From contig NZ_JAERQF010000003.1 in NCBI RefSeq assembly GCF_016734815.1, positions 62,001 through 126,000 of the forward strand: a stretch of DNA of 64,000 nt, read 5' to 3'. Both the position numbers and the translations under genes were made by a program. This DNA comes from Hymenobacter rubidus. GTDB lineage: Bacteria; Bacteroidota; Bacteroidia; Cytophagales; Hymenobacteraceae. Shown in pieces: positions 1 to 64,000 of the stretch. The notes under the pieces are model-generated. The model was not told where the DNA came from. It saw nothing but the letters and a program-made list of their open reading frames with translations, and ran no database searches. The first letter of the stretch is position 1, and the number at the start of each line of letters is the position of its first letter.

Positions 1-2
1 AA

Positions 3-581
3 AGCCTGCTGGTGTGCCCCGGCGACAACTCACCCCGCGCCGCTTTCTACGCCGATAAGCAGTGCCGCACCGACCCGCTGAGCCTCAACACCATCCTGAG
101 CCGCAAAACCTATGACCTCGACGAGTGGAGCCGCATTTTGGTCACTGTCAAGCACCAGGCCAGCCAGTACGGCGAAACCGGCTATACCCAAACCGTGGAG
201 CTGGTGCTCAAGCGCCGCTACAAGTTCGACATCGACGTGAGCTTCCCGGCGGGCCTGCTCACCCGCAAGCAGGGCGAGAGCAGCTACGGCGACCTCGGCG
301 GTATCTCGCTGGCCACGCTGGCGCAGTTCAGCTTCTACAGCCCCAACAAAATCAACCGCTTGCGTCCGTACAAAATCGGGGCCGGTTTCGTGGCCCTCAA
401 CGCCTTCAACCTGGGCAGCAGCAGCGCCAACCGCGACCTCGGCCTGGTGATTCTGGGCTCGGTGTACCCCACGCGGCGCGAGGCCAAGTTCACGTTTCCG
501 CTCTACCTGGGCGGTGGTTTTTTGCTGGGCACCAGCCGGTGGTTCTACATGCTGGGGCCGGGCATTGGGGTGCGGCTGTAG
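3..581 (+). CDS. C-terminal part of an unknown secreted or outer-membrane protein (5' end outside window)
   Basis: The frame is open from the first bases of the window to a TAG at 579-581, so this is the last 190 or so residues of a longer protein. The tail has alternating aromatic and small residues (LYLGGGFLLG, WFYMLGPGIG, ending GVRL), as in the closing strands of an outer-membrane beta-barrel. No family is recognised. It converges on the minus-strand sulfatase with only 22 bp between them. That it is coding is well supported by length and composition; barrel membership is inference. Confidence 0.6.
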   Translation, partial: SLLVCPGDNSPRAAFYADKQCRTDPLSLNTILSRKTYDLDEWSRILVTVKHQASQYGETGYTQTVELVLKRRYKFDIDVSFPAGLLTRKQGESSYGDLGGISLATLAQFSFYSPNKINRLRPYKIGAGFVALNAFNLGSSSANRDLGLVILGSVYPTRREAKFTFPLYLGGGFLLGTSRWFYMLGPGIGVRL

Positions 582-603
582 GGCTGCGGAACGGCCAAAC
601 TGC

Positions 604-2055
604 TTACTCGTCGGCGGCTTTCCGGGGCTGAAACTTGAACACCGGCGAGGGCTTGTGCTCCTTGGTGAAAATTTGCGCAAAGCGCGCAATTACCGCCGGT
701 TGCTGTTTGGCCACGTCGTGCGTTTCGGCCGGGTCGGCGTCCAGGTCATACAGCTCGATGGGGCCGTTGGGGGTAGTCGCCATGTTCAGGCGCACGGCTT
801 TCCAGTGGCCCATGCGGGCGGCCACGCTGCCGCCCTGCTCATAAAACTCCCAGTACAGGTACGGATGCTGTTGCTGCTGGCCTTTGCCGGTTAGCGTGGG
901 CACCATGGAAACGCCATCAAGGTTGGCCGGCGTTTTCAGGCCCGCTAATTCGGTGAAGGTGGGCAGCAGGTCCCAAAAGGCCACCACCTGCTTGGTTACA
1001 ACTCCGGCTTTCACCTGGCCGGGCCACCTGGCAATAAACGGCTCGCGAATACCGCCTTCGTACAAATCCCTTTTCGCCCCGCGAAACCCGCCGCTGCTGT
1101 TAAAATAATTCAGCTCCTTGCCACCTTCCGGCGAAGGGCCATTGTCGGAAGTGAAAATTACCAAGGTGTTGCCGTCAAGATGCAGCTCCTTGAGCGTGCG
1201 CATGATTTGGCCCACTTGGTCGTCGAGCACCCCCATCATGCCCACGAAGGCCGCCCGCGGATAGGGTTGCGACAGGTAAGGACCCGATTTGGTGAAGGTT
1301 GGAGCACTGGTATCGGGGCCGATATACGGCTTTTCCGGACCAAATTTCCCGATGGTCTGCTTCATGTACGCGGGCGGGGCGGCTAGTTCCGCGTGCGGAA
1401 TCACCGTCGTCACAAACACGGCAAAGGGTTGGTCCTTATGCTGCTTGATGAATTCCAGCGTTTTTCGATGGATTAAATCCGGGGCGTAGGTGCCCGAGCG
1501 GGCGCCGCTGTTTTCGGGCAGCATTACTTTTTCCCGGTTGTGCCACAGGTAGTAAGGGTAGTAATTGTGGGCCAGGGTCTGGCTGTTGTAGCCAAAGAAT
1601 TCATCGAAGCCCTTGTTCACCGGGTCGCCGCTGGTGCCGGGGCCGCCCAGGCCCCACTTGCCGAAGCAGCCGGTGGCATAGCCGGCCTTCTTCAGCAGCT
1701 GCGGAATGATGACGGTCGAATCGGGCAAAGGGTACTGGCCCTCCGGCTTCACCGCGAGGTTGCCCCGGACGGGCGTGTGCCCGGTGTGCTGGCCCGTGAA
1801 CAAGGACGAGCGGGACGGCGAGCACACCGCCGTGCCGGCATAGGCCTGCGTAAACTTCATGCCTTCGGTGGCCAGCCGGTCAATGTTGGGGGTTTTGAAC
1901 CGCTTCTGACCGTAGCAGCTAATATCCCCGTAGCCCAAATCATCGGCCACAATGAAAATGATATTGGGCGGGCGCTGGGCTTTGGGCTTCGTTTGAGCAA
2001 GCGCCACGCCGCAAACCACGCCCAACAGCAGCACCAGCAGTTTCGCAGATTTCAT
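604..2055 (-). CDS. Arylsulfatase (type I, formylglycine-dependent), exported
   Basis: Type I sulfatase of 483 residues that hydrolyses sulfate esters after export. The start is placed at the ATG at 2055 because MKSAKLLVLLLG begins a signal peptide ending near ALAQ; an upstream TTG/ATG-like extension to 2085 adds only polar residues. The N-terminal metal-binding segment reads IIFIVADDLGYGD. The maturation signature CSPSRS places the cysteine to be converted to formylglycine at residue 78, followed by SLFTGQHTGHTP. Conserved later blocks include FGKWGLGG and FTSDNGP. It lies 70 bp downstream of the formylglycine-generating enzyme on the same strand, so substrate and maturase are probably co-transcribed. 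The natural substrate (polysaccharide sulfate or other ester) cannot be read from the sequence. Confidence 0.93.
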   Translation of the reverse strand: MKSAKLLVLLLGVVCGVALAQTKPKAQRPPNIIFIVADDLGYGDISCYGQKRFKTPNIDRLATEGMKFTQAYAGTAVCSPSRSSLFTGQHTGHTPVRGNLAVKPEGQYPLPDSTVIIPQLLKKAGYATGCFGKWGLGGPGTSGDPVNKGFDEFFGYNSQTLAHNYYPYYLWHNREKVMLPENSGARSGTYAPDLIHRKTLEFIKQHKDQPFAVFVTTVIPHAELAAPPAYMKQTIGKFGPEKPYIGPDTSAPTFTKSGPYLSQPYPRAAFVGMMGVLDDQVGQIMRTLKELHLDGNTLVIFTSDNGPSPEGGKELNYFNSSGGFRGAKRDLYEGGIREPFIARWPGQVKAGVVTKQVVAFWDLLPTFTELAGLKTPANLDGVSMVPTLTGKGQQQQHPYLYWEFYEQGGSVAARMGHWKAVRLNMATTPNGPIELYDLDADPAETHDVAKQQPAVIARFAQIFTKEHKPSPVFKFQPRKAADE

Positions 2056-2125
2056 ATCCAGGGAGTTGGCATTTCGGGGTACCACAACAGCCGTTGCGGG
2101 TAGTTCTTCACTGCGAAGGTGTCAC

Positions 2126-3124
2126 CTATTTCACGTCTTTGGCACAGCGAAAGCCTAAATTATTTGCGGCGCTTCTCACCTCGCCTTTGCCCCGGCTGCC
2201 GGCCTTGTAGCGAGCACAGTACTGGTCGCTGCACAAAAAGGAGCCGCCGCGCTGCACGCGCTTTACCAGGCCGGGCTCGTCGGGGTCGAAGCTGCTGGCC
2301 GGGCCTGGCGGATTGGCCACCGGGCTGGCCCGGTAGTAGTCGGGGCGGTAAAAGTCGCTGCACCATTCCCACACGTTGCCTTCCATGTCGTAGAGCCCCA
2401 GGGCATTGGGCGGAAACGACTTGACGGGAGCCAGCCCTTCAAAACCGTCTTTGCGGGTGTTGCCGGCCGGAAAATCACCCTGGAAAATGTTCGCCATCCA
2501 CTTGCCGCCGGGGTTCAGCTCGGCGCCCCAGTAGTAGGGCGTGGCGACGTTTTTGCCGGCGCGGGCAGCAAACTCCCACTCGGCCTCGGTGGGCAGCCGC
2601 TTGCCGGCCCATTGGGCGTAGGCCAGGGCGTCTTGGTAGCATACCTGCACCACGGGGTCGGTTTCGTGCCCGGCGAGGCTGCTGCCGGGGCCCAGTGGGT
2701 GCCGCCAGCTGGCCCCGGCCACGTAGCGCCACCACTGCCCTGGTTCCGCCAGCGACACCGCGCCATCGGGCTTCAAGAAAACGGCCGAGCCCGCTGCCAA
2801 CTGCGCCGCTGGCACCCCCGGCAATTCCTGCGGAGTGGGTTTGCGCTCGGCTACCGTCACGTACCGTGCCGCCTTAGCAAAGGCGGCAAATTCGGCATTG
2901 GTGACCTCGTGCTCGTCGATATAATAGGACCCGAGCGTAACCGGGTGAATGGGAGAAGCGTCGGGAAAATTCGGGTCATCAGAACCCATCAGGAACGTTC
3001 CGCCGGGCACCCGTATCATTTTGGGCGACGCTTCGGCCTTCACCGTGGACGGCTGCTCGCTGGTGCAGCTGCCCAACAACGACAAGCCAAAACCAATCAA
3101 GAATAAGCTTCTGGAAGCAGCCAT
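2126..3124 (-). CDS. Formylglycine-generating enzyme (FGE-sulfatase / SUMF1 family lipoprotein)
   Basis: Protein of 332 residues that oxidises the sulfatase active-site cysteine to C-alpha-formylglycine. The N-terminus is a lipoprotein signal (GLSLLGSCTS), so it acts outside the cytoplasm. The FGE-sulfatase fold follows, with IRVPGGTFLMGS, EVTNAEFAAF, RLPTEAEWEFAARAG, DMEGNVWEWCSD and a C-terminal LGFRCAKD. GGSFLCSDQYCARY places a cysteine pair at residues 298 and 303, with the same spacing as the catalytic pair of human SUMF1; many SUMF1-like relatives lack it, so genuine FGE activity is likely. It is the first gene of a two-gene operon with the sulfatase. Confidence 0.92.
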   Translation of the reverse strand: MAASRSLFLIGFGLSLLGSCTSEQPSTVKAEASPKMIRVPGGTFLMGSDDPNFPDASPIHPVTLGSYYIDEHEVTNAEFAAFAKAARYVTVAERKPTPQELPGVPAAQLAAGSAVFLKPDGAVSLAEPGQWWRYVAGASWRHPLGPGSSLAGHETDPVVQVCYQDALAYAQWAGKRLPTEAEWEFAARAGKNVATPYYWGAELNPGGKWMANIFQGDFPAGNTRKDGFEGLAPVKSFPPNALGLYDMEGNVWEWCSDFYRPDYYRASPVANPPGPASSFDPDEPGLVKRVQRGGSFLCSDQYCARYKAGSRGKGEVRSAANNLGFRCAKDVK

Positions 3125-3334
3125 GGTTGCTTAGCGTTACGGAAAGGAAGGACAGTAGAAGGGAAGAAGCACGGTCCGACGGCTGTGAGCAGAAATTTCG
3201 CTGCAAAGCTCCAACATTTACGCACACCGCGTGCAATGCTACGCCCCGAGAAGTGCTGGCAATCATCTGCCTTTTTGCGGCGTTTGTAGAAAAAGCCGGC
3301 CTTCAGGGCGTGGCTGGCGGTAAGTTTGGGGTAT

Positions 3335-5116
3335 GAAGCCACCGCGTCCGCCTCGCACTTGCTGGGCTTCTTCTCCACCTTCAACTCCGACGCCATCAAG
3401 GACCTGACCGTGTACAAGGGCGGGATGCCGGCGCAGTACGGCGGGCGGCTCTCGTCGGTGGTCGACATCAAGATGAAGGACGGCAACAACCAGCAGCTGC
3501 ACGGCAGCGGCGGCATTGGCCTCATTGCCTCGCGCCTGGCCCTGGAAGGCCCGCTGGTGAAGGACAAAGGCTCGTTCCTCCTCACCGGCCGCCGCACCTA
3601 CGCCGACGTGTTTCTGAAGCTCAGCTCGAACCCCACCACCAAAAGCGCCAGCCTCTACTTCTACGACCTCAACGCCAAGGCCAACTACACGCTGAACGCC
3701 CGCAACCGCATCTACTTCTCGGGCTACCTGGGGCGCGACGCGCTGGGCATCGACGCCTTCGGCAACAACTACGGCAACCAGACCGCCACGCTGCGCTTCA
3801 ACCACCTGTTTACGGACCGCCTGTTTTCAAATACCTCGCTCATCTACAGCAAGTACGACTACGAAATCAACATCAAAACCAACGACCAGAATTTTCGCAT
3901 CGACTCGAAAATCAAGGACTGGAACCTGAAGCAGGACTTCGAGTTTTCGCCCAGCGCAAAGCAGACGCTGCGCTTCGGGGCCAACGTTATTTACCACACC
4001 ATCACGCCGGGCCACGTCACGGCCTCGGCCGATGCGGCGGTGAATTCGACGGCCGATAAAACCAATTATTCGCTGGAATCGGCCGCTTACGTGTCGCACG
4101 AATGGGCGGCTACCGACAAGCTCGACTTCACTACCGGGCTGCGGCTGTCGGCGTTCAGCCTGCTGGGTGCCGGCGACTACTCGACCTACAACGCGGCCGG
4201 TACCGTGCTCGCAACCCAGCACTACACCGCCGGCGAGTTCATCAAAACCTACCTGAACCTGGAGCCGCGCCTGGCCGTGAGCTACCAGCTGTCGGCCAGC
4301 ACGGCCCTGAAGGCCGGCTACGCCCGCAACGTGCAGAACCTGCACCTGCTCAGCAACTCGGCTGCGTCGTCGCCCACCGATATGTACGTGCCCACCACCA
4401 ACAACGTGAAGCCCGAGCTGGCCGACCTGTACTCGGCGGGCTACTTCCGCCAGCTGGGCACCAAGGGCGCCTACTCGTTTTCGGCCGAGGTGTACTACAA
4501 GCAGCTGCAGCACCAGATAGACTACCGCGACGGCACCCAGCTGCGCGGCAACCAGGACGTGGAAAGCACCCTGCTCTACGGCAAAGGCCGGGCCTACGGC
4601 GTTGAGTTTCTGCTGAAAAAAGAAACCGGCCGCCTCACCGGCTGGCTGGGCTACACGCTGAGCAAGTCGCAGCGGCAGTACACCGAAATCAACGGCGGCG
4701 CTTGGTTCAATGCCCGGCAGGACCGGCCGCACGACCTCTCGGTGGTGGGCGTGTACCAGCTCACGCCCACCTGGAGTTTGTCGGGCACCTTCGTAGCCAG
4801 CACCGGCAACGCCGTGACTTATCCCATCGGCAAATACTACGTGGCCGGCCAGGCCGTGAGCCTCTACGGGGCCCGCAACGCCGACCGCCTGCCCAGCTAC
4901 CAGCGCCTCGACCTGGGCGCCACCTGGGAAAAAGCCCACCAGGAAGGCCACCGCTTCCACAGCAGCTGGAACTTCTCCATCTACAACGCCCTGGGGCGCG
5001 AAAATGCCTACAGCATCACCTTCCAAACCAACCCCGACGACCCCACCAAAACCCAGGCGCTCCAAACCGCGCTGTTCAAGATGGTGCCGTCGGTGACGTA
5101 TAATTTCAACTTTTAA
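3335..5116 (+). pseudogene. 5'-truncated TonB-dependent receptor
   Basis: From about 3347 the translation matches the late plug and barrel of a Bacteroidota TonB-dependent receptor: ASHLLGFFSTFNSDAIKD, then YKGGMPAQYGGRLSSVVDI, then about 550 residues of barrel ending NFNF. The signal peptide, carboxypeptidase-like domain, TonB box and most of the plug (usually 150-250 residues) are missing. No start codon suited to export lies upstream, only a TTG at 3326, and no plug sequence was found in other frames of 3127-3340. The remaining reading frame is intact, so the truncation may be recent. It precedes a DUF4249 gene, the usual partner of such receptors. It may be a dead remnant, or part of a receptor broken by rearrangement next to the sulfatase/FGE pair. 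Confidence 0.8.
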
Positions 5117-5146
5117 GGCACGGGTTTTAGAACGAAAAAAGCACGG

Positions 5147-5249
5147 GTCATGCTGAGCGCAGTCGAAGCGTCTCTCCCGCGCAACTATTCCAATCTATTG
5201 ATTTTACTCCTGCGGTAGAGATGCTTCGGCAAGCTCAGCAGGATGTTCT
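5147..5249. repeat. Family A palindromic element, copy A1
   Basis: Left arm GTCATGCTGAGCGCAGTCG and right arm ending AAGCTCAGCAGGATGTTC flank an AT-richer loop. It fills the gap between the TonB receptor remnant and the DUF4249 gene, ending 10 bp before the latter's start. Confidence 0.85.
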
Positions 5250-5259
5250 GGTTTACCTT

Positions 5260-6087
5260 ATGAAATACCTGTTTTCCCTCCGCTTCCTGGCCGCCGCGCT
5301 GCTTATCACCGCTTCCTGCCAGAAAGTCGTCACCCTCGACCTCAAGCAAACCGACCCGCAGCTCACCATCGAAGGCAACCTGGCCGACGACGGGCAGCCT
5401 TGCACCGTGCTGCTGTCGCGCAGCGTAAGCTACACCGAAACCAATACGTTTCCGGCCGTAAGCGGCGCCGTGGTCACGCTGAGCGACGACGCGGGCGGCC
5501 TCGAAACCCTGCCCGAAACCAGCACGCCCGGCCTCTACCAGGGCAAGAAAGTGCTGGGCCAGCCCGGCCGCCGCTACACCTTGCGCGTGGAAGTAGCGGG
5601 CCAAGCCTACGTGGCCGTATCGACGCTGCCCGCGCCGGTGGTGCCGCTCACGGGCGTGAAGGCACAAAAAGCGCCCATTGGCACCGCTGTTCAGCTGGTG
5701 CCGGAATACCTGGACCCCGCCGGCGGCCGCAACTACTACCTGTTTCGGCAGTACCGCAACGGCCGGCTGAACAAGGCCATTTACCTGCAAAACGACGAGT
5801 TTACCGACGGCAAAGCCAACGTTCGGGGCTTGGGCGGCGGAGGCGGTGGGGGCGGAGGCAGCACCGATGCCGACAAGCTGGTAGCCGGCGACAGCGCCCG
5901 CGTCGAAATGCAGAACGTAGACGTCGATGTGTACGAATACTTCCGCACCCTGAACCAGATTCTGCAAAGCAACCCCATGACCAGCGCCTCGCCGGCCAAC
6001 CCCAAATCCAATTTCACGGGCGGCGTGCTGGGGTATTTCAGCGCCCACTCGCGGCGGCAGCGCACCATCTTGGTGCCGGTGCTGTAG
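5260..6087 (+). CDS. DUF4249 family outer-membrane-associated lipoprotein
   Basis: Protein of 275 residues. The start at 5260 gives MKYLFSLRFLAAALL with a lipobox at ITASCQK; an in-frame ATG at 5221 lies inside a palindromic repeat and is rejected. The body (TLDLKQTDPQLTIEGNLADD, YTLRVEVAGQAY) and the C-terminal GGVLGYFSAHS are typical of DUF4249 proteins, which are habitually encoded beside TonB receptors. A run of nine glycines near residues 190-198 is unusual and could be a slippage-prone linker. Function is unknown; a role in loading ligand onto the receptor is inference. If the upstream receptor is dead, this gene is orphaned. Confidence 0.83.
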   Translation: MKYLFSLRFLAAALLITASCQKVVTLDLKQTDPQLTIEGNLADDGQPCTVLLSRSVSYTETNTFPAVSGAVVTLSDDAGGLETLPETSTPGLYQGKKVLGQPGRRYTLRVEVAGQAYVAVSTLPAPVVPLTGVKAQKAPIGTAVQLVPEYLDPAGGRNYYLFRQYRNGRLNKAIYLQNDEFTDGKANVRGLGGGGGGGGGSTDADKLVAGDSARVEMQNVDVDVYEYFRTLNQILQSNPMTSASPANPKSNFTGGVLGYFSAHSRRQRTILVPVL

Positions 6088-6106
6088 GGAAGAGGTTGCA
6101 TAAAAA

Positions 6107-6206
6107 AGAACGTCCTGCTGAGCGGAGTCGAAGCATCTCTACTGCAGTAGTAAATGAATTACTTGCGCGGTAGAGATGCTTCGACTCCGCTCAGCAGGAC
6201 GTTCTT
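6107..6206. repeat. Family A palindromic element, copy A2
   Basis: Near-perfect inverted repeat starting AGAACGTCCTGCTGAGCGGA and ending in its complement. It sits between the convergent DUF4249 and phospho-sugar mutase genes, where it could also act as a bidirectional terminator. Confidence 0.9.
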
Positions 6207-6230
6207 TTCTGCTTTGCGAAACCTTGCGCG

Positions 6231-7967
6231 CTATTTCAGCTGCATGTCTGCAATAATGGCCTTGATTTTCTCGTGGCCCAGCCGGGTGGCCAGGTCATAG
6301 TCCACGGCTGATTTCAGCGGCTGCTTCACGCTGAAATAGAACTTGATTTTGGGCTCGGTGCCGCTGGGACGAGCCGAAATCTTGCTGCCGTCTTCGGTGA
6401 GGAACTGGAGCACGTTGGAGCTTTCGGTGCCGGTTTCGGAGGAGAGGCCGGTGGTCAGGTCGTGGATTTTGCCGGTTTTGTAGTCGCGGATTTCCACCAC
6501 TTTCAGGCCCGCAATGGACTGCGGCGGGTTGGCGCGCAGGCTGGCCATCATTTCCTGAATTTCTTCGGCGCCGCGCTGGCCTTTTTTGGTGAGGGAAATC
6601 AAATCCTCTACGTAGAGGCCGTAGTGGGCGTACATATCCACCATTTCCTGGTAGAGGGTGCGGCCCTTGTCTTTGGCCACGGCGGCCATTTCGGCCACCA
6701 GCGCGCAGGCCGAAATGGCGTCTTTATCGCGCACGAAGTCGCCGATGAGGAAGCCGTAGCTTTCTTCGCCGCCGCCAATGTAATTTTCCTGGCCCTTGAG
6801 GTCGCGGATGAGGCCGGCAATGTACTTGAAGCCGGTGAGCGTCTGGTAGCTTTTCACGTTGTATTGGCGGGCAATGTCGCCGAGGATTTCGCTGGTCACG
6901 ATGGTGTACACAATGAAATCCTGCGGGGTGGCCGTGCCGGCGCGGTGCCGGGCCGAGAGCAGGTAGTTGGTGAGCACGGCGGCCGTCTGGTTGCCGTTGA
7001 GCAGCACCCATTCGCCCTGGTCGTTTTTCACGCCCACGCCCACGCGGTCGGCGTCGGGGTCGGTGGCCAGCACGATGTCGGCATTGGTGGCTTTAGCCTG
7101 GTCGAGGGCCAGCTGCATGGCGCTTTTCTCCTCTGGGTTGGGCGACTGCACCGTGGGGAAGTTGCCGTCGGGCGTGGCCTGGGCCTGCACCACGTTCACG
7201 TTGGTGAAGCCAAATTCGCGCAGCAAACCCGGCACCAGCGTGATGCCCGAGCCGTGGATGGGCGTGTACACGATGTTCAAATCGTGCTGGCGCTGGATGG
7301 CGGCCGGGTCGATGCTGAGGGTTTTGGCGGCGGCGAAATACTTCGCGTCAATGTCGGCCCCGATGCGGACAATTTTCGAGGAGTCAGCCTCAAATTTTAC
7401 CTCGCTCGGGCTGGTGATTTTATTCACCTCAACAATGATGTTGGTGTCGTGCGGAGCTACTACCTGCGAGCCGTCGTTCCAGTACACTTTGTAGCCGTTG
7501 TACTCCTTGGGATTGTGCGAAGCCGTTATCACACAGCCGCTTTGGCAGTGCAGCTCCCGAATGGCGAAGGACAGCTCCGGCGTGGGCCGCAGGGCTTCAA
7601 ACAGGTAAACAATGATGCCATTGGCCGAGAAAATACCGGCGGCAATGGCGGCAAATTCGGGGCTATTGTTGCGGCTGTCGTGGGCAATGGCCACCTTGAT
7701 TTCCTGGCCGGGGAAGCTTTGGAGCAGGTAGTTGCACAGGCCCTGCGTGGCCATGCCCAGGGTGTAGCGGTTCATGCGGTTCGAGCCCGGCCCCATGATG
7801 CCGCGCAGGCCGCCCGTGCCAAATTCGAGGGTGCGGTAGAAGGCGTCGGTGAGGGCGTCGTCCTGGCCGGCGGCCTGCAGGTCGCGGATGGCCTGCTGGG
7901 TTTGGGCGTCGTACGCGGGCGTGAGCCAGGTATTGATGGTGTGCTGGATTTCGGGGGAAACGGGCAT
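6231..7967 (-). CDS. Phospho-sugar mutase (phosphoglucomutase/phosphomannomutase, alpha-D-phosphohexomutase family)
   Basis: Cytosolic enzyme of 578 residues interconverting hexose 1- and 6-phosphates. Four diagnostic sites are present in order: the phosphoserine loop VITASHNPKEYNGYK (Ser150), the metal loop ATDPDADRVG, the sugar-binding loop GGGEESYGF and the phosphate-binding loop RPSGTEPKIKFYF. The length suits the larger bacterial PGM/PMM group. It begins at an ATG with no Shine-Dalgarno. It is a single gene, convergent with DUF4249 and downstream of a minus-strand secreted protein. Whether glucose or mannose phosphate is preferred cannot be decided from sequence alone. Confidence 0.93.
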   Translation of the reverse strand: MPVSPEIQHTINTWLTPAYDAQTQQAIRDLQAAGQDDALTDAFYRTLEFGTGGLRGIMGPGSNRMNRYTLGMATQGLCNYLLQSFPGQEIKVAIAHDSRNNSPEFAAIAAGIFSANGIIVYLFEALRPTPELSFAIRELHCQSGCVITASHNPKEYNGYKVYWNDGSQVVAPHDTNIIVEVNKITSPSEVKFEADSSKIVRIGADIDAKYFAAAKTLSIDPAAIQRQHDLNIVYTPIHGSGITLVPGLLREFGFTNVNVVQAQATPDGNFPTVQSPNPEEKSAMQLALDQAKATNADIVLATDPDADRVGVGVKNDQGEWVLLNGNQTAAVLTNYLLSARHRAGTATPQDFIVYTIVTSEILGDIARQYNVKSYQTLTGFKYIAGLIRDLKGQENYIGGGEESYGFLIGDFVRDKDAISACALVAEMAAVAKDKGRTLYQEMVDMYAHYGLYVEDLISLTKKGQRGAEEIQEMMASLRANPPQSIAGLKVVEIRDYKTGKIHDLTTGLSSETGTESSNVLQFLTEDGSKISARPSGTEPKIKFYFSVKQPLKSAVDYDLATRLGHEKIKAIIADMQLK

Positions 7968-8050
7968 GGGGAGCGGGAATGAAAGTCGGTAAGGTCGGAA
8001 ACGGCCGTAAAGGAAAGAGGTTTGCCGGAAAAAGCAGGCAACGTCGTATT

Positions 8051-8959
8051 TTATCGTGGATTCAGCCAGCGGCGCAGGTCCAGGGCATAGAGCCGTTGGC
8101 GCACCAGCCTAAAGCGCTTGGGCAGCCGCTCATTCGATAGAAAAACGCGGTCGGCATCAATAAAGCACAGCCCCTCGGCCTGCCCCAGACGCAGGGCGTG
8201 CGGCAGCTTCAGCCGCCGCTGCTGGCCACTGAAGATGCTAGTCCCCGTAAAATCGGTCAGCAGCCACAGAAAGGTGCGCCCCGTTTTGGTGTAGCCCAGC
8301 AGGGCCGCGCTGGTCCCGGCAGGGCTGAGGGCAGCCGCCGTGACGAGGCCCCGCGCATCGAAACTGCCTTTGTAGTGCGCCACGTAGTTGCCGGGCTGCG
8401 CCGGCAGGGTGTAGTAGCGGGTGCGCTGGTCGGCCCAGTTCTTGGTGAACAGGTGCAGGGAATCGTGCGCGTAGAAAAACGCCTCGCAATCAAAATTGTG
8501 GCGGTAGGCGCCGGGGCTGAAATCCTGCTGGTCGGGGTAGCGGAAAGCAATTTCCTCGGCGGCAACGGCGACATCGGGCGCCGGACTGATGGCAGATTTG
8601 GCCACGCGCAGCACCCGCAGATTGTGCCGGTTGCCGGCGTTGTTGCCGAAGTCGCCGATGTACAAGCAGCGGGCATCAGCGGCCAATTCTTCCCAGTCCA
8701 CGTTGGGAAAGTTGGTGATGTGCACGCGCTGCACCACGCGCCCGGTGGCCGAATCGAGCCGGAACAGCACCGGCGGGTTGCCGCTGTCGTTCAGCGTCCA
8801 CAGGTTGCCATCGGTATAGAGCAGAGCTGAGGTTTCGGGTATGGCTTGGTCCAACAAAGCCTTGCGCAGGGGCCGGGCGCGGCCGGGTAGGTGGCGCTGG
8901 GCCTCGACAGGCCCAATGGTAGCGCAGAGCAGCAGCCCAAGCAATAAAATTTTGGGCAT
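8051..8959 (-). CDS. Secreted protein of unknown function, probably beta-propeller-like
   Basis: Protein of 302 residues. The ATG at 8959 (MPKILLLGLLLCATI, cleavage near VEAQ) is preferred over the 9016 start, which falls inside a palindromic repeat. Repeating strands such as LYTDGNLWTLNDSGN, LYIGDFGNNAGNR and DCEAFFYAHDSLHLFTKN resemble short propeller blades of extracellular proteins in Cytophagales, but no named family is certain. There is no C-terminal type IX sorting domain. A box resembling the promoter -7 element (TACCTTTT, minus strand) lies at 8992-8999. The real coding nature is well supported; function is unknown. Confidence 0.7.
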   Translation of the reverse strand: MPKILLLGLLLCATIGPVEAQRHLPGRARPLRKALLDQAIPETSALLYTDGNLWTLNDSGNPPVLFRLDSATGRVVQRVHITNFPNVDWEELAADARCLYIGDFGNNAGNRHNLRVLRVAKSAISPAPDVAVAAEEIAFRYPDQQDFSPGAYRHNFDCEAFFYAHDSLHLFTKNWADQRTRYYTLPAQPGNYVAHYKGSFDARGLVTAAALSPAGTSAALLGYTKTGRTFLWLLTDFTGTSIFSGQQRRLKLPHALRLGQAEGLCFIDADRVFLSNERLPKRFRLVRQRLYALDLRRWLNPR

Positions 8960-9007
8960 CGGGCTGGGTAGAAATAAAAACGACAGGGCTGAAAAGGTAC
9001 AATACGA

Positions 9008-9104
9008 GAACGTCATGCTGAGCGAAGCCGAAGCATCTCGCGTACAACAGTAAATGAATTACTACCACACGCGAGATGCTTCGGCTTCGCTCAGCATGAC
9101 GTTC
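9008..9104. repeat. Family A palindromic element, copy A3
   Basis: Begins GAACGTCATGCTGAGCGAAG and ends in the matching complement; the loop contains AGTAAATGAATTACT, itself palindromic. It lies between the secreted-protein start and the 3' end of the HPPD gene. Confidence 0.9.
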
Positions 9105-9130
9105 TATTCAGGCTAAGCGAAATACCGTGC

Positions 9131-10264
9131 TTACAAATTGCCGCGCAGCGCCTGCTCGCGCTCAATGCTCTCAAACAGGGCTTTGAAGTTGCCTTTGCCG
9201 AAGCTCTTGGCGCCTTTGCGCTGAATGATTTCGTAGAACACCGTAGGCCGGTCCTCCACGGGCTTGGTGAAAATCTGGAGCAGGTAGCCTTCCTCGTCGC
9301 GGTCCACGAGCAGGTTGAGGGCTTTCAAAGACTCCAAATCCTCGTCGATGGCGCCGATGCGCTCCAGCAGGTCCTCGTAGTAGGCCCCGGGCACGGTCAG
9401 GAATTCTACGCCGCGGCGGCGCAGCTCCGTCACGGTCGCGCGGATGTCCTTGGTGGCGATGGCAATGTGCTGCACGCCGGGCGAGTGGTAGTAGTCGAGG
9501 TACTCTTCAATCTGCGACTTTTTCTTGCCTTCGGCGGGCTCGTTGATGGGGAATTTGACGTAGCCGTTACCGTTGCTCACCACTTTGCTCATCAGGGCCG
9601 AATACTCGGTCGAAATGTCCTCGTCATCGAAAGTGAGCAGTAGCTTGAAGCCCATCACGTCCTCGTAAAACTTCACCCACTGGTTCATTTCGCCCCAGCC
9701 CACGTTGCCCACGCAGTGGTCGACGTGCAGCAGGCCCACCGGTGCGCCCTGCGGCACGCCGCTGCTCTTAGCCACGTAGCCGGGCAGGAACGGGCCGCTG
9801 TAGTTGGTGCGCTCCACAAAGGTGTGGATGCTCTCGCCGTAGGTGTAGATGCCCGACAGCGTAACGGAGCCGTGCTCGTCCTCAATAGTATAAGGCTCGA
9901 AGGCCGAGCGGGCGCCGCGCTTGGTGGTTTCTTCCCACGACTTGCGGGCGTCGTCCACCCACAGGGCCATCACCTTCACGCCGTCGCCGTGCTGGGCCAC
10001 GTGGCGGGTGATGTCGGAATCGGGCAGGAGGGAGGTGGTGAGCACCAGCCGGATTTTGTCCTGCTGCAGCACGTAGCTGGCGCGGTCGCGCAGGCCGGTT
10101 TCAGGTCCGGCGTAGGCCACCAGCTCGTAGCCGAAAGCGGCCTGGTAGTAGTAGGCCGACTGCTTGGCGTTGCCGACGTAGAATTCGACAAAATCGGTGC
10201 CTTTGAGGGGCAGAAAATCCTGGGCGGGCTGGGCCAGCACTGCGGGCGAGGTCATGGTTTGCAT
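9131..10264 (-). CDS. hppD: 4-hydroxyphenylpyruvate dioxygenase
   Basis: Fe(II) dioxygenase of 377 residues converting 4-hydroxyphenylpyruvate to homogentisate in tyrosine catabolism. Two vicinal-oxygen-chelate domains are visible. The three metal ligands are His183 (LHVDHCVGN), His266 (GVQHIAIAT) and Glu345 (VFYEIIQR), with the usual C-terminal KGAKSFGKGNFKALF. The start MQTMTSPAV at 10264 (or the ATG at 10255) is chosen; the frame stays open to 10882 but that extension crosses a palindromic repeat and an oppositely oriented gene. No other tyrosine-catabolism genes are adjacent. Confidence 0.95.
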   Translation of the reverse strand: MQTMTSPAVLAQPAQDFLPLKGTDFVEFYVGNAKQSAYYYQAAFGYELVAYAGPETGLRDRASYVLQQDKIRLVLTTSLLPDSDITRHVAQHGDGVKVMALWVDDARKSWEETTKRGARSAFEPYTIEDEHGSVTLSGIYTYGESIHTFVERTNYSGPFLPGYVAKSSGVPQGAPVGLLHVDHCVGNVGWGEMNQWVKFYEDVMGFKLLLTFDDEDISTEYSALMSKVVSNGNGYVKFPINEPAEGKKKSQIEEYLDYYHSPGVQHIAIATKDIRATVTELRRRGVEFLTVPGAYYEDLLERIGAIDEDLESLKALNLLVDRDEEGYLLQIFTKPVEDRPTVFYEIIQRKGAKSFGKGNFKALFESIEREQALRGNL

Positions 10265-10432
10265 AGGCGGAGAAGGGAATGTTGGGGCGGGTGGTTGATG
10301 AGGTAAAAATACGGCTTTGATTGGTTTCGGCGTCAATTTGGCCGGCGCTGGCGCCAAGCTGCGCGGCATGCCGCGTAGGTTTGCCAAATCATTCCCATTT
10401 TTGTGCCCAATCATCTGCCTTAGCGCCACCCA

Positions 10433-10819
10433 ATGAATACCGAAGAACTGAACCGCGCCCTCGTGGCCCTGATTGAGAAGAAGGCCGAGCTGCACAAGCT
10501 CACCTACGACGACGCCCGCTACGACGACGTGGAGGAGGCCCTGCACGACCTCGAAGACGACTTCAACGATGAGTACGGCGACTTCCTGGAGTCGGCGCTC
10601 GACAAGGTGCACACCGACCTGAAATCGGACACCGACGTGCTGCTGCCCACTGCTTACTTGCCCAGCACGCCCGGCGCTACGCCCTCGCCCAAAGAAGGCG
10701 TGTGGGTTGATTCGGAGAAATATCCCGGCAAAGAAGCCCGCATCACGCTTATTCCGAACCCCGTGCGCATCATGCTGACCGTGGGCAAGCAGGTGCAGCA
10801 GGAGCTGTGGAAAGCGTAG
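10433..10819 (+). CDS. Small acidic conserved hypothetical protein
   Basis: Protein of 128 residues starting MNTEELNRALVALIEKK, with no signal peptide or membrane segment. The first 60 residues are highly acidic and helical (YDDVEEALHDLEDDFNDEYG); the C-terminal half is strand-rich (EARITLIPNPVRIMLTVG). No family is recognised. It is divergent from hppD across a 168-bp gap that contains a TAGGTTTG box at 10376-10383, resembling a Bacteroidota -7 element, though no matching upstream TTTG is evident. Confidence 0.7.
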   Translation: MNTEELNRALVALIEKKAELHKLTYDDARYDDVEEALHDLEDDFNDEYGDFLESALDKVHTDLKSDTDVLLPTAYLPSTPGATPSPKEGVWVDSEKYPGKEARITLIPNPVRIMLTVGKQVQQELWKA

Positions 10820-10852
10820 CGCTGACGTGACGGTTTCGTAAGAACCAAAAAA

Positions 10853-10970
10853 AGAACGTCGTGCTGAGCGTAGCCGAAGCATCTCGCGTGGGGTAGTAAC
10901 TCAATCGTTGAAACGGTTTTGTTTACTACTGCGGTAGAGATGCTTCGGCTGCGCTCAGCACGACGTTCTT
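10853..10970. repeat. Family A palindromic element, copy A4 (variant with CGTGCTGAGC arms)
   Basis: Arms read AGAACGTCGTGCTGAGCGTA and the complementary right end; both arms share the same T-to-G change (GTCGTGCTGAG), so the change is compensated across the stem. The loop is longer than in other copies. Confidence 0.87.
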
Positions 10971-10993
10971 TTATTATTCCTGTTCAAAAAAAT

Positions 10994-11338
10994 ATGCTTT
11001 ACCGCATTGCCGAACCCGCCGACTGGCACCTTGCCCGGCAAACGGACTTTTTCGCCAGCGCCGACCTGGCGGCCGAAGGATTCATCCATTCTTCCGAACA
11101 GCACCAGATTCTCGAAACGGCCCGCCGCTACTATGCCGGGCGGGCCGATTTGGTTTTGCTGGAATGGGACGAGGACGTGCTGGCCGCTGCCGGCGTGCGC
11201 GTGGAGCGGGAGTGGGTGGCGAGCCGACGGCAGCATTTTGCGCACGTTTTTGGGCCGGTACCGCTGGCGGCGGTGCGCCGCGCGTGGCCGTTTGGTGCCA
11301 ATGAAGCAGGTGATTTTCAACTGCCGGCGGAGTTGTAA
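10994..11338 (+). CDS. DUF952 family protein
   Basis: Protein of 114 residues beginning MLYRIAEPADWHLARQ at 10994; the longer open frame from 10919 is repeat sequence. Features of DUF952 are AAEGFIHSSEQHQILETA, LVLLEWDED and the C-terminal HVFGPVPLAAVRRAWPF. The family is small and cytosolic, with no established biochemical role. It starts 24 bp after palindromic element A4, which therefore lies in its probable leader or promoter region. Confidence 0.85.
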   Translation: MLYRIAEPADWHLARQTDFFASADLAAEGFIHSSEQHQILETARRYYAGRADLVLLEWDEDVLAAAGVRVEREWVASRRQHFAHVFGPVPLAAVRRAWPFGANEAGDFQLPAEL

Positions 11339-11429
11339 ATTAGGGTAAAAAAACGGCCGGAATCATGCAACCTTAGAGCGTTGGGCTGCATCTTCCCGCC
11401 AGAAACCCACCACTAAACCAGCCGGTTTT

Positions 11430-12272
11430 ATGGACCTCTTTACGTTCCGCTCCCTGCGCTTATTGGCCCTGGCTGGGCTGGCCACTGCCTGCGCCCCCAC
11501 CTATCAGCTGGGCCTGAAGCCCGCGAAAGCCACCCATCAATACGTAGAAGGCCGCGAGCAAGCCCTGGCCACTACCGACAGCGTGGAAGTGCGCCTCAGT
11601 TTCATTTGCTACGAGCCCACGCGGGTGGTGTTTGAGGCCGAATACCGCAATCCCACGCGCCATTCGCTGGTCGTAGACCCGGCTGCTTTTCAATACGAAG
11701 CCAGCCGCCAGCCCGCCCCGGCCCTCGACCCCAAAGCCCGGCGCCCTAAGCCGCTGCCTGGCACCGAGGTAACCGCCGCCGTAGCCGCCGCCAGCATGGC
11801 CCTGCCGCTACCTCCGTTGCCTCCCAAAGCAGTATCTGCCTTCGACCCCGAGCCGGAAATCACCATGCTGCGCGCCAACGCGGATAGGGAAGCCATTAAA
11901 GCCGCCCGTTTCGATTGGCTGGGGCTGGCCCTGGGCGCCGCCAGCCTGGCCACCGACGTAGCCAGCATTGGGCGGCGCGAAACGCTGGCGCAGTACCAAG
12001 GCCGCGCCGCCATTCACGACGCAGCCGTGACCTACAACGTTATTTCGGCCGCTACTAAAATGGAGCACGCCGTCGCGGCCAATGTGCTCCAGCAGCGTGC
12101 CTCCATGCTGCAGGAATATGCGCTGCGCAAAGTGACGCTGGAGCCCGGCCAGCAGGTGCGTGGCTACCTCTATTTCCCCCGCTACGATGCGGCCGATGCT
12201 CTGGTAGTGAAAGCCCCGGTGGGCAGCAGCGTGGTGCCGCTGGAGTTTGCCCAGGTGCGGCGTCGGCAATAG
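11430..12272 (+). CDS. Lipoprotein of unknown function
   Basis: Protein of 280 residues with a lipoprotein signal (LLALAGLATACAP). After the signal come a strand-rich part (SVEVRLSFICYEPTRVVFE), an alanine/proline-rich linker (ASMALPLPPLPPKAV), a helical middle (FDWLGLALGAASLATDV) and a strand-rich end (EPGQQVRGYLYFPRY). The segment around residues 50-80 and the end resemble envelope proteins that carry an accessory beta-sandwich, but no family is firmly recognised. A strong terminator follows 23 bp after the stop, so it is probably monocistronic. Confidence 0.75.
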   Translation: MDLFTFRSLRLLALAGLATACAPTYQLGLKPAKATHQYVEGREQALATTDSVEVRLSFICYEPTRVVFEAEYRNPTRHSLVVDPAAFQYEASRQPAPALDPKARRPKPLPGTEVTAAVAAASMALPLPPLPPKAVSAFDPEPEITMLRANADREAIKAARFDWLGLALGAASLATDVASIGRRETLAQYQGRAAIHDAAVTYNVISAATKMEHAVAANVLQQRASMLQEYALRKVTLEPGQQVRGYLYFPRYDAADALVVKAPVGSSVVPLEFAQVRRRQ

Positions 12273-12294
12273 GCCTTCGGAAAGCGCATTCCAA

Positions 12295-12338
12295 CCCATA
12301 AAAGGGCCCCGTAGCAATGCGAGGGCCTTTTTTATGGG
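12295..12338 (+). terminator. Intrinsic terminator after the lipoprotein gene
   Basis: Inverted repeat CCCATAAAAGGGCCC and GGGCCTTTTTTATGGG around an 11-base loop, with a T-run in the right arm. It works in the plus direction and, with its A-run, possibly in both. Confidence 0.85.
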
Positions 12339-12629
12339 CAAAGTTGTGTAGGGATGCCCCTTCACGCTGGCGTTCGGGCGGGCTGCCGTTTTTCACGGGC
12401 TGTCCGCCACGCCAAAGCAACTTCCCGAACCGCTTCTTTACGCTGCCATTGCCTGCGTGCGCTCCAGACCAACCCTCATTGACACGTTCGGGAACGTTAC
12501 CGGCATCGTTCCCACTATTATTTATGCGGAATCGCATTGTTTCAAACAGTGATTTCTTCACCTTTACTCGCTGCCATGCGCGGCTAAATGCCAAGGCTGG
12601 CTACCTGTTTTCCCACCAAACGGTTTGTT
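12339..12629. other. Intergenic region upstream of the pectinesterase; no gene seen
   Basis: About 290 bp containing only frames without family resemblance. No palindrome of the repeat families and no convincing TAnnTTTG promoter was found, although the pectinesterase promoter must lie here. Confidence 0.5.
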
Positions 12630-15206
12630 ATGAAACGTACTTCTACCTTCTACACGGTGCTGCTATCCGTGCTCCTGCTCCTGCTTGGGAAGAGTGCCCA
12701 GGCCCAGACTTATGACTTAGTGGTGGCCAAAGACGGGTCCGGTGCTTACCGCACCGTGCAGGCGGCCATCAACGCGGCGCCCACGGGACGCACAACGGTG
12801 TTCACCATCTTCATCAAAAATGGCAAGTACCGAGAGAAAATCACGGTGCCGAGCAACAAGCCGTTTTTGCAATTTATCGGAGAAAGCGTGGCCAACACGG
12901 TGCTGACCTGGAACGATGCCAACACCCCGTCGTTTCCCGGCAACTCGGCCAGTTTCATCATCAATGCCTCCGACATCAGCGCGCTGAACATCACCTTTGA
13001 AAATTCTTACGGCGACGCACCGCAGGGCTTGGCCATGTACATCACCGGCGACCGGGTAGCCTTCAAAAACTGCCGTTTCCTGGGCGGCCAGGACACCATG
13101 CAGCTCAATTCGCAGGTCGGCAACCGCAGCTACTTCAAAGAGTGCTACATCGACGGGGTGGTCGATTTCATCTTTGGGGCCGGCCGCGGGCTGTTTGAAA
13201 ACTGCATCATTTACGCCCGCACCCGGCGCGATGGCGGTAACGGCGGCTACATCACCGCCGCCAATACCCAGCCCGGCCAGCCCTACGGGTTCGTTTTTCG
13301 CAATTGCATCATTCCCGAGAACCGGGGCACCACCACCTACACCCTGGGCCGGCCCTGGCAAAACGACTCGGGTTCGACGCCGGCCGACCGCTCGGCCACG
13401 AAGGTGGTGTGGCTGAACACCATCATGGGCAGCTCCATCAAGCCCGTGGGCTGGCAGGTGTGGGACGCGGGCACCGTGACCAGCGTCATCCAGTACGCCG
13501 AATACAAAAGCCGGGACTTCAACGGCAATTTGGTCAATATCAGCCAGCGCGTGCCGTGGTCCATTCAGCTTACGGACGCCGACACGGTGAATTACACCCG
13601 CGCCGCCGTGCTGGGCAGCTGGAACCCCTGCGCCTTGGTGCCCAACTTCTGCGGGCACCAGGACCCCGCCATTGCGGTATCGAATTTCTGGGCCGTGAAA
13701 GGCACTGCCACCGCGCCTTCCAACCTGACCTGGAACAGCAGCTGGCTCATCGCGGGCGTGCAGTACCAACTTTTCCGTAGCACGGCGCGCCGGGGTACCT
13801 ACACGCAGTTGTATACCACCACCTCGGCGGTGGCCGCCAACATCAACTTCGGCACCACCGACCCCATTCCGGCGCCGGGTACGTCGTATTTCTACTACGT
13901 GCGGGCCTCGAAAACCGGCCTGGCCACGCACATCACCGACACGCTGGAGATTTCGAGCACGCCCACCATCTTCACCGCGGGCACGCTGCAAGCCTTTTTG
14001 CAGGGCGGCACGCCGCCGTCCGCCATCCAGAACCTGCTGGTAAGCGCCGAGAACCTGACGGGCGCCGTCACGGTGACGCCGCCGGCCGGATTTGAGGTTT
14101 CCGCCAACGGCGGCACCACGTGGTTTGGCAGCGCTACGCCGCTGACCTTGGCCCAAAGCGGCACCGGCAGCGTGGCCAGCACCACGCTCAGCGTGCGCCT
14201 CAACGCCGGGCCCGTGGGCGCCTACGCGGGCAACCTGACGCTGGCCAGCGCCGGGGCCGTCACGGTCAATGTCCCGGTTTCGGGCCAGAAGCAGGCCGCA
14301 CTGTTGCCGCAGTCGAACATTCTGCAGTGGTGGCCCATGGCCCGCACCAACCAGGACAGTGCCGCCGTGCGGGTGGCCGCGCTGCAGGCCAGCACGCCCA
14401 CGTTCCGTAAGTTTCAGCTTTCGAGCGGCTCGACCGCGGCCACCATCCCGCCTTATTCGACGCGCTACGGCCAGGCCTTCGCGCCCGTGGCCGATGGGGG
14501 CTGGACGACGGCGCTGGGCGGCAACGGCAGCAACCTGAACCGCACGTACTACGAGCAGTTCACGCTGGCCCCGAGCGGCAGCGGCGCCGTACGGCTCGAT
14601 TCGCTGGTGCTGAATGCCTACGTCACGGGCTCGGTGAGCGGCACCAAGCTGGCCGTGGTGTGGTCGCGCAGCGGCTTCGCGACCGACTCGGCCGACGTAA
14701 CTGGTGGCAAGGGGCCCACCGGCACCCTGCTCAGCACGGCCAACGGCGGCTTCACTACTCCCATACTGACGACCAGCGCCAGCGACAACTACCGCCTGGC
14801 TTTTGCCGGGGCTGCGGGCGTCACGCTGCAAGCCGGGCAGCGCCTCACGTTCCGCGTGTACTTCAGCTGCGGCTCCACCACCGTCACTACCCGCTTCGCC
14901 ACGTTGAAAAACGTGCAGGTGAAGGGCCAGGCCAACGTGACAACGAGCACGCGCCGGGCAACTGCCGAGGTGCTTCAGCTCTACCCCAACCCCGCCACGG
15001 CCGAGTGCCTGGTGGTGCACCCAGCCGCTCCCGGCGGAGCCAGCCTAGCAGTGTATTCTGCCCTGGGGCAGCGGGTGGCTACGGTAGCCTGTGTGGCAGG
15101 TACCCAGCAAACGATACTCAATATCAATGCCTTGGCGCCTGGCTATTATGTGGTGCGCTACACCAGCGGCGCCGGGCAGTTTGCCGTGCCTTTGCACAAA
15201 GATTAA
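12630..15206 (+). CDS. Pectinesterase (CE8) with Ig-like module and type IX secretion C-terminal domain
   Basis: Secreted protein of 858 residues that demethylates pectin. The start at 12630 gives MKRTSTFYTVLLSVLLLLLG with cleavage after AQAQ. The CE8 domain (about 28-330) has GAYRTVQAAI, the catalytic blocks GGQDTMQL and GVVDFIFGAG, and YTLGRPW. A fibronectin- or Ig-like stretch follows, including the module PPAGFEVSANGG also seen in the IPT protein at 25858. A jellyroll-like segment comes next. The last 80 residues (EVLQLYPNPA ... GYYVVRY) form a type IX sorting domain, so the enzyme is exported across the outer membrane. With the second pectinesterase and the cupin at 29-30 kb it points to pectin use. 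Confidence 0.93.
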   Translation: MKRTSTFYTVLLSVLLLLLGKSAQAQTYDLVVAKDGSGAYRTVQAAINAAPTGRTTVFTIFIKNGKYREKITVPSNKPFLQFIGESVANTVLTWNDANTPSFPGNSASFIINASDISALNITFENSYGDAPQGLAMYITGDRVAFKNCRFLGGQDTMQLNSQVGNRSYFKECYIDGVVDFIFGAGRGLFENCIIYARTRRDGGNGGYITAANTQPGQPYGFVFRNCIIPENRGTTTYTLGRPWQNDSGSTPADRSATKVVWLNTIMGSSIKPVGWQVWDAGTVTSVIQYAEYKSRDFNGNLVNISQRVPWSIQLTDADTVNYTRAAVLGSWNPCALVPNFCGHQDPAIAVSNFWAVKGTATAPSNLTWNSSWLIAGVQYQLFRSTARRGTYTQLYTTTSAVAANINFGTTDPIPAPGTSYFYYVRASKTGLATHITDTLEISSTPTIFTAGTLQAFLQGGTPPSAIQNLLVSAENLTGAVTVTPPAGFEVSANGGTTWFGSATPLTLAQSGTGSVASTTLSVRLNAGPVGAYAGNLTLASAGAVTVNVPVSGQKQAALLPQSNILQWWPMARTNQDSAAVRVAALQASTPTFRKFQLSSGSTAATIPPYSTRYGQAFAPVADGGWTTALGGNGSNLNRTYYEQFTLAPSGSGAVRLDSLVLNAYVTGSVSGTKLAVVWSRSGFATDSADVTGGKGPTGTLLSTANGGFTTPILTTSASDNYRLAFAGAAGVTLQAGQRLTFRVYFSCGSTTVTTRFATLKNVQVKGQANVTTSTRRATAEVLQLYPNPATAECLVVHPAAPGGASLAVYSALGQRVATVACVAGTQQTILNINALAPGYYVVRYTSGAGQFAVPLHKD

Positions 15207-15229
15207 CCTCGGTTTTTCGGCACAGCCAG

Positions 15230-15278
15230 AAAGCGAAAGGAGCCAAAGCTGTTCAGCTTTGGCTCCTTTCGCTTTTTT
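15230..15278 (+). terminator. Strong intrinsic terminator after the pectinesterase
   Basis: Long perfect stem: AAAGCGAAAGGAGCCAAAGC pairs with GCTTTGGCTCCTTTCGCTTT around a TGTTCA loop, followed by a T-run. Confidence 0.9.
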
Positions 15279-15294
15279 CATGAGAATAGGTGGC

Positions 15295-15384
15295 TGTAGG
15301 GGCGGGGCCTGTTCCCGCCCAGCCGTTTGCGCCAGTCTACAGATGCCGTTCAACGGTTTGGCGGAGGCAGCCCCCACCCCTACA
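15295..15384. repeat. Family C palindromic element (GGGGCGGGGCC type), diverged copy
   Basis: Left arm TGTAGGGGCGGGGCCTG and imperfect right arm ending CCCCCACCCCTACA. It matches the arms of the better-preserved element at 46533-46673. Confidence 0.7.
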
Positions 15385-15404
15385 TCGTCCTGACATTTGC
15401 TAGC

Positions 15405-17321
15405 CTAAACCAGCTCGGCCAGCTCCAGCCAGCGCAACTCCTTTTCCTCCAACTCCTGATTCAACGCCGACAGGCGTGCGCCCCAAGCCGCGAAATCCTG
15501 CGGGGAGCCGCTGCCGCCGTTCAGCTTGGCGGTGATGTCCTGCTTCTCGGTTTCCAGCGTTGCCATGGCTTTTTCGAGCTGCTCGTATTCCTTTTTCTCG
15601 GCGAAGGTGGCGCGGCGCTTTTGGGGCGACGGGGCTACGGCCGTGCTCACGGCAGCGGGCGCGGCCAGCTTGGCGGCGGCGCGGGCGGCTTTGGCGGCTT
15701 TTTCTTCTTCGATGAGGGCGGCTTCGGCTTCGCGCTCTTCGAGGTATTCGCGGTAGTCGGTGTAGTTGCCGGGGAAGTTGAGGACGGCGCCGCCGGGCTC
15801 GAGCACGAAGAGGTGCTCGGCGAGGTGGTCGAGGAAGTAGCGGTCGTGGCTGACGATGAGCAGGCAGCCGGTGAAGTGCAGCAGGAAGTCTTCCAGGATG
15901 TTGAGCGTGGCCAGGTCGAGGTCGTTGGTTGGCTCGTCAAGAATGAGGAAGTTGGGGTTTTTGATGAGTACGCGCAGCAGCTGCAAACGGCGCTTTTCGC
16001 CGCCGCTCAGCTTGCTCACCAGCGTGTATTGCTGGGCGGGCGGGAACAGGAACAGGTTGAGGAACTGGCTGGCGGTGAGCACGTCGCCGTTGGCGAGCTC
16101 CACCACTTCGGCCACTTCCTTCACGATGTCGATGACGCGCTGGGTGGGGTCGAATTCCAGCTCGGTCTGGGTGTAGTAGCCGAACACGGTGTTGGTGCCC
16201 ACGTCGATGGTGCCGGAATCGGGCTTGAGCTTGCCCGTGAGCATGTTGAGCAGCGTGGACTTGCCCGCGCCGTTCGGTCCTACCAGACCAATCCGGTCCT
16301 TCTTTTTGAAGACGTAGCTGAAATCATCAAGCACCACGTTGTCGCCGAATTTCTTGTTCAGGTGGTCGGCTTCGATGATTTTGCCGCCCTGGCGGGTGGT
16401 TTTCACGCTCAGCTCAATCTGCTGCTTGTTGAGGTTGGTGCTGGCCTTTTCCTTGGTGACGTAGAAGGCGTCGATGCGGGCTTTTTGCTTGGTGCCGCGG
16501 GCCTGGGGCATGCGGCGCATCCATTCCAATTCCTTTTTGAAGAGCTGGCGGGCCTTCTCCACTTCCACGGTTTCGCGCATTTCGCGGTCGGCCTTTTTCT
16601 CCACGAAATAGGCGTAGTTGCCCTGGTAGCGGTACACCTGGCCCTTGTCGAGCTCCACGATTTCGTTGGCCACTTTGTCGAGGAAGTACCGGTCGTGGGT
16701 CACCATCAGCAGGGTGAGGCTGGGCGAGTTCAGGCGGTTTTCGAGCCACTCGATGGTGGCCAGGTCGAGGTGGTTGGTGGGCTCGTCGAGGAGCAGCACG
16801 TCGGGCTCTTCGATGAGGACGCGGGCCAGGGCTACGCGCTTGCGCTGCCCGCCCGAGAGCTGGCTCACGTTGCGGGTGAGCAGCTCGCCGAGGATGCCGA
16901 GCTTGCCCAGAATCTGCTGCACCTGGGCTTCGTAGTCCCAGGCGTTGAGGGCGTCCATGCGTTCGAGCACGCGCTGCAGGTCGTCGGGCTTGTGGTCGGG
17001 GTCGTTCACGACGTGCTCGTACTCCTGGATGGCGCGGAGCGTGTCGTTCTGGCTGGCGAAGATGGTGGCTTCCACGCTCAGGCTTTCGTCGAACACGGGG
17101 TTCTGGCCCAGGTAGGTGACGCGGATGCCCTTGCGCACGCTCACCGAGCCGGTGTCGGGGGCTTCGAGGCCGGCCAGCACCTTCATCAGGGTGGTTTTGC
17201 CGGTGCCGTTGATGCCCACAAAGGCCACGCGCTGGCCCTGGTTGAGGCCGAAGTTAAGGTCTTTAAACAGCCAGCGGTCGGCGTAATTCTTCGAGATGTT
17301 CTCGGCGGATAACAGGTTCAT
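15405..17321 (-). CDS. uup: ABC-F family ATPase (Uup-like)
   Basis: Soluble protein of 638 residues with two ABC ATPase domains and no membrane segment, acting on ribosomes or replication intermediates. Domain 1 has Walker A GINGTGKTT, signature LSGGQRKRVALARV and Walker B DVLLLDEPTNHLD; domain 2 has GPNGAGKST, LSGGEKRRL and FLILDEPTNDLD. The interdomain linker (KKELEWMRRMPQARGTKQKA) and a C-terminal lysine/glutamate-rich coiled coil (about 540-638) are Uup features. The ATG at 17321 is chosen over the TTG at 17330. A TACCTTTG box ends 6 bp before the ATG, so the mRNA may be nearly leaderless. Confidence 0.93.
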   Translation of the reverse strand: MNLLSAENISKNYADRWLFKDLNFGLNQGQRVAFVGINGTGKTTLMKVLAGLEAPDTGSVSVRKGIRVTYLGQNPVFDESLSVEATIFASQNDTLRAIQEYEHVVNDPDHKPDDLQRVLERMDALNAWDYEAQVQQILGKLGILGELLTRNVSQLSGGQRKRVALARVLIEEPDVLLLDEPTNHLDLATIEWLENRLNSPSLTLLMVTHDRYFLDKVANEIVELDKGQVYRYQGNYAYFVEKKADREMRETVEVEKARQLFKKELEWMRRMPQARGTKQKARIDAFYVTKEKASTNLNKQQIELSVKTTRQGGKIIEADHLNKKFGDNVVLDDFSYVFKKKDRIGLVGPNGAGKSTLLNMLTGKLKPDSGTIDVGTNTVFGYYTQTELEFDPTQRVIDIVKEVAEVVELANGDVLTASQFLNLFLFPPAQQYTLVSKLSGGEKRRLQLLRVLIKNPNFLILDEPTNDLDLATLNILEDFLLHFTGCLLIVSHDRYFLDHLAEHLFVLEPGGAVLNFPGNYTDYREYLEEREAEAALIEEEKAAKAARAAAKLAAPAAVSTAVAPSPQKRRATFAEKKEYEQLEKAMATLETEKQDITAKLNGGSGSPQDFAAWGARLSALNQELEEKELRWLELAELV

Positions 17322-17327
17322 AGGCCG

Positions 17328-17335
17328 CAAAGGTA
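17328..17335 (-). promoter_or_regulatory. Putative -7 promoter element of the ABC-F gene
   Basis: The minus strand reads TACCTTTG, an exact TAnnTTTG match, immediately before the ATG at 17321. No clear -33 TTTG was found at the usual spacing. Confidence 0.4.
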
Positions 17336-17370
17336 CGGCCGGGGCGGGCGGGGTTGGCGCCTAATGACTG

Positions 17371-18117
17371 TTAGAAAGAAGCATGGACTTGCTCTTTCCG
17401 AATTGCAACTCTTGTGGGGTCAGCGGCATCGACTACTAATTGGTTGCGGGTGTTCAACCCCGCTTTAGGCACTACTATTTCTTGAGTTACCAACCAGTAA
17501 AAACGTTTAGTTTTTGAATCGTATTCAAATTCAATCTTATCAATAGGGGCGATTTTCTTGCCGAAGCGTTTAGCTTGTTCAATTACCTTGCAAACTGTAA
17601 TCGTAGTATCAATCGGCTTGTAGTCTTTTTTTGAAGGAAAATTGAAAGGAGAAATAATATTTGCTTTCTCGTCCACTGCAAACCCAACGCAATATGCTGC
17701 TTTCGGGTCAGCGCGGAAATAATAATAGAAGTAATATTTTCCTTTGCATCCGGCCTTCTTTGCTTCGGGCATTCTATCCTTGAACTTGGCAATACTATCA
17801 GCATATACTATGTCAACTGTATAGAAAACTAGCCGAGAGAAAAAAGCTTCCCCTGCGTATTCCCTTATCTTCTGTTCAACTGTATTTTTGACCGGAAGAA
17901 TAGTTGCTTCGACTTGTCTGATATCAATTGGATTGAGAATGCTCCATTTTTTAGAGGTTTCGCCTTTGTACGAAAAGCTATAAGTTGGGCAGAAGAAAGT
18001 GTAATCATAAGAGCCAAAATCTCCTCCGTATTTGATTTTATCCTCGCCGATGCACTGTGCAGATGTTGTAGACCCAGCGAAGGAAATAATCAGGAGTATT
18101 AGGAAGATATTTCTCAT
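17371..18117 (-). CDS. Secreted protein of unknown function in an AT-rich patch
   Basis: Protein of 248 residues with a signal peptide (MRNIFLILLIISFAGS, cleavage near TSAQ). The mature part is rich in aromatic and charged residues (GSYDYTFFCPTYSFSYKG, KGKYYFYYYFRADPKAAYC) with several cysteines, suggesting disulfides. It has no recognised family, although general similarity to TonB-C-like or other small periplasmic folds of Bacteroidota is possible. The gene and its upstream gap are strikingly AT-richer than everything around, with AT-ending codons, consistent with recent acquisition. Confidence 0.7.
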   Translation of the reverse strand: MRNIFLILLIISFAGSTTSAQCIGEDKIKYGGDFGSYDYTFFCPTYSFSYKGETSKKWSILNPIDIRQVEATILPVKNTVEQKIREYAGEAFFSRLVFYTVDIVYADSIAKFKDRMPEAKKAGCKGKYYFYYYFRADPKAAYCVGFAVDEKANIISPFNFPSKKDYKPIDTTITVCKVIEQAKRFGKKIAPIDKIEFEYDSKTKRFYWLVTQEIVVPKAGLNTRNQLVVDAADPTRVAIRKEQVHASF

Positions 18118-18198
18118 AGATTTTGTAAGGAAAGAAATTTGTGATTCCCAGAAGGTGCTGCAAAATAGGTCATAGCATCATTATCCCATTGTGTCTCC

Positions 18199-18241
18199 AG
18201 CCCCTTCAGCGGCTGCCGACACGCCCCGTCGCGGCGGGGGC
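18199..18241. repeat. 43-bp direct repeat, left copy, bounding the nuclease pair
   Basis: Begins AGCCCCTTCAGCGGCTGC and contains ACGCCCCGTCGCGGCGGGGG. It matches 19422-19464 at 40 of 43 positions without gaps, in the same orientation. The core can form a short hairpin. Confidence 0.85.
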
Positions 18242-18261
18242 GGGGGGGAGAACTTTGCTAC

Positions 18262-18879
18262 CTAAAGCGTATTTCCAAATTCCAACCGCTGCGCTGCTCC
18301 ATGGAAGTTGGACATCAGATGACATCCCAATGTTCGCAACTCTTCGATGATGAGCGGCTGCTCAAAATCTCTTGGATTACGCGTTATGAACAGTTTGGGG
18401 GAATCAGCCGGTAGTAGCCGCAAACCAGCCAGAACCGAGGCGTAGACCAATGCGTCTTGTGGGCTTAGCCCATGGCGCGCCTGCACCATTTGAGCCTCTG
18501 TCAGTACTTCGGAAGTGAGGGCCGGACCGAGTGCAACCCTTGCCAACTGAGCCGTAGTAGCATAGAGGCGGGTAGTTTGCGCAGCTGTGCGCTCGGTCAG
18601 CAAGTTGTTGAGCAAGCGCACCAAATTATCGGTGTCAACCAAGTCCACATCGGTTTCGCGGCGATGTTGCTCAATCTCGCGTTGGAAATAACTCTGTTGC
18701 TCGGCACGCTCATTGGAGCGATAACGCAAGGTTTGAAACACTTCAGTTAACGCATACTGGGGCACGTGTAACCGGTAGCGCCCAGAAATTGCACCGGCTA
18801 GTACCCGTTCGCAGGCAAGATGCTGGCCCTGCAAAAAGGCCAGTTCCAGAATGAAGTTTGACTCAACGAATACGTCCAT
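18262..18879 (-). CDS. PIN-domain protein (putative ribonuclease)
   Basis: Protein of 205 residues resembling PIN-fold RNases. The N-terminal strand MDVFVESNFILELAF replaces the usual DTN with ESN; further acidic positions are ALTEVFQTL, LSPQDALVYASVL and FITRNPRDF, the order expected of a PIN active site. The middle is a long helical insert (residues 60-110). It starts 4 bp after the stop of the upstream gene, so the two are translationally coupled. No classical antitoxin is adjacent; the upstream gene encodes a PD-(D/E)XK-like protein instead. The pair may be a toxin-like, defence or RNA-processing unit; function is inference. Confidence 0.75.
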   Translation of the reverse strand: MDVFVESNFILELAFLQGQHLACERVLAGAISGRYRLHVPQYALTEVFQTLRYRSNERAEQQSYFQREIEQHRRETDVDLVDTDNLVRLLNNLLTERTAAQTTRLYATTAQLARVALGPALTSEVLTEAQMVQARHGLSPQDALVYASVLAGLRLLPADSPKLFITRNPRDFEQPLIIEELRTLGCHLMSNFHGAAQRLEFGNTL

Positions 18880-18883
18880 CCAG

Positions 18884-19369
18884 CTACGCGGCTAACGGTT
18901 CGCGTTGAACGTAGCCCCGATAGATTGCCTGGTGTAAACCAGATTCTACTAACCAAGCTTGGGCCGGCATGGCTGAGAGTGTCGTTGCTGGCTTGAACAT
19001 AACCGAACCAAGCCAGGAAGAGACAATCAAGCTAAGCTCTTGCTCGCTAAGCGCAACAAGTGGGTAGCGTTCAATGGCTAAATAGTTAGCTAATACTTCG
19101 GCTGATGGCATTCGCCGGGAAGCCCTTTGCTGAATAGATTCGCTGCTACTTGCTGAAGCAGGAGGCCAAAGGGTCATTGCTTCTGGGGTTACCAACAAGA
19201 AGTAGCACGCGGCTAACCCCATTTTTTCGCGTTGCCGATTAACAAGCGCGTGTTGTCCGGATTGCATTGGGGCAGGCTGCCATTTTTTTACTTCTACCAA
19301 TAGCTGCTTTTCCCCCGTTGCGGAAGAAACGATAAAATCAGGCCGTATGCTGTTGCTGTCCGAGTACAT
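18884..19369 (-). CDS. PD-(D/E)XK nuclease-like protein paired with the PIN gene
   Basis: Protein of 161 residues. The N-terminal part reads RPDFIVSSATGEKQLLVEVKKW, with Asp after the proline and an E-V-K triad at the correct distance for a PD-(D/E)XK nuclease core. The region between about 65 and 105 (PPASASSSESIQQR) looks disordered, and the C-terminus (SELSLIVSSWLGS-like) is helical. It is first in a two-gene operon with the PIN protein. It could alternatively be a catalytically quiet nuclease-fold partner or antidote. It is not part of a restriction-modification system, as no methyltransferase is nearby. Confidence 0.6.
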   Translation of the reverse strand: MYSDSNSIRPDFIVSSATGEKQLLVEVKKWQPAPMQSGQHALVNRQREKMGLAACYFLLVTPEAMTLWPPASASSSESIQQRASRRMPSAEVLANYLAIERYPLVALSEQELSLIVSSWLGSVMFKPATTLSAMPAQAWLVESGLHQAIYRGYVQREPLAA

Positions 19370-19421
19370 AGGCGAAAGTTACGCAAAAAGGCAGCAAGGA
19401 TTGCAGGTTAGCCGTCACTGA

Positions 19422-19464
19422 AGCCCCGCCAGCGGCGGCCGACACGCCCCGTCGCGGCGGGGGC
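19422..19464. repeat. 43-bp direct repeat, right copy, bounding the nuclease pair
   Basis: Begins AGCCCCGCCAGCGGCGGC and shares the core ACGCCCCGTCGCGGCGGGGG with 18199-18241. It abuts the stop codon of the minus-strand gene at 19464. Confidence 0.85.
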
Positions 19465-19988
19465 TATTGCATGGGCTTGGGCAACGCGTACTGCTCCTTA
19501 TCGAGCAAGACGTAGCCCGTGAGCAGGTAGAAGCCGCGATGATGAACGGCCAAGCCAATGGCACTGCTATAAGCCACGGGGATATAAAGCCACTGCACGG
19601 CACCGTTCAGGCGGTGCTCTTTCAGGAGCGTTTTGCCGTCCATGGTAATGCGAAAACGTTCCTGAACGCGGCCGTTGCGGCGGTAGCGGGTAATGTGGCG
19701 CCAGGCAATGTTATCGGGTGCCCATTGGGCTTGGCGCACGCTGGTTGGGGCCGGCGGCGCACTCTTGAACGCTGACTTTCCTTGCACCACCACGCGTCGC
19801 CGGTTATCGCCGCGCACATTGGTAGTAAAAAATGCGCTGGTCTGTACGGCACGCTCGCGCAGCAGCGCGGCCTGGTGCAGGAGCGTGTCGCGGGCTGCCG
19901 TGGCGCGGGCGGGGTCGGTGATGAGCTGGGCGTGGGCCGGCGCGGCTAGCAGCCCCAGGGCCAGTAGGGCCCCAAGTCGGTAGAGCAT
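19464..19988 (-). CDS. Secreted protein of unknown function
   Basis: Protein of 174 residues. The ATG at 19988 gives a clean signal peptide (MLYRLGALLALGLLAAPAHA), better than the in-frame extension to 20162. The mature part has repeated strand-like segments (AWRHITRYRRNGRVQERFRI, WLYIPVAYSSAIGLAVHH) and ends KPMQ. No family is recognised. A TAGCTTTG box at 20015-20022 lies 27 bp upstream. Confidence 0.7.
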   Translation of the reverse strand: MLYRLGALLALGLLAAPAHAQLITDPARATAARDTLLHQAALLRERAVQTSAFFTTNVRGDNRRRVVVQGKSAFKSAPPAPTSVRQAQWAPDNIAWRHITRYRRNGRVQERFRITMDGKTLLKEHRLNGAVQWLYIPVAYSSAIGLAVHHRGFYLLTGYVLLDKEQYALPKPMQ

Positions 19989-20014
19989 TGAAAAAGCAGG
20001 CGTGGGGAAGGCGC

Positions 20015-20046
20015 CAAAGCTACTATTGCGACTCGCTCGCTCGCAA
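20015..20046 (-). promoter_or_regulatory. Putative Bacteroidota promoter for the 19988 gene
   Basis: The minus strand has TTG (20044-20046), then 21 bp, then TAGCTTTG (20015-20022), matching the -33/-7 layout TTTG ... TAnnTTTG, about 27 bp before the ATG. Confidence 0.45.
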
Positions 20047-20094
20047 CTGCCGCGGAAGAAAAACGGATTCATAACAATAAGGCAACCGCATTGC

Positions 20095-22626
20095 CTACCC
20101 CTCCGCCCGCAGCACCTCCAGGGGCGAGCGGCGCAGCACGTCGCGGCTGTTGAACAGCCCAATGCCGGCCGTGAGGACCGTGACCAGCGCCGCCAGCCCC
20201 AGCAGCGGCAGCACAGCCAGCCCGAAGCTGGCCTCGAATACCCACACGGCCAGCGCCCAAGCCGCCAGCACCGCCAGCCCGATGCCGGCCAGCGCCGCCA
20301 ACAGCCCCAGCAGGCCGTATTCGACCAGCGTGATGCGCAGAATCTGGCGGCGGCTGGCGCCCAGCGTGCGCAGCAGCACGCTTTCGCGCACCCGCTGGTA
20401 GCGGCTGATGACCACCGAGCTGCTGAGCACCAGCAAGCCGGTGAGGATGCTGAAGCCCGCCATGAAGCGAATCACAAAGGAAATTTTATCCACGATGTCG
20501 TTTAGCGTGGTCAGAATCAGGCCCAGGTCGATGGCCGACACGTTGGGAAATCTTTGCACCAGCTGCTGCTGCACGGCGGCCAGCGCGGCCGTGTTGGGCG
20601 TGTGCGTGAGCACCACCTGGAACTGCGGCGCCCCTTCGAGCACCCCGGCCGGGAAGATGACCAGGAAGCTGGGCTGCACCCGGCTGCGGTCAATCTCGCG
20701 CGTGCTGCCGATGATGGTGCGCTGCGGCAGGCCCTGCACGTTGAAATCCAGGGTATCGCCGAGGTGCAGCTTGGTGCGTTCGAGGTAGCCGCTTTCCACC
20801 GAGATGCGCGGGATTTTATCGGGCCCGATGACGGGCGCGGTGCCGGCCACGAGCTTTTCGGAGGAGTTCAGCGAGTCGCGGTACGTCACGCGGTACTCGC
20901 GGGTGAGGGCCCAGGCCGGGATGCCGCGCGCGGTGTCCTTTTTGATGACGGACACGGAGGTGCCGTTGATGGCGGTCAGGCGCATCGTCACGATGGGTAC
21001 GCGCTGGAGCACGGGTAGCTGCTGGGCCGTGAGCAGGGCCTCCACGCCGGCGCGCTGCTCGGGCTGAATGTCGAACAGCACGAGGTTGGCGGCCGATTTT
21101 TGTTCGGCAATCTGCACCCGGCCCAGCAGCATGGCCTGGGTGAGGAAAAGCGTGGCCAGCAGAAACGTGCCCAGCCCAATGGACGTGACCAGCGTCAGCG
21201 TCTGGTTTTGCGGGCGGTACAGATTGGCCAGGCCCTGCCGCCACACGTAGCCCCAGCCGGCGGGGAAAAAGCGCCGCACGGCCCCCATCAGCAACCGGCC
21301 CAGCCCGGCCAGCGCCCCGAAGGCCGCCAGCAGCCCCGCTCCGAAGCCCAGCGTGAGCTTCCAGTCGCGGGTTTGCCCGTAGGCGAAGGCCAGAATGAAC
21401 AGGCCAATAATGCCAATCACGATGCCCCGCACCGGGTCGGGCCCGGCCGTGTCGTCCTCAAAGGCCGTGCGCAGCACCCGCAGCGGCGATACCCGCCGAA
21501 TGCTCAGCAGCGGCAGCAGCGCAAACAGCACCGCCATCAGCAGGCCCGTGAGCAGCCCCGTGCCGATGGCGCCCCACGAGACGCTCACCGTGATGTCAAC
21601 GGGCAGAAAGTCGCCCAGCACGCGCGGCAGCAGCGTTTGCACGGCCGCGCCCAATGCCGCGCCCAGCACCGCGCCGATGAAGCCGAGGCCGGCCGTCTGA
21701 ATCAAATAAATGAGCAGCGCCTGCCGGCCGCTGGCGCCCAGGCAGCGCAGCACGGCCACGGCCGCTAGCTTTTCGCGCACGTACAGGTTCACGGCGCTGG
21801 CCACGCCCACGCAGCCCAGCAGCAGCGCCACGAAAGCCACCAGGCTGAGGTAGCGGGTGAGGTCGGCGAAGGCGCGGCCGGTGCTGCGCTGGCGCTCGGC
21901 CACGGTATCGGTGTCGATGTCGGCCGCGTCGAGGCGGGCCTGCAGGGCTTTGACGGTGGCCGCCACATCGGCGCCCGGCGCAAACTGGTAGCTGCGGGTG
22001 TAGCGCACACGGCTGCCGCGCTGCACTAGCCCGGTGGCCGTCACCTCCTTCAAAGGCAAAAACACCGTAGGCGCCACGGCCGAGGTAATGCCCGACTGCC
22101 CCGGCGTCTTCAGCACCCGCCCGATGATGGGCAGCACCACGTTGCCCACCTGCACTGAATCGCCGATTTTCGCGCCGAATTGCGTCATCAGCACGTCATC
22201 AACCAACGCTCCTGGCGCGGCCGTGGTATCGGCAAAGCGCCGGGCGGCCGCTTTCGGCTCGGTCTCCCAGGCGCCGTAGAAGAAGCCGCCGTCGCGGGCC
22301 CGCACCTGGGCCAGCCGGGTGCCCCGGCCCGGCCGGAACTGCACCAGCGAGGCAAACGATACTTCCCGCGTGCGGGCCGTGCCGAGGCGGCTCAGGGCCG
22401 GCTCCAGCTTGGCATCGAAGGGCTGGTTGGCGCTCAGCACGAGGTCGGCCCCGAGCAGCTCCCGGGCCTGTGAGTTGATGCTCCGGGCGAGGTTATCGCC
22501 AAAGGAATTGATGCCCACCAGCGCCGCAATGCCCAGCACAATGCTGGCCATGAAGAGCAGCAGCCGTGCCCGGCTGCGGCGGCTGTCGCGCCACGCCATG
22601 CGGAAAAGCCAGGAGGTGTTATTCAT
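20095..22626 (-). CDS. ABC transporter permease, YbbP-type FtsX family
   Basis: Inner-membrane permease of 843 residues. A first membrane helix (LLLFMASIVLGIAAL) precedes a large periplasmic domain. A first FtsX block (LVAFVALLLGCVG, then VLRCLGASGRQAL) is followed by further helices, a second periplasmic domain and a C-terminal FtsX block (FSILTGLLVLSSSVV, LLRTLGASRRQIL). The doubled FtsX architecture and this length match E. coli YbbP. It lies downstream of the matching ATPase gene and is separated from it by palindromic element A5. It probably moves a hydrophobic substrate out of the inner membrane; the substrate is unknown. Confidence 0.88.
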   Translation of the reverse strand: MNNTSWLFRMAWRDSRRSRARLLLFMASIVLGIAALVGINSFGDNLARSINSQARELLGADLVLSANQPFDAKLEPALSRLGTARTREVSFASLVQFRPGRGTRLAQVRARDGGFFYGAWETEPKAAARRFADTTAAPGALVDDVLMTQFGAKIGDSVQVGNVVLPIIGRVLKTPGQSGITSAVAPTVFLPLKEVTATGLVQRGSRVRYTRSYQFAPGADVAATVKALQARLDAADIDTDTVAERQRSTGRAFADLTRYLSLVAFVALLLGCVGVASAVNLYVREKLAAVAVLRCLGASGRQALLIYLIQTAGLGFIGAVLGAALGAAVQTLLPRVLGDFLPVDITVSVSWGAIGTGLLTGLLMAVLFALLPLLSIRRVSPLRVLRTAFEDDTAGPDPVRGIVIGIIGLFILAFAYGQTRDWKLTLGFGAGLLAAFGALAGLGRLLMGAVRRFFPAGWGYVWRQGLANLYRPQNQTLTLVTSIGLGTFLLATLFLTQAMLLGRVQIAEQKSAANLVLFDIQPEQRAGVEALLTAQQLPVLQRVPIVTMRLTAINGTSVSVIKKDTARGIPAWALTREYRVTYRDSLNSSEKLVAGTAPVIGPDKIPRISVESGYLERTKLHLGDTLDFNVQGLPQRTIIGSTREIDRSRVQPSFLVIFPAGVLEGAPQFQVVLTHTPNTAALAAVQQQLVQRFPNVSAIDLGLILTTLNDIVDKISFVIRFMAGFSILTGLLVLSSSVVISRYQRVRESVLLRTLGASRRQILRITLVEYGLLGLLAALAGIGLAVLAAWALAVWVFEASFGLAVLPLLGLAALVTVLTAGIGLFNSRDVLRRSPLEVLRAEG

Positions 22627-22659
22627 TTTTTGGTGTATTTGGGTAGCTGATAAATAACA

Positions 22660-22750
22660 GTCATGCTGAGCGCCGCCGAAGCATCTCTACCACGAGAGTA
22701 AATAATTACTATTGCAGTAGAGATGCTTCGGCTGCGCTCAGCATGACGTT
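22660..22750. repeat. Family A palindromic element, copy A5
   Basis: Arms GTCATGCTGAGCGCCGCCG and complement; the loop contains AGTAAATAATTACT. It lies inside the ATPase-permease operon and touches the ATPase stop codon. Confidence 0.9.
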
Positions 22751-23442
22751 CAGTTAATTATTTCATTCATTCCTGACACTTCCACCACCTTGCCGCCGCG
22801 CAGCCGCAGCGTGCGCTGCGTCTTGGCGGCCAGCTCCAAATCGTGCGTCACCAATACCAGCGTGGTGCCGGCTTCGCGGTTTAACTCAAACAGTAAATTC
22901 ACCACCCGTTCGCTGGTGTCGGGGTCGAGGTTGCCGGTGGGCTCGTCAGCGAAGAGCACGGCGGGGCGATTGGCGAAGGCACGTGCCAGGCTTACGCGCT
23001 GCTGCTCGCCGCCCGAAAGCTGGGCCGGGTAGTGACCGGCGCGGGCGGCCAGGCCTACGCGGTCGAGCAGGTCGAGGGCGGTGCGGGTGGCGCCGCGCTG
23101 GCCGCGCAGCTCCAGCGGCACCAGCACGTTTTCGAGGGCCGTGAGGGTGGGCAGCAACTGGAAATTCTGGAAGATGAAGCCCACGTGCTCGTTGCGCACG
23201 GCGGCGCGCTGGTCTTCGCTCAGGTTATCGAGCTGAATGCCGTTGACCCAGACGCTGCCCGAGGTGGCGCGGTCGAGGCCGGCGCAGAGGCCCAGCAGCG
23301 TGGTTTTGCCCGAGCCCGAGGGCCCGACGATGGCAAAGGTGTCGCCGGCTTGCAGGTCGAAGCTCACGGCGTGAAGCACGGTGAGCGGCTGGCCGGCGCT
23401 GGGGTAGGTTTTGGTGAGGTTTTCGACGCGGAGGATGCTCAT
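22750..23442 (-). CDS. ABC transporter ATP-binding protein, YbbA-type
   Basis: ATPase of 230 residues of the LolD/MacB/YbbA group. It starts at the ATG at 23442 (MSILRVENLTKTYPSAG); the open extension to 23625 crosses element A6. Motifs are Walker A GPSGSGKTT, Q-loop FIFQNFQLLPTLTALENV, signature LSGGEQQRVSLARA, Walker B VLFADEPTGNLD and the H-loop VLVTHDLEL. It pairs with the downstream FtsX permease. The divergent TesA-like esterase recreates the ybbP-ybbA/tesA neighbourhood known from Proteobacteria. Confidence 0.93.
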   Translation of the reverse strand: MSILRVENLTKTYPSAGQPLTVLHAVSFDLQAGDTFAIVGPSGSGKTTLLGLCAGLDRATSGSVWVNGIQLDNLSEDQRAAVRNEHVGFIFQNFQLLPTLTALENVLVPLELRGQRGATRTALDLLDRVGLAARAGHYPAQLSGGEQQRVSLARAFANRPAVLFADEPTGNLDPDTSERVVNLLFELNREAGTTLVLVTHDLELAAKTQRTLRLRGGKVVEVSGMNEIIN

Positions 23443-23490
23443 GGATTGGGGTAGGAGGGGATGGGGGAGGCGGGAAGGAGTGAAAAGGCC

Positions 23491-23585
23491 GTCATGCTGA
23501 GCGCAGCCGAAGCATCTCTCCTGCAATAGTAATTTAGTTGCGTTGCGCGGTAGAGATGCTTCGACTGCGCTCAGCATGACGTTCT
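23491..23585. repeat. Family A palindromic element, copy A6
   Basis: Arms GTCATGCTGAGCGCAGCCG and complement. It lies between the divergent ATPase and esterase genes, so it overlaps or adjoins both promoters. Confidence 0.9.
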
Positions 23586-23712
23586 GCTGCTGATGTTCTT
23601 TCAACGCATCACACCCGCACCGCACAACCGCGCCGCCACCCGTTCGTTATTCAAGACGTGGAAACCACCGGGATGTTTTTCGGATTTACGGTTTCGTGCC
23701 AATACGCCGCTT

Positions 23713-24411
23713 ATGAAATTCCTGAATCTGTCCTTGGCCGCCCTGTTGGGTTTGGCCCTCGCCGCCTGCAATTCCAACTCCACTCCCGAAACCGCTAAAG
23801 CCCCGGGCGCTGCCCCGGCCACCGCCGCCACCAGCACCCCGCCCGGCCCGGCCACCGGCAAGAAGCGCCTGCTGTTCTTCGGCAACAGCCTCACGGCCGG
23901 CTACGGCGTCGAGCCCGAACAGGCATTCGCCGGCCTCATTGGCCAGAAAATCGATTCCCTCCAGCTGCCCTACGAGGTGATAAATGCCGGCCTGAGCGGC
24001 GAAACCACCGCCGGCGGCCGCAGCCGCGTGGGCTGGATTCTCAAGCAGCCCGTCGATGTGTTTGTGTTGGAGCTGGGCGGCAACGACGGCCTGCGCGGCC
24101 TGCCGCTCTCGGCCACCCGCGAAAACCTGCAGGGCATCATCGACACGGTGCGGCGGCGCAGCCCCGGTGCGCAAATCGTGCTGGCCGGCATGCAGATTCC
24201 GCCCAACATGGGCCAGGCCTACGCCAAGGATTTCAAAGCCCTGTACCAGGAAATGGCCACCAAAAACCACCTCGTCCTGATTCCCTTCCTGCTCGAAGGC
24301 GTGGGCGGCGACCGGACGCTCAACCAGGCCGATGGCATCCACCCCACGCCGGCCGGGCACCGCATCGTGGCCCGCACGGTGTGGGCGGTGCTGCAGCCGT
24401 TGCTTCGTTAG
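23713..24411 (+). CDS. SGNH/GDSL esterase lipoprotein (TesA-like)
   Basis: Protein of 232 residues. The start at 23713 gives a lipoprotein signal (LALAACNS) and an Ala/Pro/Thr linker to about residue 48. SGNH blocks are complete: GNSLTAGYG with nucleophile Ser59, NAGLSGETTAGG, ELGGNDGLRG, and DGIHPTPAGH with Asp207 and His210. It hydrolyses lysophospholipids, thioesters or acyl esters at the envelope in characterised relatives. Its position divergent to a YbbA/YbbP pair is the conserved TesA context, suggesting linked lipid turnover. Confidence 0.93.
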   Translation: MKFLNLSLAALLGLALAACNSNSTPETAKAPGAAPATAATSTPPGPATGKKRLLFFGNSLTAGYGVEPEQAFAGLIGQKIDSLQLPYEVINAGLSGETTAGGRSRVGWILKQPVDVFVLELGGNDGLRGLPLSATRENLQGIIDTVRRRSPGAQIVLAGMQIPPNMGQAYAKDFKALYQEMATKNHLVLIPFLLEGVGGDRTLNQADGIHPTPAGHRIVARTVWAVLQPLLR

Positions 24412-24482
24412 GGCAAGAGGGTAGGAGGTGTTTTAAGGCGAAAGCAAAAGGGACGAACTCACACCCCCATACCCTCCTGCCC
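24411..24482. repeat. Palindromic element, family H (GGGCAGGAGGGTA type)
   Basis: Left arm GGGCAAGAGGGTAGGAGGTG and right arm ACACCCCCATACCCTCC ending GCCC form an imperfect inverted repeat around about 28 bp, filling the gap between convergent genes. Confidence 0.6.
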
Positions 24483-24494
24483 TCACACCCTATC

Positions 24495-24722
24495 CTATAT
24501 CACCCGCAGGCCGTCGAGGTTCACCTCGTCGCGCAGCAGCTCCAGGTGGCGGTAGGCGAGGGGCCGGCCGGCGTCGGTGCTGAGCTCGGGCAAGGGCTCG
24601 CGGGCGGCGTCGAGGGTGAGTTGGGTGAGTTTGCGCTCGCCGAGGTAGATAGCCACCGGGCGCCCCAGGCGGGCGTCGTGGGCGGCGAGGGCATGGTCGA
24701 TTTCGGCCAAGATGGTGCTCAT
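24495..24722 (-). CDS. Small hypothetical protein
   Basis: Protein of 75 residues, MSTILAEIDHALAAHDARLG, then GERKLTQLTLDAAREPLPEL and ending NLDGLRVI. The ATG at 24722 is preferred to the extension to 24806. The alternation of a helix with strands looks like a compact cytosolic domain, but no family is recognised. It is convergent with the esterase and divergent from murI. Coding status is moderately supported. Confidence 0.55.
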   Translation of the reverse strand: MSTILAEIDHALAAHDARLGRPVAIYLGERKLTQLTLDAAREPLPELSTDAGRPLAYRHLELLRDEVNLDGLRVI

Positions 24723-24861
24723 GGATAAAGAATTGAGCTTGATGGGAGCGGAAATATAGCGAGGTTTTGAAGAAGCAGGGAAATGTTGATTTACCGCGAG
24801 GCGCAACGCATTCCCTATCGCCTGGCCGTGGGCTGGTGCCCCGGCAGCGCGTGCTCCCGGC

Positions 24862-24869
24862 TACCTTTG
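24862..24869 (+). promoter_or_regulatory. Putative -7 promoter element of murI
   Basis: TACCTTTG, an exact TAnnTTTG match, ends 4 bp before the murI ATG at 24874, implying a very short leader. No clear -33 TTTG is visible. Confidence 0.4.
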
Positions 24870-24873
24870 CGCC

Positions 24874-25710
24874 ATGACTCCTGCTGTTTCTGCTGCGGCG
24901 CTGGCCGCCCGGCCCATTGGCATGTTCGATTCCGGCATTGGCGGCCTCACCGTGGCGCGGGCCGTGGCCCGGCGCCTGCCCCACGAGCGCATCGTGTACT
25001 TCGGCGACACGGCCCACCTGCCCTACGGCGACAAAAGCACGGCCGCCATCCAGGCCTACTCCGTCAAAATCTGTGACTTATTGCTGCGCCAGAATTGCAA
25101 GCTCATTGTCATTGCCTGCAACTCGGCCTCGGCCGCTGCTTACGAGCTGGTGCGCGAGTACGTGGGCAGCAAGGCCAAAGTGCTGAGCGCCATCGACCCC
25201 ATTGTGGCGCACCTGGGCCGGGCCTATGCCGGCCGCCGGGTGGGCCTCATCGGCACGAAGCAGACGGTGAACTCCAACGTGTACAAGAAGAAAGTCGACG
25301 ACCTCGACGCCGGCGTCGACCTGCACTCGCTGGCCACCCCGCTGCTGGCCCCCATGATTGAGGAAGGCTTCTTCAAGAACTCCATTTCTGACGACATCAT
25401 CGGGACCTACCTCGGCAACGCGGCCCTGGCCGACATCGACGCGCTGGTGCTGGCCTGCACGCACTATCCGCTCATTAAGGAGCAGATTGGACGCTACTAC
25501 GCCGGCCGCGTCGATGTACTCGATGCGTCCGATGTGGTAGCGGCCGATGCCGAGGCCTACCTGGGGGCGCACAACTTGCTGGCGCCGGCCGCGGCCACGC
25601 CGCCGGCGCACCACTTCTACGTGTCCGACTTCACCCGCTCGTTTGAAGAAAGTACGCGCATCTTTTTCGAGCAGGAAGTGCACTTGCAATACTACCCATT
25701 ATGGGAGTAG
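24874..25710 (+). CDS. murI: Glutamate racemase
   Basis: Cytosolic, cofactor-independent enzyme of 278 residues supplying D-glutamate for peptidoglycan. The N-terminal block is PIGMFDSGIGGLTVARAV, then YFGDTAHLPYGDKS. The catalytic cysteine pair is Cys82 (IACNSASAA) and Cys195 (LACTHYPLIK). The C-terminal 40 residues (FYVSDFTRSFEESTRIFF) match the longer Bacteroidota version. It stands alone between a small hypothetical gene and the IPT surface protein. Confidence 0.96.
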   Translation: MTPAVSAAALAARPIGMFDSGIGGLTVARAVARRLPHERIVYFGDTAHLPYGDKSTAAIQAYSVKICDLLLRQNCKLIVIACNSASAAAYELVREYVGSKAKVLSAIDPIVAHLGRAYAGRRVGLIGTKQTVNSNVYKKKVDDLDAGVDLHSLATPLLAPMIEEGFFKNSISDDIIGTYLGNAALADIDALVLACTHYPLIKEQIGRYYAGRVDVLDASDVVAADAEAYLGAHNLLAPAAATPPAHHFYVSDFTRSFEESTRIFFEQEVHLQYYPLWE

Positions 25711-25745
25711 CCGGACTCCTACCGTTCGTGTTCATTAATCCGTAA

Positions 25746-25777
25746 CTTTCCAGGCCCGGTATGGGGCTTTATCTTTG
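25746..25777 (+). promoter_or_regulatory. Putative promoter of the IPT/TIG surface protein
   Basis: A TTTC box near 25747 followed by TATCTTTG at 25770-25777 with about 19 bp between them fits the Bacteroidota -33/-7 pattern. The leader to the ATG at 25858 would be about 75 bases. Confidence 0.45.
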
Positions 25778-25857
25778 GCCGCAGCTGCACGAGTGCAGCC
25801 ACGTCTATTCATTCGTTTTCCTACACTTTCACTTTTATTCACCCATTTTCGATACCT

Positions 25858-28800
25858 ATGAAACACTTTTTCACTTCGCGCCTGCTGGCTTGCCTGGTGA
25901 TGCTGGCGCTGCTGTGCCCGGCCCTGGCCGGCTACGCGCAAAACATCACCCAGGCCGATTTTACGGGGGTAGTAGTGCCCCAGTACCTGAGCAGCGGCAA
26001 CAATTCGACCACGACCACCAACCCGGGCCCGCGCCTGGCCTACGTCTTTCGGGGCACCCTGACCAACCTGACGCCCAGCACCCTCTACCGCTATTTTGTG
26101 CTGGCCGCTACTTCCACCGATTTCGGCACCACGGGCGCCGCCGGGGTGGTCCTCTCGCTTACGCCCGGCACCACGCCGGCCACTTCCACCTACGTCACCA
26201 CCTCGACGGGTAGCCTGAGCACGGCGGGCAGCTACGCCACCTTTACCACCGACGCCTCGGGTAACTACACCGGCTGGTTTGGCTTTGTGAACTCGACCAA
26301 CGCGCGCTTCACCACCTCCGGCAATGTGCTTTATCCGATGATTACGCTGGCCACCGACGCTACGCCGGCCACCATCGTGGCCCGGCGCGCTCTCGACCTG
26401 GGGGCTACCGTGCTGGCCTTTGGGACGGGTGCCAACACCGGCACGCTGCTGACCGGCTCCTCGTCGGCCACGCCCAAAAACCTTGTTTTTACCTACGACA
26501 ACACCACCGGCACCGGCCGCCCGGTGAGCGGCGGGCTGGTTGAGGGCGTCGGGGTGGCCACCGGTACCATTGCCACCTACGGCACCACCGACGGTTCTTA
26601 TTCTGTCATTATTCCGGGCACCCTCGGCAACGGCGTGCGCCGGGTGGAGGAGCGCAGCATCGTGACCGGGGCAGTGCTGAACTGCAACAACGACGCCGAT
26701 GGCCTCTGGCCTTCGGGCGCCAACACCGTGAGCCCCACCGGCGGCGCTACTCCCGTGGTGCTCACCGCGACCGACACGCCTCTGAATGCCGGCTGCGCTT
26801 CGGCTACCACGGCCACCATCACGGCCGCGCCGGCTACGCTCACGGCCTTTAGCACCGTGGTGGGCACGGCCTCGGCCACCCAGACCATCACCGTCGGCGG
26901 CTCGTCGCTCACCGCCGGCATCGTGGTGACGGCGCCGGCCGGCTACGAAGTATCGCTGAGCGCCACCAGCGGCTTTGCGGCTTCCCTCACCGTGCCCCAG
27001 ACCGGTGGCACGGCTGCCAGCACCCCCGTGTATGTGCGGCTGACCGGTGCGGCCACGGGCACCTTCGCCGGCAACGTTGCCCTGACCAGCACCGGCGCTG
27101 CGGCCGTGAACGTGGCCGTGACCGGCACCGTGACCACCGCGGCCACGCCCGCACCCACCGTCACCAGCTTCACGCCCACCAGCGGCCCGGTGGGCACCAC
27201 GGTAACCGTCACCGGCACCAACTTCACGGGTGCCACCGGCGCTACGCTTAATGGCCTGGCCGGCACCAACTTCATGGTGATGAGCGCCACTTCGGTGATG
27301 TTTGACGTGCCCACCGGCGCCACCAGCGGCCCCATTGCCGTGACCACGCCCGCCGGTACCGGCACCAGCGCCGGCACCTTCACGGTGACGCTGCCGGTGG
27401 TGGCCCCCACCATTTCGGCCCTCACGCCCAATGCCCAGGTTCTGGGCGGCCCGGCGGTCACGCTGGTTATCACGGGCACAGGCTTTACGCCCACCTCCAC
27501 GGTAAGCTTCAACGGCGTCACCTACCAGCAAACGTCCAGCACCGCCACGTCGCTCACGGTCACCATCCCGGCCAGCGCCGTCGCCACGGCGGGCAGCTAT
27601 CCGGTCACGGTCACCAATACGGCAGGGACGTCGACGGTTCTTACCTTCATTGTGAGCAACCCCAGCACCGCCGGTGCGTTCGAGGACTTCGAAACGGGGA
27701 CAAAAACGACCTATGCGGCTGCTTCGGTGGCCTTGGCCAGCGGCTCGTGGACGTTCTCCGATGCCCTCATCGGTACTTCGTTTGCTGATAAGTTCAACGG
27801 CCTGAAATCGGCCCGCATCCGCGCCGGCTTCATTCGCATGGACTTCGACAAAACCACCGGTGCCGGCACCGTAATCGTGAACGCTGCCTTGTACGGCACC
27901 GACACGGGTGCCACGTTCATCCTCGAAAAATCGACCGACGGCGGCGCTACCTTCACCACCGTTCCCGGCGCTCCGGCTACCCTCACGGCTACGCTCACAC
28001 CCTACACCTTCGCGGTGAACCAGGGCGGCAACGTGCGTTTCCGCATCACGAACACCACCACGGCCACCGTCCGTGTCATTGTTGACGATATTTCCATCAG
28101 CAACTACACCGCCCCGGCCAACCCGGTGCCTACCATTACCAGTATCACGCCGAACTCGGTGGTGGTGGGTAACACCGGCAACGTAACACTAGTAGGAACG
28201 GGCTTCACCAGCGCCTCAACGGTGGTTGTGAACGGTGCGAGCATTCCGGCCACGGTCATTCCGAGCACGTTCGTGTCGGCTACGCAAATCACGGCCACGG
28301 TGCCCGCCGGCGCGCCGGAAGGTGCCTACACCGTGACGGTGGTGAACCCCACGCCCGGCGGCGGCACCTCCAACGGGGTGGCCTTCACCATCGTGCCTCC
28401 GGCTCCTACCATCACCAGCTTCACGCCCACCACGGGCGGCCCCGGTACTGGCGTGACCGTGACCGGTACCAACCTGTTGAACGCTTCGGCGGTGCGCATC
28501 GGCTCGTTCAACGTGCCCAACTATTCGGTGGTATCGGCCACGAGCATCACCTTCGTGGTGCCCGGCGGCACGGGCAGCGTGAGCGGCCGGATTACGGTGG
28601 TAACGCCCGGCGGCACGGCTACGAGCACGGCTTCGTTTAACCTGGTTTCGGCCACGCTGGCCGGCCAGGCCCTGCCCGGCCTGTCGGTGTTTCCGAACCC
28701 GGCGGCTGACCGCATCACCATTAGCCTGCCCACGGCTGGCGCAGCCATGGTTGCCCTGCGCGACCTCGCCGGCCGCGTGGTGCTGGCGCCCGCCGTGCTG

Positions 28801-28908
28801 GGCGCTGATAAGCAATTGGTGCTGCCGGCCACACTGGCCCGCGGCATCTACCTGCTCGAAGTGCGTCAGGGCGATGTAACCGCCGTGCGCCGCATCGAGA
28901 AAAACTAA
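25858..28908 (+). CDS. Large secreted IPT/TIG-repeat protein with type IX secretion domain
   Basis: Protein of 1016 residues, very rich in Thr, Ala, Gly and Val. A signal peptide (LVMLALLCPALAGYAQ) precedes a unique N-terminal domain. A module with PAGYEVSLSATSG (about 310-425) is shared with the pectinesterase at 12630. IPT/TIG repeats start near residues 431, 514, 754 and 847, each recognisable by an ITSxTPxxG-like opening and a VTGTNF/VTGTGF core. A jellyroll-like segment lies between repeats 2 and 3 (about 610-750). The C-terminal domain (LSVFPNPAADRITISL ... ARGIYLLEV) directs type IX export. It is probably a surface adhesin or carbohydrate-binding scaffold; the ligand is unknown. Confidence 0.9.
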   Translation: MKHFFTSRLLACLVMLALLCPALAGYAQNITQADFTGVVVPQYLSSGNNSTTTTNPGPRLAYVFRGTLTNLTPSTLYRYFVLAATSTDFGTTGAAGVVLSLTPGTTPATSTYVTTSTGSLSTAGSYATFTTDASGNYTGWFGFVNSTNARFTTSGNVLYPMITLATDATPATIVARRALDLGATVLAFGTGANTGTLLTGSSSATPKNLVFTYDNTTGTGRPVSGGLVEGVGVATGTIATYGTTDGSYSVIIPGTLGNGVRRVEERSIVTGAVLNCNNDADGLWPSGANTVSPTGGATPVVLTATDTPLNAGCASATTATITAAPATLTAFSTVVGTASATQTITVGGSSLTAGIVVTAPAGYEVSLSATSGFAASLTVPQTGGTAASTPVYVRLTGAATGTFAGNVALTSTGAAAVNVAVTGTVTTAATPAPTVTSFTPTSGPVGTTVTVTGTNFTGATGATLNGLAGTNFMVMSATSVMFDVPTGATSGPIAVTTPAGTGTSAGTFTVTLPVVAPTISALTPNAQVLGGPAVTLVITGTGFTPTSTVSFNGVTYQQTSSTATSLTVTIPASAVATAGSYPVTVTNTAGTSTVLTFIVSNPSTAGAFEDFETGTKTTYAAASVALASGSWTFSDALIGTSFADKFNGLKSARIRAGFIRMDFDKTTGAGTVIVNAALYGTDTGATFILEKSTDGGATFTTVPGAPATLTATLTPYTFAVNQGGNVRFRITNTTTATVRVIVDDISISNYTAPANPVPTITSITPNSVVVGNTGNVTLVGTGFTSASTVVVNGASIPATVIPSTFVSATQITATVPAGAPEGAYTVTVVNPTPGGGTSNGVAFTIVPPAPTITSFTPTTGGPGTGVTVTGTNLLNASAVRIGSFNVPNYSVVSATSITFVVPGGTGSVSGRITVVTPGGTATSTASFNLVSATLAGQALPGLSVFPNPAADRITISLPTAGAAMVALRDLAGRVVLAPAVLGADKQLVLPATLARGIYLLEVRQGDVTAVRRIEKN

Positions 28909-28947
28909 GAACAGCCCGGCCGGGCGTGGCCTGCCAAGCTGTTTTTA

Positions 28948-28996
28948 CCTGAATAAAAAAGGTCTCCGCAGTTGTGGAGACCTTTTTTTATTCAGG
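28948..28996 (+). terminator. Intrinsic terminator after the IPT protein
   Basis: AAAAAAGGTCTCC and GGAGACCTTTTTTT around GCAGTTGT; the stem extends outward through CCTGAAT and ATTCAGG. Confidence 0.92.
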
Positions 28997-29001
28997 CAAA
29001 G

Positions 29002-29146
29002 GCTGTTTAGGAACTGTCTCATTGGCCGGTCCGACGCCCTAGGCGTCCGACCGGTTGTCGCCAGCACGGCTTCCAACAGACCGTCGACCCACAACCGGTC
29101 GGACGCCTCGGGCGTCGGACCGGGCAGAGCCGATTTTCTAAACAGC
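29002..29146. repeat. Nested palindrome: family D element inside possible IS-end arms
   Basis: The inner inverted repeat (29025-29123) has arms GGTCCGACGCCC and GGCGTCCGACCGG with complements. Outer arms GCTGTTTAGGA (29002) and TTCTAAACAGC (29136) enclose it. The outer word recurs at 30897 and, inverted, at 34481. The remaining 125 bp up to 29272 contain no gene. Confidence 0.75.
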
Positions 29147-29272
29147 TTCGCAATGTGGCGTTGTTGTCGGGAACGTTTGCGCAAGTAAAAAGCCACAAAC
29201 GCTTGGTAGCGGCTGGCGTGGCCCCGACTTTTAGCGGACCAATCCACTGGCTGCCGCCGTTCCAATTACGTG

Positions 29273-29629
29273 ATGCCCTCTCCCGAACCTTCTATCCCTT
29301 CCTTCGTGTCCGATGCCGGCGTTGAGTGGGAAACCACCGGCCCCGGCGTGCGCCGCAAAGTGCTGGCCCACGGGCCCGACCTGATGCTTGCCCGCGTCGC
29401 CTTCGAAACCGGCGGCATCGGCGCCCGCCACCAGCACCCGCACGCCCAGCTGAGCTACGTGGAAAGCGGCACGTTTGCCTACACCATTGGCGCCGATACG
29501 CAGACGCTGCGCGTGGGCGACAGCTGCTACGTGCCGCCGCTGGCCTGGCACGGCGTGGTGTGCACCGAAGCCGGCGTGCTGGTGGATGCCTTCACGCCCC
29601 GCCGCGACGATTTCCTGCCCCAGACTTGA
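29273..29629 (+). CDS. Cupin protein, KdgF-like
   Basis: Small cupin of 118 residues. The ATG at 29273 is preferred over the GTG at 29270. Cupin motif 1 reads GARHQHPHAQLSYVESG (metal His, His and Glu), motif 2 GDSCYVPPLAWHGV (His), and the end VLVDAFTPRRDDFL matches KdgF-type cupins. KdgF speeds conversion of unsaturated uronates from pectin or alginate into linear ketouronates. Its placement 67 bp upstream of a pectinesterase supports this role. The family assignment is good; substrate is inferred from context. Confidence 0.8.
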   Translation: MPSPEPSIPSFVSDAGVEWETTGPGVRRKVLAHGPDLMLARVAFETGGIGARHQHPHAQLSYVESGTFAYTIGADTQTLRVGDSCYVPPLAWHGVVCTEAGVLVDAFTPRRDDFLPQT

Positions 29630-29696
29630 CGCTAGGGTAGCGAAGCCGCTTGTTCGCTCAATCACGCCTTTCCCCTTCCTCTCCTGCTTTCTGCTG

Positions 29697-30797
29697 ATGA
29701 AAACCACCGCGCTGCGCCTGCTGGGGCTGCTGATTCTCTTGTTGCTCGGCTTCTGCCTGCTGCCGGCCCGCGCCCAGACGGTGACCGTGGCGCCGGACGG
29801 GTCCGGAAATTACCGCACCATTCAGGAGGCCATCAACAGCCTGCCGGACGCGGCCAGCAAGCCCCGTACGGTGCTCATCAAAAACGGGACCTACCGCGAG
29901 AAGGTCTACATCGACGGCAAGGCGAACCTCGTGCTGAAGGGCCAGAGCGAGGCCGGCGTCGTGCTCACGTATCCGCAGGCCCGCGACATGTGGCTGTGTA
30001 GCCCCGAGGCGAAAGCCGGCGATTGGGGCGTGGCCACCCTCAACCTGCGCCGGAGCCCCGACATCACCCTCGAAAACCTCAGCGTCGTCAACAGCTACGG
30101 TTTCGACGCCACGGGCGAAGTCACGATTGACTGCCCCACGGCGCCCACGGGCAAGAAAACCGTGAGCAAAACCGGCCACCAGATGGCCCTGCGGGCATTG
30201 CCGGGTGCTACCCGCCTGATAGCGCGGCACTGCACCTTCCGGGCGCTGGGCGGCGACACCGTGAGCCCCTGGGACACAGAGGCGGGCGCCTATTATTTCA
30301 AGGATTGCACCATGGAGGGCGGAGTGGATTTCTACTGCCCCCGCGGCTGGGCCTACGCCGAAGACTGCCGCTTTATTTGCCACAGCCGGGAGGCCGCCAT
30401 CTGGCACGACGGCTCGGGCAGCCGCGATTCGAAAACCGTGCTGCGCCACTGCACCTTCAGCGGCGATGACGATTTCAAGCTGGGCCGGTTTCACCGCGAA
30501 GCCCAGTTCTACCTCATTGACTGTAAGTTTGCTAAAAACATGGCTGATGCAGACATCTACCACGCCGCCTCGGGACCGGGGCCCAAGCAATGGGGCCGGC
30601 GCGTGTACTACGCCGGCTGCCACCGCACCGGCGGCGACTACGCCTGGTTCGGCGATAACCTGGCCAGCGCCGAGGGCGCCCCGCAAGCCAAGGACATCAC
30701 CCCGGTCTGGACGTTTGGCGGGCGCTGGAATCCGCTCACCGGAGCCGTTTTACAGCCAGGCGTACCCGCTGCTGCCCCGGCACCTGCGGGCCACTGA
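29697..30797 (+). CDS. Divergent pectinesterase-like protein (CE8), secreted
   Basis: Protein of 366 residues with a signal peptide (LLGLLILLLLGFCLLPARAQ). The beta-helix of CE8 is clear (GSGNYRTIQEAINSLP, NGTYREKVYI). The catalytic blocks differ from the consensus: GQDT is GGDTVSPWD (Asp kept, Gln lost), VDFIFG is GVDFYCPRGW (Asp kept), and LGRPW is LGRFHREA (Arg kept, Trp lost). The oxyanion-hole glutamine is therefore missing. No type IX domain follows. It is probably co-transcribed with the KdgF-like cupin. It may act on a substrate other than methyl-pectin or be inactive. Confidence 0.85.
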   Translation: MKTTALRLLGLLILLLLGFCLLPARAQTVTVAPDGSGNYRTIQEAINSLPDAASKPRTVLIKNGTYREKVYIDGKANLVLKGQSEAGVVLTYPQARDMWLCSPEAKAGDWGVATLNLRRSPDITLENLSVVNSYGFDATGEVTIDCPTAPTGKKTVSKTGHQMALRALPGATRLIARHCTFRALGGDTVSPWDTEAGAYYFKDCTMEGGVDFYCPRGWAYAEDCRFICHSREAAIWHDGSGSRDSKTVLRHCTFSGDDDFKLGRFHREAQFYLIDCKFAKNMADADIYHAASGPGPKQWGRRVYYAGCHRTGGDYAWFGDNLASAEGAPQAKDITPVWTFGGRWNPLTGAVLQPGVPAAAPAPAGH

Positions 30798-30916
30798 GTG
30801 CTCCGACTAACGGAAAGCGCGTAGGTAGCGAGGCCGGCTTTAAAATGCGGGAGCCGGAAATACGGTTAGTGCCTTTGCTGGTGCCGTATTATAGAAGCTG
30901 TTTAGGAGGGGTGTCG

Positions 30917-30976
30917 TTAGCCGGCCCGAAACCGCTCCAGGGCCAACAAGGCGGTGGGGTTGAGTAGGGTGAACAC
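30917..30976 (-). pseudogene. BatA-like N-terminal fragment
   Basis: After a GTG at 30976 the minus strand reads FTLLNPTALLALERF before a stop. This resembles the conserved start of BatA (aerotolerance regulator N-terminal) proteins. Only about 20 codons remain. It immediately follows the DUF58 remnant, as in intact operons. The match is short, so confidence is low. Confidence 0.35.
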
Positions 30977-30982
30977 CCGGCG

Positions 30983-31342
30983 TCAGATGGCGAGGGTGCG
31001 GCGGCGCAAAAACTTCCGCATGGCCGCATCAAGTGGTTGCGAGGCAGCCAGCAGATGGTATCAAACCCCTGGCGATGGGCCGTTTGCGCGGTGTCGCGCA
31101 GCCAATCCTGTAATTGCTGCCGGTAGGTAGCCCGTTGCCCGTCGGCATCAATCTGCAGGGTCTGGCCGGTTTCCGGGTCCCTGAGCGTAACGGCCCCTGG
31201 CAGCTGAATTGCAGCTCATTATGCGCCATCAAATGCAACCACAATACCTCGCCGCTGGTGGCACGCCAGCGGCTAAGCAGCGCGTTGATTTCTGCGCCCT
31301 CTTCATACAAATCACTCACGCAGACGGTTAGCGCACGCTGTT
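30983..31342 (-). pseudogene. DUF58 protein remnant (C-terminal part, frameshifted)
   Basis: [20 protein letters not shown] and HLMAHNELQFSCQG are typical of DUF58 proteins. A frameshift near 31200 is followed by TLRDPETGQTLQID and WLRDTAQTAHRQGFDTICWL; another shift leads to MRKFLRRRTLAI and a stop at 30983. The N-terminal half of the family is missing and the remnant is fused directly to the end of a MoxR remnant. Confidence 0.7.
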
Positions 31343-31833
31343 GCCGGGCGGTGAGCGGTGCCAGTGTCCGAATGTCCTCCAGCGTAGCGGCGAAGCGGCC
31401 GTGCAGCAACGCCTATGCTTTGGCGCAAAGTACCAGCGCCTGTCCGGCTCTCGGACCAGCGCCCCAGCGCCCGTGGTCCTGGATAAATTTCACTTCCCAA
31501 GTAGCCGGCCGCGTGGCGCGCACCAAGCGGTTCACAAAACCCGTTACACCGACTCCGAAACTGCTCTAGTTCCGGGTTGGAGCTGGCTTGCCGCACCAGC
31601 GCCCGCAACGCCCGGACATTGGCCCCGCCCAGCACATCCTGCGCCGTTTGGCCGGCCGCGCCGGTGGTGCCGCGCAGCACCGCCAGTTCCTCCGCGGCCG
31701 TGGGGTAGCCGATGCGAACGTACCGCAAAAACCGGTCGAGCTGCGCCTCGGGCAAGGGGTAAGTGCCTGATTGCTCAATCGGGTTTTGGGTGGCCAGCAG
31801 GAAGTTGGGCTTGGGCAGCGCGTGCGGTTTTAG
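31343..31833 (-). pseudogene. MoxR-family AAA ATPase remnant
   Basis: From about 31830 the minus strand reads [18 protein letters not shown], then [16 protein letters not shown], the sensor-1 region of MoxR. After a frameshift near 31560 come [11 protein letters not shown] and [18 protein letters not shown], and after a further break [19 protein letters not shown], the usual lid domain. The N-terminal Walker A and Walker B region is gone. At least two frame disruptions make it non-functional. Confidence 0.8.
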
Positions 31834-31835
31834 GG

Positions 31836-32260
31836 ATTTTCTTCAGGGCACCTGCGCCAAAGCATTGACGCCTCTGCTCTGCAAAGGAGCGGGCAAACAG
31901 GCCGTCGATGTCGTGGTTACAATCGTCCACAAACACGAAGCCACCGTTGCGCACGTAGTGGATGAAGTGCTGCTGCTCTGTGCTCGAAAACTGCACCAGC
32001 CGGTGCCCCGACAGGTAGCAAAAGCAGGAATTGAACAGTGCCGGGCTGTCCAGCGCCACCACTTTTTCTTTGGGGTCCGACGGGCACTTTGGTGTATTGG
32101 ACCAGCGAGTGCAGCAGGGTGGCGGGCATGCGCTCGGTCACCACGTCCCAGTCGCCGGAGTGGTATTTCAGGCGTACGAATACGAAAGTGAACGGGGCCG
32201 TCAGCACAGCGAGTAGGGTAGAAGCGTAAGAAACGAAGAAAGTAACCCGGACGTTTGGAT
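31836..32260 (-). pseudogene. DUF4159 protein remnant
   Basis: FFVSYASTLLAVLTAPF (signal peptide) leads into FTFVFVRLKYHSGDWDVV and LLHSLVQYTKVPV. After a frameshift near 32070 the translation resumes with ALDSPALFNSCFCYLSGH and YVRNGGFVFVDDCNHD, characteristic of DUF4159, then a second shift and GALKKIPKT. The C-terminal part is missing at the junction with the MoxR remnant. In intact Bacteroidota operons DUF4159, MoxR, DUF58 and BatA-type genes follow each other. Confidence 0.75.
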
Positions 32261-32444
32261 GATGGTCGTACCGAAAATAATTGCGCTGCTTGCGGCGTTG
32301 CGTTAGCGGTGGCAACACCAACGCGCGCCGCCCACGCTTGCAACCTTTTGCCCGGCACCGGCTGTATTTACTGCGGCCGAATCTAAGGCCGAAGCATTCA
32401 ACGTATTATCGTTTATTTTCCTCACGCCGTTGCTGTTATTTGCC

Positions 32445-33077
32445 ATGAAAAAACTGTTGATTATCGGTTTTCTGAGCTTGTTTTTTGCGTCGCTGGCGCA
32501 AGCACAATTTGGCATAAAGGGCGGCCTGAACGTGGCCGAGCTAACGGGCAGTGATGGCCAAAGCGCCACCTACATGCCTTTTTACCACGTCGGGGTTTTC
32601 TATCAGGCCAACATTCTGGGGCCGCTTTCCATCCAGCCCGAAGTGCAGTATTCGCTGCAAGGCGGCAATTTGAAATCGGCCTATACCAACTACGACAGCC
32701 AACTGCACTACCTCACCGTGCCCCTGCTGGCCAAACTTACCGTGGGCCCGGTGTTTGTGGAAGCGGGCCCGCAGTTTGGACTGCTTCTCAGCGCCAATCA
32801 GTCGGGCAAATACCAGATTGGCTTCACTGCCGATGGCATGCCGGCCTACGGCAACGAGTCGCGCCCGGCCACCAGCGAGTTCAAGCGCGGCGACTTTAGC
32901 GTGGTGGGCGGCGTGGGCCTCAAACTGGCCAGCACCTTCTCGCTCGGCGGCCGCTTGGTGGCGGGCTTGAACGACGTCAACGATGCCAAGAACCTGACCG
33001 GTGTCAACGACCCCCGGCTGCAAAACCGGGTTTTCCAGGTGTACGCCGCGTTTCAGTTTGGCGATGGCAAGAAATAG
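32445..33077 (+). CDS. PorT-family outer-membrane beta-barrel protein
   Basis: Protein of 210 residues. Start at 32445 (MKKLLIIGFLSLFFASLAQA), then FGIKGGLNVAEL, LSIQPEVQYSLQGG, YLTVPLLAKLTVGPVFVEAG and GGVGLKLASTFSLGGR, the alternating strands of an eight-stranded OmpW/PorT-like barrel (outer-membrane protein beta-barrel domain). It is intact although surrounded by decayed genes. Its own function is unknown; the true type IX component PorT is only one member of this large fold. Confidence 0.87.
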   Translation: MKKLLIIGFLSLFFASLAQAQFGIKGGLNVAELTGSDGQSATYMPFYHVGVFYQANILGPLSIQPEVQYSLQGGNLKSAYTNYDSQLHYLTVPLLAKLTVGPVFVEAGPQFGLLLSANQSGKYQIGFTADGMPAYGNESRPATSEFKRGDFSVVGGVGLKLASTFSLGGRLVAGLNDVNDAKNLTGVNDPRLQNRVFQVYAAFQFGDGKK

Positions 33078-33088
33078 ATAGCCCCTCG

Positions 33089-33118
33089 GTCATCCCGAGC
33101 GCCACGAAGGACCTTCTT
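33089..33118. repeat. Half copy of a family A variant (GGACCTT subtype)
   Basis: GTCATCCCGAGCGCCACGAA followed by GGACCTTC corresponds to the left arm of the complete element at 34381-34467. No right arm follows; it marks the 3' truncation of the PmbA-like remnant. Confidence 0.65.
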
Positions 33119-33684
33119 CCGTTTGAATCGCTTATTCAGCGTGAGAAGGGTGCCGTCGCGCGTCAGGCCGGTGTAAAGCAGCGTCTGCGGGGCGACTTCA
33201 CGGAGGTACCACGGGCGCGTCACCAGAATGCCTTTGGTGTTGCGCTTGGCCACGAAGCTGGTCCCGCCGTCCAGGAAACCGGCAGCGGTGAGGTTCTTGA
33301 CGGCGCACAGGTTCATGGGCTCGGCCGCTGGGCCCGCGTGGCGGCCGTAGAAGGCGTGGGCAGATACGTCTGCGGACCGAGCAGCGGCACGTATTCCGGG
33401 CTTTCGGACGCGAGCTTGGCAATGTCTTCGGCCTGCTGCACGGAGCGTTTTAGGGTTTTATCGTCGAACCCGTTGCAGGTGGCAATGCCGCTGCGCTTGC
33501 CATACCGCGACTCTACAGTGAGTGGTACGGAATCCTGAGCGCCGACCGTGCTCACGCTGTTGCGGGCGTAGCGGATGTTGCCGGTGGTGCGGCCGCGCAG
33601 GGAGGCCTCGCACTCGTCGGCGGTGCTGTAGGTGAGAACCTTTTTGAGTAAAGCCTGGGCGGCGTTTTTGGAGAGAATGGCCAT
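33119..33684 (-). pseudogene. TldE/PmbA-like metalloprotease remnant
   Basis: From the ATG at 33684 the frame reads MAILSKNAAQALLKKVLTYS, then TTGNIRYARNSVSTVG and GPQTYLPT, the N-terminus of TldD/PmbA-family proteins of Bacteroidota. After a frameshift near 33350 comes KNLTAAGFLDGGTSFVAKRN, a mid-protein block, which jumps directly to the C-terminal block ILVTRPWYLREVAPQTLL and GLTRDGTLL. About half of the protein is deleted and the end is cut by the half repeat. An inactive remnant. Confidence 0.8.
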
Positions 33685-33689
33685 TTTGA

Positions 33690-34320
33690 TTGAGCTGTTA
33701 GCTAATAGCTGCTGGCTATCAGCGGTTAGCCGAGGCCTCCTCAACGCAAGCCAACAGCTAACAGCTAGCCCAACGGAGCCGGGTTGCAGCTTGTCGGCCA
33801 CGATGTTGACGGCTTTTAAGCCATAGGGAAATGTTCTTCGCCTTCCATTCAAGCGTAGGGCACTTTGTTGGATGGGCATTTTCCAGCTTACTTCGCTGTA
33901 GCCTTGCTGGGCGGCCAGCTGCAGGGACTCCTTCAGCACCAGCTTGTTGGCTTCGGCAATGGCGGCGGCTACGCGGGCCACCGTGGCCACACTGGTCGAG
34001 GCAAAGCCCCAGCAGCCGCCCACCAGCGCCCGGATGCCCACGCCGTAGCTCTCGGTGCTCACGTTGTTCTGCACCTGCTTCGCGCGCGCAAACAAGCACT
34101 GGTTCAGGGAGCGGCCGATGCGCACGTCGGCACAGCTGGCCCCAGCGGCTTTGGCGGCGTGCAGGCCGGCATCGGCGAAGCGTTTTTTCTGGGCCGCGTC
34201 GGCGCCTGGTTTCAGCAGGTGCGTAGGGCCGACGGGGTTGCCGCCGAAACTGGGAAGGCTGGGGAGGAAGAGGGCGCCGGCCGCCAGGCCGGAAAGTCCC
34301 ACAAAGCCACGTCGTTTCAA
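33690..34320 (-). pseudogene. TldD-like metalloprotease remnant (N-terminal part)
   Basis: KRRGFVGLSGLAAGALFLPS resembles a twin-arginine-like export signal. AGLHAAKAAGASCADVRIGR, QNNVSTESYGVGIRALVGG and WGFASTSVATVARVA are the TldD N-terminal domain. The match fades after GYSEVSWKMPIQ (near 33880); the metal-binding centre and C-terminus are absent. The only start is a TTG at 34320. It sits upstream of the PmbA-like remnant, as expected of a TldD/TldE pair. Confidence 0.75.
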
Positions 34321-34380
34321 AGCAGCGTGGTTATTTTGATAAAGCAGCTGCTCTAGAAAGTCGGCTTCGGGTGCCCGTCG

Positions 34381-34467
34381 GTCATCCTGAGCGCAGCGAA
34401 GGACCTTCTCACGCCTGCACAATCGCCGTTTAGTTGGGATAAGGTCCTTCGCTGCGCTCAGGATGAC
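34381..34467. repeat. Family A variant palindrome, copy A7 (GGACCTT subtype)
   Basis: Arms GTCATCCTGAGCGCAGCGAA plus GGACCTT and their complement. It differs from the main family in both arms in a compensated way and lies just upstream of the TldD remnant. Confidence 0.85.
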
Positions 34468-34602
34468 ATCGGTCTTCATTTCCTAAACAGCTATGAAATC
34501 AGTTGAGTAAGGATGGGTACAAATCTTAATGAAAAAGACAGTCTGACTGCAACAACGTTGCGTTGTTCATAGCAGGCCCGCACAATTGCTGCGCCGCGGG
34601 AG

Positions 34603-34643
34603 AGAAGAAGCCCCGATGCTTATTAGCATCGGGGCTTCTTCAT
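34603..34643. terminator. Hairpin, probable terminator
   Basis: GAAGAAGCCCCGATGC and its complement around TTATTA, in an otherwise empty 288-bp gap (34480-34767). No gene ends close upstream on the plus strand, so it may terminate the PAP2 gene on the minus strand. Confidence 0.6.
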
Positions 34644-34767
34644 GAGACGACAGCGACTGGCCAGCGAGACACTCCCTTAATAGCTTCGTTGATTATTGCG
34701 GCACGCAGGTTGCCTCGGCTGCGCCCGGCAAGGCGGGCGGCTTGTGGGGTTGCTTGGCCAAACCGCC

Positions 34768-35574
34768 TTAGTTGGAAGGCCGCCAGCTAATGGTCATGCC
34801 CGGCGTGCCGTTGCCGAAGTAGGTGGGCGACATGCCCACGTCGCGGCCGATGGATTTGCGGCCCCAGCGGTTGCGGTGGCTCAGGTAGGCCAAGTGAGCG
34901 GAAAGGATGCCGAAGCCGGCCCCGGCCACCACGTCGGACTGCCAGTGCTTGTCGTTAATCATGCGCAACGCCGCTACACTCGTGGCAATGGTGTAGGCCC
35001 CAATGCCGTACCACTGGCTTTTGTCGCGGAATTCGGTGTGCACGATGCTGGCCGCCAGAAAGGCCTGCGCCGTGTGGCCCGATGGAAACGACAGGTCATC
35101 GGAGCCGTCGGGGCGGGTTTCGCGTGCTATGTACTTGACGGCGAAGGTAGAAGCCAGCATAATGGCCTCGCCCTTGGCAATAATGAGCAAAGTGTTAATG
35201 CGGTCATTGCGCGACTCTACGCCCGCAATGGCCACCGCCGCCAATTCAAAATACGGGGCGATAATCAGCGTGTTGTCAAAGCCAGTGCTGACCGGCCGGA
35301 ACTGCTTCTGCACAAAGGTTCGTTCGCTGTGGTTAATGCCGGCATCGCCCTGCGCCGTGATGGCGCCATAGGTGATGAGCACAGCCGGAATGGCCACGGC
35401 CTTGAACAGCTTGCTTTTAAGGAAAGGCTTGCTGCCGGGGGCCGAAACACCGCCGGGGTTGGCGTACTTTTTGGTCGTATCGGTTGACGTGGGTTTTACT
35501 TGGGCCTGGACCGGATGGATTGCCCCGAACAACAGCATAGCAGCAGCGAAACGGGTAACTAGAAATGAGCGCAT
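34768..35574 (-). CDS. PAP2-family phosphatase, exported
   Basis: Protein of 268 residues with a signal peptide (MRSFLVTRFAAAMLLFGAI, cleavage near VQAQ). The three PAP2 motifs are KYIARETRP, FPSGHTAQAF and MINDKHWQSDVVAG, with membrane-embedded helices between. The third motif has Met in place of the usual Ser-Arg but keeps the catalytic His and Asp. Such enzymes dephosphorylate undecaprenyl pyrophosphate, phosphatidate or lipid A. The C-terminus (SPTYFGNGTPGMTISWRPS) looks like an outer-membrane-type strand, common in Bacteroidota PAP2 proteins. Confidence 0.88.
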   Translation of the reverse strand: MRSFLVTRFAAAMLLFGAIHPVQAQVKPTSTDTTKKYANPGGVSAPGSKPFLKSKLFKAVAIPAVLITYGAITAQGDAGINHSERTFVQKQFRPVSTGFDNTLIIAPYFELAAVAIAGVESRNDRINTLLIIAKGEAIMLASTFAVKYIARETRPDGSDDLSFPSGHTAQAFLAASIVHTEFRDKSQWYGIGAYTIATSVAALRMINDKHWQSDVVAGAGFGILSAHLAYLSHRNRWGRKSIGRDVGMSPTYFGNGTPGMTISWRPSN

Positions 35575-35693
35575 GAAGGTGAAATTGGAGTCAGAACGAT
35601 TTTGAATTCGGTATTACGGGCTTGTTAACATAAACGTAACGGCAGATTCTGAGGGAAATCTTAATAGGCTGATTATGCGCAAATTATTACGAT

Positions 35694-35729
35694 AAAAAAA
35701 GTCCCCACCAATGGGCGGGGACTTTGAAA
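35694..35729 (-). terminator. Intrinsic terminator of the efflux operon
   Basis: The minus strand reads AAAGTCCCCGCCC, ATTGG, then TGGGGACTTTTTTT, a stem followed by a T-run, 28 bp after the OMF stop. Confidence 0.88.
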
Positions 35730-35756
35730 TCTGAGCGAAATCTGTTGATTATGTGG

Positions 35757-37208
35757 CTATTCCCAACCGCCGCCCAGCGCCCGCACCAGCGCTACGCTAG
35801 CGCCTAGCAGGTTGCTCTGGGCCTGGGTGAGCAGGGTGGCCGCATCCAGTGTCTGCCGGTCGGCATCCACTACTTCAAAATAATTGGTGAGGCCGGCGCG
35901 GTACCGCTCCTTGGTGAGGGCGCTGGCGAGGCGGGCGGCGCGGTAGGCGCGCTGGCGGGCGGCCACCTGGGCCTGGTACTGGCGTACATCGGCCTGGCTG
36001 GTTTCCACTTCCTGAAACGCCGCGAGGGCTGCCTGGCGGTAGTCGGCCACCAGGGCTTCGGCTTCGGAGCGGACCACCTGCTCGTTGGCGCGGTTGCGGC
36101 CCCCGTTGAACACCGGGATGCTGATGCCGCCGCCCACATAGTAGGTGTAGTTGTCGGCCACCCGGGCCAAATCGCCCAGTTGGGCGCTTTGCGGCCCCAG
36201 AAATCCGTTGAGGCGCACGGTGGGCAGGCGCGTGAGCTTGGCCACATCCACGCGGGCACTGGTGGCGGCCAAGCGGCGCTCGGCCTGTTGCAAATCGGGC
36301 CGCCGGGCCAGCAAAGAAGCTGGCAGCGAAGCCGGCACCGCAGGCGCGGTGAGCTGGCCCGGCTGCGGCGCCACCGCAAACCCGCTGGCCGGTACCCCCA
36401 GCACCGTAGCCAACGACGCTTCGAGTCCCAAGCGCTGGCGGCGGGTTTCCAGCACGCTGGCATCCACGTTGGCCAACTCGGTTTCGGCGCGATGCACGGC
36501 AATTTCGTTGTCGACGCCAGCGTTGAAGCGGGCCCGGGTCAGTTCGAGGCTGTGCTGGCGGTCGGCGCGGGCAGTATCGAGCACCTGCAATTGCGCATCG
36601 AGCCCACGAATGCCATAATAATACGTAGCGGCATCGGCCGTGAGCGAGAGCAGCACGGTGCGCCGGTTGGCTTCCTGCACCTGGGCATCGGCTTCGGCCG
36701 CCCGAATGCTGCTGCGAATCCGGCCCCACACGTCCACTTCGTAGCTGGCGTTCACGGGGATATAATACTGGGTCTGCACTACGCCGAGGTTGCTGGTGGC
36801 TACCGGAAAAGGCAGCGGCCGCAGGCCCGACAGCCGCGTGCGGTACACCTGCGGGTCGACGGTGACAAGGGGCGAGCGGTAGGAATTGGCTACGCGTACG
36901 TTGGCACGGGCTTCTTCTACGCGGGCCAGGGCGGCTTGCAGGCTGAAGTTCTGAGCTGTGGCCTGCTGCTCCAGGGTGGCGAGGCCGGCATCGTTGAAAA
37001 GCGTCCACCAGTTGCCGGGCGCGGGCGGGTTGTCGACGCTGGGCGGCGTACTACTGGCCACGGCGGCGGGTGGCGTGGCGGCGGTGAGGCTGTCGGCGGT
37101 GTTCCGCCAGGCCGCCGGCGTGGGCAGGCTGGGCGGCGCGTAGCTGGGTGGTCGCACGCAGCTGGCCAGCAAGGCAATCAGAAGAAAAGGGAAGAAGCGA
37201 AGGTTCAT
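35757..37208 (-). CDS. RND efflux outer-membrane factor (NodT/OprM type), system 1
   Basis: TolC-family lipoprotein of 483 residues forming the outer-membrane exit duct. The ATG at 37208 (MNLRFFPFLLIALLASC) gives the lipobox LLASCVRPP; the 37226 start adds six residues. Family marks are WWTLFNDAGLATLEQQA, YEVDVWGRIRSSIRAA, the mirror-image RARFNAGVDNEIAV, RRPDLQQAERRLAA and the late YRAGLTNYFEVVDADRQ. It is the last gene of the operon after permease and adaptor, and a terminator follows. Confidence 0.93.
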   Translation of the reverse strand: MNLRFFPFLLIALLASCVRPPSYAPPSLPTPAAWRNTADSLTAATPPAAVASSTPPSVDNPPAPGNWWTLFNDAGLATLEQQATAQNFSLQAALARVEEARANVRVANSYRSPLVTVDPQVYRTRLSGLRPLPFPVATSNLGVVQTQYYIPVNASYEVDVWGRIRSSIRAAEADAQVQEANRRTVLLSLTADAATYYYGIRGLDAQLQVLDTARADRQHSLELTRARFNAGVDNEIAVHRAETELANVDASVLETRRQRLGLEASLATVLGVPASGFAVAPQPGQLTAPAVPASLPASLLARRPDLQQAERRLAATSARVDVAKLTRLPTVRLNGFLGPQSAQLGDLARVADNYTYYVGGGISIPVFNGGRNRANEQVVRSEAEALVADYRQAALAAFQEVETSQADVRQYQAQVAARQRAYRAARLASALTKERYRAGLTNYFEVVDADRQTLDAATLLTQAQSNLLGASVALVRALGGGWE

Positions 37209-37232
37209 TTGGCAGGGCAAAATCAAAGCTGG

Positions 37233-37334
37233 CGGTCATGCTGAGCGAAGTCGAAGCATCTCTGCCGCAGCAGTAATCCAATTGAATAAGTTAGTTGCGC
37301 AGTAGAGATGCTTCGACTTCGCTCAGCATGACCG
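37233..37334. repeat. Family A palindromic element, copy A8, inside the efflux operon
   Basis: Arms CGGTCATGCTGAGCGAAGTC and exact complement, between the adaptor and OMF genes of system 1. Confidence 0.92.
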
Positions 37335-37354
37335 TCTTGTATCGCAACTAATAC

Positions 37355-38545
37355 CTATTTCACCGGCATGGATACCCGCGGCGCATCGGGGTCGTTGGGG
37401 CGGGGCTTGGCGGGCGGCGGGCCAGCCGGCTTGGCGGGCGGCACAAAGGCTTTGGTTTGCACGGCCTGGCCTTCGGTGAGGTTTTCGGAAGGGTTGAGCA
37501 CCAACAGTTCGCCGCCTTTCAGGCCCTGCGATACTTCGAGCTGCTTGCCAAAATCGCGGCCCGTGGTGATGGTCAGGTAATGGATTTTGCCATCCTGCAC
37601 GGTGGCTACGCGACTATCGGTGCCGCCGGGCACCAGCGCATTGGCCGGAATGATGACGCTGGGCGCCGTGCGCGGCAGGTAGAAGCGGACCTGGGCGTAG
37701 GAGCCGGGCCGCAGCTCACCGCGCGGGTTGGGTACCTGCACTTCGGTGAGCAGCGTGCGGGTGCTGGGGTCGAGGGCGCCCGCATCGCGCACTACCTTGG
37801 CGGCGAAGGGCTTACCGGCATACTCCGGTACCAGGTAGTCGGCCTGCATGCCGTTTTTAATGGCGGGGGCGAAGTTCTGGGGCACCTGCACGTAGGCGCG
37901 CAGCTTGTCCGTCTGCTCAATCTTGAACAGCTGCGAGCCGGGGGCGTTGTTGCTGTTCACCAGGCTGCCCACTTCCACATTGCGTTGGGTAACAATGCCG
38001 CTGAACGGAGCCGTAATGCGCCGGAATGCCTGCTGGGCCAGCAGCTGTTGCACGCCGGCTTGCTGGGCAGCATACTGCGCTTTCGCGGCATCCAATTCCT
38101 GCTTGGAAATGGCTCCGGGCAGCGCCACGCCGGCCAGGCGGTTGTAGCTGGTTTTGGCCAGGCCGAGGTTGGCGCGGGCCTGGGCTACCTGCTGGTCAAG
38201 TTCGGGTGTGGTTACTTCGGCCAGCGCCTGCCCGGCGTGCACTTTCTGGCCGATGTCGGCGCTCCACGACTTTACGAAGCCGTTGGCCTGGGCAAACACG
38301 AAGGTTTCGCGCAACGATTTGGTATCGGCGGGCAGGGTAACGGTGGTGGTATCGGGCGCGGCTTTGGCCGGCACTACCGTCACCGTGGGCGCGGCAGTCG
38401 AAACCTGAGCCGCTTCGGCGTCGCGGGCTTTTTCCTGCTTGTGCCGGGGCATGTAGCCCAGCAAAAACAGGCCGCCAAAGACCAGAAGGACAATAAAGAT
38501 GATGAGCCAGAACCGGCCAGAACCGGAAGAGTTAGAATCAGACAT
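37355..38545 (-). CDS. RND efflux periplasmic adaptor, system 1
   Basis: Membrane fusion protein of 396 residues. An N-terminal anchor (FWLIIFIVLLVFGGLFLLGY) is followed by the barrel/lipoyl region (GFVKSWSADIGQKVHAGQAL, AEVTTPELDQQVAQA), an alpha-hairpin (ARANLGLAKTSYNRL, AAKAQYAAQQAGVQQL), the lipoyl return (APFSGIVTQRNVEVGSLV) and a proline-rich, basic tail (PAKPAGPPPAKPRPND). It links the inner-membrane pump to the OMF. It lies 143 bp after the permease gene, that gap holding a composite palindrome. Confidence 0.93.
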   Translation of the reverse strand: MSDSNSSGSGRFWLIIFIVLLVFGGLFLLGYMPRHKQEKARDAEAAQVSTAAPTVTVVPAKAAPDTTTVTLPADTKSLRETFVFAQANGFVKSWSADIGQKVHAGQALAEVTTPELDQQVAQARANLGLAKTSYNRLAGVALPGAISKQELDAAKAQYAAQQAGVQQLLAQQAFRRITAPFSGIVTQRNVEVGSLVNSNNAPGSQLFKIEQTDKLRAYVQVPQNFAPAIKNGMQADYLVPEYAGKPFAAKVVRDAGALDPSTRTLLTEVQVPNPRGELRPGSYAQVRFYLPRTAPSVIIPANALVPGGTDSRVATVQDGKIHYLTITTGRDFGKQLEVSQGLKGGELLVLNPSENLTEGQAVQTKAFVPPAKPAGPPPAKPRPNDPDAPRVSMPVK

Positions 38546-38577
38546 TATGCAAAAGAATCGGGGCGGAAAGCGGGGTA

Positions 38578-38674
38578 GAACGTCATGCCCCTCTCTCCTT
38601 TGGAAAAGGGCCAGGGGTGAGGTTTGCGAGGCCGAAGTGGGAATGATGCTTCGGCTCCGCTCAGCATGACGTTT
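38578..38674. repeat. Composite palindrome: family A interrupted by a family B element (A9)
   Basis: The left arm is cut to GAACGTCATG, then CCCCTCTCTCCTTTGG and GGGCCAGGGGTGAGG of family B, then the right arm ending TCCGCTCAGCATGACGTT. It suggests insertion of one element into another. Confidence 0.7.
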
Positions 38675-38688
38675 TACTAACTAAGTAG

Positions 38689-41600
38689 TTAAGCCTGGGT
38701 CGTAGCCACTGGCTTCATCTTTTTCAAATACGAGAACATAATCGGCACAAAAAACAGGGTCGTAACCGTGGCCAGCATCAGCCCGCCAATTACGGCGCGA
38801 CCCAGCGGGGCGTTTTGTTCGCCGCCTTCGCCCATGCCCAACGACATGGGCAGCAAGCCAATGACCATGGCCAGGGCCGTCATCAGCACGGGGCGCAGGC
38901 GGGTGAAACCGGCATCCAGGGCTGCGTCGCGCGGCGACAGGTCCGGCTCTTCCTCGCGGCGCTCGTTGGCGAAGGTGACGAGCAAAATCGAGTTGGCCGT
39001 GGCCACGCCAATGCACATGATGGCGCCCATCAGGGCTGGCACACTGAGCGTAGTTTGCGTCACAAACAGCATCCACAAAATGCCCGCCAATGCCCCCGGC
39101 AGCGCCGTGATGATGATGAGCGGGTCCATCCAGCTCTGGAAATTGACAACCATCAGCAGGTACACCAGCACAATGGCGCCGGCCAGCCCCAGGCCCAGCC
39201 CGGCAAAGGACGTGCGCATGGAATCAGCCTGCCCGCGCAAGGCCAGGGTGGTGCCTTTGGGCAGCGTTTTCTCGGTTTCAGCCAGGATTTTACGGATGTC
39301 TTTGCTCACGCCGCCCAGGTCGCGGCCGCTCACGCTGGCGTACAGGTCTACGGTGCGCTGGATGTTGTAGTCCGACGCTACAGCCGTGGTTTGGGTGCGG
39401 CGCACGGTGGCAAAGTTGCTCAGCAGCTGGGCCTGACTTTGCGTGGGACCGGTCACGCCGATGTTGTTGATTTCATCGAGCGTTGACAGGTCGCGGGGCG
39501 GCGTTTGCACGGCCACGGTGTAGTTCACGCCGGTGGTCGGGTTCAGCCATTGGTTGGGGTTGGTTTGGGTGCTGCTGCTCAGGTTCACCAGCACGTTGTT
39601 GGCAATGTCGCGCTGCGAAAGGCCGGCTTCCTGGGCGCGCACCCGGTCGATGTCGATGCGCAGCTGCGGCTGGTCAAACGCCTGGTAGATAAAGGCATCG
39701 ACGACGCCCGGCACCTTGTTGATTTTCTGGTGCAGCTCGCCCGCAATGCGCTGGTTGGCCTGCTTGTCGCGCCCAATCACCTGAATATCAATCGGCGCGG
39801 GCAGACCGAAGTTCAGCGTTTGATTCACGATGTCGGCCGGCTGGAAGAATATAATTAGGTCGGGCTGCTCTTTGCGCAGCCGCCGGCGGATTTCGTTGAT
39901 GTAGTCGGCCGTGGGGCCGTGGTCTTCCTTCATGCTCACCAGGATTTCGCCATCGCCGGCCCCAATGGTGGGGTTGTCGCTGAGCAGCAGGTTGATGGAG
40001 ATGGCCGGCAGGCCAATGTTGTCGAGCACCAGGTCCAGCTCATCGGCCGGAATCACGCTGCGAATCACGTTTTCGACCTGCCGGAACCGCACCTCCGTTT
40101 CCTCTACCCGCGTGCCGGTGGGCACCCGCACGTGCAGGCGCAGCTGGCCGGCATCCACGGTCGGGAAGAAATTCTGGCCGATGAGCGGAAACAGCCCCAG
40201 CGAGCCAATGAAGAGCACCGCAAAAGCCACAATCACCTTGGGCCGGTTGGTCAGGCTCCAATCCAGGGCCCGGCCATACACGGCCCGGAATTTCTCAAAT
40301 TGGTGCTCAAAGGCCGTGTGCAGCTTCCAGACCCAGGTTTTGGTAATGCCTTCGGCCGCCCGGCGCTCCTCGTCGGTAATGGCTTCTTCGGCTTCTTCCT
40401 CGGGGGTGGCGCTGGGGTGGGCCTTCTCAAACTGTTCGCGCCGGATGCGCTCCAGGTCGCGCTCGACCTGGCTCACCGGCTGGCCGTTGCGCTGGTGCTG
40501 GCTGGGCAGGTCGGGCTCTTCCTGGGCGTGGTAGATGGGCAACTCCTTGCGCAGCAGGTACATCACGAGGGTAGGCACCAGCGTCCGGCTGAGAACGTAG
40601 GAGGCCAGCATGGCAAAAATCACGGCCGTGGCCAGCGGCGCAAAAATGGCCGACGCCACCCCGCCCAGGAAAAACACCGGCACAAACACAATGCAAATGG
40701 CCAGCGTCGCCACCAGGGCCGGCGTCGCAATCTGCTGAGCGCCATCGAGAATGCTGCGCTTGAGCAGCTTCTTCATGCCCATGTTGCGGTGAATGTTCTC
40801 GATTTCCACCGTGGCATCATCCACTAGAATACCCACGGCCAGCGACAACCCGCCCAAAGTCATGATATTCAGGGTTTGTCCCAGCACATTCATCACAATG
40901 ATGCTGACCAGAATCGAGAGCGGAATACTCGTTGCAATAATCAGCGTGGAGCGCCAGGAGCCCAGAAACAGCAGAATCATGAGGGCCGTGAGGGCCGCCG
41001 CGATGCAGGCCTCAATGATAACGCCCTTGATGCTGGCGCGCACAAAGAAAGACTGGTCAAACAAGAGCTTGATGTTCAGGCCGGGCGGGGCGTTGGCCTG
41101 AATGTTGGGCAGCACCTTCTTGATTTTGTCGATGATGTCGAGCGTGCTGGCCGCGCCACTTTTCAGGATGGGAATGATGGCAGTACGTCGCCCGTTCTGC
41201 CGTACAATGTTGGCTTGCACCGCCGCGCCTTCGTGCACGAAAGCCACGTCGCGAATGTATACCGGCGTGCCATCTACCGTTTTGATGGGCAAGTCGTTGA
41301 GGGTGGCAATGGCTTCGGGGCTGGAGTTCAGCTTCACGTCGTATTCCCGGTCGCCAATCTTGGCCGAGCCGGCCGGGATGATGATGTTCTGGGCCAGCAG
41401 CGCGTTCACCACGTCGTTGCCACTCAGGTTTTTACCGGCCAGCTTCTCGGGGTCGAGGTCGACCATAATCTGCTTTGGCTTGCCACCATTGGGCAGCAGC
41501 ACCGAGGCGCCCTGCACCACCGCCAGGCCCGGCCGGATGAAGGCATTGGCCGCGTCGAAAAGGTCCGATTCGCCCAGCGTTTCGGAGCTGAGCGAGGTTT

Positions 41601-42021
41601 GGGCAATGGGCACGTTAGAGGCCGAGTAGCGGATAACGAGCGGCGGCGTGATGCCGGGGGGCAGCACCCGCAGCAGCGTTTGGGTGATGGCCGTGAGCTG
41701 GGCCACGCCCGCATCGGGGCTGGTGCCGGGCTGAAAAAATACTTTAATCAGGCCAATGCCCTTCAGGCTCTGGCTTTCGATGTGCTCCACGTTGTTGACG
41801 GTGGTGGTAATGGAGCGCTCCACCGGGGTCACAATGCGCTGGTTCATCTCCTCCGGGGCCATGCCCGAGTAGCCCCACACCACGCCCACCACCGGAATGG
41901 GAATGTCGGGGAAAATGTCCACCGCCATTCGCTGAATGGTGAGGGCCCCGCCTACCAGTATAAGCAGCGCCATCACCACGAAGGTGTAGGGGCGTGCCAG
42001 CGCCAGTCTAACTATCCACAT
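38689..42021 (-). CDS. RND efflux permease, system 1 (HAE1-like)
   Basis: Proton-driven inner-membrane pump of 1110 residues with twelve predicted helices and two large periplasmic loops. It starts MWIVRLALARPYTFVVMALL. Signatures include FPDIPIPVVGVVWGYSGM, the TM4 relay LSLAVGILVDDATVEIENIH (Asp-Asp), and after TM7 VRVPTGTRVEETE. The linker between the two halves (about 490-590) is unusually long and charged (TPEEEAEEAITDEERRAAEG). Drugs or lipophilic compounds are the likely substrates. It is the first gene of the system-1 operon but follows the system-2 permease on the same strand after 183 bp, so read-through is possible. Confidence 0.94.
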   Translation of the reverse strand: MWIVRLALARPYTFVVMALLILVGGALTIQRMAVDIFPDIPIPVVGVVWGYSGMAPEEMNQRIVTPVERSITTTVNNVEHIESQSLKGIGLIKVFFQPGTSPDAGVAQLTAITQTLLRVLPPGITPPLVIRYSASNVPIAQTSLSSETLGESDLFDAANAFIRPGLAVVQGASVLLPNGGKPKQIMVDLDPEKLAGKNLSGNDVVNALLAQNIIIPAGSAKIGDREYDVKLNSSPEAIATLNDLPIKTVDGTPVYIRDVAFVHEGAAVQANIVRQNGRRTAIIPILKSGAASTLDIIDKIKKVLPNIQANAPPGLNIKLLFDQSFFVRASIKGVIIEACIAAALTALMILLFLGSWRSTLIIATSIPLSILVSIIVMNVLGQTLNIMTLGGLSLAVGILVDDATVEIENIHRNMGMKKLLKRSILDGAQQIATPALVATLAICIVFVPVFFLGGVASAIFAPLATAVIFAMLASYVLSRTLVPTLVMYLLRKELPIYHAQEEPDLPSQHQRNGQPVSQVERDLERIRREQFEKAHPSATPEEEAEEAITDEERRAAEGITKTWVWKLHTAFEHQFEKFRAVYGRALDWSLTNRPKVIVAFAVLFIGSLGLFPLIGQNFFPTVDAGQLRLHVRVPTGTRVEETEVRFRQVENVIRSVIPADELDLVLDNIGLPAISINLLLSDNPTIGAGDGEILVSMKEDHGPTADYINEIRRRLRKEQPDLIIFFQPADIVNQTLNFGLPAPIDIQVIGRDKQANQRIAGELHQKINKVPGVVDAFIYQAFDQPQLRIDIDRVRAQEAGLSQRDIANNVLVNLSSSTQTNPNQWLNPTTGVNYTVAVQTPPRDLSTLDEINNIGVTGPTQSQAQLLSNFATVRRTQTTAVASDYNIQRTVDLYASVSGRDLGGVSKDIRKILAETEKTLPKGTTLALRGQADSMRTSFAGLGLGLAGAIVLVYLLMVVNFQSWMDPLIIITALPGALAGILWMLFVTQTTLSVPALMGAIMCIGVATANSILLVTFANERREEEPDLSPRDAALDAGFTRLRPVLMTALAMVIGLLPMSLGMGEGGEQNAPLGRAVIGGLMLATVTTLFFVPIMFSYLKKMKPVATTQA

Positions 42022-42204
42022 ACTACGTCTCCTATTAATCCAGAGCAGCCCGGTTTGGCCGCAAGGGTTCCTAACCAGCCAAACTACTCAATAGTTGGCC
42101 TTCGAGGGGTAAAATTAACCCTTCGACCTAGAAAAAGGGCCTTTTCATCGACAGAGAGGTCAAAATCCATCGACTGAAGCACTGCAATTCAGGATTGCGC
42201 GCCG
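42022..42204. other. Gap between the two permease genes
   Basis: 183 bp without a gene. It holds only an imperfect hairpin around 42102-42132 (TCGAGGGG and CCCTTCGA); no member of the repeat families was recognised. It is the one junction of the 12-kb efflux block without a clear palindromic element. Confidence 0.5.
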
Positions 42205-45200
42205 CTACGCCAAGGTCGAGCTTATTTGTGGTTTTTCCGGCATCGTTTGTTGCCGGTAGGAGAGGCGCAACAAACTGGGCAGCACCATCAACAGCAGCGG
42301 CAGCGCCAGCAGCAGCCCGCCAATGACGGCAATGGCCAGCGGCTGGTGCAGCTGCGCGCCTGCCCCAATGCCAAGGGCCAGCGGCAGCAGCGCCGCAATG
42401 GCCGAGAGGGCCGTCATCAGCTTCGGCCGCAGGCGGGCCGCAATGGCGTAGCCCACGGCCTGCTCCACGGGGTTGCCCTCGGCCAGCACTTCGAAAAACT
42501 GCTGGAAGGTGAAAATGGCGTTTTCCCCAATGATGCCGACCACCATAATCAGGCCGGTGTAGGAGCCCACGTTCAGCGGCGTGTTGGTGGCAAACAGCGC
42601 CAGCGAGCCGCCGGCCGGCCCCAGCACGGCAATGAGCAGGATGAGCCCGGCTGCTTTCAAGTCCCGAAACAGAAACAGCGCCACCGCAAACACCAGCAAG
42701 CAGGCCGTGCCCAGAATGGTGAGCAGCTCCTGAAACGACTGCTGCTGCTCGGCATACGAACCGCCGTACTGGATGAAGTAGCCCGGCGGCAGCGGCACGT
42801 CGCGCTCCAGCTTCTGGCGAATCTCACTCATGGCGCCCCCCAGGTCGCGGCCGTCGAGGCGGGCCGTCACGGCTGTCATCGCTTGCAGGTTTTCGCGCTC
42901 CAGCTCGGCTTCGCTGGGGGTGATGCGCACGGTGGCCAGCTCGTCGAGGCGGCGGCGCTGGCCGTTGGGCAGAAACACGGGCTCGCCGCGCATCTGGGCC
43001 AGGGTGGCCTGCGCAGCGTTGGGGTAGCGCATCCTTATGTTCAAAAGCTGCTCGCCTTCGAGCACATTGCCGGCCGTGGTGCCGGCCAGCTGGGTTTGCA
43101 GCTGGGTCTGGAAATCGGTGGCGGTGAGGCCGTACTGGGCCAGGCGGCGCGGGTCGGGGCGCACGTCCACGCTCGGGCCCATGCGCACAATGCCGTCGAA
43201 TACGTCGGCGGTGCCGGCCACTTTTTCCACCACGGCGGTCACCTGCTCGGCCAAGGCGTAGCGCTTGGTGGCATCGGGTCCAAAAACCTTTATTTCGATG
43301 GGCTGGACGGTGCTCATGAGGTCGCCGAGCATGTCGCCGATAACCTGGCCGAAGTCGATGGTGAGGGCCGGCTGGGTGGCTTCAATTTTTTCGCGAATGT
43401 CGGAAATGACTTCCTCCGTGGTGCGCTTGCGCGTGGTTTTCAGGCGGATGAGGTAGTCGCCGCGGTTGGGTTCAGTGATGAAAAAGCCCATCTGGGTGCC
43501 GGTGCGGCGCGAGTAGCTGGCTACCTCGGGCACCTTTACAATCAGCTTTTCGGCCTGGCGCAGCATGCGGTCAGTTTCCTCGATGCTGGTGCCGGGCGGC
43601 GAGTTGTAGTCGAGCACGATGGCGCCTTCGTCCATATCGGGCAGAAAGCCCGTGGCCAGGCGCGGAATAATCAGCGCCATGCTGCCGATGAGCGCGAGAA
43701 TGCCGATAATGCTGTAAGCCGGGTGGCGGATAACGGCGCGCACCCAGGGGATTTCGTGGTGGGCGGAGTCGGCTTTGCGGTCGACCTCCACGGTCACCTC
43801 CCCCCCCCGGCCCCCCTCTCCCGCGGAGAGGGGGGAGCCTGACGATTTTGTTGTGTCGGTGCCGACTGGCTCCCCCTCTCCGCGGGAGAGGGGGCCGGGG
43901 GGTGAGGTGAGCGGCTGGCCGGCTTTGCCCCGCCGCGACAGCAGCAGATATATCACTGGCAGCCCCAGCCACGCCACCAAAAACGAGCACATCAGCGCCA
44001 CCACCATCGTGGTGGCCAGCACTTTGAAGTAAGCCCCCGCCACGCCGCCAAGCAGTGCAAACGGCAGGAAAATCACAATCGTACTCAGCGAAGACCCCAC
44101 CAGGGCCGGCAGCAGATGCCCCACCGAGCGGCGCACCACCTCGCCGGGGGTGGCCTCGGGGTGCTCCTCGCCCACGCGGTGCAACTGCTCCACCATCACC
44201 ACGGCGTCGTCAATCATCAGGCCGATGGCGGCGGCAATGGCGCCCAGCGTCATGATGTTGAACGAGTAGCCCAGGCCGAAATACAGCACCGCGATGGTGA
44301 GCGCCAGCGCCACCGGAATGGCCCCGAGAATGGTCATGGTGGCCCGGAAGGACCTTAGGAACAGCGCCGTGACCACGAGGGCCAGCGCCAAGCCAATCCA
44401 CAGCGCATCCTGCACGGAGCGCACGACTTCGGCCACAAAATCGGCCTGGTCGTAGTAGGGAGCCATGCGCACGCCACGCGGCAGGCCGGTTTTCAGGGCC
44501 GCTACTTTGGCCTTTACGCCATCGGACACCTGCACCACGTTGGCATCGGGCTGGCGCAGGATGGAAATAAGGACGGCGTCGGAGCCGTTGGCGTTGATGC
44601 GGGTGTATTCGGGCTGTTCGCCGAGGGCCACGGTGGCCACGTCGGCCAGGCGCACGATGCGGCGGCCGTCGTTGCGGAGCACGATATTTTCGAGGTCCTC
44701 TTTCTGCAGGATGGTGGCGTCCGTGACGGTGAGGTAGAGGCGGCGGTAGTCGCTCAGGTAGCCGTTGCTCTGCACGAAATTGGTGGCGGTGAGGGCCTTC
44801 GTGATGTCATCGGGCCCGAGGCCGAGGGCGGCCAGCTGGTCGGGCAGCAGCTGCACCTGGTATTCCTTGGTGCGGCCGCCCTGCACCGCCACTGACGACA
44901 CGCCATCGACCTGCGACAAAAACGGCTTGATGGTGTAGAGCGCCAGCTTGCGCAGCTCCAGCGCCGAGCGGCCGGGGGCTTCCAGCGTGTAGCCCATCAC
45001 CGGCAGAATGGCCGGGTTCATGCGCTCGACGGAGATGTTGACGGTGGGCGGCAGGTCGGCCCGAATCTGGTTCAGGCGCGACTCAATCAGGGTTTGGCTG
45101 GTGGCCACGTTCACGCCCCAATCCAGGAAAGCCGAGATTTCGCAGCTGCCGCGGCTGGTGGTGCTGCGCAGCAGTTTCAGGCCGGGCACGCGCTTCATGG

Positions 45201-45411
45201 CGTCTTCCATGGGCTTGGTCACGGTCACCATCATGCGGTCGACGGGTTCCAGGCCGTTCTCAGCAATCACCTTCACCTTCGGGAAAGTCACCTCCGGAAA
45301 CAGCGCCACGTTGATGCGCCGGTAGGCCACCGTGCCCAGCGCCAGGGCCAGCGCCAGCAGCACCGCAATGGGCGCTTTGTAGGCTTGGAAAATGGATGGG
45401 CGGTTAGGCAT
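42205..45411 (-). CDS. RND efflux permease, system 2, with in-frame palindromic insertion
   Basis: RND pump of 1068 residues starting MPNRPSIFQAYKAPIAVLL. It has the TM4 motif AAAIGLMIDDAVVMVEQLHR, the periplasmic NVALFPEVTFPKVKVIAENG and, after TM7, DMDEGAIVLDYNSPPGTSIE, a sequence also common in CusA/CzcA-like pumps. Metal-binding methionine clusters are not obvious, so metal versus organic substrate is undecided. Residues about 501-539, in the cytoplasmic linker between TM6 and TM7, are encoded by a 115-bp palindrome (LTSPPGPLSRGEGEP, then SPLSAGEGGRGGEV) that keeps the frame open. The pump halves on both sides are otherwise complete. Confidence 0.94.
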   Translation of the reverse strand: MPNRPSIFQAYKAPIAVLLALALALGTVAYRRINVALFPEVTFPKVKVIAENGLEPVDRMMVTVTKPMEDAMKRVPGLKLLRSTTSRGSCEISAFLDWGVNVATSQTLIESRLNQIRADLPPTVNISVERMNPAILPVMGYTLEAPGRSALELRKLALYTIKPFLSQVDGVSSVAVQGGRTKEYQVQLLPDQLAALGLGPDDITKALTATNFVQSNGYLSDYRRLYLTVTDATILQKEDLENIVLRNDGRRIVRLADVATVALGEQPEYTRINANGSDAVLISILRQPDANVVQVSDGVKAKVAALKTGLPRGVRMAPYYDQADFVAEVVRSVQDALWIGLALALVVTALFLRSFRATMTILGAIPVALALTIAVLYFGLGYSFNIMTLGAIAAAIGLMIDDAVVMVEQLHRVGEEHPEATPGEVVRRSVGHLLPALVGSSLSTIVIFLPFALLGGVAGAYFKVLATTMVVALMCSFLVAWLGLPVIYLLLSRRGKAGQPLTSPPGPLSRGEGEPVGTDTTKSSGSPLSAGEGGRGGEVTVEVDRKADSAHHEIPWVRAVIRHPAYSIIGILALIGSMALIIPRLATGFLPDMDEGAIVLDYNSPPGTSIEETDRMLRQAEKLIVKVPEVASYSRRTGTQMGFFITEPNRGDYLIRLKTTRKRTTEEVISDIREKIEATQPALTIDFGQVIGDMLGDLMSTVQPIEIKVFGPDATKRYALAEQVTAVVEKVAGTADVFDGIVRMGPSVDVRPDPRRLAQYGLTATDFQTQLQTQLAGTTAGNVLEGEQLLNIRMRYPNAAQATLAQMRGEPVFLPNGQRRRLDELATVRITPSEAELERENLQAMTAVTARLDGRDLGGAMSEIRQKLERDVPLPPGYFIQYGGSYAEQQQSFQELLTILGTACLLVFAVALFLFRDLKAAGLILLIAVLGPAGGSLALFATNTPLNVGSYTGLIMVVGIIGENAIFTFQQFFEVLAEGNPVEQAVGYAIAARLRPKLMTALSAIAALLPLALGIGAGAQLHQPLAIAVIGGLLLALPLLLMVLPSLLRLSYRQQTMPEKPQISSTLA
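43795..43909. repeat. Family B palindromic element inserted in frame in the RND gene
   Basis: Left arm (43795-43839) with CCCCCCTCTCCCGCGGAGAG and right arm (43867-43909) with CTCCCCCTCTCCGCGGGAGA are near-perfect inverted complements around a 27-bp loop. The same sequence type recurs at 38588-38622. Confidence 0.9.
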
Positions 45412-45436
45412 TTGGTTGGTATTCTTTGCTTTTGTT

Positions 45437-45542
45437 GAACGTCATGCAGAACGCAGCGAAGCATCTTGCCCGCAGGAAATAATTCAATCGACTGGTTTAG
45501 TGGTGGCGGGCAAGATGCTTCGCTGCGCTCTGCATGACGTTC
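45437..45542. repeat. Family A palindromic element, copy A10 (GCAGAACGC subtype)
   Basis: Arms GAACGTCATGCAGAACGCAG with compensating right arm; it lies between the adaptor and permease genes of system 2. Confidence 0.92.
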
Positions 45543-45567
45543 CTTTTGCTCATTTCAGAGGTTCTTC

Positions 45568-46527
45568 CTATTCCTTCTCCGCCGCCGCCGGCCGCGTCAC
45601 CTTCACCGCCGCCGTGTCGTCGAGCCCAAAATTGCCGCTCAACAAAATCTTGTCCTTCGCCGAAAAAACCGGCTTTTTAATTTCAACCTGCTCCTTGTCC
45701 TGTTCGCCCACCGTCACCGGGACCTTCACGGCCGTGGAGTCATTGAGCAGCTTCATCACCCAGAACGCGGTTTGCGTTTCATCCGTCAGCACCGCCCCGC
45801 GCGGCAGGGTGCTGGCCAGGTGCGGGGCCGTCTTGTCGATTTCGACCTGCACGGCCAGGTTTTCGGGCAAATCGGGCACGGTGCCCACCGGCCGGATGGT
45901 GTAGCGCTGGGTCTGGATGCTGACGTCGGCCGTGGCCAGCACCTCGGCTACGCGGCCGTTCAGCACGCGGCCATCGGGCAGGAAAATGCGGCAGTTCTGG
46001 CCCGTGTGCACGTAGCGCAGCTGGGTCACGGGCACGTCGAGCACGAAACCAAAGCGGCTTTTGTCGTAGGTGAGGCCGAGCTGCTCGCCGTCCTGCACGT
46101 AGTCGCCGGCCAGCTTGTCCACCGTGGCCAGAATACCGCTGCGGGCCGATTTGATGGCAATAATGCCGCTGAATTTTAGGCGCGGGTCGCCGGTGAGCTG
46201 GTCGAGATGCAGCGTTTTCGATTCCTTAGTTTGGATGGTAAAGACCGTCTGGCCGGCCCGCACCTGCTGGCCCACCACGGGCGTAGGCGCCAGCACGTAG
46301 CCGGTGGTGGTGGCCCGTAGCGCGTCCTTGGCCGGGTAGGCCGACACGGCGCTCAGCCGCAGCACATCGGCAATGGTATCCGTCTGCACCGTGCCGATAG
46401 TAACAAGGGCGCGGGGCTTCACGGCGGGCTCTTCCGCGCCGTCGGCAGGCGTGTCAGCGGCGTCTTTCGAGCCGCAGGCGGTGAGGCTGGCGAGGGTGAG
46501 GAGAAAGAGAAAGCGGGGGAGATTCAT
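45568..46527 (-). CDS. RND efflux adaptor lipoprotein, system 2
   Basis: Membrane fusion protein of 319 residues with a lipobox (TLASLTACGS). It has the lipoyl half YVLAPTPVVGQQVRAGQTVF, then AIKSARSGILATVDKLAGDY, a beta-barrel (QLRYVHTGQNCRIFLPDG) and a C-terminal domain (FSAKDKILLSGNFGLDDTAA). The alpha-hairpin is very short (TKESKTLHLDQLTGDP), as in adaptors of compact metal or lipid-linked systems. It lies between OMF and permease genes of the same operon. Confidence 0.9.
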   Translation of the reverse strand: MNLPRFLFLLTLASLTACGSKDAADTPADGAEEPAVKPRALVTIGTVQTDTIADVLRLSAVSAYPAKDALRATTTGYVLAPTPVVGQQVRAGQTVFTIQTKESKTLHLDQLTGDPRLKFSGIIAIKSARSGILATVDKLAGDYVQDGEQLGLTYDKSRFGFVLDVPVTQLRYVHTGQNCRIFLPDGRVLNGRVAEVLATADVSIQTQRYTIRPVGTVPDLPENLAVQVEIDKTAPHLASTLPRGAVLTDETQTAFWVMKLLNDSTAVKVPVTVGEQDKEQVEIKKPVFSAKDKILLSGNFGLDDTAAVKVTRPAAAEKE

Positions 46528-46532
46528 CAGGA

Positions 46533-46673
46533 GTAGGGGCGGGGCCTGCCCCCGCCCGTCGTTGAACGGTAATTGTTGAGACTTACACCGGCCGGTGTGA
46601 ATGACGGGCGGTAATTATTGGAACGCAAAACAAGCGGCCCCGAACGGCGGGCGGGGGCAGGCCCCGCCCCTAC
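46533..46673. repeat. Family C palindromic element (GGGGCGGGGCC type)
   Basis: Left arm TAGGGGCGGGGCCTGCCCCC and its complement at 46648-46673 enclose about 90 bp with partly palindromic content. It occupies the whole OMF-adaptor junction. Confidence 0.88.
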
Positions 46674-46680
46674 ACCTTCT

Positions 46681-48021
46681 CTACTGTTCGGCCAGGTAAT
46701 CCAGGGCGAACCGGCTACGGAGCTGGTCGGTCTGCGCCTGGGTTAAACTAAACTGTAACGTTCGGTAGCTAGTCACTAGGTTCAAATAATCGAGAATGGC
46801 CACGTCGCCGGTAGCCAGCTGCTGGCGCGCCGCGCCCACCAGCGCATCTGCCACCCGCACCTGCTCCCGGATGCGCACCAGCAGCGCATCGGCGGCCCGA
46901 ATAAGGCCCTCCAGCTGCTCGTACTGCTGCTGCCGCTGCACCGTGAGAAACTGCCGGTAGCCGCGCCGGCTCTGTTCGCTAAGTTCGATGCGCTGGTATT
47001 GCAATTGCCGCTGGTGGCCATCAAAAATCGGCACAGCCAGCTGCAAACCAGCGCCAATGCCCACGCTGTGCGCCAGCGCCACCGGCAGATAGGAGGAAGA
47101 TTGCAAGCCCCCATCTAGCACGGCGCTGAGCTTGGGGCGGTAGTTGGCGTCCACGGCGCGGCGGTCAAGCAACAGGCGCAGGCTGTCGAGGGTGTACTGG
47201 CGCTGGGCGGGGGCCAGCAGGCCGGCCAGCGGGCGGTGGGTGGGCGGGGTGGGCGTTTCGATGGCCACCAACGCCGTATCGGCCACGCCGGCCAGGGCGC
47301 GGAGGGTGCCCAGCTCGCGGCGGTAGGCCAGCTGGTTCTGCTCCACAGTTACTTCCTGGGTACGCACCGACAGGTAGAAGCTCAGGTACTGCGTCTGCTT
47401 GAAAATGCCGGCATTCACCAGCTTGTGCAGCAGGGCATCCTGCTGGCGCAGCTCGGCCAGCAGCGTGCGGCTGAAATTGAGCTGAGTTTCGGCCGCGTAG
47501 GCGGTCAAGAACTGGTCGGTGATGCTGCGGCGCAAATCCAAGGCCGAGAGGCGGCCGGTATTGCGCAGCACCTGGCCCTGGTTGGCAATTATCTGGTAAT
47601 CGTTCTGAAGCTGGAAGCGGTTCAGAATGGGTTTGGTCGCTTGCGCGATGGCCGCGTAGTTGCCGCCGTTCGAAATGGCGTTGTCGTAGCCCAGCACGCT
47701 TTCGCCCCGGCTGTTGGTGATGCTCGGATAATACAGCGCCGAGCCAATGCCGGCCACCTGCACGCCGTTCTGGCGGGCCCGCACCAGGCTGTCGATGCGG
47801 TTCTGGCCGAGCTGGTTGGCGGTTTCGCGCAGCAGCGGGCTGTTTTGGCGGGCCACCAGCAGGAAATCTTCCAGGCGGCGCGGGCTGGCGGGGGCCAGCG
47901 GCACGGCCGGCAGCGGCGTGATGGTGGCCCGGTCAGGCACCTGCTGGGCTCGGGCGGGCGCTTCCGGCAGCAGGCCGCTCAGCAGAACCGCGCAAATGAG
48001 GAAGGGGCTTCGAATAAACAA
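46681..48021 (-). CDS. TolC-family outer-membrane factor, system 2
   Basis: Outer-membrane efflux protein of 446 residues. No ATG lies at a sensible place; the TTG at 48021 (LFIRSPFLICAVLLSGLLPE) gives a proper signal peptide ending ARAQ, and the frame is only nominally open further upstream to 50211. TolC features are LEDFLLVARQNSPLLRETAN, ITDQFLTAYAAETQLNFSR, the second repeat LQLAVPIFDGHQRQLQYQR and IREQVRVADALVGAARQQL. It leads the system-2 operon (OMF, adaptor, permease) and is divergent from the two-component genes, with 177 bp for shared regulation. Confidence 0.88.
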   Translation of the reverse strand: MFIRSPFLICAVLLSGLLPEAPARAQQVPDRATITPLPAVPLAPASPRRLEDFLLVARQNSPLLRETANQLGQNRIDSLVRARQNGVQVAGIGSALYYPSITNSRGESVLGYDNAISNGGNYAAIAQATKPILNRFQLQNDYQIIANQGQVLRNTGRLSALDLRRSITDQFLTAYAAETQLNFSRTLLAELRQQDALLHKLVNAGIFKQTQYLSFYLSVRTQEVTVEQNQLAYRRELGTLRALAGVADTALVAIETPTPPTHRPLAGLLAPAQRQYTLDSLRLLLDRRAVDANYRPKLSAVLDGGLQSSSYLPVALAHSVGIGAGLQLAVPIFDGHQRQLQYQRIELSEQSRRGYRQFLTVQRQQQYEQLEGLIRAADALLVRIREQVRVADALVGAARQQLATGDVAILDYLNLVTSYRTLQFSLTQAQTDQLRSRFALDYLAEQ

Positions 48022-48198
48022 GGAGAAAAAGGGATGGCAACAGCGCAAAGCTGCGGGATGATTCTGAAGAAAATCGGACCTGGCCGGGGCCCGGCCGCTG
48101 CGGCCTATACGCGCAAGCTCACAGAAAATGTACAGGATTTTGCTCTTCCTTCGCGGTGGGTTGCCGCGAATGTCCCGGCCGGCCCGGTCCCATGCCCT

Positions 48199-48876
48199 AT
48201 GAAGCTGCTGCTCGTTGAAGATGAATCGGCCCTGCGCACGGCCTTGCGCAGCTCGCTCCGGCAGGCGGGCTACGTGGTGGAGGAAGCCCACGATTTTGCC
48301 CAAGCCCAGGAAAAAATCATGCTTTACCAGTACGACTGCGTGCTGCTCGACCTGACCCTGCCCGACGGCTCCGGGCTCGACCTGCTCCGCGCCCTCAAGG
48401 CCGAAGGCTCCCCGGCCGGCGTGCTCATCGTCACGGCCCGCGATGCGCTGGACGATAAAATCACGGGCCTCGACCTCGGCGCCGACGACTACCTCATCAA
48501 GCCCTTTCACTTGTCCGAGCTCAACGCCCGGCTGCGGGCCATTTTGCGGCGGAGGCAGTTTCAGGGCCAGCAGCAGCTGGTGTTTCGCGACCTGCTGGTG
48601 CTGCCCGACCTGGCCGAAGTGCACGTGCGGGGCGAACTGGTGACCCTCACCCGCAAGGAGTACGACCTGCTGCTCTACCTGCTGGCCAACCCCGGCCGCG
48701 TGCTCACCAAAGAAGCCATTGCCGAACACCTCTGCGGCGATGCCGTGGACGCCGCCGATTCCTTTGACTTTATTTACACCCACCTCAAAAACCTGCGCAA
48801 AAAACTCCAGGAAAAAGGGGCCGACAACTACATTCGCACCATGTACGGCGTGGGGTATAAGCTCAGCCATGAATAA
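48199..48876 (+). CDS. OmpR-family response regulator
   Basis: Protein of 225 residues. The receiver domain (1-115) has MKLLLVEDE, phosphoacceptor Asp51 in VLLDLTLPDGSG, LIVTARDA and the Lys of YLIKPFHLSEL. The C-terminal winged helix (about 130-225) reads LTRKEYDLLLYLLANPGRVL and ends RTMYGVGYKL. The ATG at 48199 is chosen; an in-frame extension into the OMF promoter region is rejected. Its divergent position suggests that it controls the neighbouring efflux operon. Confidence 0.93.
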   Translation: MKLLLVEDESALRTALRSSLRQAGYVVEEAHDFAQAQEKIMLYQYDCVLLDLTLPDGSGLDLLRALKAEGSPAGVLIVTARDALDDKITGLDLGADDYLIKPFHLSELNARLRAILRRRQFQGQQQLVFRDLLVLPDLAEVHVRGELVTLTRKEYDLLLYLLANPGRVLTKEAIAEHLCGDAVDAADSFDFIYTHLKNLRKKLQEKGADNYIRTMYGVGYKLSHE

Positions 48877-48972
48877 GGGTTGCGGGCTTTGCGGGTGCCC
48901 CCTCTTTACGCCTGCTGCCCGGCCGCGTGTGCGGCTGGCCGCTTGCTCTGTCTGCCGCGATTTTCCTGCCCC

Positions 48973-50334
48973 ATGAAGCTGCTCGCTACCACCACCCGCT
49001 ACTACCTGCTGCTGGCCACGCTCTTGTTTATCCTGGGGAGTTTTGGCTTGTACCAGGGCGTGAACTGGGCCCTGCGCACCGAGATGGGCGAGCAGTTGGC
49101 AGCGCGGCAGCGGGAACTGCTCGACAAAGCCCGCACCAACCAGCTGCCCCCCGTGGCCCTGCTCAAAACCCTGCTGTTGGTGAGCACCCAGCCGCAGCCG
49201 GTGGGCTTCCGCGATACCTTGATTTACGACGCGCAGGAGCACGAGCAGGTGCCCCACCGCCAGCTCACCTTTGCGCTGCCCACCCGCCGCGAAGGCACGG
49301 TGTGGGTGACGCTGCGCAAGTCGCTGGTCGAAACCGAAGACCTGCTGGGCGTGGTGCTGGCCGTGATGCTGGGCGTGCTGGCCCTGCTGCTGGGCGGCAC
49401 CGTGCTGCTCAACCGCTGGCTGGCCAGCCGCATCTGGGCGCCGTTTCAGCGCACGCTGGCCGCCCTGCGCGGCTACGATTTGCAGCAGCACCAGGTGCTG
49501 AAGCTGCCCACGGCCACCGTCTCCGAATTTGCCGAGTTGAACCAGGCCCTCACCACCCTCAGCCAGCGCCTGGTGGCCGATTACGAGAACTTGCGCGAGT
49601 TCACGGCCAACGCCGCCCACGAAACCCAGACGCCCCTGGCCATCATGCAGGCCCAGTTGGAACAGCTGCTGCAAGTGCCGGCCCTGGCCGAAGACCCCGC
49701 CGCGGCCCCGCTCGTGGCCGACCTCTACGGCGCCACGCTGCGGCTTTCGCGCCTGCACCAGGCCCTGAGCCTGCTCAGTAAAATCGAAAACCGCCAGTTT
49801 GCCCACGCCCAGCCGGTGCGCCTCGACCAGCTGCTGGCAGAAAAAATGGCGCAGCTCGAACCCCTGTTCGATGCCCGGGAGCTGCGCTATGGCCTCGACA
49901 TCAGCCACCCACCCGTGGTGGTGCAGATGCACCCCGGCCTGGCCGACTCCCTGCTCCAAAACCTGCTGCAAAACGCCGTGAAGCACAACGTGCGCGGCGG
50001 CGAGCTGGCCGTGAGCCTCTCGGCACAGGAGCTGGCCATCAGCAATTCCGGCCTGCCCGTTGAGGGCGACCCGGCGCGGTTTTTCGAGCGGTTCCGCAAG
50101 CACAACCCGGCTTCGGACTCGCCGGGCCTGGGCCTGAGCATTGTGCAGCAAATCTGCGGCTATTACGGCTGGGCCGTCAGCTATTCGGTTGCCGAAGGGG
50201 GCACGCGGCACCGGCTGCGCATCCGCTTAAAGCCCGATTCCGCCGTGCCTTCAAAGCAGAAAACGGCCAGCCTTGCCGCCCCCAACCAGCCACGCAACCG
50301 CGCCGCGCCCCCGGTTGCCATGAGCCCGGAGTAG
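48973..50334 (+). CDS. Sensor histidine kinase
   Basis: Membrane kinase of 453 residues. TM1 (YYLLLATLLFILGSFGLY) and TM2 (VLAVMLGVLALLLGGTVLL, about 125-145) flank a small periplasmic sensor domain. HAMP-like and dimerisation regions precede the H-box NAAHETQTPLAIM (His216). The ATPase has LQNAVKHNVRGG (N box) and SPGLGLSIVQQICGYYG (G box). The start at 48973 follows the regulator stop by 96 bp. The proline-rich C-terminus after residue 430 is dispensable-looking. It forms a two-component pair with the upstream regulator; a role in sensing the efflux substrate is inferred from position. Confidence 0.92.
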   Translation: MKLLATTTRYYLLLATLLFILGSFGLYQGVNWALRTEMGEQLAARQRELLDKARTNQLPPVALLKTLLLVSTQPQPVGFRDTLIYDAQEHEQVPHRQLTFALPTRREGTVWVTLRKSLVETEDLLGVVLAVMLGVLALLLGGTVLLNRWLASRIWAPFQRTLAALRGYDLQQHQVLKLPTATVSEFAELNQALTTLSQRLVADYENLREFTANAAHETQTPLAIMQAQLEQLLQVPALAEDPAAAPLVADLYGATLRLSRLHQALSLLSKIENRQFAHAQPVRLDQLLAEKMAQLEPLFDARELRYGLDISHPPVVVQMHPGLADSLLQNLLQNAVKHNVRGGELAVSLSAQELAISNSGLPVEGDPARFFERFRKHNPASDSPGLGLSIVQQICGYYGWAVSYSVAEGGTRHRLRIRLKPDSAVPSKQKTASLAAPNQPRNRAAPPVAMSPE

Positions 50335-50513
50335 CCCCGGTGGCAAGCGCCGCCAGGTACGGTTGGAGGCCAACGCCCCCGCGCCGGAAAGCAGGCCGCT
50401 AAGCCGGAGAGCCATGCCGGCCAGCATAAAAAATAGGCATTGGGGCAGCCTGGTCTCGCCGTTGCCGTATGAACGTGCAGTGCCGGGGGCTTACTTCTCG
50501 GTGATGTTTCGGT

Positions 50514-51005
50514 ATGTTGTTTTTACTTAAAGGTTTACGTGGAAAAGTGGTGGGCTGCGCGGGCCTCCTGCTGCTCCTCCTGCCCGCGTGGGCCCGCGCT
50601 CAGCAGCCCAACAACGACGGCTTTCAGCGTCGCAATGGTCAGATGCAGGTGGTACGCAACGGCCAGCCCCGGCCCATGACCCGCGACGCGCATCTGCCCA
50701 CCGGCGCCACCGTTACCAAAGACGGTTTCATTGTGAGCCCCAGCGGCCAGCGCACCGAGCTGCGCGAAGGCCAGGGCTGCGACCTGCGCGGCCGGCCGGT
50801 GGCGGTGCGCACCACCGCAGCCGGCACCCTGGCTTTGGCCACCGCCACCCGGCCGGCACCCGCGCCGGTGCGGGCCGTGCCGGCGCGGGAGGGCCTTTTC
50901 GGGCTGTTTGGGCGGGGCAATGACGATGACAGCCCAGGCTTTTTCAAAGGCAAAAAGCACAAGAAAAAGCACGGCAAAGGCCGGGGCCACTGGAAGGACG
51001 ACTGA
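50514..51005 (+). CDS. Secreted DUF6799-like protein with basic tail
   Basis: Protein of 163 residues with a signal peptide (LLLLLLPAWARAQQ). The middle has two short repeats of a DUF6799 type: RNGQMQVVRNGQPRPMTRDA and KDGFIVSPSGQRTELREGQG. The C-terminus is highly basic (FKGKKHKKKHGKGRGHWKDD), suggesting binding to acidic polymers. The function of the family is unknown. The 179-bp gap upstream holds no recognisable element. Confidence 0.75.
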   Translation: MLFLLKGLRGKVVGCAGLLLLLLPAWARAQQPNNDGFQRRNGQMQVVRNGQPRPMTRDAHLPTGATVTKDGFIVSPSGQRTELREGQGCDLRGRPVAVRTTAAGTLALATATRPAPAPVRAVPAREGLFGLFGRGNDDDSPGFFKGKKHKKKHGKGRGHWKDD

Positions 51006-51054
51006 CCCATCCGTGGCCTAAAATGCCTTGCTTGCCGTACTCGTTTTTGCTCCC

Positions 51055-53034
51055 ATGGTTTATAGTTTTCTCGCTTCTCCTTTCACTGATGCGGCGCGAA
51101 CTGCGCAGTTTGCCGCCGTGCGCACTGCCCTGCAGGCTCATGGAGGAGCCGATGCGCTGCTGCTCGGCAATCTGGTGCTGGAAGACGAAGCAGCACCCCT
51201 CGATGCCCTGGTGGTGCGCCCGCACAGCATCACGCTGCTGGTGCTGGTACCCGGCAGCGGCCATCTGAACATACCTGCCCTGAGCTATGGCAGCTGGACG
51301 CTCGACGGTGCCCCACTGCCCGGCCCGGCCGAATTCGACAATCCCTTTGAACAGTTTCAACAGCAGAAAGCGGCTGTAGCTGCCTGGCTACAACCAAGGT
51401 TTAGCCCCGAACAAGCTGACCTGGCCGCTATCAGCGGGGTGGTGCAGTTTGCCGAACCAGTGGTGCTGGGGAGCAATGTTGGGCCCGCGCTGGAAGCCGC
51501 GCCGGCTACCTTTCGGCTACTACCCGAGCCGGCCCAACTGGGCCGCTGTCTCGATGACCTAGCCTCGTCAGCCATCAACCTCAGCCCGGCCGCCATTGCC
51601 GAGTGGGCGGCCGAGTGGGAGGATTTTTTGAAGAAAGCCGAGGAAAAAGAGTCGGCCAGTACGGCCGCGCCCACGGCGGCCGTCTACTCGGACGCGGCCA
51701 CGGCGGCAGGTAGTTTTCTTAGCCAAAAAGCCCGCGCCATCTGGGGCTGGCTGGGTGCCCATGACGTGCCCGACGACGACCCGCCCTACGGCTACGACCG
51801 CGCCGCCGTGGCCGCCCGCAGCGAAGAAAAAGAGCACCTCGAACAACTGCGCCAGCAGATGCAGGCCGACCTGAATGCCCAAATGCAGGCCCTGGCGGCC
51901 CGCGAAGCCGAGCGCGAGCGCAGCATTGCCCAGTTGCGGGCCGAACTAGCCCAGGCCCCGCCAGTTGCTGCCGAAGCCACCGCCCTAGTGTCGCGCCTCG
52001 GCGCCGAAACCCGCGAAAAAGCGGCCCTGGAAGCCGAAATGCAAGCCTCACGGGCCGAGTCTGAAGCCCGCAACCGGGAATTGGACGCCAAGATTCAGCA
52101 GCTTAGCCAGCTCATCGAACAGCTCAGTACCCAGCCAACCGGGGAGCGGGGCAGTTGGAATCCGGTCCCGCCCGCTTCGGCCCCCGAGCGCCCGGCGCCA
52201 GCAGCGGAGCCAGTGGCCGCGTCGTCGGCGCCTTCCTCCCAGCGCCCTGCTGCCGCCGTGCCGCTGGCCGAGCGGGTAGGCAGCCGCTTGCAGGGCGCTG
52301 GGGCTAGTTTGGGCATGCGCTTTCAGCAACTGCGTCGCTGGCGGCGCCGGTTCACGCGCGTGGGGCTGGTGGCGGGCGTGGCAGCAGGCGTGGCGGTGCT
52401 GGCGTTGGGCGGCTGGGGCCTGAGCCGAATGGGAGGCAGCGCGCCCGTACCGTTTCAGGAAAATGGCCGCTGGGGCTACGCCGACGCCAGCGGCCAGCCC
52501 GTGGTGCCCGCGCAGTTCACGGCCGCCGGCCCGTTTCAGGATGGCCGCGCCGTGGTGGCCCAGGGCGGTGCTTACGGCTTTGTAGATGAAAAAGGCAAGC
52601 CCCTGCTGCCTCCCACCTACGACGCGCTGAACCCCTACGCCGGCGGCTATGCCCGGGTGCGGGTGGGGGAGGCCTACACATTCATCGACGAAGACGGCCA
52701 GGAATTCGACCATTATTATTTCAACGCGTTGGACTTTGCCGAAGGGCACGCCGCCGTGCTCGACCACCGGGGCTGGCACTACATCAGCGGCCCCGACGAG
52801 CCCGAAAAGCCTCCCATCTTCGCCGAAGCGTATTCCTTTGCCGAGGGCCTGGCCCGCGTAAAACTGCCCGACGGCTACACCTACATCACGGCCGATTACC
52901 TCGACGACCCCAGCCGGGGCACCAAGCCATTTGGCCGCTACCAGCAGGCTGCCGACTTTGCCGGCGGCAAGGCCCGTGTGACCCAGGCCGGCCGCAGCTT
53001 CGTGATTGATAAGGACGGTGAGGAAATAAAATAG
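51055..53034 (+). CDS. NERD-like domain, coiled coil, transmembrane helix and WG repeats in one protein
   Basis: Protein of 659 residues from the ATG at 51055. Residues 1-115 resemble NERD, a nuclease-related domain (LLLGNLVLEDEAAPLDALVV, then SITLLVLVPGSGHLNIPALS). The Asp before ALVV is kept but the E-x-K triad position reads VLVPG, so catalysis is probably lost. After a linker, residues about 255-355 form a coiled coil (EEKEHLEQLRQQMQADLNAQ), then a Pro/Ala linker, a transmembrane helix (VGLVAGVAAGVAVLALGGWG, near 440-460) and four to five WG-type repeats (NGRWGYADASGQPVVPAQF, AYGFVDEKGKPLLPPTYDAL). No similar fusion is recalled with a defined function. It may be a membrane-anchored sensor or scaffold. 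Confidence 0.75.
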   Translation: MVYSFLASPFTDAARTAQFAAVRTALQAHGGADALLLGNLVLEDEAAPLDALVVRPHSITLLVLVPGSGHLNIPALSYGSWTLDGAPLPGPAEFDNPFEQFQQQKAAVAAWLQPRFSPEQADLAAISGVVQFAEPVVLGSNVGPALEAAPATFRLLPEPAQLGRCLDDLASSAINLSPAAIAEWAAEWEDFLKKAEEKESASTAAPTAAVYSDAATAAGSFLSQKARAIWGWLGAHDVPDDDPPYGYDRAAVAARSEEKEHLEQLRQQMQADLNAQMQALAAREAERERSIAQLRAELAQAPPVAAEATALVSRLGAETREKAALEAEMQASRAESEARNRELDAKIQQLSQLIEQLSTQPTGERGSWNPVPPASAPERPAPAAEPVAASSAPSSQRPAAAVPLAERVGSRLQGAGASLGMRFQQLRRWRRRFTRVGLVAGVAAGVAVLALGGWGLSRMGGSAPVPFQENGRWGYADASGQPVVPAQFTAAGPFQDGRAVVAQGGAYGFVDEKGKPLLPPTYDALNPYAGGYARVRVGEAYTFIDEDGQEFDHYYFNALDFAEGHAAVLDHRGWHYISGPDEPEKPPIFAEAYSFAEGLARVKLPDGYTYITADYLDDPSRGTKPFGRYQQAADFAGGKARVTQAGRSFVIDKDGEEIK

Positions 53035-53117
53035 GCCCAAAACCGGCGCCTTCACCAAATGAACAGACCTAAGTTGTAGTATTGCTATATAATCCAAATT
53101 TTTCCTCATTTTCGCGC

Positions 53118-53933
<816 letters not shown>

Positions 53934-53946
53934 GACGCTGCGCTTA

Positions 53947-54040
53947 ATGAGGAATGAGGAATGAAGAATGAGGAATTCTTCGCACGGGCCTTTTCATCGC
54001 CCTGCTCTCAATTCTTCATTCTTCATTCCTCATTCCTCAT
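53947..54040. repeat. Family E palindromic element (AATGAGGAATGA type)
   Basis: ATGAGGAATGAGGAATGAAG and its complement TTCATTCCTCATTCCTCAT enclose about 35 bp, between the SDR and hydrolase genes. Confidence 0.88.
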
Positions 54041-54047
54041 TAAAAAT

Positions 54048-56687
54048 ATGTCTCCCGAACACCAACGCCTCCAGGAAGCCAACGCCGGCACCAAGCGCTG
54101 GCGCAAATTTGGCCCTTATGTATCTGAGCGGCAGTGGGGCACCGTGCGCGAAGACTACAGCGCCAACGGCGACGCCTGGAACTACACCACCCACGACCAG
54201 GCCCGCAGCCGCGCCTACCGCTGGGGCGAGGAAGCCCTGGCCGGCTTCTGCGACGATGAGCAACTCATCTGCTTCGGCCTGGGCCTGTGGAACGGGCAGG
54301 ATGCCATTCTGAAGGAGCGCCTTTTTGGGCTGAGTGGCACCGAGGGCAACCACGGCGAGGACGTGAAGGAGGTGTATTATTACCTCGACGCCACGCCCAC
54401 GCACTCCTACCAGCGCATGCTCTACAAGTACCCGCAGCATGCGTACCCCTACGAGTGGCTGGTGACGGAAAATGCCCGCCGCGACCGCATGAGGCCGGAA
54501 TTTGAGCTGATGGATACGGCAATTTTTCTGGAAAATCGGTACTTCGATGTGTTTGTGGAATACGCCAAGGCCGACGCCGAGGACATCCTCATCCAGCTCA
54601 CCGTCGTGAACCGGGGGCCCGATGCCACCACGCTGCACCTGCTGCCGCAGCTCTGGTTCCGCAATACCTGGGCCTGGGGCAACGACCCCTACCGGCCCAC
54701 CATTTCGGCCACCGCAGCGGGCCACCTGCTGGCCGAGCACAAGGACCTGGGCCCGCTCACGCTCTACTGCGACGAAGCGCCCGCGCTGCTGTTCTGCGAA
54801 AACGCCACCAACAACGCCCGCCTCTACGACGCGCCTTCCGACGAGCAGTTTTTCAAGGACGGCATCAACAACTTCCTGCTGCACAACCAATACGATGCCG
54901 TGAACCCGGCCCGTACCGGTACCAAAGCCGCCGCGCAATACGAGTTGAGCATTGGGCCGGGCGCCACCCGCGTGGTGCGCCTGCGCCTGGCCGCGCCGGG
55001 CCTCACCGCCCCCTTCGCCGACTTCGACCAAACCCTGGCCCTGCGCGAAACCGAGGCCGACCAGTTCTACCAGGTCATTCAGGCCGACCTGACCGACCCG
55101 GACGCTCGGCTGGTGCAGCGCCAGGCCTTTGCCGGCATGCTCTGGAGCAAGCAGTTCTATTATTACGATGTGCCGCAGTGGCTGGCCGGCGACCCGGCCC
55201 TGCCGCCGCCCCCGCCCGAGCGCCGCGACGGCCGCAACGGCACGGGCTGGACGCATCTCAACAACGGCCACGTCATTTCCATGCCCGACAAGTGGGAATA
55301 TCCCTGGTACGCGGCATGGGACCTGGCTTTTCACTGCCTGCCGCTAGCCCAGCTCGACCCGCAGTTTGCCAAAGGGCAGCTCCGGCTGCTGTGCCGCGAC
55401 TGGTACATGCACCCCAACGGCCAGCTGCCCGCCTACGAGTGGAAGCTGAGCGACGTGAACCCGCCGGTGCACGCCTACGCCACCTGGCGGGTGTTCAAAA
55501 TGGACCAGAAGGCCCGCGGCGATGCCGGCGACGTGGCTTTCCTGGAAATCATTTTCCACCGCCTGCTGCTCAATTTTACCTGGTGGGTGAACCGCAAGGA
55601 CCGCGACGGCCACAACATCTTCGAGGGCGGCTTTCTGGGCCTCGACAACATTGGTGTGTTCGACCGCTCGGCGCCGTTGCCCTACGGTGGCTTTCTGGAG
55701 CAGGCCGACGGCACTGCCTGGGTGGCCATGTACGCCCTCAACATGATGCGTATTGCGCTGGAGCTGAGCCAGACCAACCCTGTGTACCAGGACTTGGCTA
55801 GCAAGTTCTTCGAGCACTTCCTCTACATTGCCGAGGCCATGACCAACGTGGCCAACGACCACATGGACCTCTGGGACGACGAGGACGAGTTCTATTACGA
55901 CGCCCTGAACACGCCCGACCGCGGCCACGAGCTGCTAAAAGTGCGCAGCCTGGTGGGCCTCATCCCGATGTTTGCCGTGGAGGTAATCGACGAGGAACTG
56001 CTGGCCGGCGCACCCCGCTTTCTGGCTCGCATGAACTGGTTTCTGGACAACCGCCCGGTGTTGGCGGCCCTGGTGTCGCGCTGGCAAGACCCCGGCAAGG
56101 GAGCCCGACACCTGCTCTCACTCCTACGTGGCCACCGAGTGAAGCGACTGTTGGCCAGAATGTTGGACGAGACGGAATTCCTCTCGCCCTACGGCGTGCG
56201 CAGCCTCTCGCGCTATCATCTGGAGCGCCCGTTCGTGTTTCGCGGCACCGAAACCCAGTTCAAGGTGAACTACGAGCCGGCCGAGTCGCAGACCAGCCTC
56301 TTCGGGGGCAATTCCAACTGGCGAGGCCCCATCTGGATGCCCATGAACTTTATGCTCATCGAGTCGCTCCAACGCTTCCACCACTACTACGGCGACGATT
56401 TCAAGGTGGAATATCCCACCAATTCCGGCCAGACCGTGACCCTGCTGGCCGTGGCCGATGCCCTCACTACCCGCCTCACCAAACTATTCCTGCGCGACCC
56501 CGAAACTGGCCGGCGTGCTTGTTTCGGCGAAGACAAACAACTGCAAACCGACCCCGATTTCCGCGACTATCTCTGGTTTCACGAATACTTCCACGCCGAC
56601 AACGGCCACGGCCTCGGCGCCAGCCACCAAACCGGCTGGACGGGATTGATTGCCAAACTGCTCCAGCCGCGCAGCGGGGGTAGTTAA
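54048..56687 (+). CDS. Glucosidase-like glycoside hydrolase (GH63/MGH-type alpha/alpha toroid)
   Basis: Protein of 879 residues without signal peptide, starting MSPEHQRLQEANAGTKRWRK at 54048; the frame from 53961 is repeat-derived. It shows the features of the GH63-related bacterial glucosidases: KFGPYVSERQWGTVREDYSA, the beta-sandwich QLTVVNRGPDATTLHLLPQL, then the toroid with the catalytic-region blocks KWEYPWYAAWDLAFH, WKLSDVNPPVHAYA and SNWRGPIWMPMNFML. Relatives act on alpha-linked glucose or mannosylglycerate. It is probably cytosolic. Gene order suggests co-transcription with the SDR. Confidence 0.85.
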   Translation: MSPEHQRLQEANAGTKRWRKFGPYVSERQWGTVREDYSANGDAWNYTTHDQARSRAYRWGEEALAGFCDDEQLICFGLGLWNGQDAILKERLFGLSGTEGNHGEDVKEVYYYLDATPTHSYQRMLYKYPQHAYPYEWLVTENARRDRMRPEFELMDTAIFLENRYFDVFVEYAKADAEDILIQLTVVNRGPDATTLHLLPQLWFRNTWAWGNDPYRPTISATAAGHLLAEHKDLGPLTLYCDEAPALLFCENATNNARLYDAPSDEQFFKDGINNFLLHNQYDAVNPARTGTKAAAQYELSIGPGATRVVRLRLAAPGLTAPFADFDQTLALRETEADQFYQVIQADLTDPDARLVQRQAFAGMLWSKQFYYYDVPQWLAGDPALPPPPPERRDGRNGTGWTHLNNGHVISMPDKWEYPWYAAWDLAFHCLPLAQLDPQFAKGQLRLLCRDWYMHPNGQLPAYEWKLSDVNPPVHAYATWRVFKMDQKARGDAGDVAFLEIIFHRLLLNFTWWVNRKDRDGHNIFEGGFLGLDNIGVFDRSAPLPYGGFLEQADGTAWVAMYALNMMRIALELSQTNPVYQDLASKFFEHFLYIAEAMTNVANDHMDLWDDEDEFYYDALNTPDRGHELLKVRSLVGLIPMFAVEVIDEELLAGAPRFLARMNWFLDNRPVLAALVSRWQDPGKGARHLLSLLRGHRVKRLLARMLDETEFLSPYGVRSLSRYHLERPFVFRGTETQFKVNYEPAESQTSLFGGNSNWRGPIWMPMNFMLIESLQRFHHYYGDDFKVEYPTNSGQTVTLLAVADALTTRLTKLFLRDPETGRRACFGEDKQLQTDPDFRDYLWFHEYFHADNGHGLGASHQTGWTGLIAKLLQPRSGGS

Positions 56688-56690
56688 ATC

Positions 56691-56788
56691 GTCATGCAGA
56701 GCGCAGCGAAGCATCTCGCGTGCGCAACGCAATTCATTCGATTGAGTCACTATTGCGAGCGAGATGCTTCGCTGCGCTCTGCATGACG
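56691..56788. repeat. Family A palindromic element, copy A11 (GCAGAGCGC subtype)
   Basis: Arms GTCATGCAGAGCGCAGCGAA and complement, between the hydrolase and cyclase genes, ending 10 bp before the latter's start. Confidence 0.9.
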
Positions 56789-56798
56789 CTTTAATCCT

Positions 56799-57425
56799 AT
56801 GCCCGTCCCCTCCACTTGGCTCGACGCCACCACGCCCATCAGCGACGGCATGGTGCACTGGCCCGACAACGCGCCCGTTCACGTCAAAAAAACGCTCAGC
56901 ATTGCCACCGGCGCGGCGGCCAATGTCACGGAAGTATCGATGAGTGCCCACACCGGCACCCACGTCGACGCCCCGCTGCACTTCACCGCCAACGCCGGCG
57001 ACAGCACCACCATCGACCTCAGCCGCCTCATGGGCCCGGCCCGCGTCGTGGCCATCACCGACCCGCGCAGCATCAGCCTCGCCGAGATTCAACCCCTGGA
57101 AATCCGGCCCGGCGACCGGCTGCTGTTCCGCACCCGCATCTCGGATGCCGAATGGAGCACCGCGCCGTTCCAGCCTGATTTTGTGGCCCTCGACGCCGAT
57201 GCGGCCCGGCACCTGCGCGACTTGGGCGTGGTATGCGTGGGCGTCGACTACCTGTCCGTGGGCAAAGCCGACACCCACCACACCTTGCTCGACGCCGGCA
57301 TTTGCGTAATTGAGGGCCTCGCTTTGCAACACATTCTGCCTGGCGAGTACGAGATGCTTTGCCTACCACTAAAAATAGTGGACAGCGACGGCGCGCCCGC
57401 CCGCGTGCTGCTCCGGCCTCTATGA
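56799..57425 (+). CDS. Cyclase family protein (kynurenine formamidase-like)
   Basis: Metal-dependent hydrolase of 208 residues. The family signature HTGTHVDAPLHF carries the metal-binding His and Asp residues; others are DYLSVGKADTHHTLLDAG and VIEGLALQHILPGEYEM. Known relatives open N-formylkynurenine or cyclic amides/imides. It lies just upstream of the pyrimidine catabolic genes but is separated from them by a strong terminator, so a shared pathway is uncertain. Confidence 0.88.
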   Translation: MPVPSTWLDATTPISDGMVHWPDNAPVHVKKTLSIATGAAANVTEVSMSAHTGTHVDAPLHFTANAGDSTTIDLSRLMGPARVVAITDPRSISLAEIQPLEIRPGDRLLFRTRISDAEWSTAPFQPDFVALDADAARHLRDLGVVCVGVDYLSVGKADTHHTLLDAGICVIEGLALQHILPGEYEMLCLPLKIVDSDGAPARVLLRPL

Positions 57426-57461
57426 GGATGACATAAGCTGCCAAACGTTTAAAAACATAAC

Positions 57462-57504
57462 ACAGGCGCCGCAAAACAATCATTCGTTGTTTTGCGGCGC
57501 CTGA
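57462..57504 (+). terminator. Intrinsic terminator-like hairpin after the cyclase gene
   Basis: CAGGCGCCGCAAAACAA pairs with TTGTTTTGCGGCGCCTG around a short TCATTCG loop. A T-run is only partly present. Confidence 0.8.
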
Positions 57505-57591
57505 CTACTTTAGCCCGAACGAAGCCAGCGCGACAACACAGTTGATGATTCGGCGCAAAATATTTTTATCGGAAACGATTGCGGCGCTGGG

Positions 57592-57618
57592 TTGTCTCCC
57601 GCAAAACCCTTAGCTTGC
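57592..57618 (+). promoter_or_regulatory. Putative promoter of the pyrimidine catabolic operon
   Basis: TTG at 57592-57594, 17 bp, then TAGCTTG at 57612-57618, one T short of TAnnTTTG. It lies 24 bp before the mmsA ATG. Confidence 0.35.
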
Positions 57619-57641
57619 ACCCCGCTTAACATTACGGTAAC

Positions 57642-59114
57642 ATGGAAGTCCAAACTTTGAAGTATCCGGCCATTCGCAATTACGTGGCTGGTCAACCCCA
57701 AGAATCTGCTGCTACGCCCACCATGGACGTATTTTCGCCCCTTAATGGGCAACTGATTTCCACTTTGCCCCTCAGCAACGCCGCCGCGCTCGACGTCGCC
57801 GTGCAGGCTGCCAAAGCCGCCTTCCCCGCTTGGTCGGCCACGCCCATCAAGGAGCGGGTGCAGATTTTCTACCGCTACAAAACCCTGCTGGAGCGCGACA
57901 TGAAGGCCCTGGCCGACCTCGTGCGCGAGGAAAACGGCAAAACCTACGACGAAGCCCGTGCCGAAGTCGAAAAAGCCATCGAGCTGACCGAGTTTGCCTG
58001 CTCCATGCCGCAGCTCATCCAGGGCGAATTCCTGGAAGTGAGCAAGGGCGTGGAAGCCCGTGCCGAGCGCAAGCCGCTGGGCGTGGTGGCCAGCATCGCC
58101 CCGTTCAACTTCCCCAACATGGTGCCCCACTGGACCATCCCGAATGCCATCGTGCTGGGCAACACCATGATTCTGAAGCCCTCGGAACAGGTGCCCCTGA
58201 GCGCCGTAAAAATTGCCGAGCTGCTGAAAGAAGCCGGCTTGCCCGACGGCGTGCTGAACGTGGTGAACGGCGACAAGGAAATCGTGGAAGCCATCTGCGA
58301 CCACCCCGACATCCAGGCCGTGAGCTTCGTGGGCTCTACCAAGATTGCCAAAGTCGTGTACATCCGCGCCACCAGCAACCTGAAGCGCTGCGTAGCCCTC
58401 GGCGGCGCCAAAAACCACCTGATGGTGCTGCCCGACGCCCACCCCGAAATGACGGCCTCTAACGTGGCCGCCAGCATGTCGGGCTGCGCGGGCCAGCGCT
58501 GCATGGCCGGCTCCACCATGGTCGGCGTGGGCGCGGTAGATGGCATCGTGGCCAAAATTGTGGAAGAAGCCAAGAAGATTGTGGCCGGCCAGAACCTCGG
58601 CTCCGTCATCAGCAAAGAGGCCAAAGCGCGCATCGAAAAGCACATCAGCGAAGCTGAAGCCGCCGGCGCCAAAGTCCTGCTCGACGGCCGCAACGCCGTA
58701 GTGCCCGGCCACGAAGACGGCTACTATGTGGGCGCCACCGTCATCGACTACGTGACGCCCGACATGCGCATTGCCCAGGAAGAAGTCTTCGGCCCGGTGC
58801 TCGCCATCATGCGCACCAACACCTTGGATGAGGCCCTGGCCATCGAAAACGCCAACCCCTACGGCAACGCCGCTGCCGTGTTTACCAGCAGCGGCAGCAG
58901 CGCCCGCTACGTGATGGACCACGCCAACGCCGGCATGATTGGCGTGAACATCGGCGTGCCCGTGCCCCGCGAGCCCTTCTCCTTCGGCGGTTGGAACGAC
59001 TCGAAATTCGGCGCCTGCGACATCACCGGCAAAAGCTCCATTGAATTTTGGACGCAGCTGAAGAAGACTACGACGAAGTGGAACCCCGAGTCGCGGGTCA
59101 ACTGGATGAGCTAG
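57642..59114 (+). CDS. mmsA: CoA-acylating (methyl)malonate-semialdehyde dehydrogenase
   Basis: Aldehyde dehydrogenase of 490 residues. Family marks are PLGVVASIAPFNFPNMVPHW, SFVGSTKIAKVVY and the catalytic Cys287 in SGCAGQRCMAGSTMV, the MmsA/IolA-specific context; the C-terminus ends EFWTQLKKTTTKWN. MmsA converts methylmalonate semialdehyde to propionyl-CoA, and malonate semialdehyde to acetyl-CoA. The latter reaction is the last step after the aminotransferase in beta-alanine breakdown, which the following genes supply. It begins at an ATG 24 bp after a putative promoter. Confidence 0.95.
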   Translation: MEVQTLKYPAIRNYVAGQPQESAATPTMDVFSPLNGQLISTLPLSNAAALDVAVQAAKAAFPAWSATPIKERVQIFYRYKTLLERDMKALADLVREENGKTYDEARAEVEKAIELTEFACSMPQLIQGEFLEVSKGVEARAERKPLGVVASIAPFNFPNMVPHWTIPNAIVLGNTMILKPSEQVPLSAVKIAELLKEAGLPDGVLNVVNGDKEIVEAICDHPDIQAVSFVGSTKIAKVVYIRATSNLKRCVALGGAKNHLMVLPDAHPEMTASNVAASMSGCAGQRCMAGSTMVGVGAVDGIVAKIVEEAKKIVAGQNLGSVISKEAKARIEKHISEAEAAGAKVLLDGRNAVVPGHEDGYYVGATVIDYVTPDMRIAQEEVFGPVLAIMRTNTLDEALAIENANPYGNAAAVFTSSGSSARYVMDHANAGMIGVNIGVPVPREPFSFGGWNDSKFGACDITGKSSIEFWTQLKKTTTKWNPESRVNWMS

Positions 59115-59130
59115 TTGGTCGGTCAGAAAA

Positions 59131-59233
59131 AGAACGTCATGCCGAGCGCAGCCGAGGCATCTCGCGTGCAATGGCAACCCAATCGTTCAACGACTTCGAG
59201 CGAGATGCCTCGGCTGCGCTCGGCATGACGTTC
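59131..59233. repeat. Family A palindromic element, copy A12, upstream of the GIY-YIG gene
   Basis: Arms AGAACGTCATGCCGAGCGCA and complement, with compensated changes (GCCGAG, GAGGCATC) against the main family. It ends 4 bp before the GIY-YIG ATG. Confidence 0.92.
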
Positions 59234-59237
59234 CAGG

Positions 59238-59534
59238 ATGAGCTTCTACGTTTACATTCTCACTAATCCAGCCCAAACAGTGCTCTACACCGGCGTTACC
59301 AATAATCTGGAACGCCGCCTTTACGAGCATGGTGAAGGCTTAGGTGAATGGGGTAAATTCACAGGTCGCTATCAATGCAACTTGCTCGTCTATTTCGAAA
59401 CCAGTCCCGATGCCAAGCAGGCAATTGCCCGCGAAAAGCAAATCAAAAACTGGACTCGCGCCAAAAAGGAATTTCTAATCGACACGCTTAATCCTGACTG
59501 GGAACCGATAGATTTACAAAATTGGAGCGGCTAG
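59238..59534 (+). CDS. GIY-YIG nuclease-domain protein
   Basis: Protein of 98 residues made of a single GIY-YIG domain: FYVYILTNPAQTVLYTGVTN supplies the two Tyr-containing motifs (YVY and YTG), then LERRLYEHGEGLGEW with catalytic Arg and Glu-like helix, and REKQIKNWTRAKKEFLI. Many Bacteroidota encode this short family without a known role. The gene starts 4 bp after palindrome A12 and ends 10 bp before a 46-bp duplicate of that palindrome's right arm. It interrupts the pyrimidine operon between mmsA and the aminotransferase. Base use is more AT-rich than its neighbours, and it looks like an inserted unit. Confidence 0.9.
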   Translation: MSFYVYILTNPAQTVLYTGVTNNLERRLYEHGEGLGEWGKFTGRYQCNLLVYFETSPDAKQAIAREKQIKNWTRAKKEFLIDTLNPDWEPIDLQNWSG

Positions 59535-59544
59535 TAAAAACATC

Positions 59545-59590
59545 CAACGACAGCACGCGAGATGCCTCGGCTACGCTCGGCATGACGTTC
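59545..59590. repeat. Half palindrome: direct repeat of the A12 right arm
   Basis: The 46 bases align without gaps to 59188-59233, with five differences (41 of 46 identical). Shared core: GCGAGATGCCTCGGCT and CGCTCGGCATGACGTTC. Confidence 0.88.
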
Positions 59591-59608
59591 AAAACAGAAC
59601 CAACGATA

Positions 59609-60961
59609 ATGGAAACCACCTTCGCCACCGACAAAGACCAAATCCTGCACGACAACCTCGACCATACCCTCTTCTCATGGTCGAAGCAAACGGGCCTGAA
59701 CCCCATCAACGCCGAGCGCGCCGAGGGCGTGTACGTGTACGACCGCGACGGCAAGCGCTACCTCGACTTCTCGGCCCAGCTCATGAACGTGAACATCGGC
59801 CACGGCGACCAGCGCGTGACCGAAGCCGTGGCCGCCCAGATGCGCGAGCTCAGCTACGTGTACCCCGGCATGATTACCAAGGCCCGCGGCGACCTCGGCA
59901 AGCGCCTGGCCGAAATCACCGCAGGTAACCTCACCAAGGCGTTTTTCACACTGGGCGGGGCCGAAGCAATCGAAAACGCCATCAAGCTGGCGCGGGTGTA
60001 CACCGGTCGCCACAAGATTGTGTCGCTCTACCAGTCGTTTCACGGGGCCAGCTACGGCGCCATGAGCGTGGGCGGCGACCCCCGCAAGTTTGCCGTCGAC
60101 AGCCAGGCCATGCCCGGCACCGTGCACGTCGAAAACCCCTATTTCTACCGCTGCCCCTGGTACTCCGAAACGCCCGAGCAGTGCGCCCAGCGCGCTGCCG
60201 ACGCCATGGAGCGCATAATAGGATACGAGAACCCCGGCAGCGTGGCGGCCATCATCATGGAAGGGGAGTCGGGCACCTCGGGCTGCATCAAGTACCCGCC
60301 CGGCTACTGGACGCGGGTGCGCGAAATCTGCGACAAGCATGGCATCCTGCTCATTGCTGATGAGGTGATGTCGGGCTTCGGCCGTACCGGCAAGTGGTTC
60401 GGCTCCGACCACCATAATGTCAAAATTGACATTATGTGCATGGCCAAGGGCATCACCGCCGGTTACTTGCCCCTGGGCGCGGTGATGGTGGACGAGAAAA
60501 TTGCCAAGTCCTTCGACGACAAGCCCCTGCCGCTCGGCCTCACGTACTCGGCCCACCCGGTTTCGTGCGCCGCTGCCGTGGCCGTGCTCGATATCTATGA
60601 GTCGGACAACCTCCTCGAAAACACCGTGGAAATGGGCCGGTACATGGACGAGCAAGTGGCCCAGCTCATGCGTCACCACCCCAGCATCGGCGACTGGCGC
60701 AACACCGGCCTCTTCGGCTGCCTCGAGCTGGTGAAAAACCGCGAAACCAAAGAGCCCATGGCCCCCTGGAACGCCACGCCCGCCCAAATGGACATCATGA
60801 ACCAGGTAGCTGCCAAAATCCGTGAGCTGGGCATGTACACCTTCGTGCGCTGGAACTACATCTTCATTTGTCCCCCGCTGACAATTAATAAGGAGGAGAT
60901 TGATGAGGGTTTGGCTATTATTTCGGAGGCCATCAGCATTGCGGATAAGTACGTGAACTAG
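59609..60961 (+). CDS. Class III aminotransferase, probably beta-alanine:pyruvate type
   Basis: PLP enzyme of 450 residues from the ATG at 59609; the frame from 59522 is repeat-derived. Marks are GVYVYDRDGKRYLDFSAQLM, FFTLGGAEAIENAIKLAR, LLIADEVMSGFGRTGKWF and the PLP lysine Lys280 in CMAKGITAGYLPLGAV. Its family includes beta-alanine and taurine aminotransferases. The gene stands between ureidopropionase/dihydropyrimidinase and mmsA in the same direction, so conversion of beta-alanine to malonate semialdehyde is the likely reaction. Confidence 0.9.
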   Translation: METTFATDKDQILHDNLDHTLFSWSKQTGLNPINAERAEGVYVYDRDGKRYLDFSAQLMNVNIGHGDQRVTEAVAAQMRELSYVYPGMITKARGDLGKRLAEITAGNLTKAFFTLGGAEAIENAIKLARVYTGRHKIVSLYQSFHGASYGAMSVGGDPRKFAVDSQAMPGTVHVENPYFYRCPWYSETPEQCAQRAADAMERIIGYENPGSVAAIIMEGESGTSGCIKYPPGYWTRVREICDKHGILLIADEVMSGFGRTGKWFGSDHHNVKIDIMCMAKGITAGYLPLGAVMVDEKIAKSFDDKPLPLGLTYSAHPVSCAAAVAVLDIYESDNLLENTVEMGRYMDEQVAQLMRHHPSIGDWRNTGLFGCLELVKNRETKEPMAPWNATPAQMDIMNQVAAKIRELGMYTFVRWNYIFICPPLTINKEEIDEGLAIISEAISIADKYVN

Positions 60962-60963
60962 CA

Positions 60964-61046
60964 CGTAGCGCGGACTTTTAGTCCACGACAGACAACAATA
61001 GAGCCCCACAAACTATGCAAGGCTGCGGACTGAAAGTCCGCGCTAC
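60964..61046. repeat. Family G palindromic element (GTAGCGCGGACT type)
   Basis: GTAGCGCGGACTTTTAGTCC and GGACTGAAAGTCCGCGCTAC form an imperfect inverted pair across the aminotransferase-hydA junction; each arm is itself a small hairpin (GGACTTTTAGTCC). Confidence 0.88.
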
Positions 61047-61053
61047 TTTTCAC

Positions 61054-62427
61054 ATGTCCATTCTCCTCAAAAACGGCCGCGTCGTCACCGCCGATTCGGA
61101 CGCCGTCTGCGATATTCTGATTGAAGGTGAAACCATCGTGTCCATCGGCCGCAACTTGTCGGCCGATGGGGCGGAGATGATTGACTGCACCGGTAAGATG
61201 GTGATGCCCGGCGGCATCGACCCGCACGTGCACCTTGAAATGCCCTTCATGGGCACTTTCAGCTCCGATACCTACGAAACCGGCACCCGCGCCGCCCTGC
61301 ACGGCGGCACCACCACCGTCATCGACTTCATTCTGCAAAAGCAGGGCAATTCGCTACGTTCTGCCTTTGAAGAATGGAGCGGCCGCGCCACCGGCAACGC
61401 CGTGGGCGACTACAGCTTCCACATGGCCGTGACGGATTTTAACCCGAGCACCAAGGAGGAAATCAAGGACATGGTGACCGAGGGCATCACCTCCTTCAAA
61501 ACCTTCATGGCCTATAAAGGCGCGCTCATGATTGACGATGCGCAGATGGTGGGCCTGATGCAGGAAGTGAAGAAGCACGGCGGCCTCGTGACGGCCCATG
61601 CCACCAACGGCGACATGATTGATACGCTCATCGCCCAGCACCGGGCGCAGGGCAAGCTCACGCCGCTCTACCATTACCTCTCGCAGCCCGAAGTGACGGA
61701 ATCCGAAGCCTCGGGCCGCTTCGCCGACATCGCCAACTACACGGGCGTAAATGCCTACATCGTGCACCTCACCTGCGAGGGCGCGCTCAACCAGGTGCGC
61801 CGCGCCACCGAGCGTAACCAGCGCGTGTTGGTCGAAACCTGCATTCAGTACCTCACGCTGGATGCTTCGCTATACGAAGACGAGGCCAACGGCGCGAAGT
61901 GGGTAATGTCGCCCCCGCTGCGCGAGAAGAAGGACCAGGCCACTCTCTGGGCTGGTTTAAATCAGGGCCTCGTGAACGTGGTCGGCACCGACCATTGCCC
62001 CTTTATGTGGGAGCAGAAAATGATGGGCAAGGACGACTTCTCGAAAATCCCGAACGGCCACCCCGCCATCGAGCACCGCATGGAGCTGCTATTTTCGGAG
62101 GGCGTAAATACCGGCAAAATCACGCCGCAGAAATTTGTAGAAGTGACTTCGACCAACGCCGCGAAAATCTTTGGCATGTTCCCGCGCAAAGGCACCATCA
62201 GCATTGGTGCGGATGCTGATTTAGTTATTTTCGACCCAAATAAAAAGCACACGATTTCGGCGAATACGCACCACATGAACTGTGACTATTCCGCTTACGA
62301 AGGCTGGGAACTGACCGGTAAAATCGACACCGTGCTGCTACGCGGCCAAGTAGCCGTCGATGCCGGCGAAACCAAAGTAGCAAAAGGTTACGGCCAGTTT
62401 ATCAAGCGCGGCAAGACGAACATTTAG
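61054..62427 (+). CDS. hydA: Dihydropyrimidinase
   Basis: Cyclic amidohydrolase of 457 residues converting dihydrouracil to N-carbamoyl-beta-alanine. The ATG at 61054 (MSILLKNGRVVTADS) is used; the 61015 extension is repeat. Metal ligands are His58 and His60 in DPHVHLEMP, the carboxylated Lys149 in TSFKTFMAYKG, His in VTAHATNGD and IVHLTCEGA, and Asp in VGTDHCPF. The sequence GTISIGADADLVIFDP is typical of the family. It lies between aminotransferase and ureidopropionase genes. Confidence 0.95.
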   Translation: MSILLKNGRVVTADSDAVCDILIEGETIVSIGRNLSADGAEMIDCTGKMVMPGGIDPHVHLEMPFMGTFSSDTYETGTRAALHGGTTTVIDFILQKQGNSLRSAFEEWSGRATGNAVGDYSFHMAVTDFNPSTKEEIKDMVTEGITSFKTFMAYKGALMIDDAQMVGLMQEVKKHGGLVTAHATNGDMIDTLIAQHRAQGKLTPLYHYLSQPEVTESEASGRFADIANYTGVNAYIVHLTCEGALNQVRRATERNQRVLVETCIQYLTLDASLYEDEANGAKWVMSPPLREKKDQATLWAGLNQGLVNVVGTDHCPFMWEQKMMGKDDFSKIPNGHPAIEHRMELLFSEGVNTGKITPQKFVEVTSTNAAKIFGMFPRKGTISIGADADLVIFDPNKKHTISANTHHMNCDYSAYEGWELTGKIDTVLLRGQVAVDAGETKVAKGYGQFIKRGKTNI

Positions 62428-62455
62428 AACGAATAAAGTTCGGCGCCGCAAGCCG

Positions 62456-62552
62456 GTCATGCTGAGCTTGCCGAAGCATCTCTACTGTGGCAGTAATCAA
62501 TACCAACTCAACGAAGCAGTAGAGATGCTTCGACAAGCTCAGCATGACGTTC
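62456..62552. repeat. Family A palindromic element, copy A13
   Basis: Arms GGTCATGCTGAGCTTGCCGA and complement, in the hydA-ureidopropionase junction. The change GAGCTTGCCG is mirrored as CGACAAGCTC. Confidence 0.92.
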
Positions 62553-62610
62553 TATTTTGCTGACGTTCTGAAATCAACACAATAAAACTCAACCCCACCT
62601 AATAACCCCA

Positions 62611-63477
62611 ATGCCCAGAATTATTAAATCCGGCCTCATTCAGATGAGCCTGCCGATGACCGAAGGCGAAGGTACCATCCAGGAAATCATGGCCGCCATG
62701 GAAGCCAAGCACATTCCTCTCATTGATGAAGCCGGTCGTCAGGGCGTGCAGATTCTCTGCCTGCAGGAAATATTCAACACCCCTTACTTCTGCCCCGGCC
62801 AAGACAAAGCCTGGTACGCCTCGGCCGAATCGGTGCCCGGCCCGACCACGGACCGCATGGCCGAATACGCCAAGAAGTACAACATGGTGATGATTGTGCC
62901 CGTGTATGAGCGCGAGTCGGCCGGTTTCCTCTACAACACCGCCGCTGTGATTGATGCCGATGGCACCTACCTCGGCAAATACCGCAAAAACCATATTCCC
63001 CACACCACCGGCTTCTGGGAGAAGTTCTTCTTCAAGCCCGGCAACATGGGCTACCCCGTGTTCCAAACCAAGTACGCCAAAGTGGGCGTCTACATCTGCT
63101 ACGACCGCCACTTCCCCGACGGCGCCCGCATCCTGGGCCTGAACGGCGCCGAAATTGTGTACAACCCCTCGGCCACCGTGGCCGGCCTCTCACAGTACCT
63201 CTGGAAGCTTGAGCAGCCCGCCCACGCGGCCGCCAACGGCTATTTCATGGGCTGCATCAACCGCGTGGGCGAGGAAAAACCTTGGAACCTGGGCCGCTTC
63301 TACGGCACCAGCTACTTCGTGGACCCGCGCGGCCAGATTATCGCGCAGGCCGATGAGTACAAAGACGAATTGCTGATTGCCGAATTCGACCTCGATATGA
63401 TTGAGGAAGTGCGCAATACCTGGCAGTTCTTCCGCGACCGTCGCCCCGAAACCTACGAGAAACTGGTGGAACTATAG
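62611..63477 (+). CDS. Beta-ureidopropionase (N-carbamoyl-beta-alanine amidohydrolase), nitrilase superfamily
   Basis: Enzyme of 288 residues releasing beta-alanine, ammonia and CO2. The nitrilase triad is Glu53 (CLQEIFNTPYF), Lys126 (GKYRKNHIPHT) and Cys163 (YICYDRHFPDGAR). The block GFWEKFFFKPGN and the length match bacterial N-carbamyl beta-amino acid or putrescine amidohydrolases; genomic context with dihydropyrimidinase decides for the former. It follows hydA and precedes preT. Confidence 0.93.
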   Translation: MPRIIKSGLIQMSLPMTEGEGTIQEIMAAMEAKHIPLIDEAGRQGVQILCLQEIFNTPYFCPGQDKAWYASAESVPGPTTDRMAEYAKKYNMVMIVPVYERESAGFLYNTAAVIDADGTYLGKYRKNHIPHTTGFWEKFFFKPGNMGYPVFQTKYAKVGVYICYDRHFPDGARILGLNGAEIVYNPSATVAGLSQYLWKLEQPAHAAANGYFMGCINRVGEEKPWNLGRFYGTSYFVDPRGQIIAQADEYKDELLIAEFDLDMIEEVRNTWQFFRDRRPETYEKLVEL

Positions 63478-63481
63478 AAGT

Positions 63482-63594
63482 TTTGAGTGCTGAATGTTGA
63501 GTGTTGAATTGAGTGCCGGATAGTATTCGGTCTCAAATTCAACACTCAATATTTTTCACTCAACATTCAAAACTCAAAACTCAACATTCCTAAA
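63482..63594. repeat. Family F palindromic element (AACACTCAACATTCA type)
   Basis: TTTTGAGTGCTGAATGTTGA and the complementary AACATTCAAAACTCAAAACT, with inner AGTGTTGAATTGAG, lie in the ureidopropionase-preT gap. Arms are AT-rich and repetitive. Confidence 0.85.
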
Positions 63595-63595
63595 G

Positions 63596-64000
63596 ATGGC
63601 CGAATTTTCTACACCTACCACCGAGCAGCAATTCGCGGAAAATTTCGCGCAATTAAAGCCGGTGATGAACCGCACCGAGGCGCTCTACGAAAGCTCCCGC
63701 TGCCTTTTCTGCTTCGATGCGCCGTGTATAAAAGCGTGCCCGTCGGGGATTGATATTCCGCAGTTTATCCGCCAGATTAATTCGGGTAACGACACCGGCG
63801 CGGCGCGCACTATTTACGAGGCCAACTACTTCGGCAATGCCTGCGGCAAAGTGTGCCCGACGGAAGTGCTCTGCGAAGGCGCCTGCGTATATAACCTGCA
63901 GGAAGTGAAGCCAATTGAGATTGGCCGGCTGCAGAGTTTTGCTACTACCAAGGTGATTAAGAGCGGCGAGAAGCTGTTCGGCCCCGGTACGGATAATGGC
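63596..64000 (+). CDS. preT: Dihydropyrimidine dehydrogenase subunit PreT, N-terminal part (runs past the window)
   Basis: The first 135 codons of an iron-sulfur flavoprotein subunit. Two cysteine clusters are visible: CLFCFDAPCIKACP with SGIDIPQFIRQINSG, and CGKVCPTEVLCEGACVYN, as in the N-terminus of NAD-dependent dihydropyrimidine dehydrogenase PreT and related glutamate synthase small subunits. The pyrimidine genes upstream favour PreT. PreT and PreA reduce uracil or thymine to the dihydro form. A preA gene is expected just outside the window. Confidence 0.9.
   Translation, partial: MAEFSTPTTEQQFAENFAQLKPVMNRTEALYESSRCLFCFDAPCIKACPSGIDIPQFIRQINSGNDTGAARTIYEANYFGNACGKVCPTEVLCEGACVYNLQEVKPIEIGRLQSFATTKVIKSGEKLFGPGTDNG

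Follow-up and report, generated by a model that had tools for sequence, protein, structure and literature searches.

A GIY-YIG nuclease gene framed by inverted CGTC-type palindrome arms in Hymenobacter rubidus and its candidate role as a RAYT-like partner of the repeat

REPs carrying a CGTC tag have been described from five phyla, Bacteroidetes included, and dRS3 of Neisseria and RPE-4 and RPE-6 of Rickettsia are among their members (Di Nocera et al. 2013, PMC3733652). According to the accessible sections of that paper, they have a CGTC or TGTC tag, a stem of 8-9 bp with complementary AT at its first two positions, a loop of 4-5 nt and a 3-nt tail, CCA; they form dimers with spacers mostly of 20-100 bp, are mainly intergenic and occur in tens to thousands of copies, with several families in some genomes. 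They apparently have no dedicated transposase, and the same sections contain no mention of GIY-YIG and no association of CGTC repeats with transposase genes. The RAYT/REPIN systems (Nunvar 2010, PMC2817692; Bertels and Rainey 2011, PMC3116915) are the other main point of comparison. In its accessible part, a further paper (PMC9465073) lists RAYT and a GIY-YIG gene separately, and that of RepRanger 2025 (PMC12306157) has no words starting with nuclease, RAYT or transposase. Literature searches with the arm sequences studied here gave no related title among the matches listed, and searches joining GIY-YIG with REP-type terms gave no link among the matches listed.

A group of small GIY-YIG site-specific nucleases, Ssn, is said to have been reported in 2025 (in Nat Commun); they reportedly cut single strands at the dRS3-like NTS repeats of Neisseria and have thousands of homologues with sequences of their own. 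That study reportedly dealt with cleavage and transformation.

The window analysed here is a stretch of 64,000 nt from Hymenobacter rubidus. It contains a unit of 459 bp that has an aldehyde dehydrogenase gene (57642-59114) on one side and the gene of a class III aminotransferase (59609-60961) on the other and is made up as follows.

59132..59165, + strand: left arm (LA) of a family A palindrome, CGTC-tagged, C/G subtype (inverted repeats I1 and I2; motif match 59135-59162 +)
59166..59199, no strand: spacer (loop) of the upstream palindrome (repeat comparison; look-alike spacers in relatives L154 and L159, by eye)
59200..59233, - strand: right arm of the same palindrome, RA1 (complementarity to LA 100%; motif match 59203-59230 -)
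59238..59534, + strand: GIY-YIG nuclease gene, 98 aa (ORF and Pfam; residues Y17, G19, R27, H31 and E66 present)
59553..59590, - strand: second right arm (RA2), which closes the LA-gene-RA unit (97% complementary to LA over 38 nt; motif match 59560-59587 -)
59132..59590, + strand: entire unit LA-RA1-GIY-RA2 (ORFs, repeats, Pfam and orthologous site comparison)

In the upstream palindrome two 34-nt arms (59132-59165 and 59200-59233) are 100% complementary around a loop of 34 nt. Folded as single-stranded DNA, this 102-nt palindrome gave -52.8 kcal/mol (z -14.4), a value equalled by none of 200 shuffles. The nuclease gene, which ends at 59534, begins 4 bp past the palindrome (ATG at 59238), as the preliminary description had it, and the lower GC content noted there was also borne out: 46.8% for the gene, against 61.8% and 61.0% for the flanking genes and 62.0% for the window. 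The direct repeat of the right arm that had been placed after the gene is real and longer than claimed, pairing 59181-59233 with 59538-59590 (53 nt, 85%) from 3 bp past the stop codon. There are also inverted copies at 59132-59169 and 59553-59590, in which 37 of 38 nt pair (97%), so the GIY-YIG gene itself lies between inverted arms. The direct-repeat reading and the inverted-arm description are both true.

GIY-YIG was the sole Pfam family matched by the 98-aa protein (PF01541, E 5.5e-18, 65.5 bits against a cut-off of 22.6), and the structures PDB 1zg2 and 1ywl, UPF0213 GIY-YIG proteins, belong to the same family (phmmer E 3.4e-06 over residues 1-84 and 5e-04 over residues 3-84). Its best named matches, among the best 80 of 563 relatives, are from Hymenobacter species. 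NCBIfam gave no match, PADLOC gave a single weak match that was judged to be chance (E 0.0057), and PHROGs gave two weakly matched families, one of which is named endonuclease. No Rfam family reached gathering level in eight GIY loci, and in window 56000-62000 there were sub-threshold Rfam matches only, most of them on long hairpins. Pfam identified the neighbours as aldehyde dehydrogenase upstream and class III aminotransferase, amidohydrolase and CN-hydrolase downstream, enzymes that we take to fit reductive pyrimidine breakdown.

A protein search of the H. rubidus genome returned four GIY-YIG matches, diverged from one another. Inverted arms enclose every one of them, and these arms belong to three types. 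The gene described above (L001) and L002 each follow a complete palindrome and precede a further arm, of family A in the former and of B type (GTCATGCAGAGCG...) in the latter. L003 (B arms, GTCATGCAGAGCG...) and L004 (C arms, GTCATTCCGAG...) lie directly between one left and one right arm.

Arms of these types are also dispersed. The genome (5.49 Mb) holds 622 family A arms when up to 2 mismatches are allowed, 305 on the + and 317 on the - strand, together with 111 B arms and 8 C arms (up to 3 mismatches); the reversed patterns of A, B and C had no match in the genome. Among 17 motif matches in the window there are six close +/- pairs, as in inverted dimers. In a count made without a tag rule the window has 17 family A arms, and C precedes GTC in 13 of these and A or G in the other four, an 18th match (34705) that is not an arm having been left out. 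The dispersed palindromes of the window with A or B arms include the following.

9011..9101, no strand: dispersed family A palindrome, T/A subtype (motif; turnover at orthologous site)
10857..10965, no strand: dispersed family A palindrome with an identical substitution in both arms, GTCGTGC / GCACGAC (motif and site comparison)
23490..23581, no strand: dispersed family A palindrome (motif)
45440..45539, no strand: dispersed B-type palindrome built on the GTCATGCAGA... core; arms of this type frame paralogues L002 and L003 (motif)
56690..56788, no strand: dispersed B-type palindrome (motif)

At 34380-34468 the window also holds a palindrome of a further arm type (GTCATCCTGAGCGCAGCGAAGGACCT), which frames another GIY-YIG clade of the genus; this genome has no member of that clade among its four GIY matches. 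Palindrome arms are in places read into ORFs, for example as the peptides REMLRCALHDD or MLSVAERSRSISTAS, in window 56484-57332 (-) and at the ORF starts of L142 and L206, and automatic gene calls nearby may therefore carry false extensions.

The family A core consists of 5 bp around a 12-nt interior, with the tail CTC. With the core written as ATxyz...z'y'x'AT, exact complementarity of the triplets was seen in 225 of 304 distinct arms from Hymenobacter, of five types, against an expectation of 146 from independent columns; the AT was imposed by the search pattern and is not a result of this comparison. In the B-type arm two of the three triplet positions are complementary. When four single arms were folded alone none was stable (z 0.8, 0.7, -0.3 and 0.5, with 0.8 for the family A arm).

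Two dispersed sites were compared by eye in relatives, 15 of 29 being placeable at the first and 26 of 29 at the second, with two long gaps left out. The relatives carry palindromes with mutually matching arms that vary by species, or unrelated palindromes, or none. A precise empty site with target duplication was not found at either of the two sites, where turnover in place was seen instead. Arms that agree within a palindrome and vary from species to species are evidently renewed as a pair, whether by conversion, by re-insertion or by selection for pairing. The substitution shared by both arms at 10857-10965 is a sign of such joint renewal. The site orthologous to this one holds unrelated palindromes in some relatives, gttgagttttgagggttgaatgttgag and its complement in L319 and L324 and others in L323 and L328.

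The framing of GIY-YIG genes by arms was then compared with controls in three samples. The cross-phylum sample, made up of the best 80 of 563 relatives and the four H. rubidus copies, gave 84 loci from Bacteroidetes, Clostridia, Chloroflexi, Deltaproteobacteria and other groups; three with short flanks were dropped to leave 81. With a local score of at least 34 in 300-bp flanks taken as an inverted repeat, inverted arms span the gene in 43 of the 84 loci and in none of 455 shifted windows; for the 81 testable loci the number is 42, and for the 171 control ORFs it is 1. The arm motif was present on both sides in 54/81 loci against 5/171 control ORFs, on at least one side in 72/81 against 38/171, and on neither side in 9/81 loci. 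In the phylum survey 237 of 395 genomes had a match to the GIY-YIG query, and 67 loci (27 plus 40 picked by hand from the list, one per genome) were taken from it, four of which duplicate cross-phylum records (L338=L070, L339=L078, L346=L103, L352=L107). Here the motif was found on both sides in 42/67 loci against 0/55 control ORFs, on at least one side in 56/67 against 6/55 and on neither side in 11/67, and inverted repeats were found in 25/67 against 0/55.

Within Hymenobacter the query matched 99 of 120 genomes. The 113 copies studied comprise the four of H. rubidus, 29 from the genus search and 80 of the further places it listed, with lower-scoring and unlisted places left out, and five Hymenobacter loci of the cross-phylum sample recur among them. 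Inverted arms frame 74 of the 113 within 300 bp, a number that rises to 101 with an upstream limit of 800 bp; among the remaining 12 the motif lies within 400 bp on one side in eight, on both sides in two and on neither in two (L210 and L237). The short Hymenobacter loci provided only seven control ORFs, of which one passed the inverted-repeat cut, so the weight rests on the other control sets. The linkage of nuclease gene and palindrome proposed for this locus thus recurs, from the four of four paralogues outwards.

The type of arm was compared with a tree of the 113 proteins. GTCATT/GTCATC arms accompany 17 of the 18 rows of one clade; of the other 95 rows, 88 have GTCATG (or GTCAGG) arms, four have other arms and three have none by the rule used. 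Eight genomes (G000, G002, G012, G020, G031, G064, G092 and G112) contain both protein groups, and in each of them the arms are split by protein. On these sequences, arm type follows the protein clade and not the host genome, and this matching is the strongest sign that nuclease and repeat form a matched pair. Across the 113 copies Y17 is conserved in 113, G19 in 112, R27 in 111, H31 in 112 and E66 in 111; these are residues with a catalytic role in GIY-YIG enzymes. Median dN/dS was 0.06-0.07 in four chosen groups of intact copies (0.06 for the A-type genes), calculated from 13/28, 15/15, 36/36 and 2/21 usable pairs with synonymous sites near saturation, which indicates that the nuclease gene is under purifying selection.

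The A-type clade, to which the gene of the window belongs, has 13 rows, one per genome. In 11 of these 13 species the gene lies beside the same aldehyde dehydrogenase gene, ten of them placed by neighbour clusters and G053 by coordinates. Three of the 11 same-site copies (L116, L118 and L123) have an internal stop and keep their framing arms. An intact palindrome without the gene, a state that the preliminary description had proposed to look for, is present at the orthologous site of two relatives (L154/G029 and L165/G034), and other relatives have different palindromes there or none. In a tree of the neighbour gene, drawn without support values, the presence of the A-type gene is patchy (7/30), and G034, with the palindrome only, falls together with two carriers of the gene, G071 and G072. 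This patchiness fits repeated loss, or repeated gain. Recombination between the two right arms of the unit at 59132-59590 would delete the gene and leave the palindrome, the state seen in G029 and G034, and would give repeated loss.

The suggestion that the nuclease is a RAYT-like mobiliser of family A has accordingly to be divided: the link between nuclease and palindrome stands, and the term mobiliser is unsupported, the A-type gene being at one site in 11 of 13 species. A gene held at one orthologous site in this way is not behaving as an actively jumping element. The genome has only four paralogues, all diverged, which speaks against an autonomous transposon; three sites were compared without a clean empty site being seen, a number too small to exclude one. 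The A-type gene thus looks more like a RAYT than like a free transposon.

Many copies without an obvious left arm turned out to carry it farther off, beyond an intervening gene (LA-cargo-GIY-RA). The idea that these copies lay at rRNA operons was rejected, most of them having a cargo gene between arm and nuclease. In 28 Hymenobacter elements the left arm is over 180 bp away from the nuclease; 27 of them contain a same-strand ORF of at least 60 codons, or 24 an ORF of 50 or more by an ATG-only rule. The cargo ORFs fall into 11 groups, one of which L206 apparently joins only through a peptide read from the arm. Pfam analysis of ten cargo representatives gave one Imm50 (L183, E 1.1e-12), one weak NlpE and no family at E 0.05 for the other eight. 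Outside Hymenobacter cargo is confined to a few candidates among 79 loci (L045 and L090).

The sites of these elements were named by reading of the neighbouring genes. Eighteen of the 28 long elements, from different species and with 10 of the 11 unrelated cargo groups, lie between carA and carB, and, among the matches listed, four cargo groups recur at two or three places out of the carA-carB gap, the neighbourhood of lspA and that of a carbamoyltransferase gene. Orphan genes, small and for the most part on the same strand, make the carA-carB gap a hypervariable hotspot: 62 distinct gaps, from 84 to 1226 bp, were collected, identical gaps and loci without a readable carA (L259, L266 and L204) being left out. 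Terminal inverted repeats are present in 34 of them, 24 with the arm motif, and absent from 28. They bound 20 of the 21 gaps that have a recognised GIY gene, whereas no such gene was recognised in eight gaps of the arm class (e.g. L254, L287 and L302). Arms can therefore bound cargo without a nuclease, and cargo can sit in this gap without arms. By eye, proteins whose start resembles the Imm50 cargo of L183 occur in the arm-bounded, nuclease-less gaps of L254, L276, L287 and L302. L264, L268 and L269 have a C-rich palindrome family at both ends of the gap. The cargo-bearing elements are the most novel part of these results.

Arm numbers were also compared with the presence of the nuclease, kinship being ignored in each of the Hymenobacter comparisons. 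The median number of A arms was 27 in the 99 genomes with a GIY match and 8 in the 21 without (p 0.002), and 120 in genomes of the A-type clade against 17 in others (p 0.001); for B arms it was 57 in B-type genomes against 0 in others (p 7e-5), and A and B arm counts correlate across genomes (rho 0.50). Across the phylum, arms of the type GTCATTCTGA...GAAGAATC occur in 115/237 genomes with GIY against 28/158 without (p 1.5e-10), and at the level of at least 10 such arms the difference is weak (38/237 against 17/158, p 0.09). The preliminary description had held that genomes rich in family A and free of any such nuclease would argue for chance proximity, and such genomes do in part exist: six of the 21 genomes in which the query used detected no GIY-YIG carry A arms in some number, 526 in G103, 121 in G008 and 20-40 in each of the others. 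The six genomes richest in A arms are G103, G039, G000, G057, G091 and G020, and the A-type clade gene is found only in G000; G039 has 517 A arms and a weak GIY match only (E 2.2e-7). Similarly, none of the four genomes richest in B arms (G089, G066, G039 and G020) carries a member of the B clade as drawn here. Arm-rich genomes that lack the matching clade count against simple mobilisation. G103 and G039 adjoin G000 on the tree of the neighbour gene, so these two may have lost the nuclease recently; alternatively, other GIY clades may act in trans.

The observation is real and general, and the linkage is not chance. The explanation that we favour, and consider probable on this comparative evidence, is that the GIY-YIG protein acts as a sequence-specific nuclease cognate to the palindromes that frame its gene, a RAYT-like partner of CGTC-type REPs with GIY-YIG in place of HUH tyrosine chemistry. 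The nuclease is probably the partner of the framing repeat family, and we infer that mobilisation is plausible. The protein would recognise the CGTC-ATxyz...z'y'x'AT core and cut there. The palindrome folds strongly as a hairpin, and single-stranded or branched DNA is a known substrate of small GIY-YIG enzymes, so the core would probably be recognised as a single strand or when extruded as a hairpin or cruciform. Arms that had been cut could be excised or copied with the DNA they enclose, be it a short spacer, the nuclease gene (LA-GIY-RA) or cargo and nuclease (LA-cargo-GIY-RA). If the protein does cut the arms, there is about an even chance that arm-bounded DNA moves. The wider proposal, of a class of mobile DNA powered by a lone GIY-YIG nuclease, in which inverted CGTC-type arms bound a spacer, the nuclease gene, or small cargo with the nuclease and so serve as a cassette shuttle, is put forward tentatively and may well not hold. 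Were it true, the nuclease-less arm-bounded cargos of eight carA-carB gaps would have been moved in trans.

Three other explanations were weighed against the favoured one. The GIY-YIG gene could be a homing-type passenger that inserts into palindromes spread by another enzyme (RAYT or host recombination), as would suit genes found in or beside complete palindromes, the palindrome-only orthologous sites in L154 and L165, and the arm-rich genomes with no detected GIY or no matching clade. However, L003 and L004 consist of LA-GIY-RA only, with no complete palindrome adjoining, and arm type tracks protein clade within single genomes, so that nuclease and repeat family change together; we regard such a passenger as unlikely. 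A role without any mobilisation, in which a single-strand nuclease of the Ssn kind mentioned above cuts incoming or replicating strands at dispersed sites and so tunes transformation or recombination, the flanking arms being regulatory or a self-target, appears rather doubtful. Purifying selection and a single A-type site in 11 species would fit such a host-serving role, but it does not itself explain the inverted framing of 101 of 113 copies or the cargo-bearing copies at several sites. The CGTC-type arms, moreover, include dRS3 of Neisseria in the accessible sections of PMC3733652, a point in favour of this role.

It could also be that small AT-rich genes and palindromes, often terminators, simply gather in the same intergenic spaces with no functional link. 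Several unrelated palindrome families do share intergenic sites, small genes, arm-bounded or not, collect between carA and carB in general, and one of the seven Hymenobacter control ORFs passed the inverted-repeat cut. Against this, control genes of the same loci have arms on both sides in only 5/171 and 0/55 cases, where the nuclease genes have them in 54/81 and 42/67, and the class of arm tracks the clade of protein; chance gathering is thus highly improbable.

Small GIY-YIG genes framed by matching arms across phyla provide a testable candidate partner for CGTC-type REPs. Confirmation of cleavage would account for many small GIY-YIG genes whose role is unknown and would provide a second, chemically unrelated counterpart of RAYT. 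Movement of cargo, if real, would be a new route for small genes, such as immunity genes, between sites.

In relation to the systems described at the outset, family A resembles the CGTC REPs, as set out in the accessible sections of PMC3733652, in its CGTC tag, the complementary AT at the start of the stem, its inverted pairs and its high-copy, intergenic dispersal. It differs in having a 5-bp core with a 12-nt interior where those repeats have a stem of 8-9 bp and a loop of 4-5 nt, and in its tail, CTC as opposed to CCA. Because of this mismatch in stem and loop the arms are better regarded as relatives or a new variant of CGTC REPs than as proven members.

The Ssn nucleases reportedly share with the present proteins the combination of a small GIY-YIG nuclease and a cognate dRS3-like genomic repeat. 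That study may cover part of the present findings and makes the pairing of nuclease and repeat in itself less novel; as far as we know, the embedding between inverted arms, the clade-matched arms within one genome and the copies with cargo are new here.

With the RAYT/REPIN systems the present elements have in common a nuclease-type gene that is kept at its site and flanked by dispersed palindrome ends, and a repeat family proper to each protein lineage. They differ in having a GIY-YIG protein where RAYT is a Y1 transposase of the HUH type, in the tag, CGTC/TGTC as against GTAG, and in the cargo that some copies carry. RAYT/REPIN is thus the closest system in behaviour, with a different enzyme.
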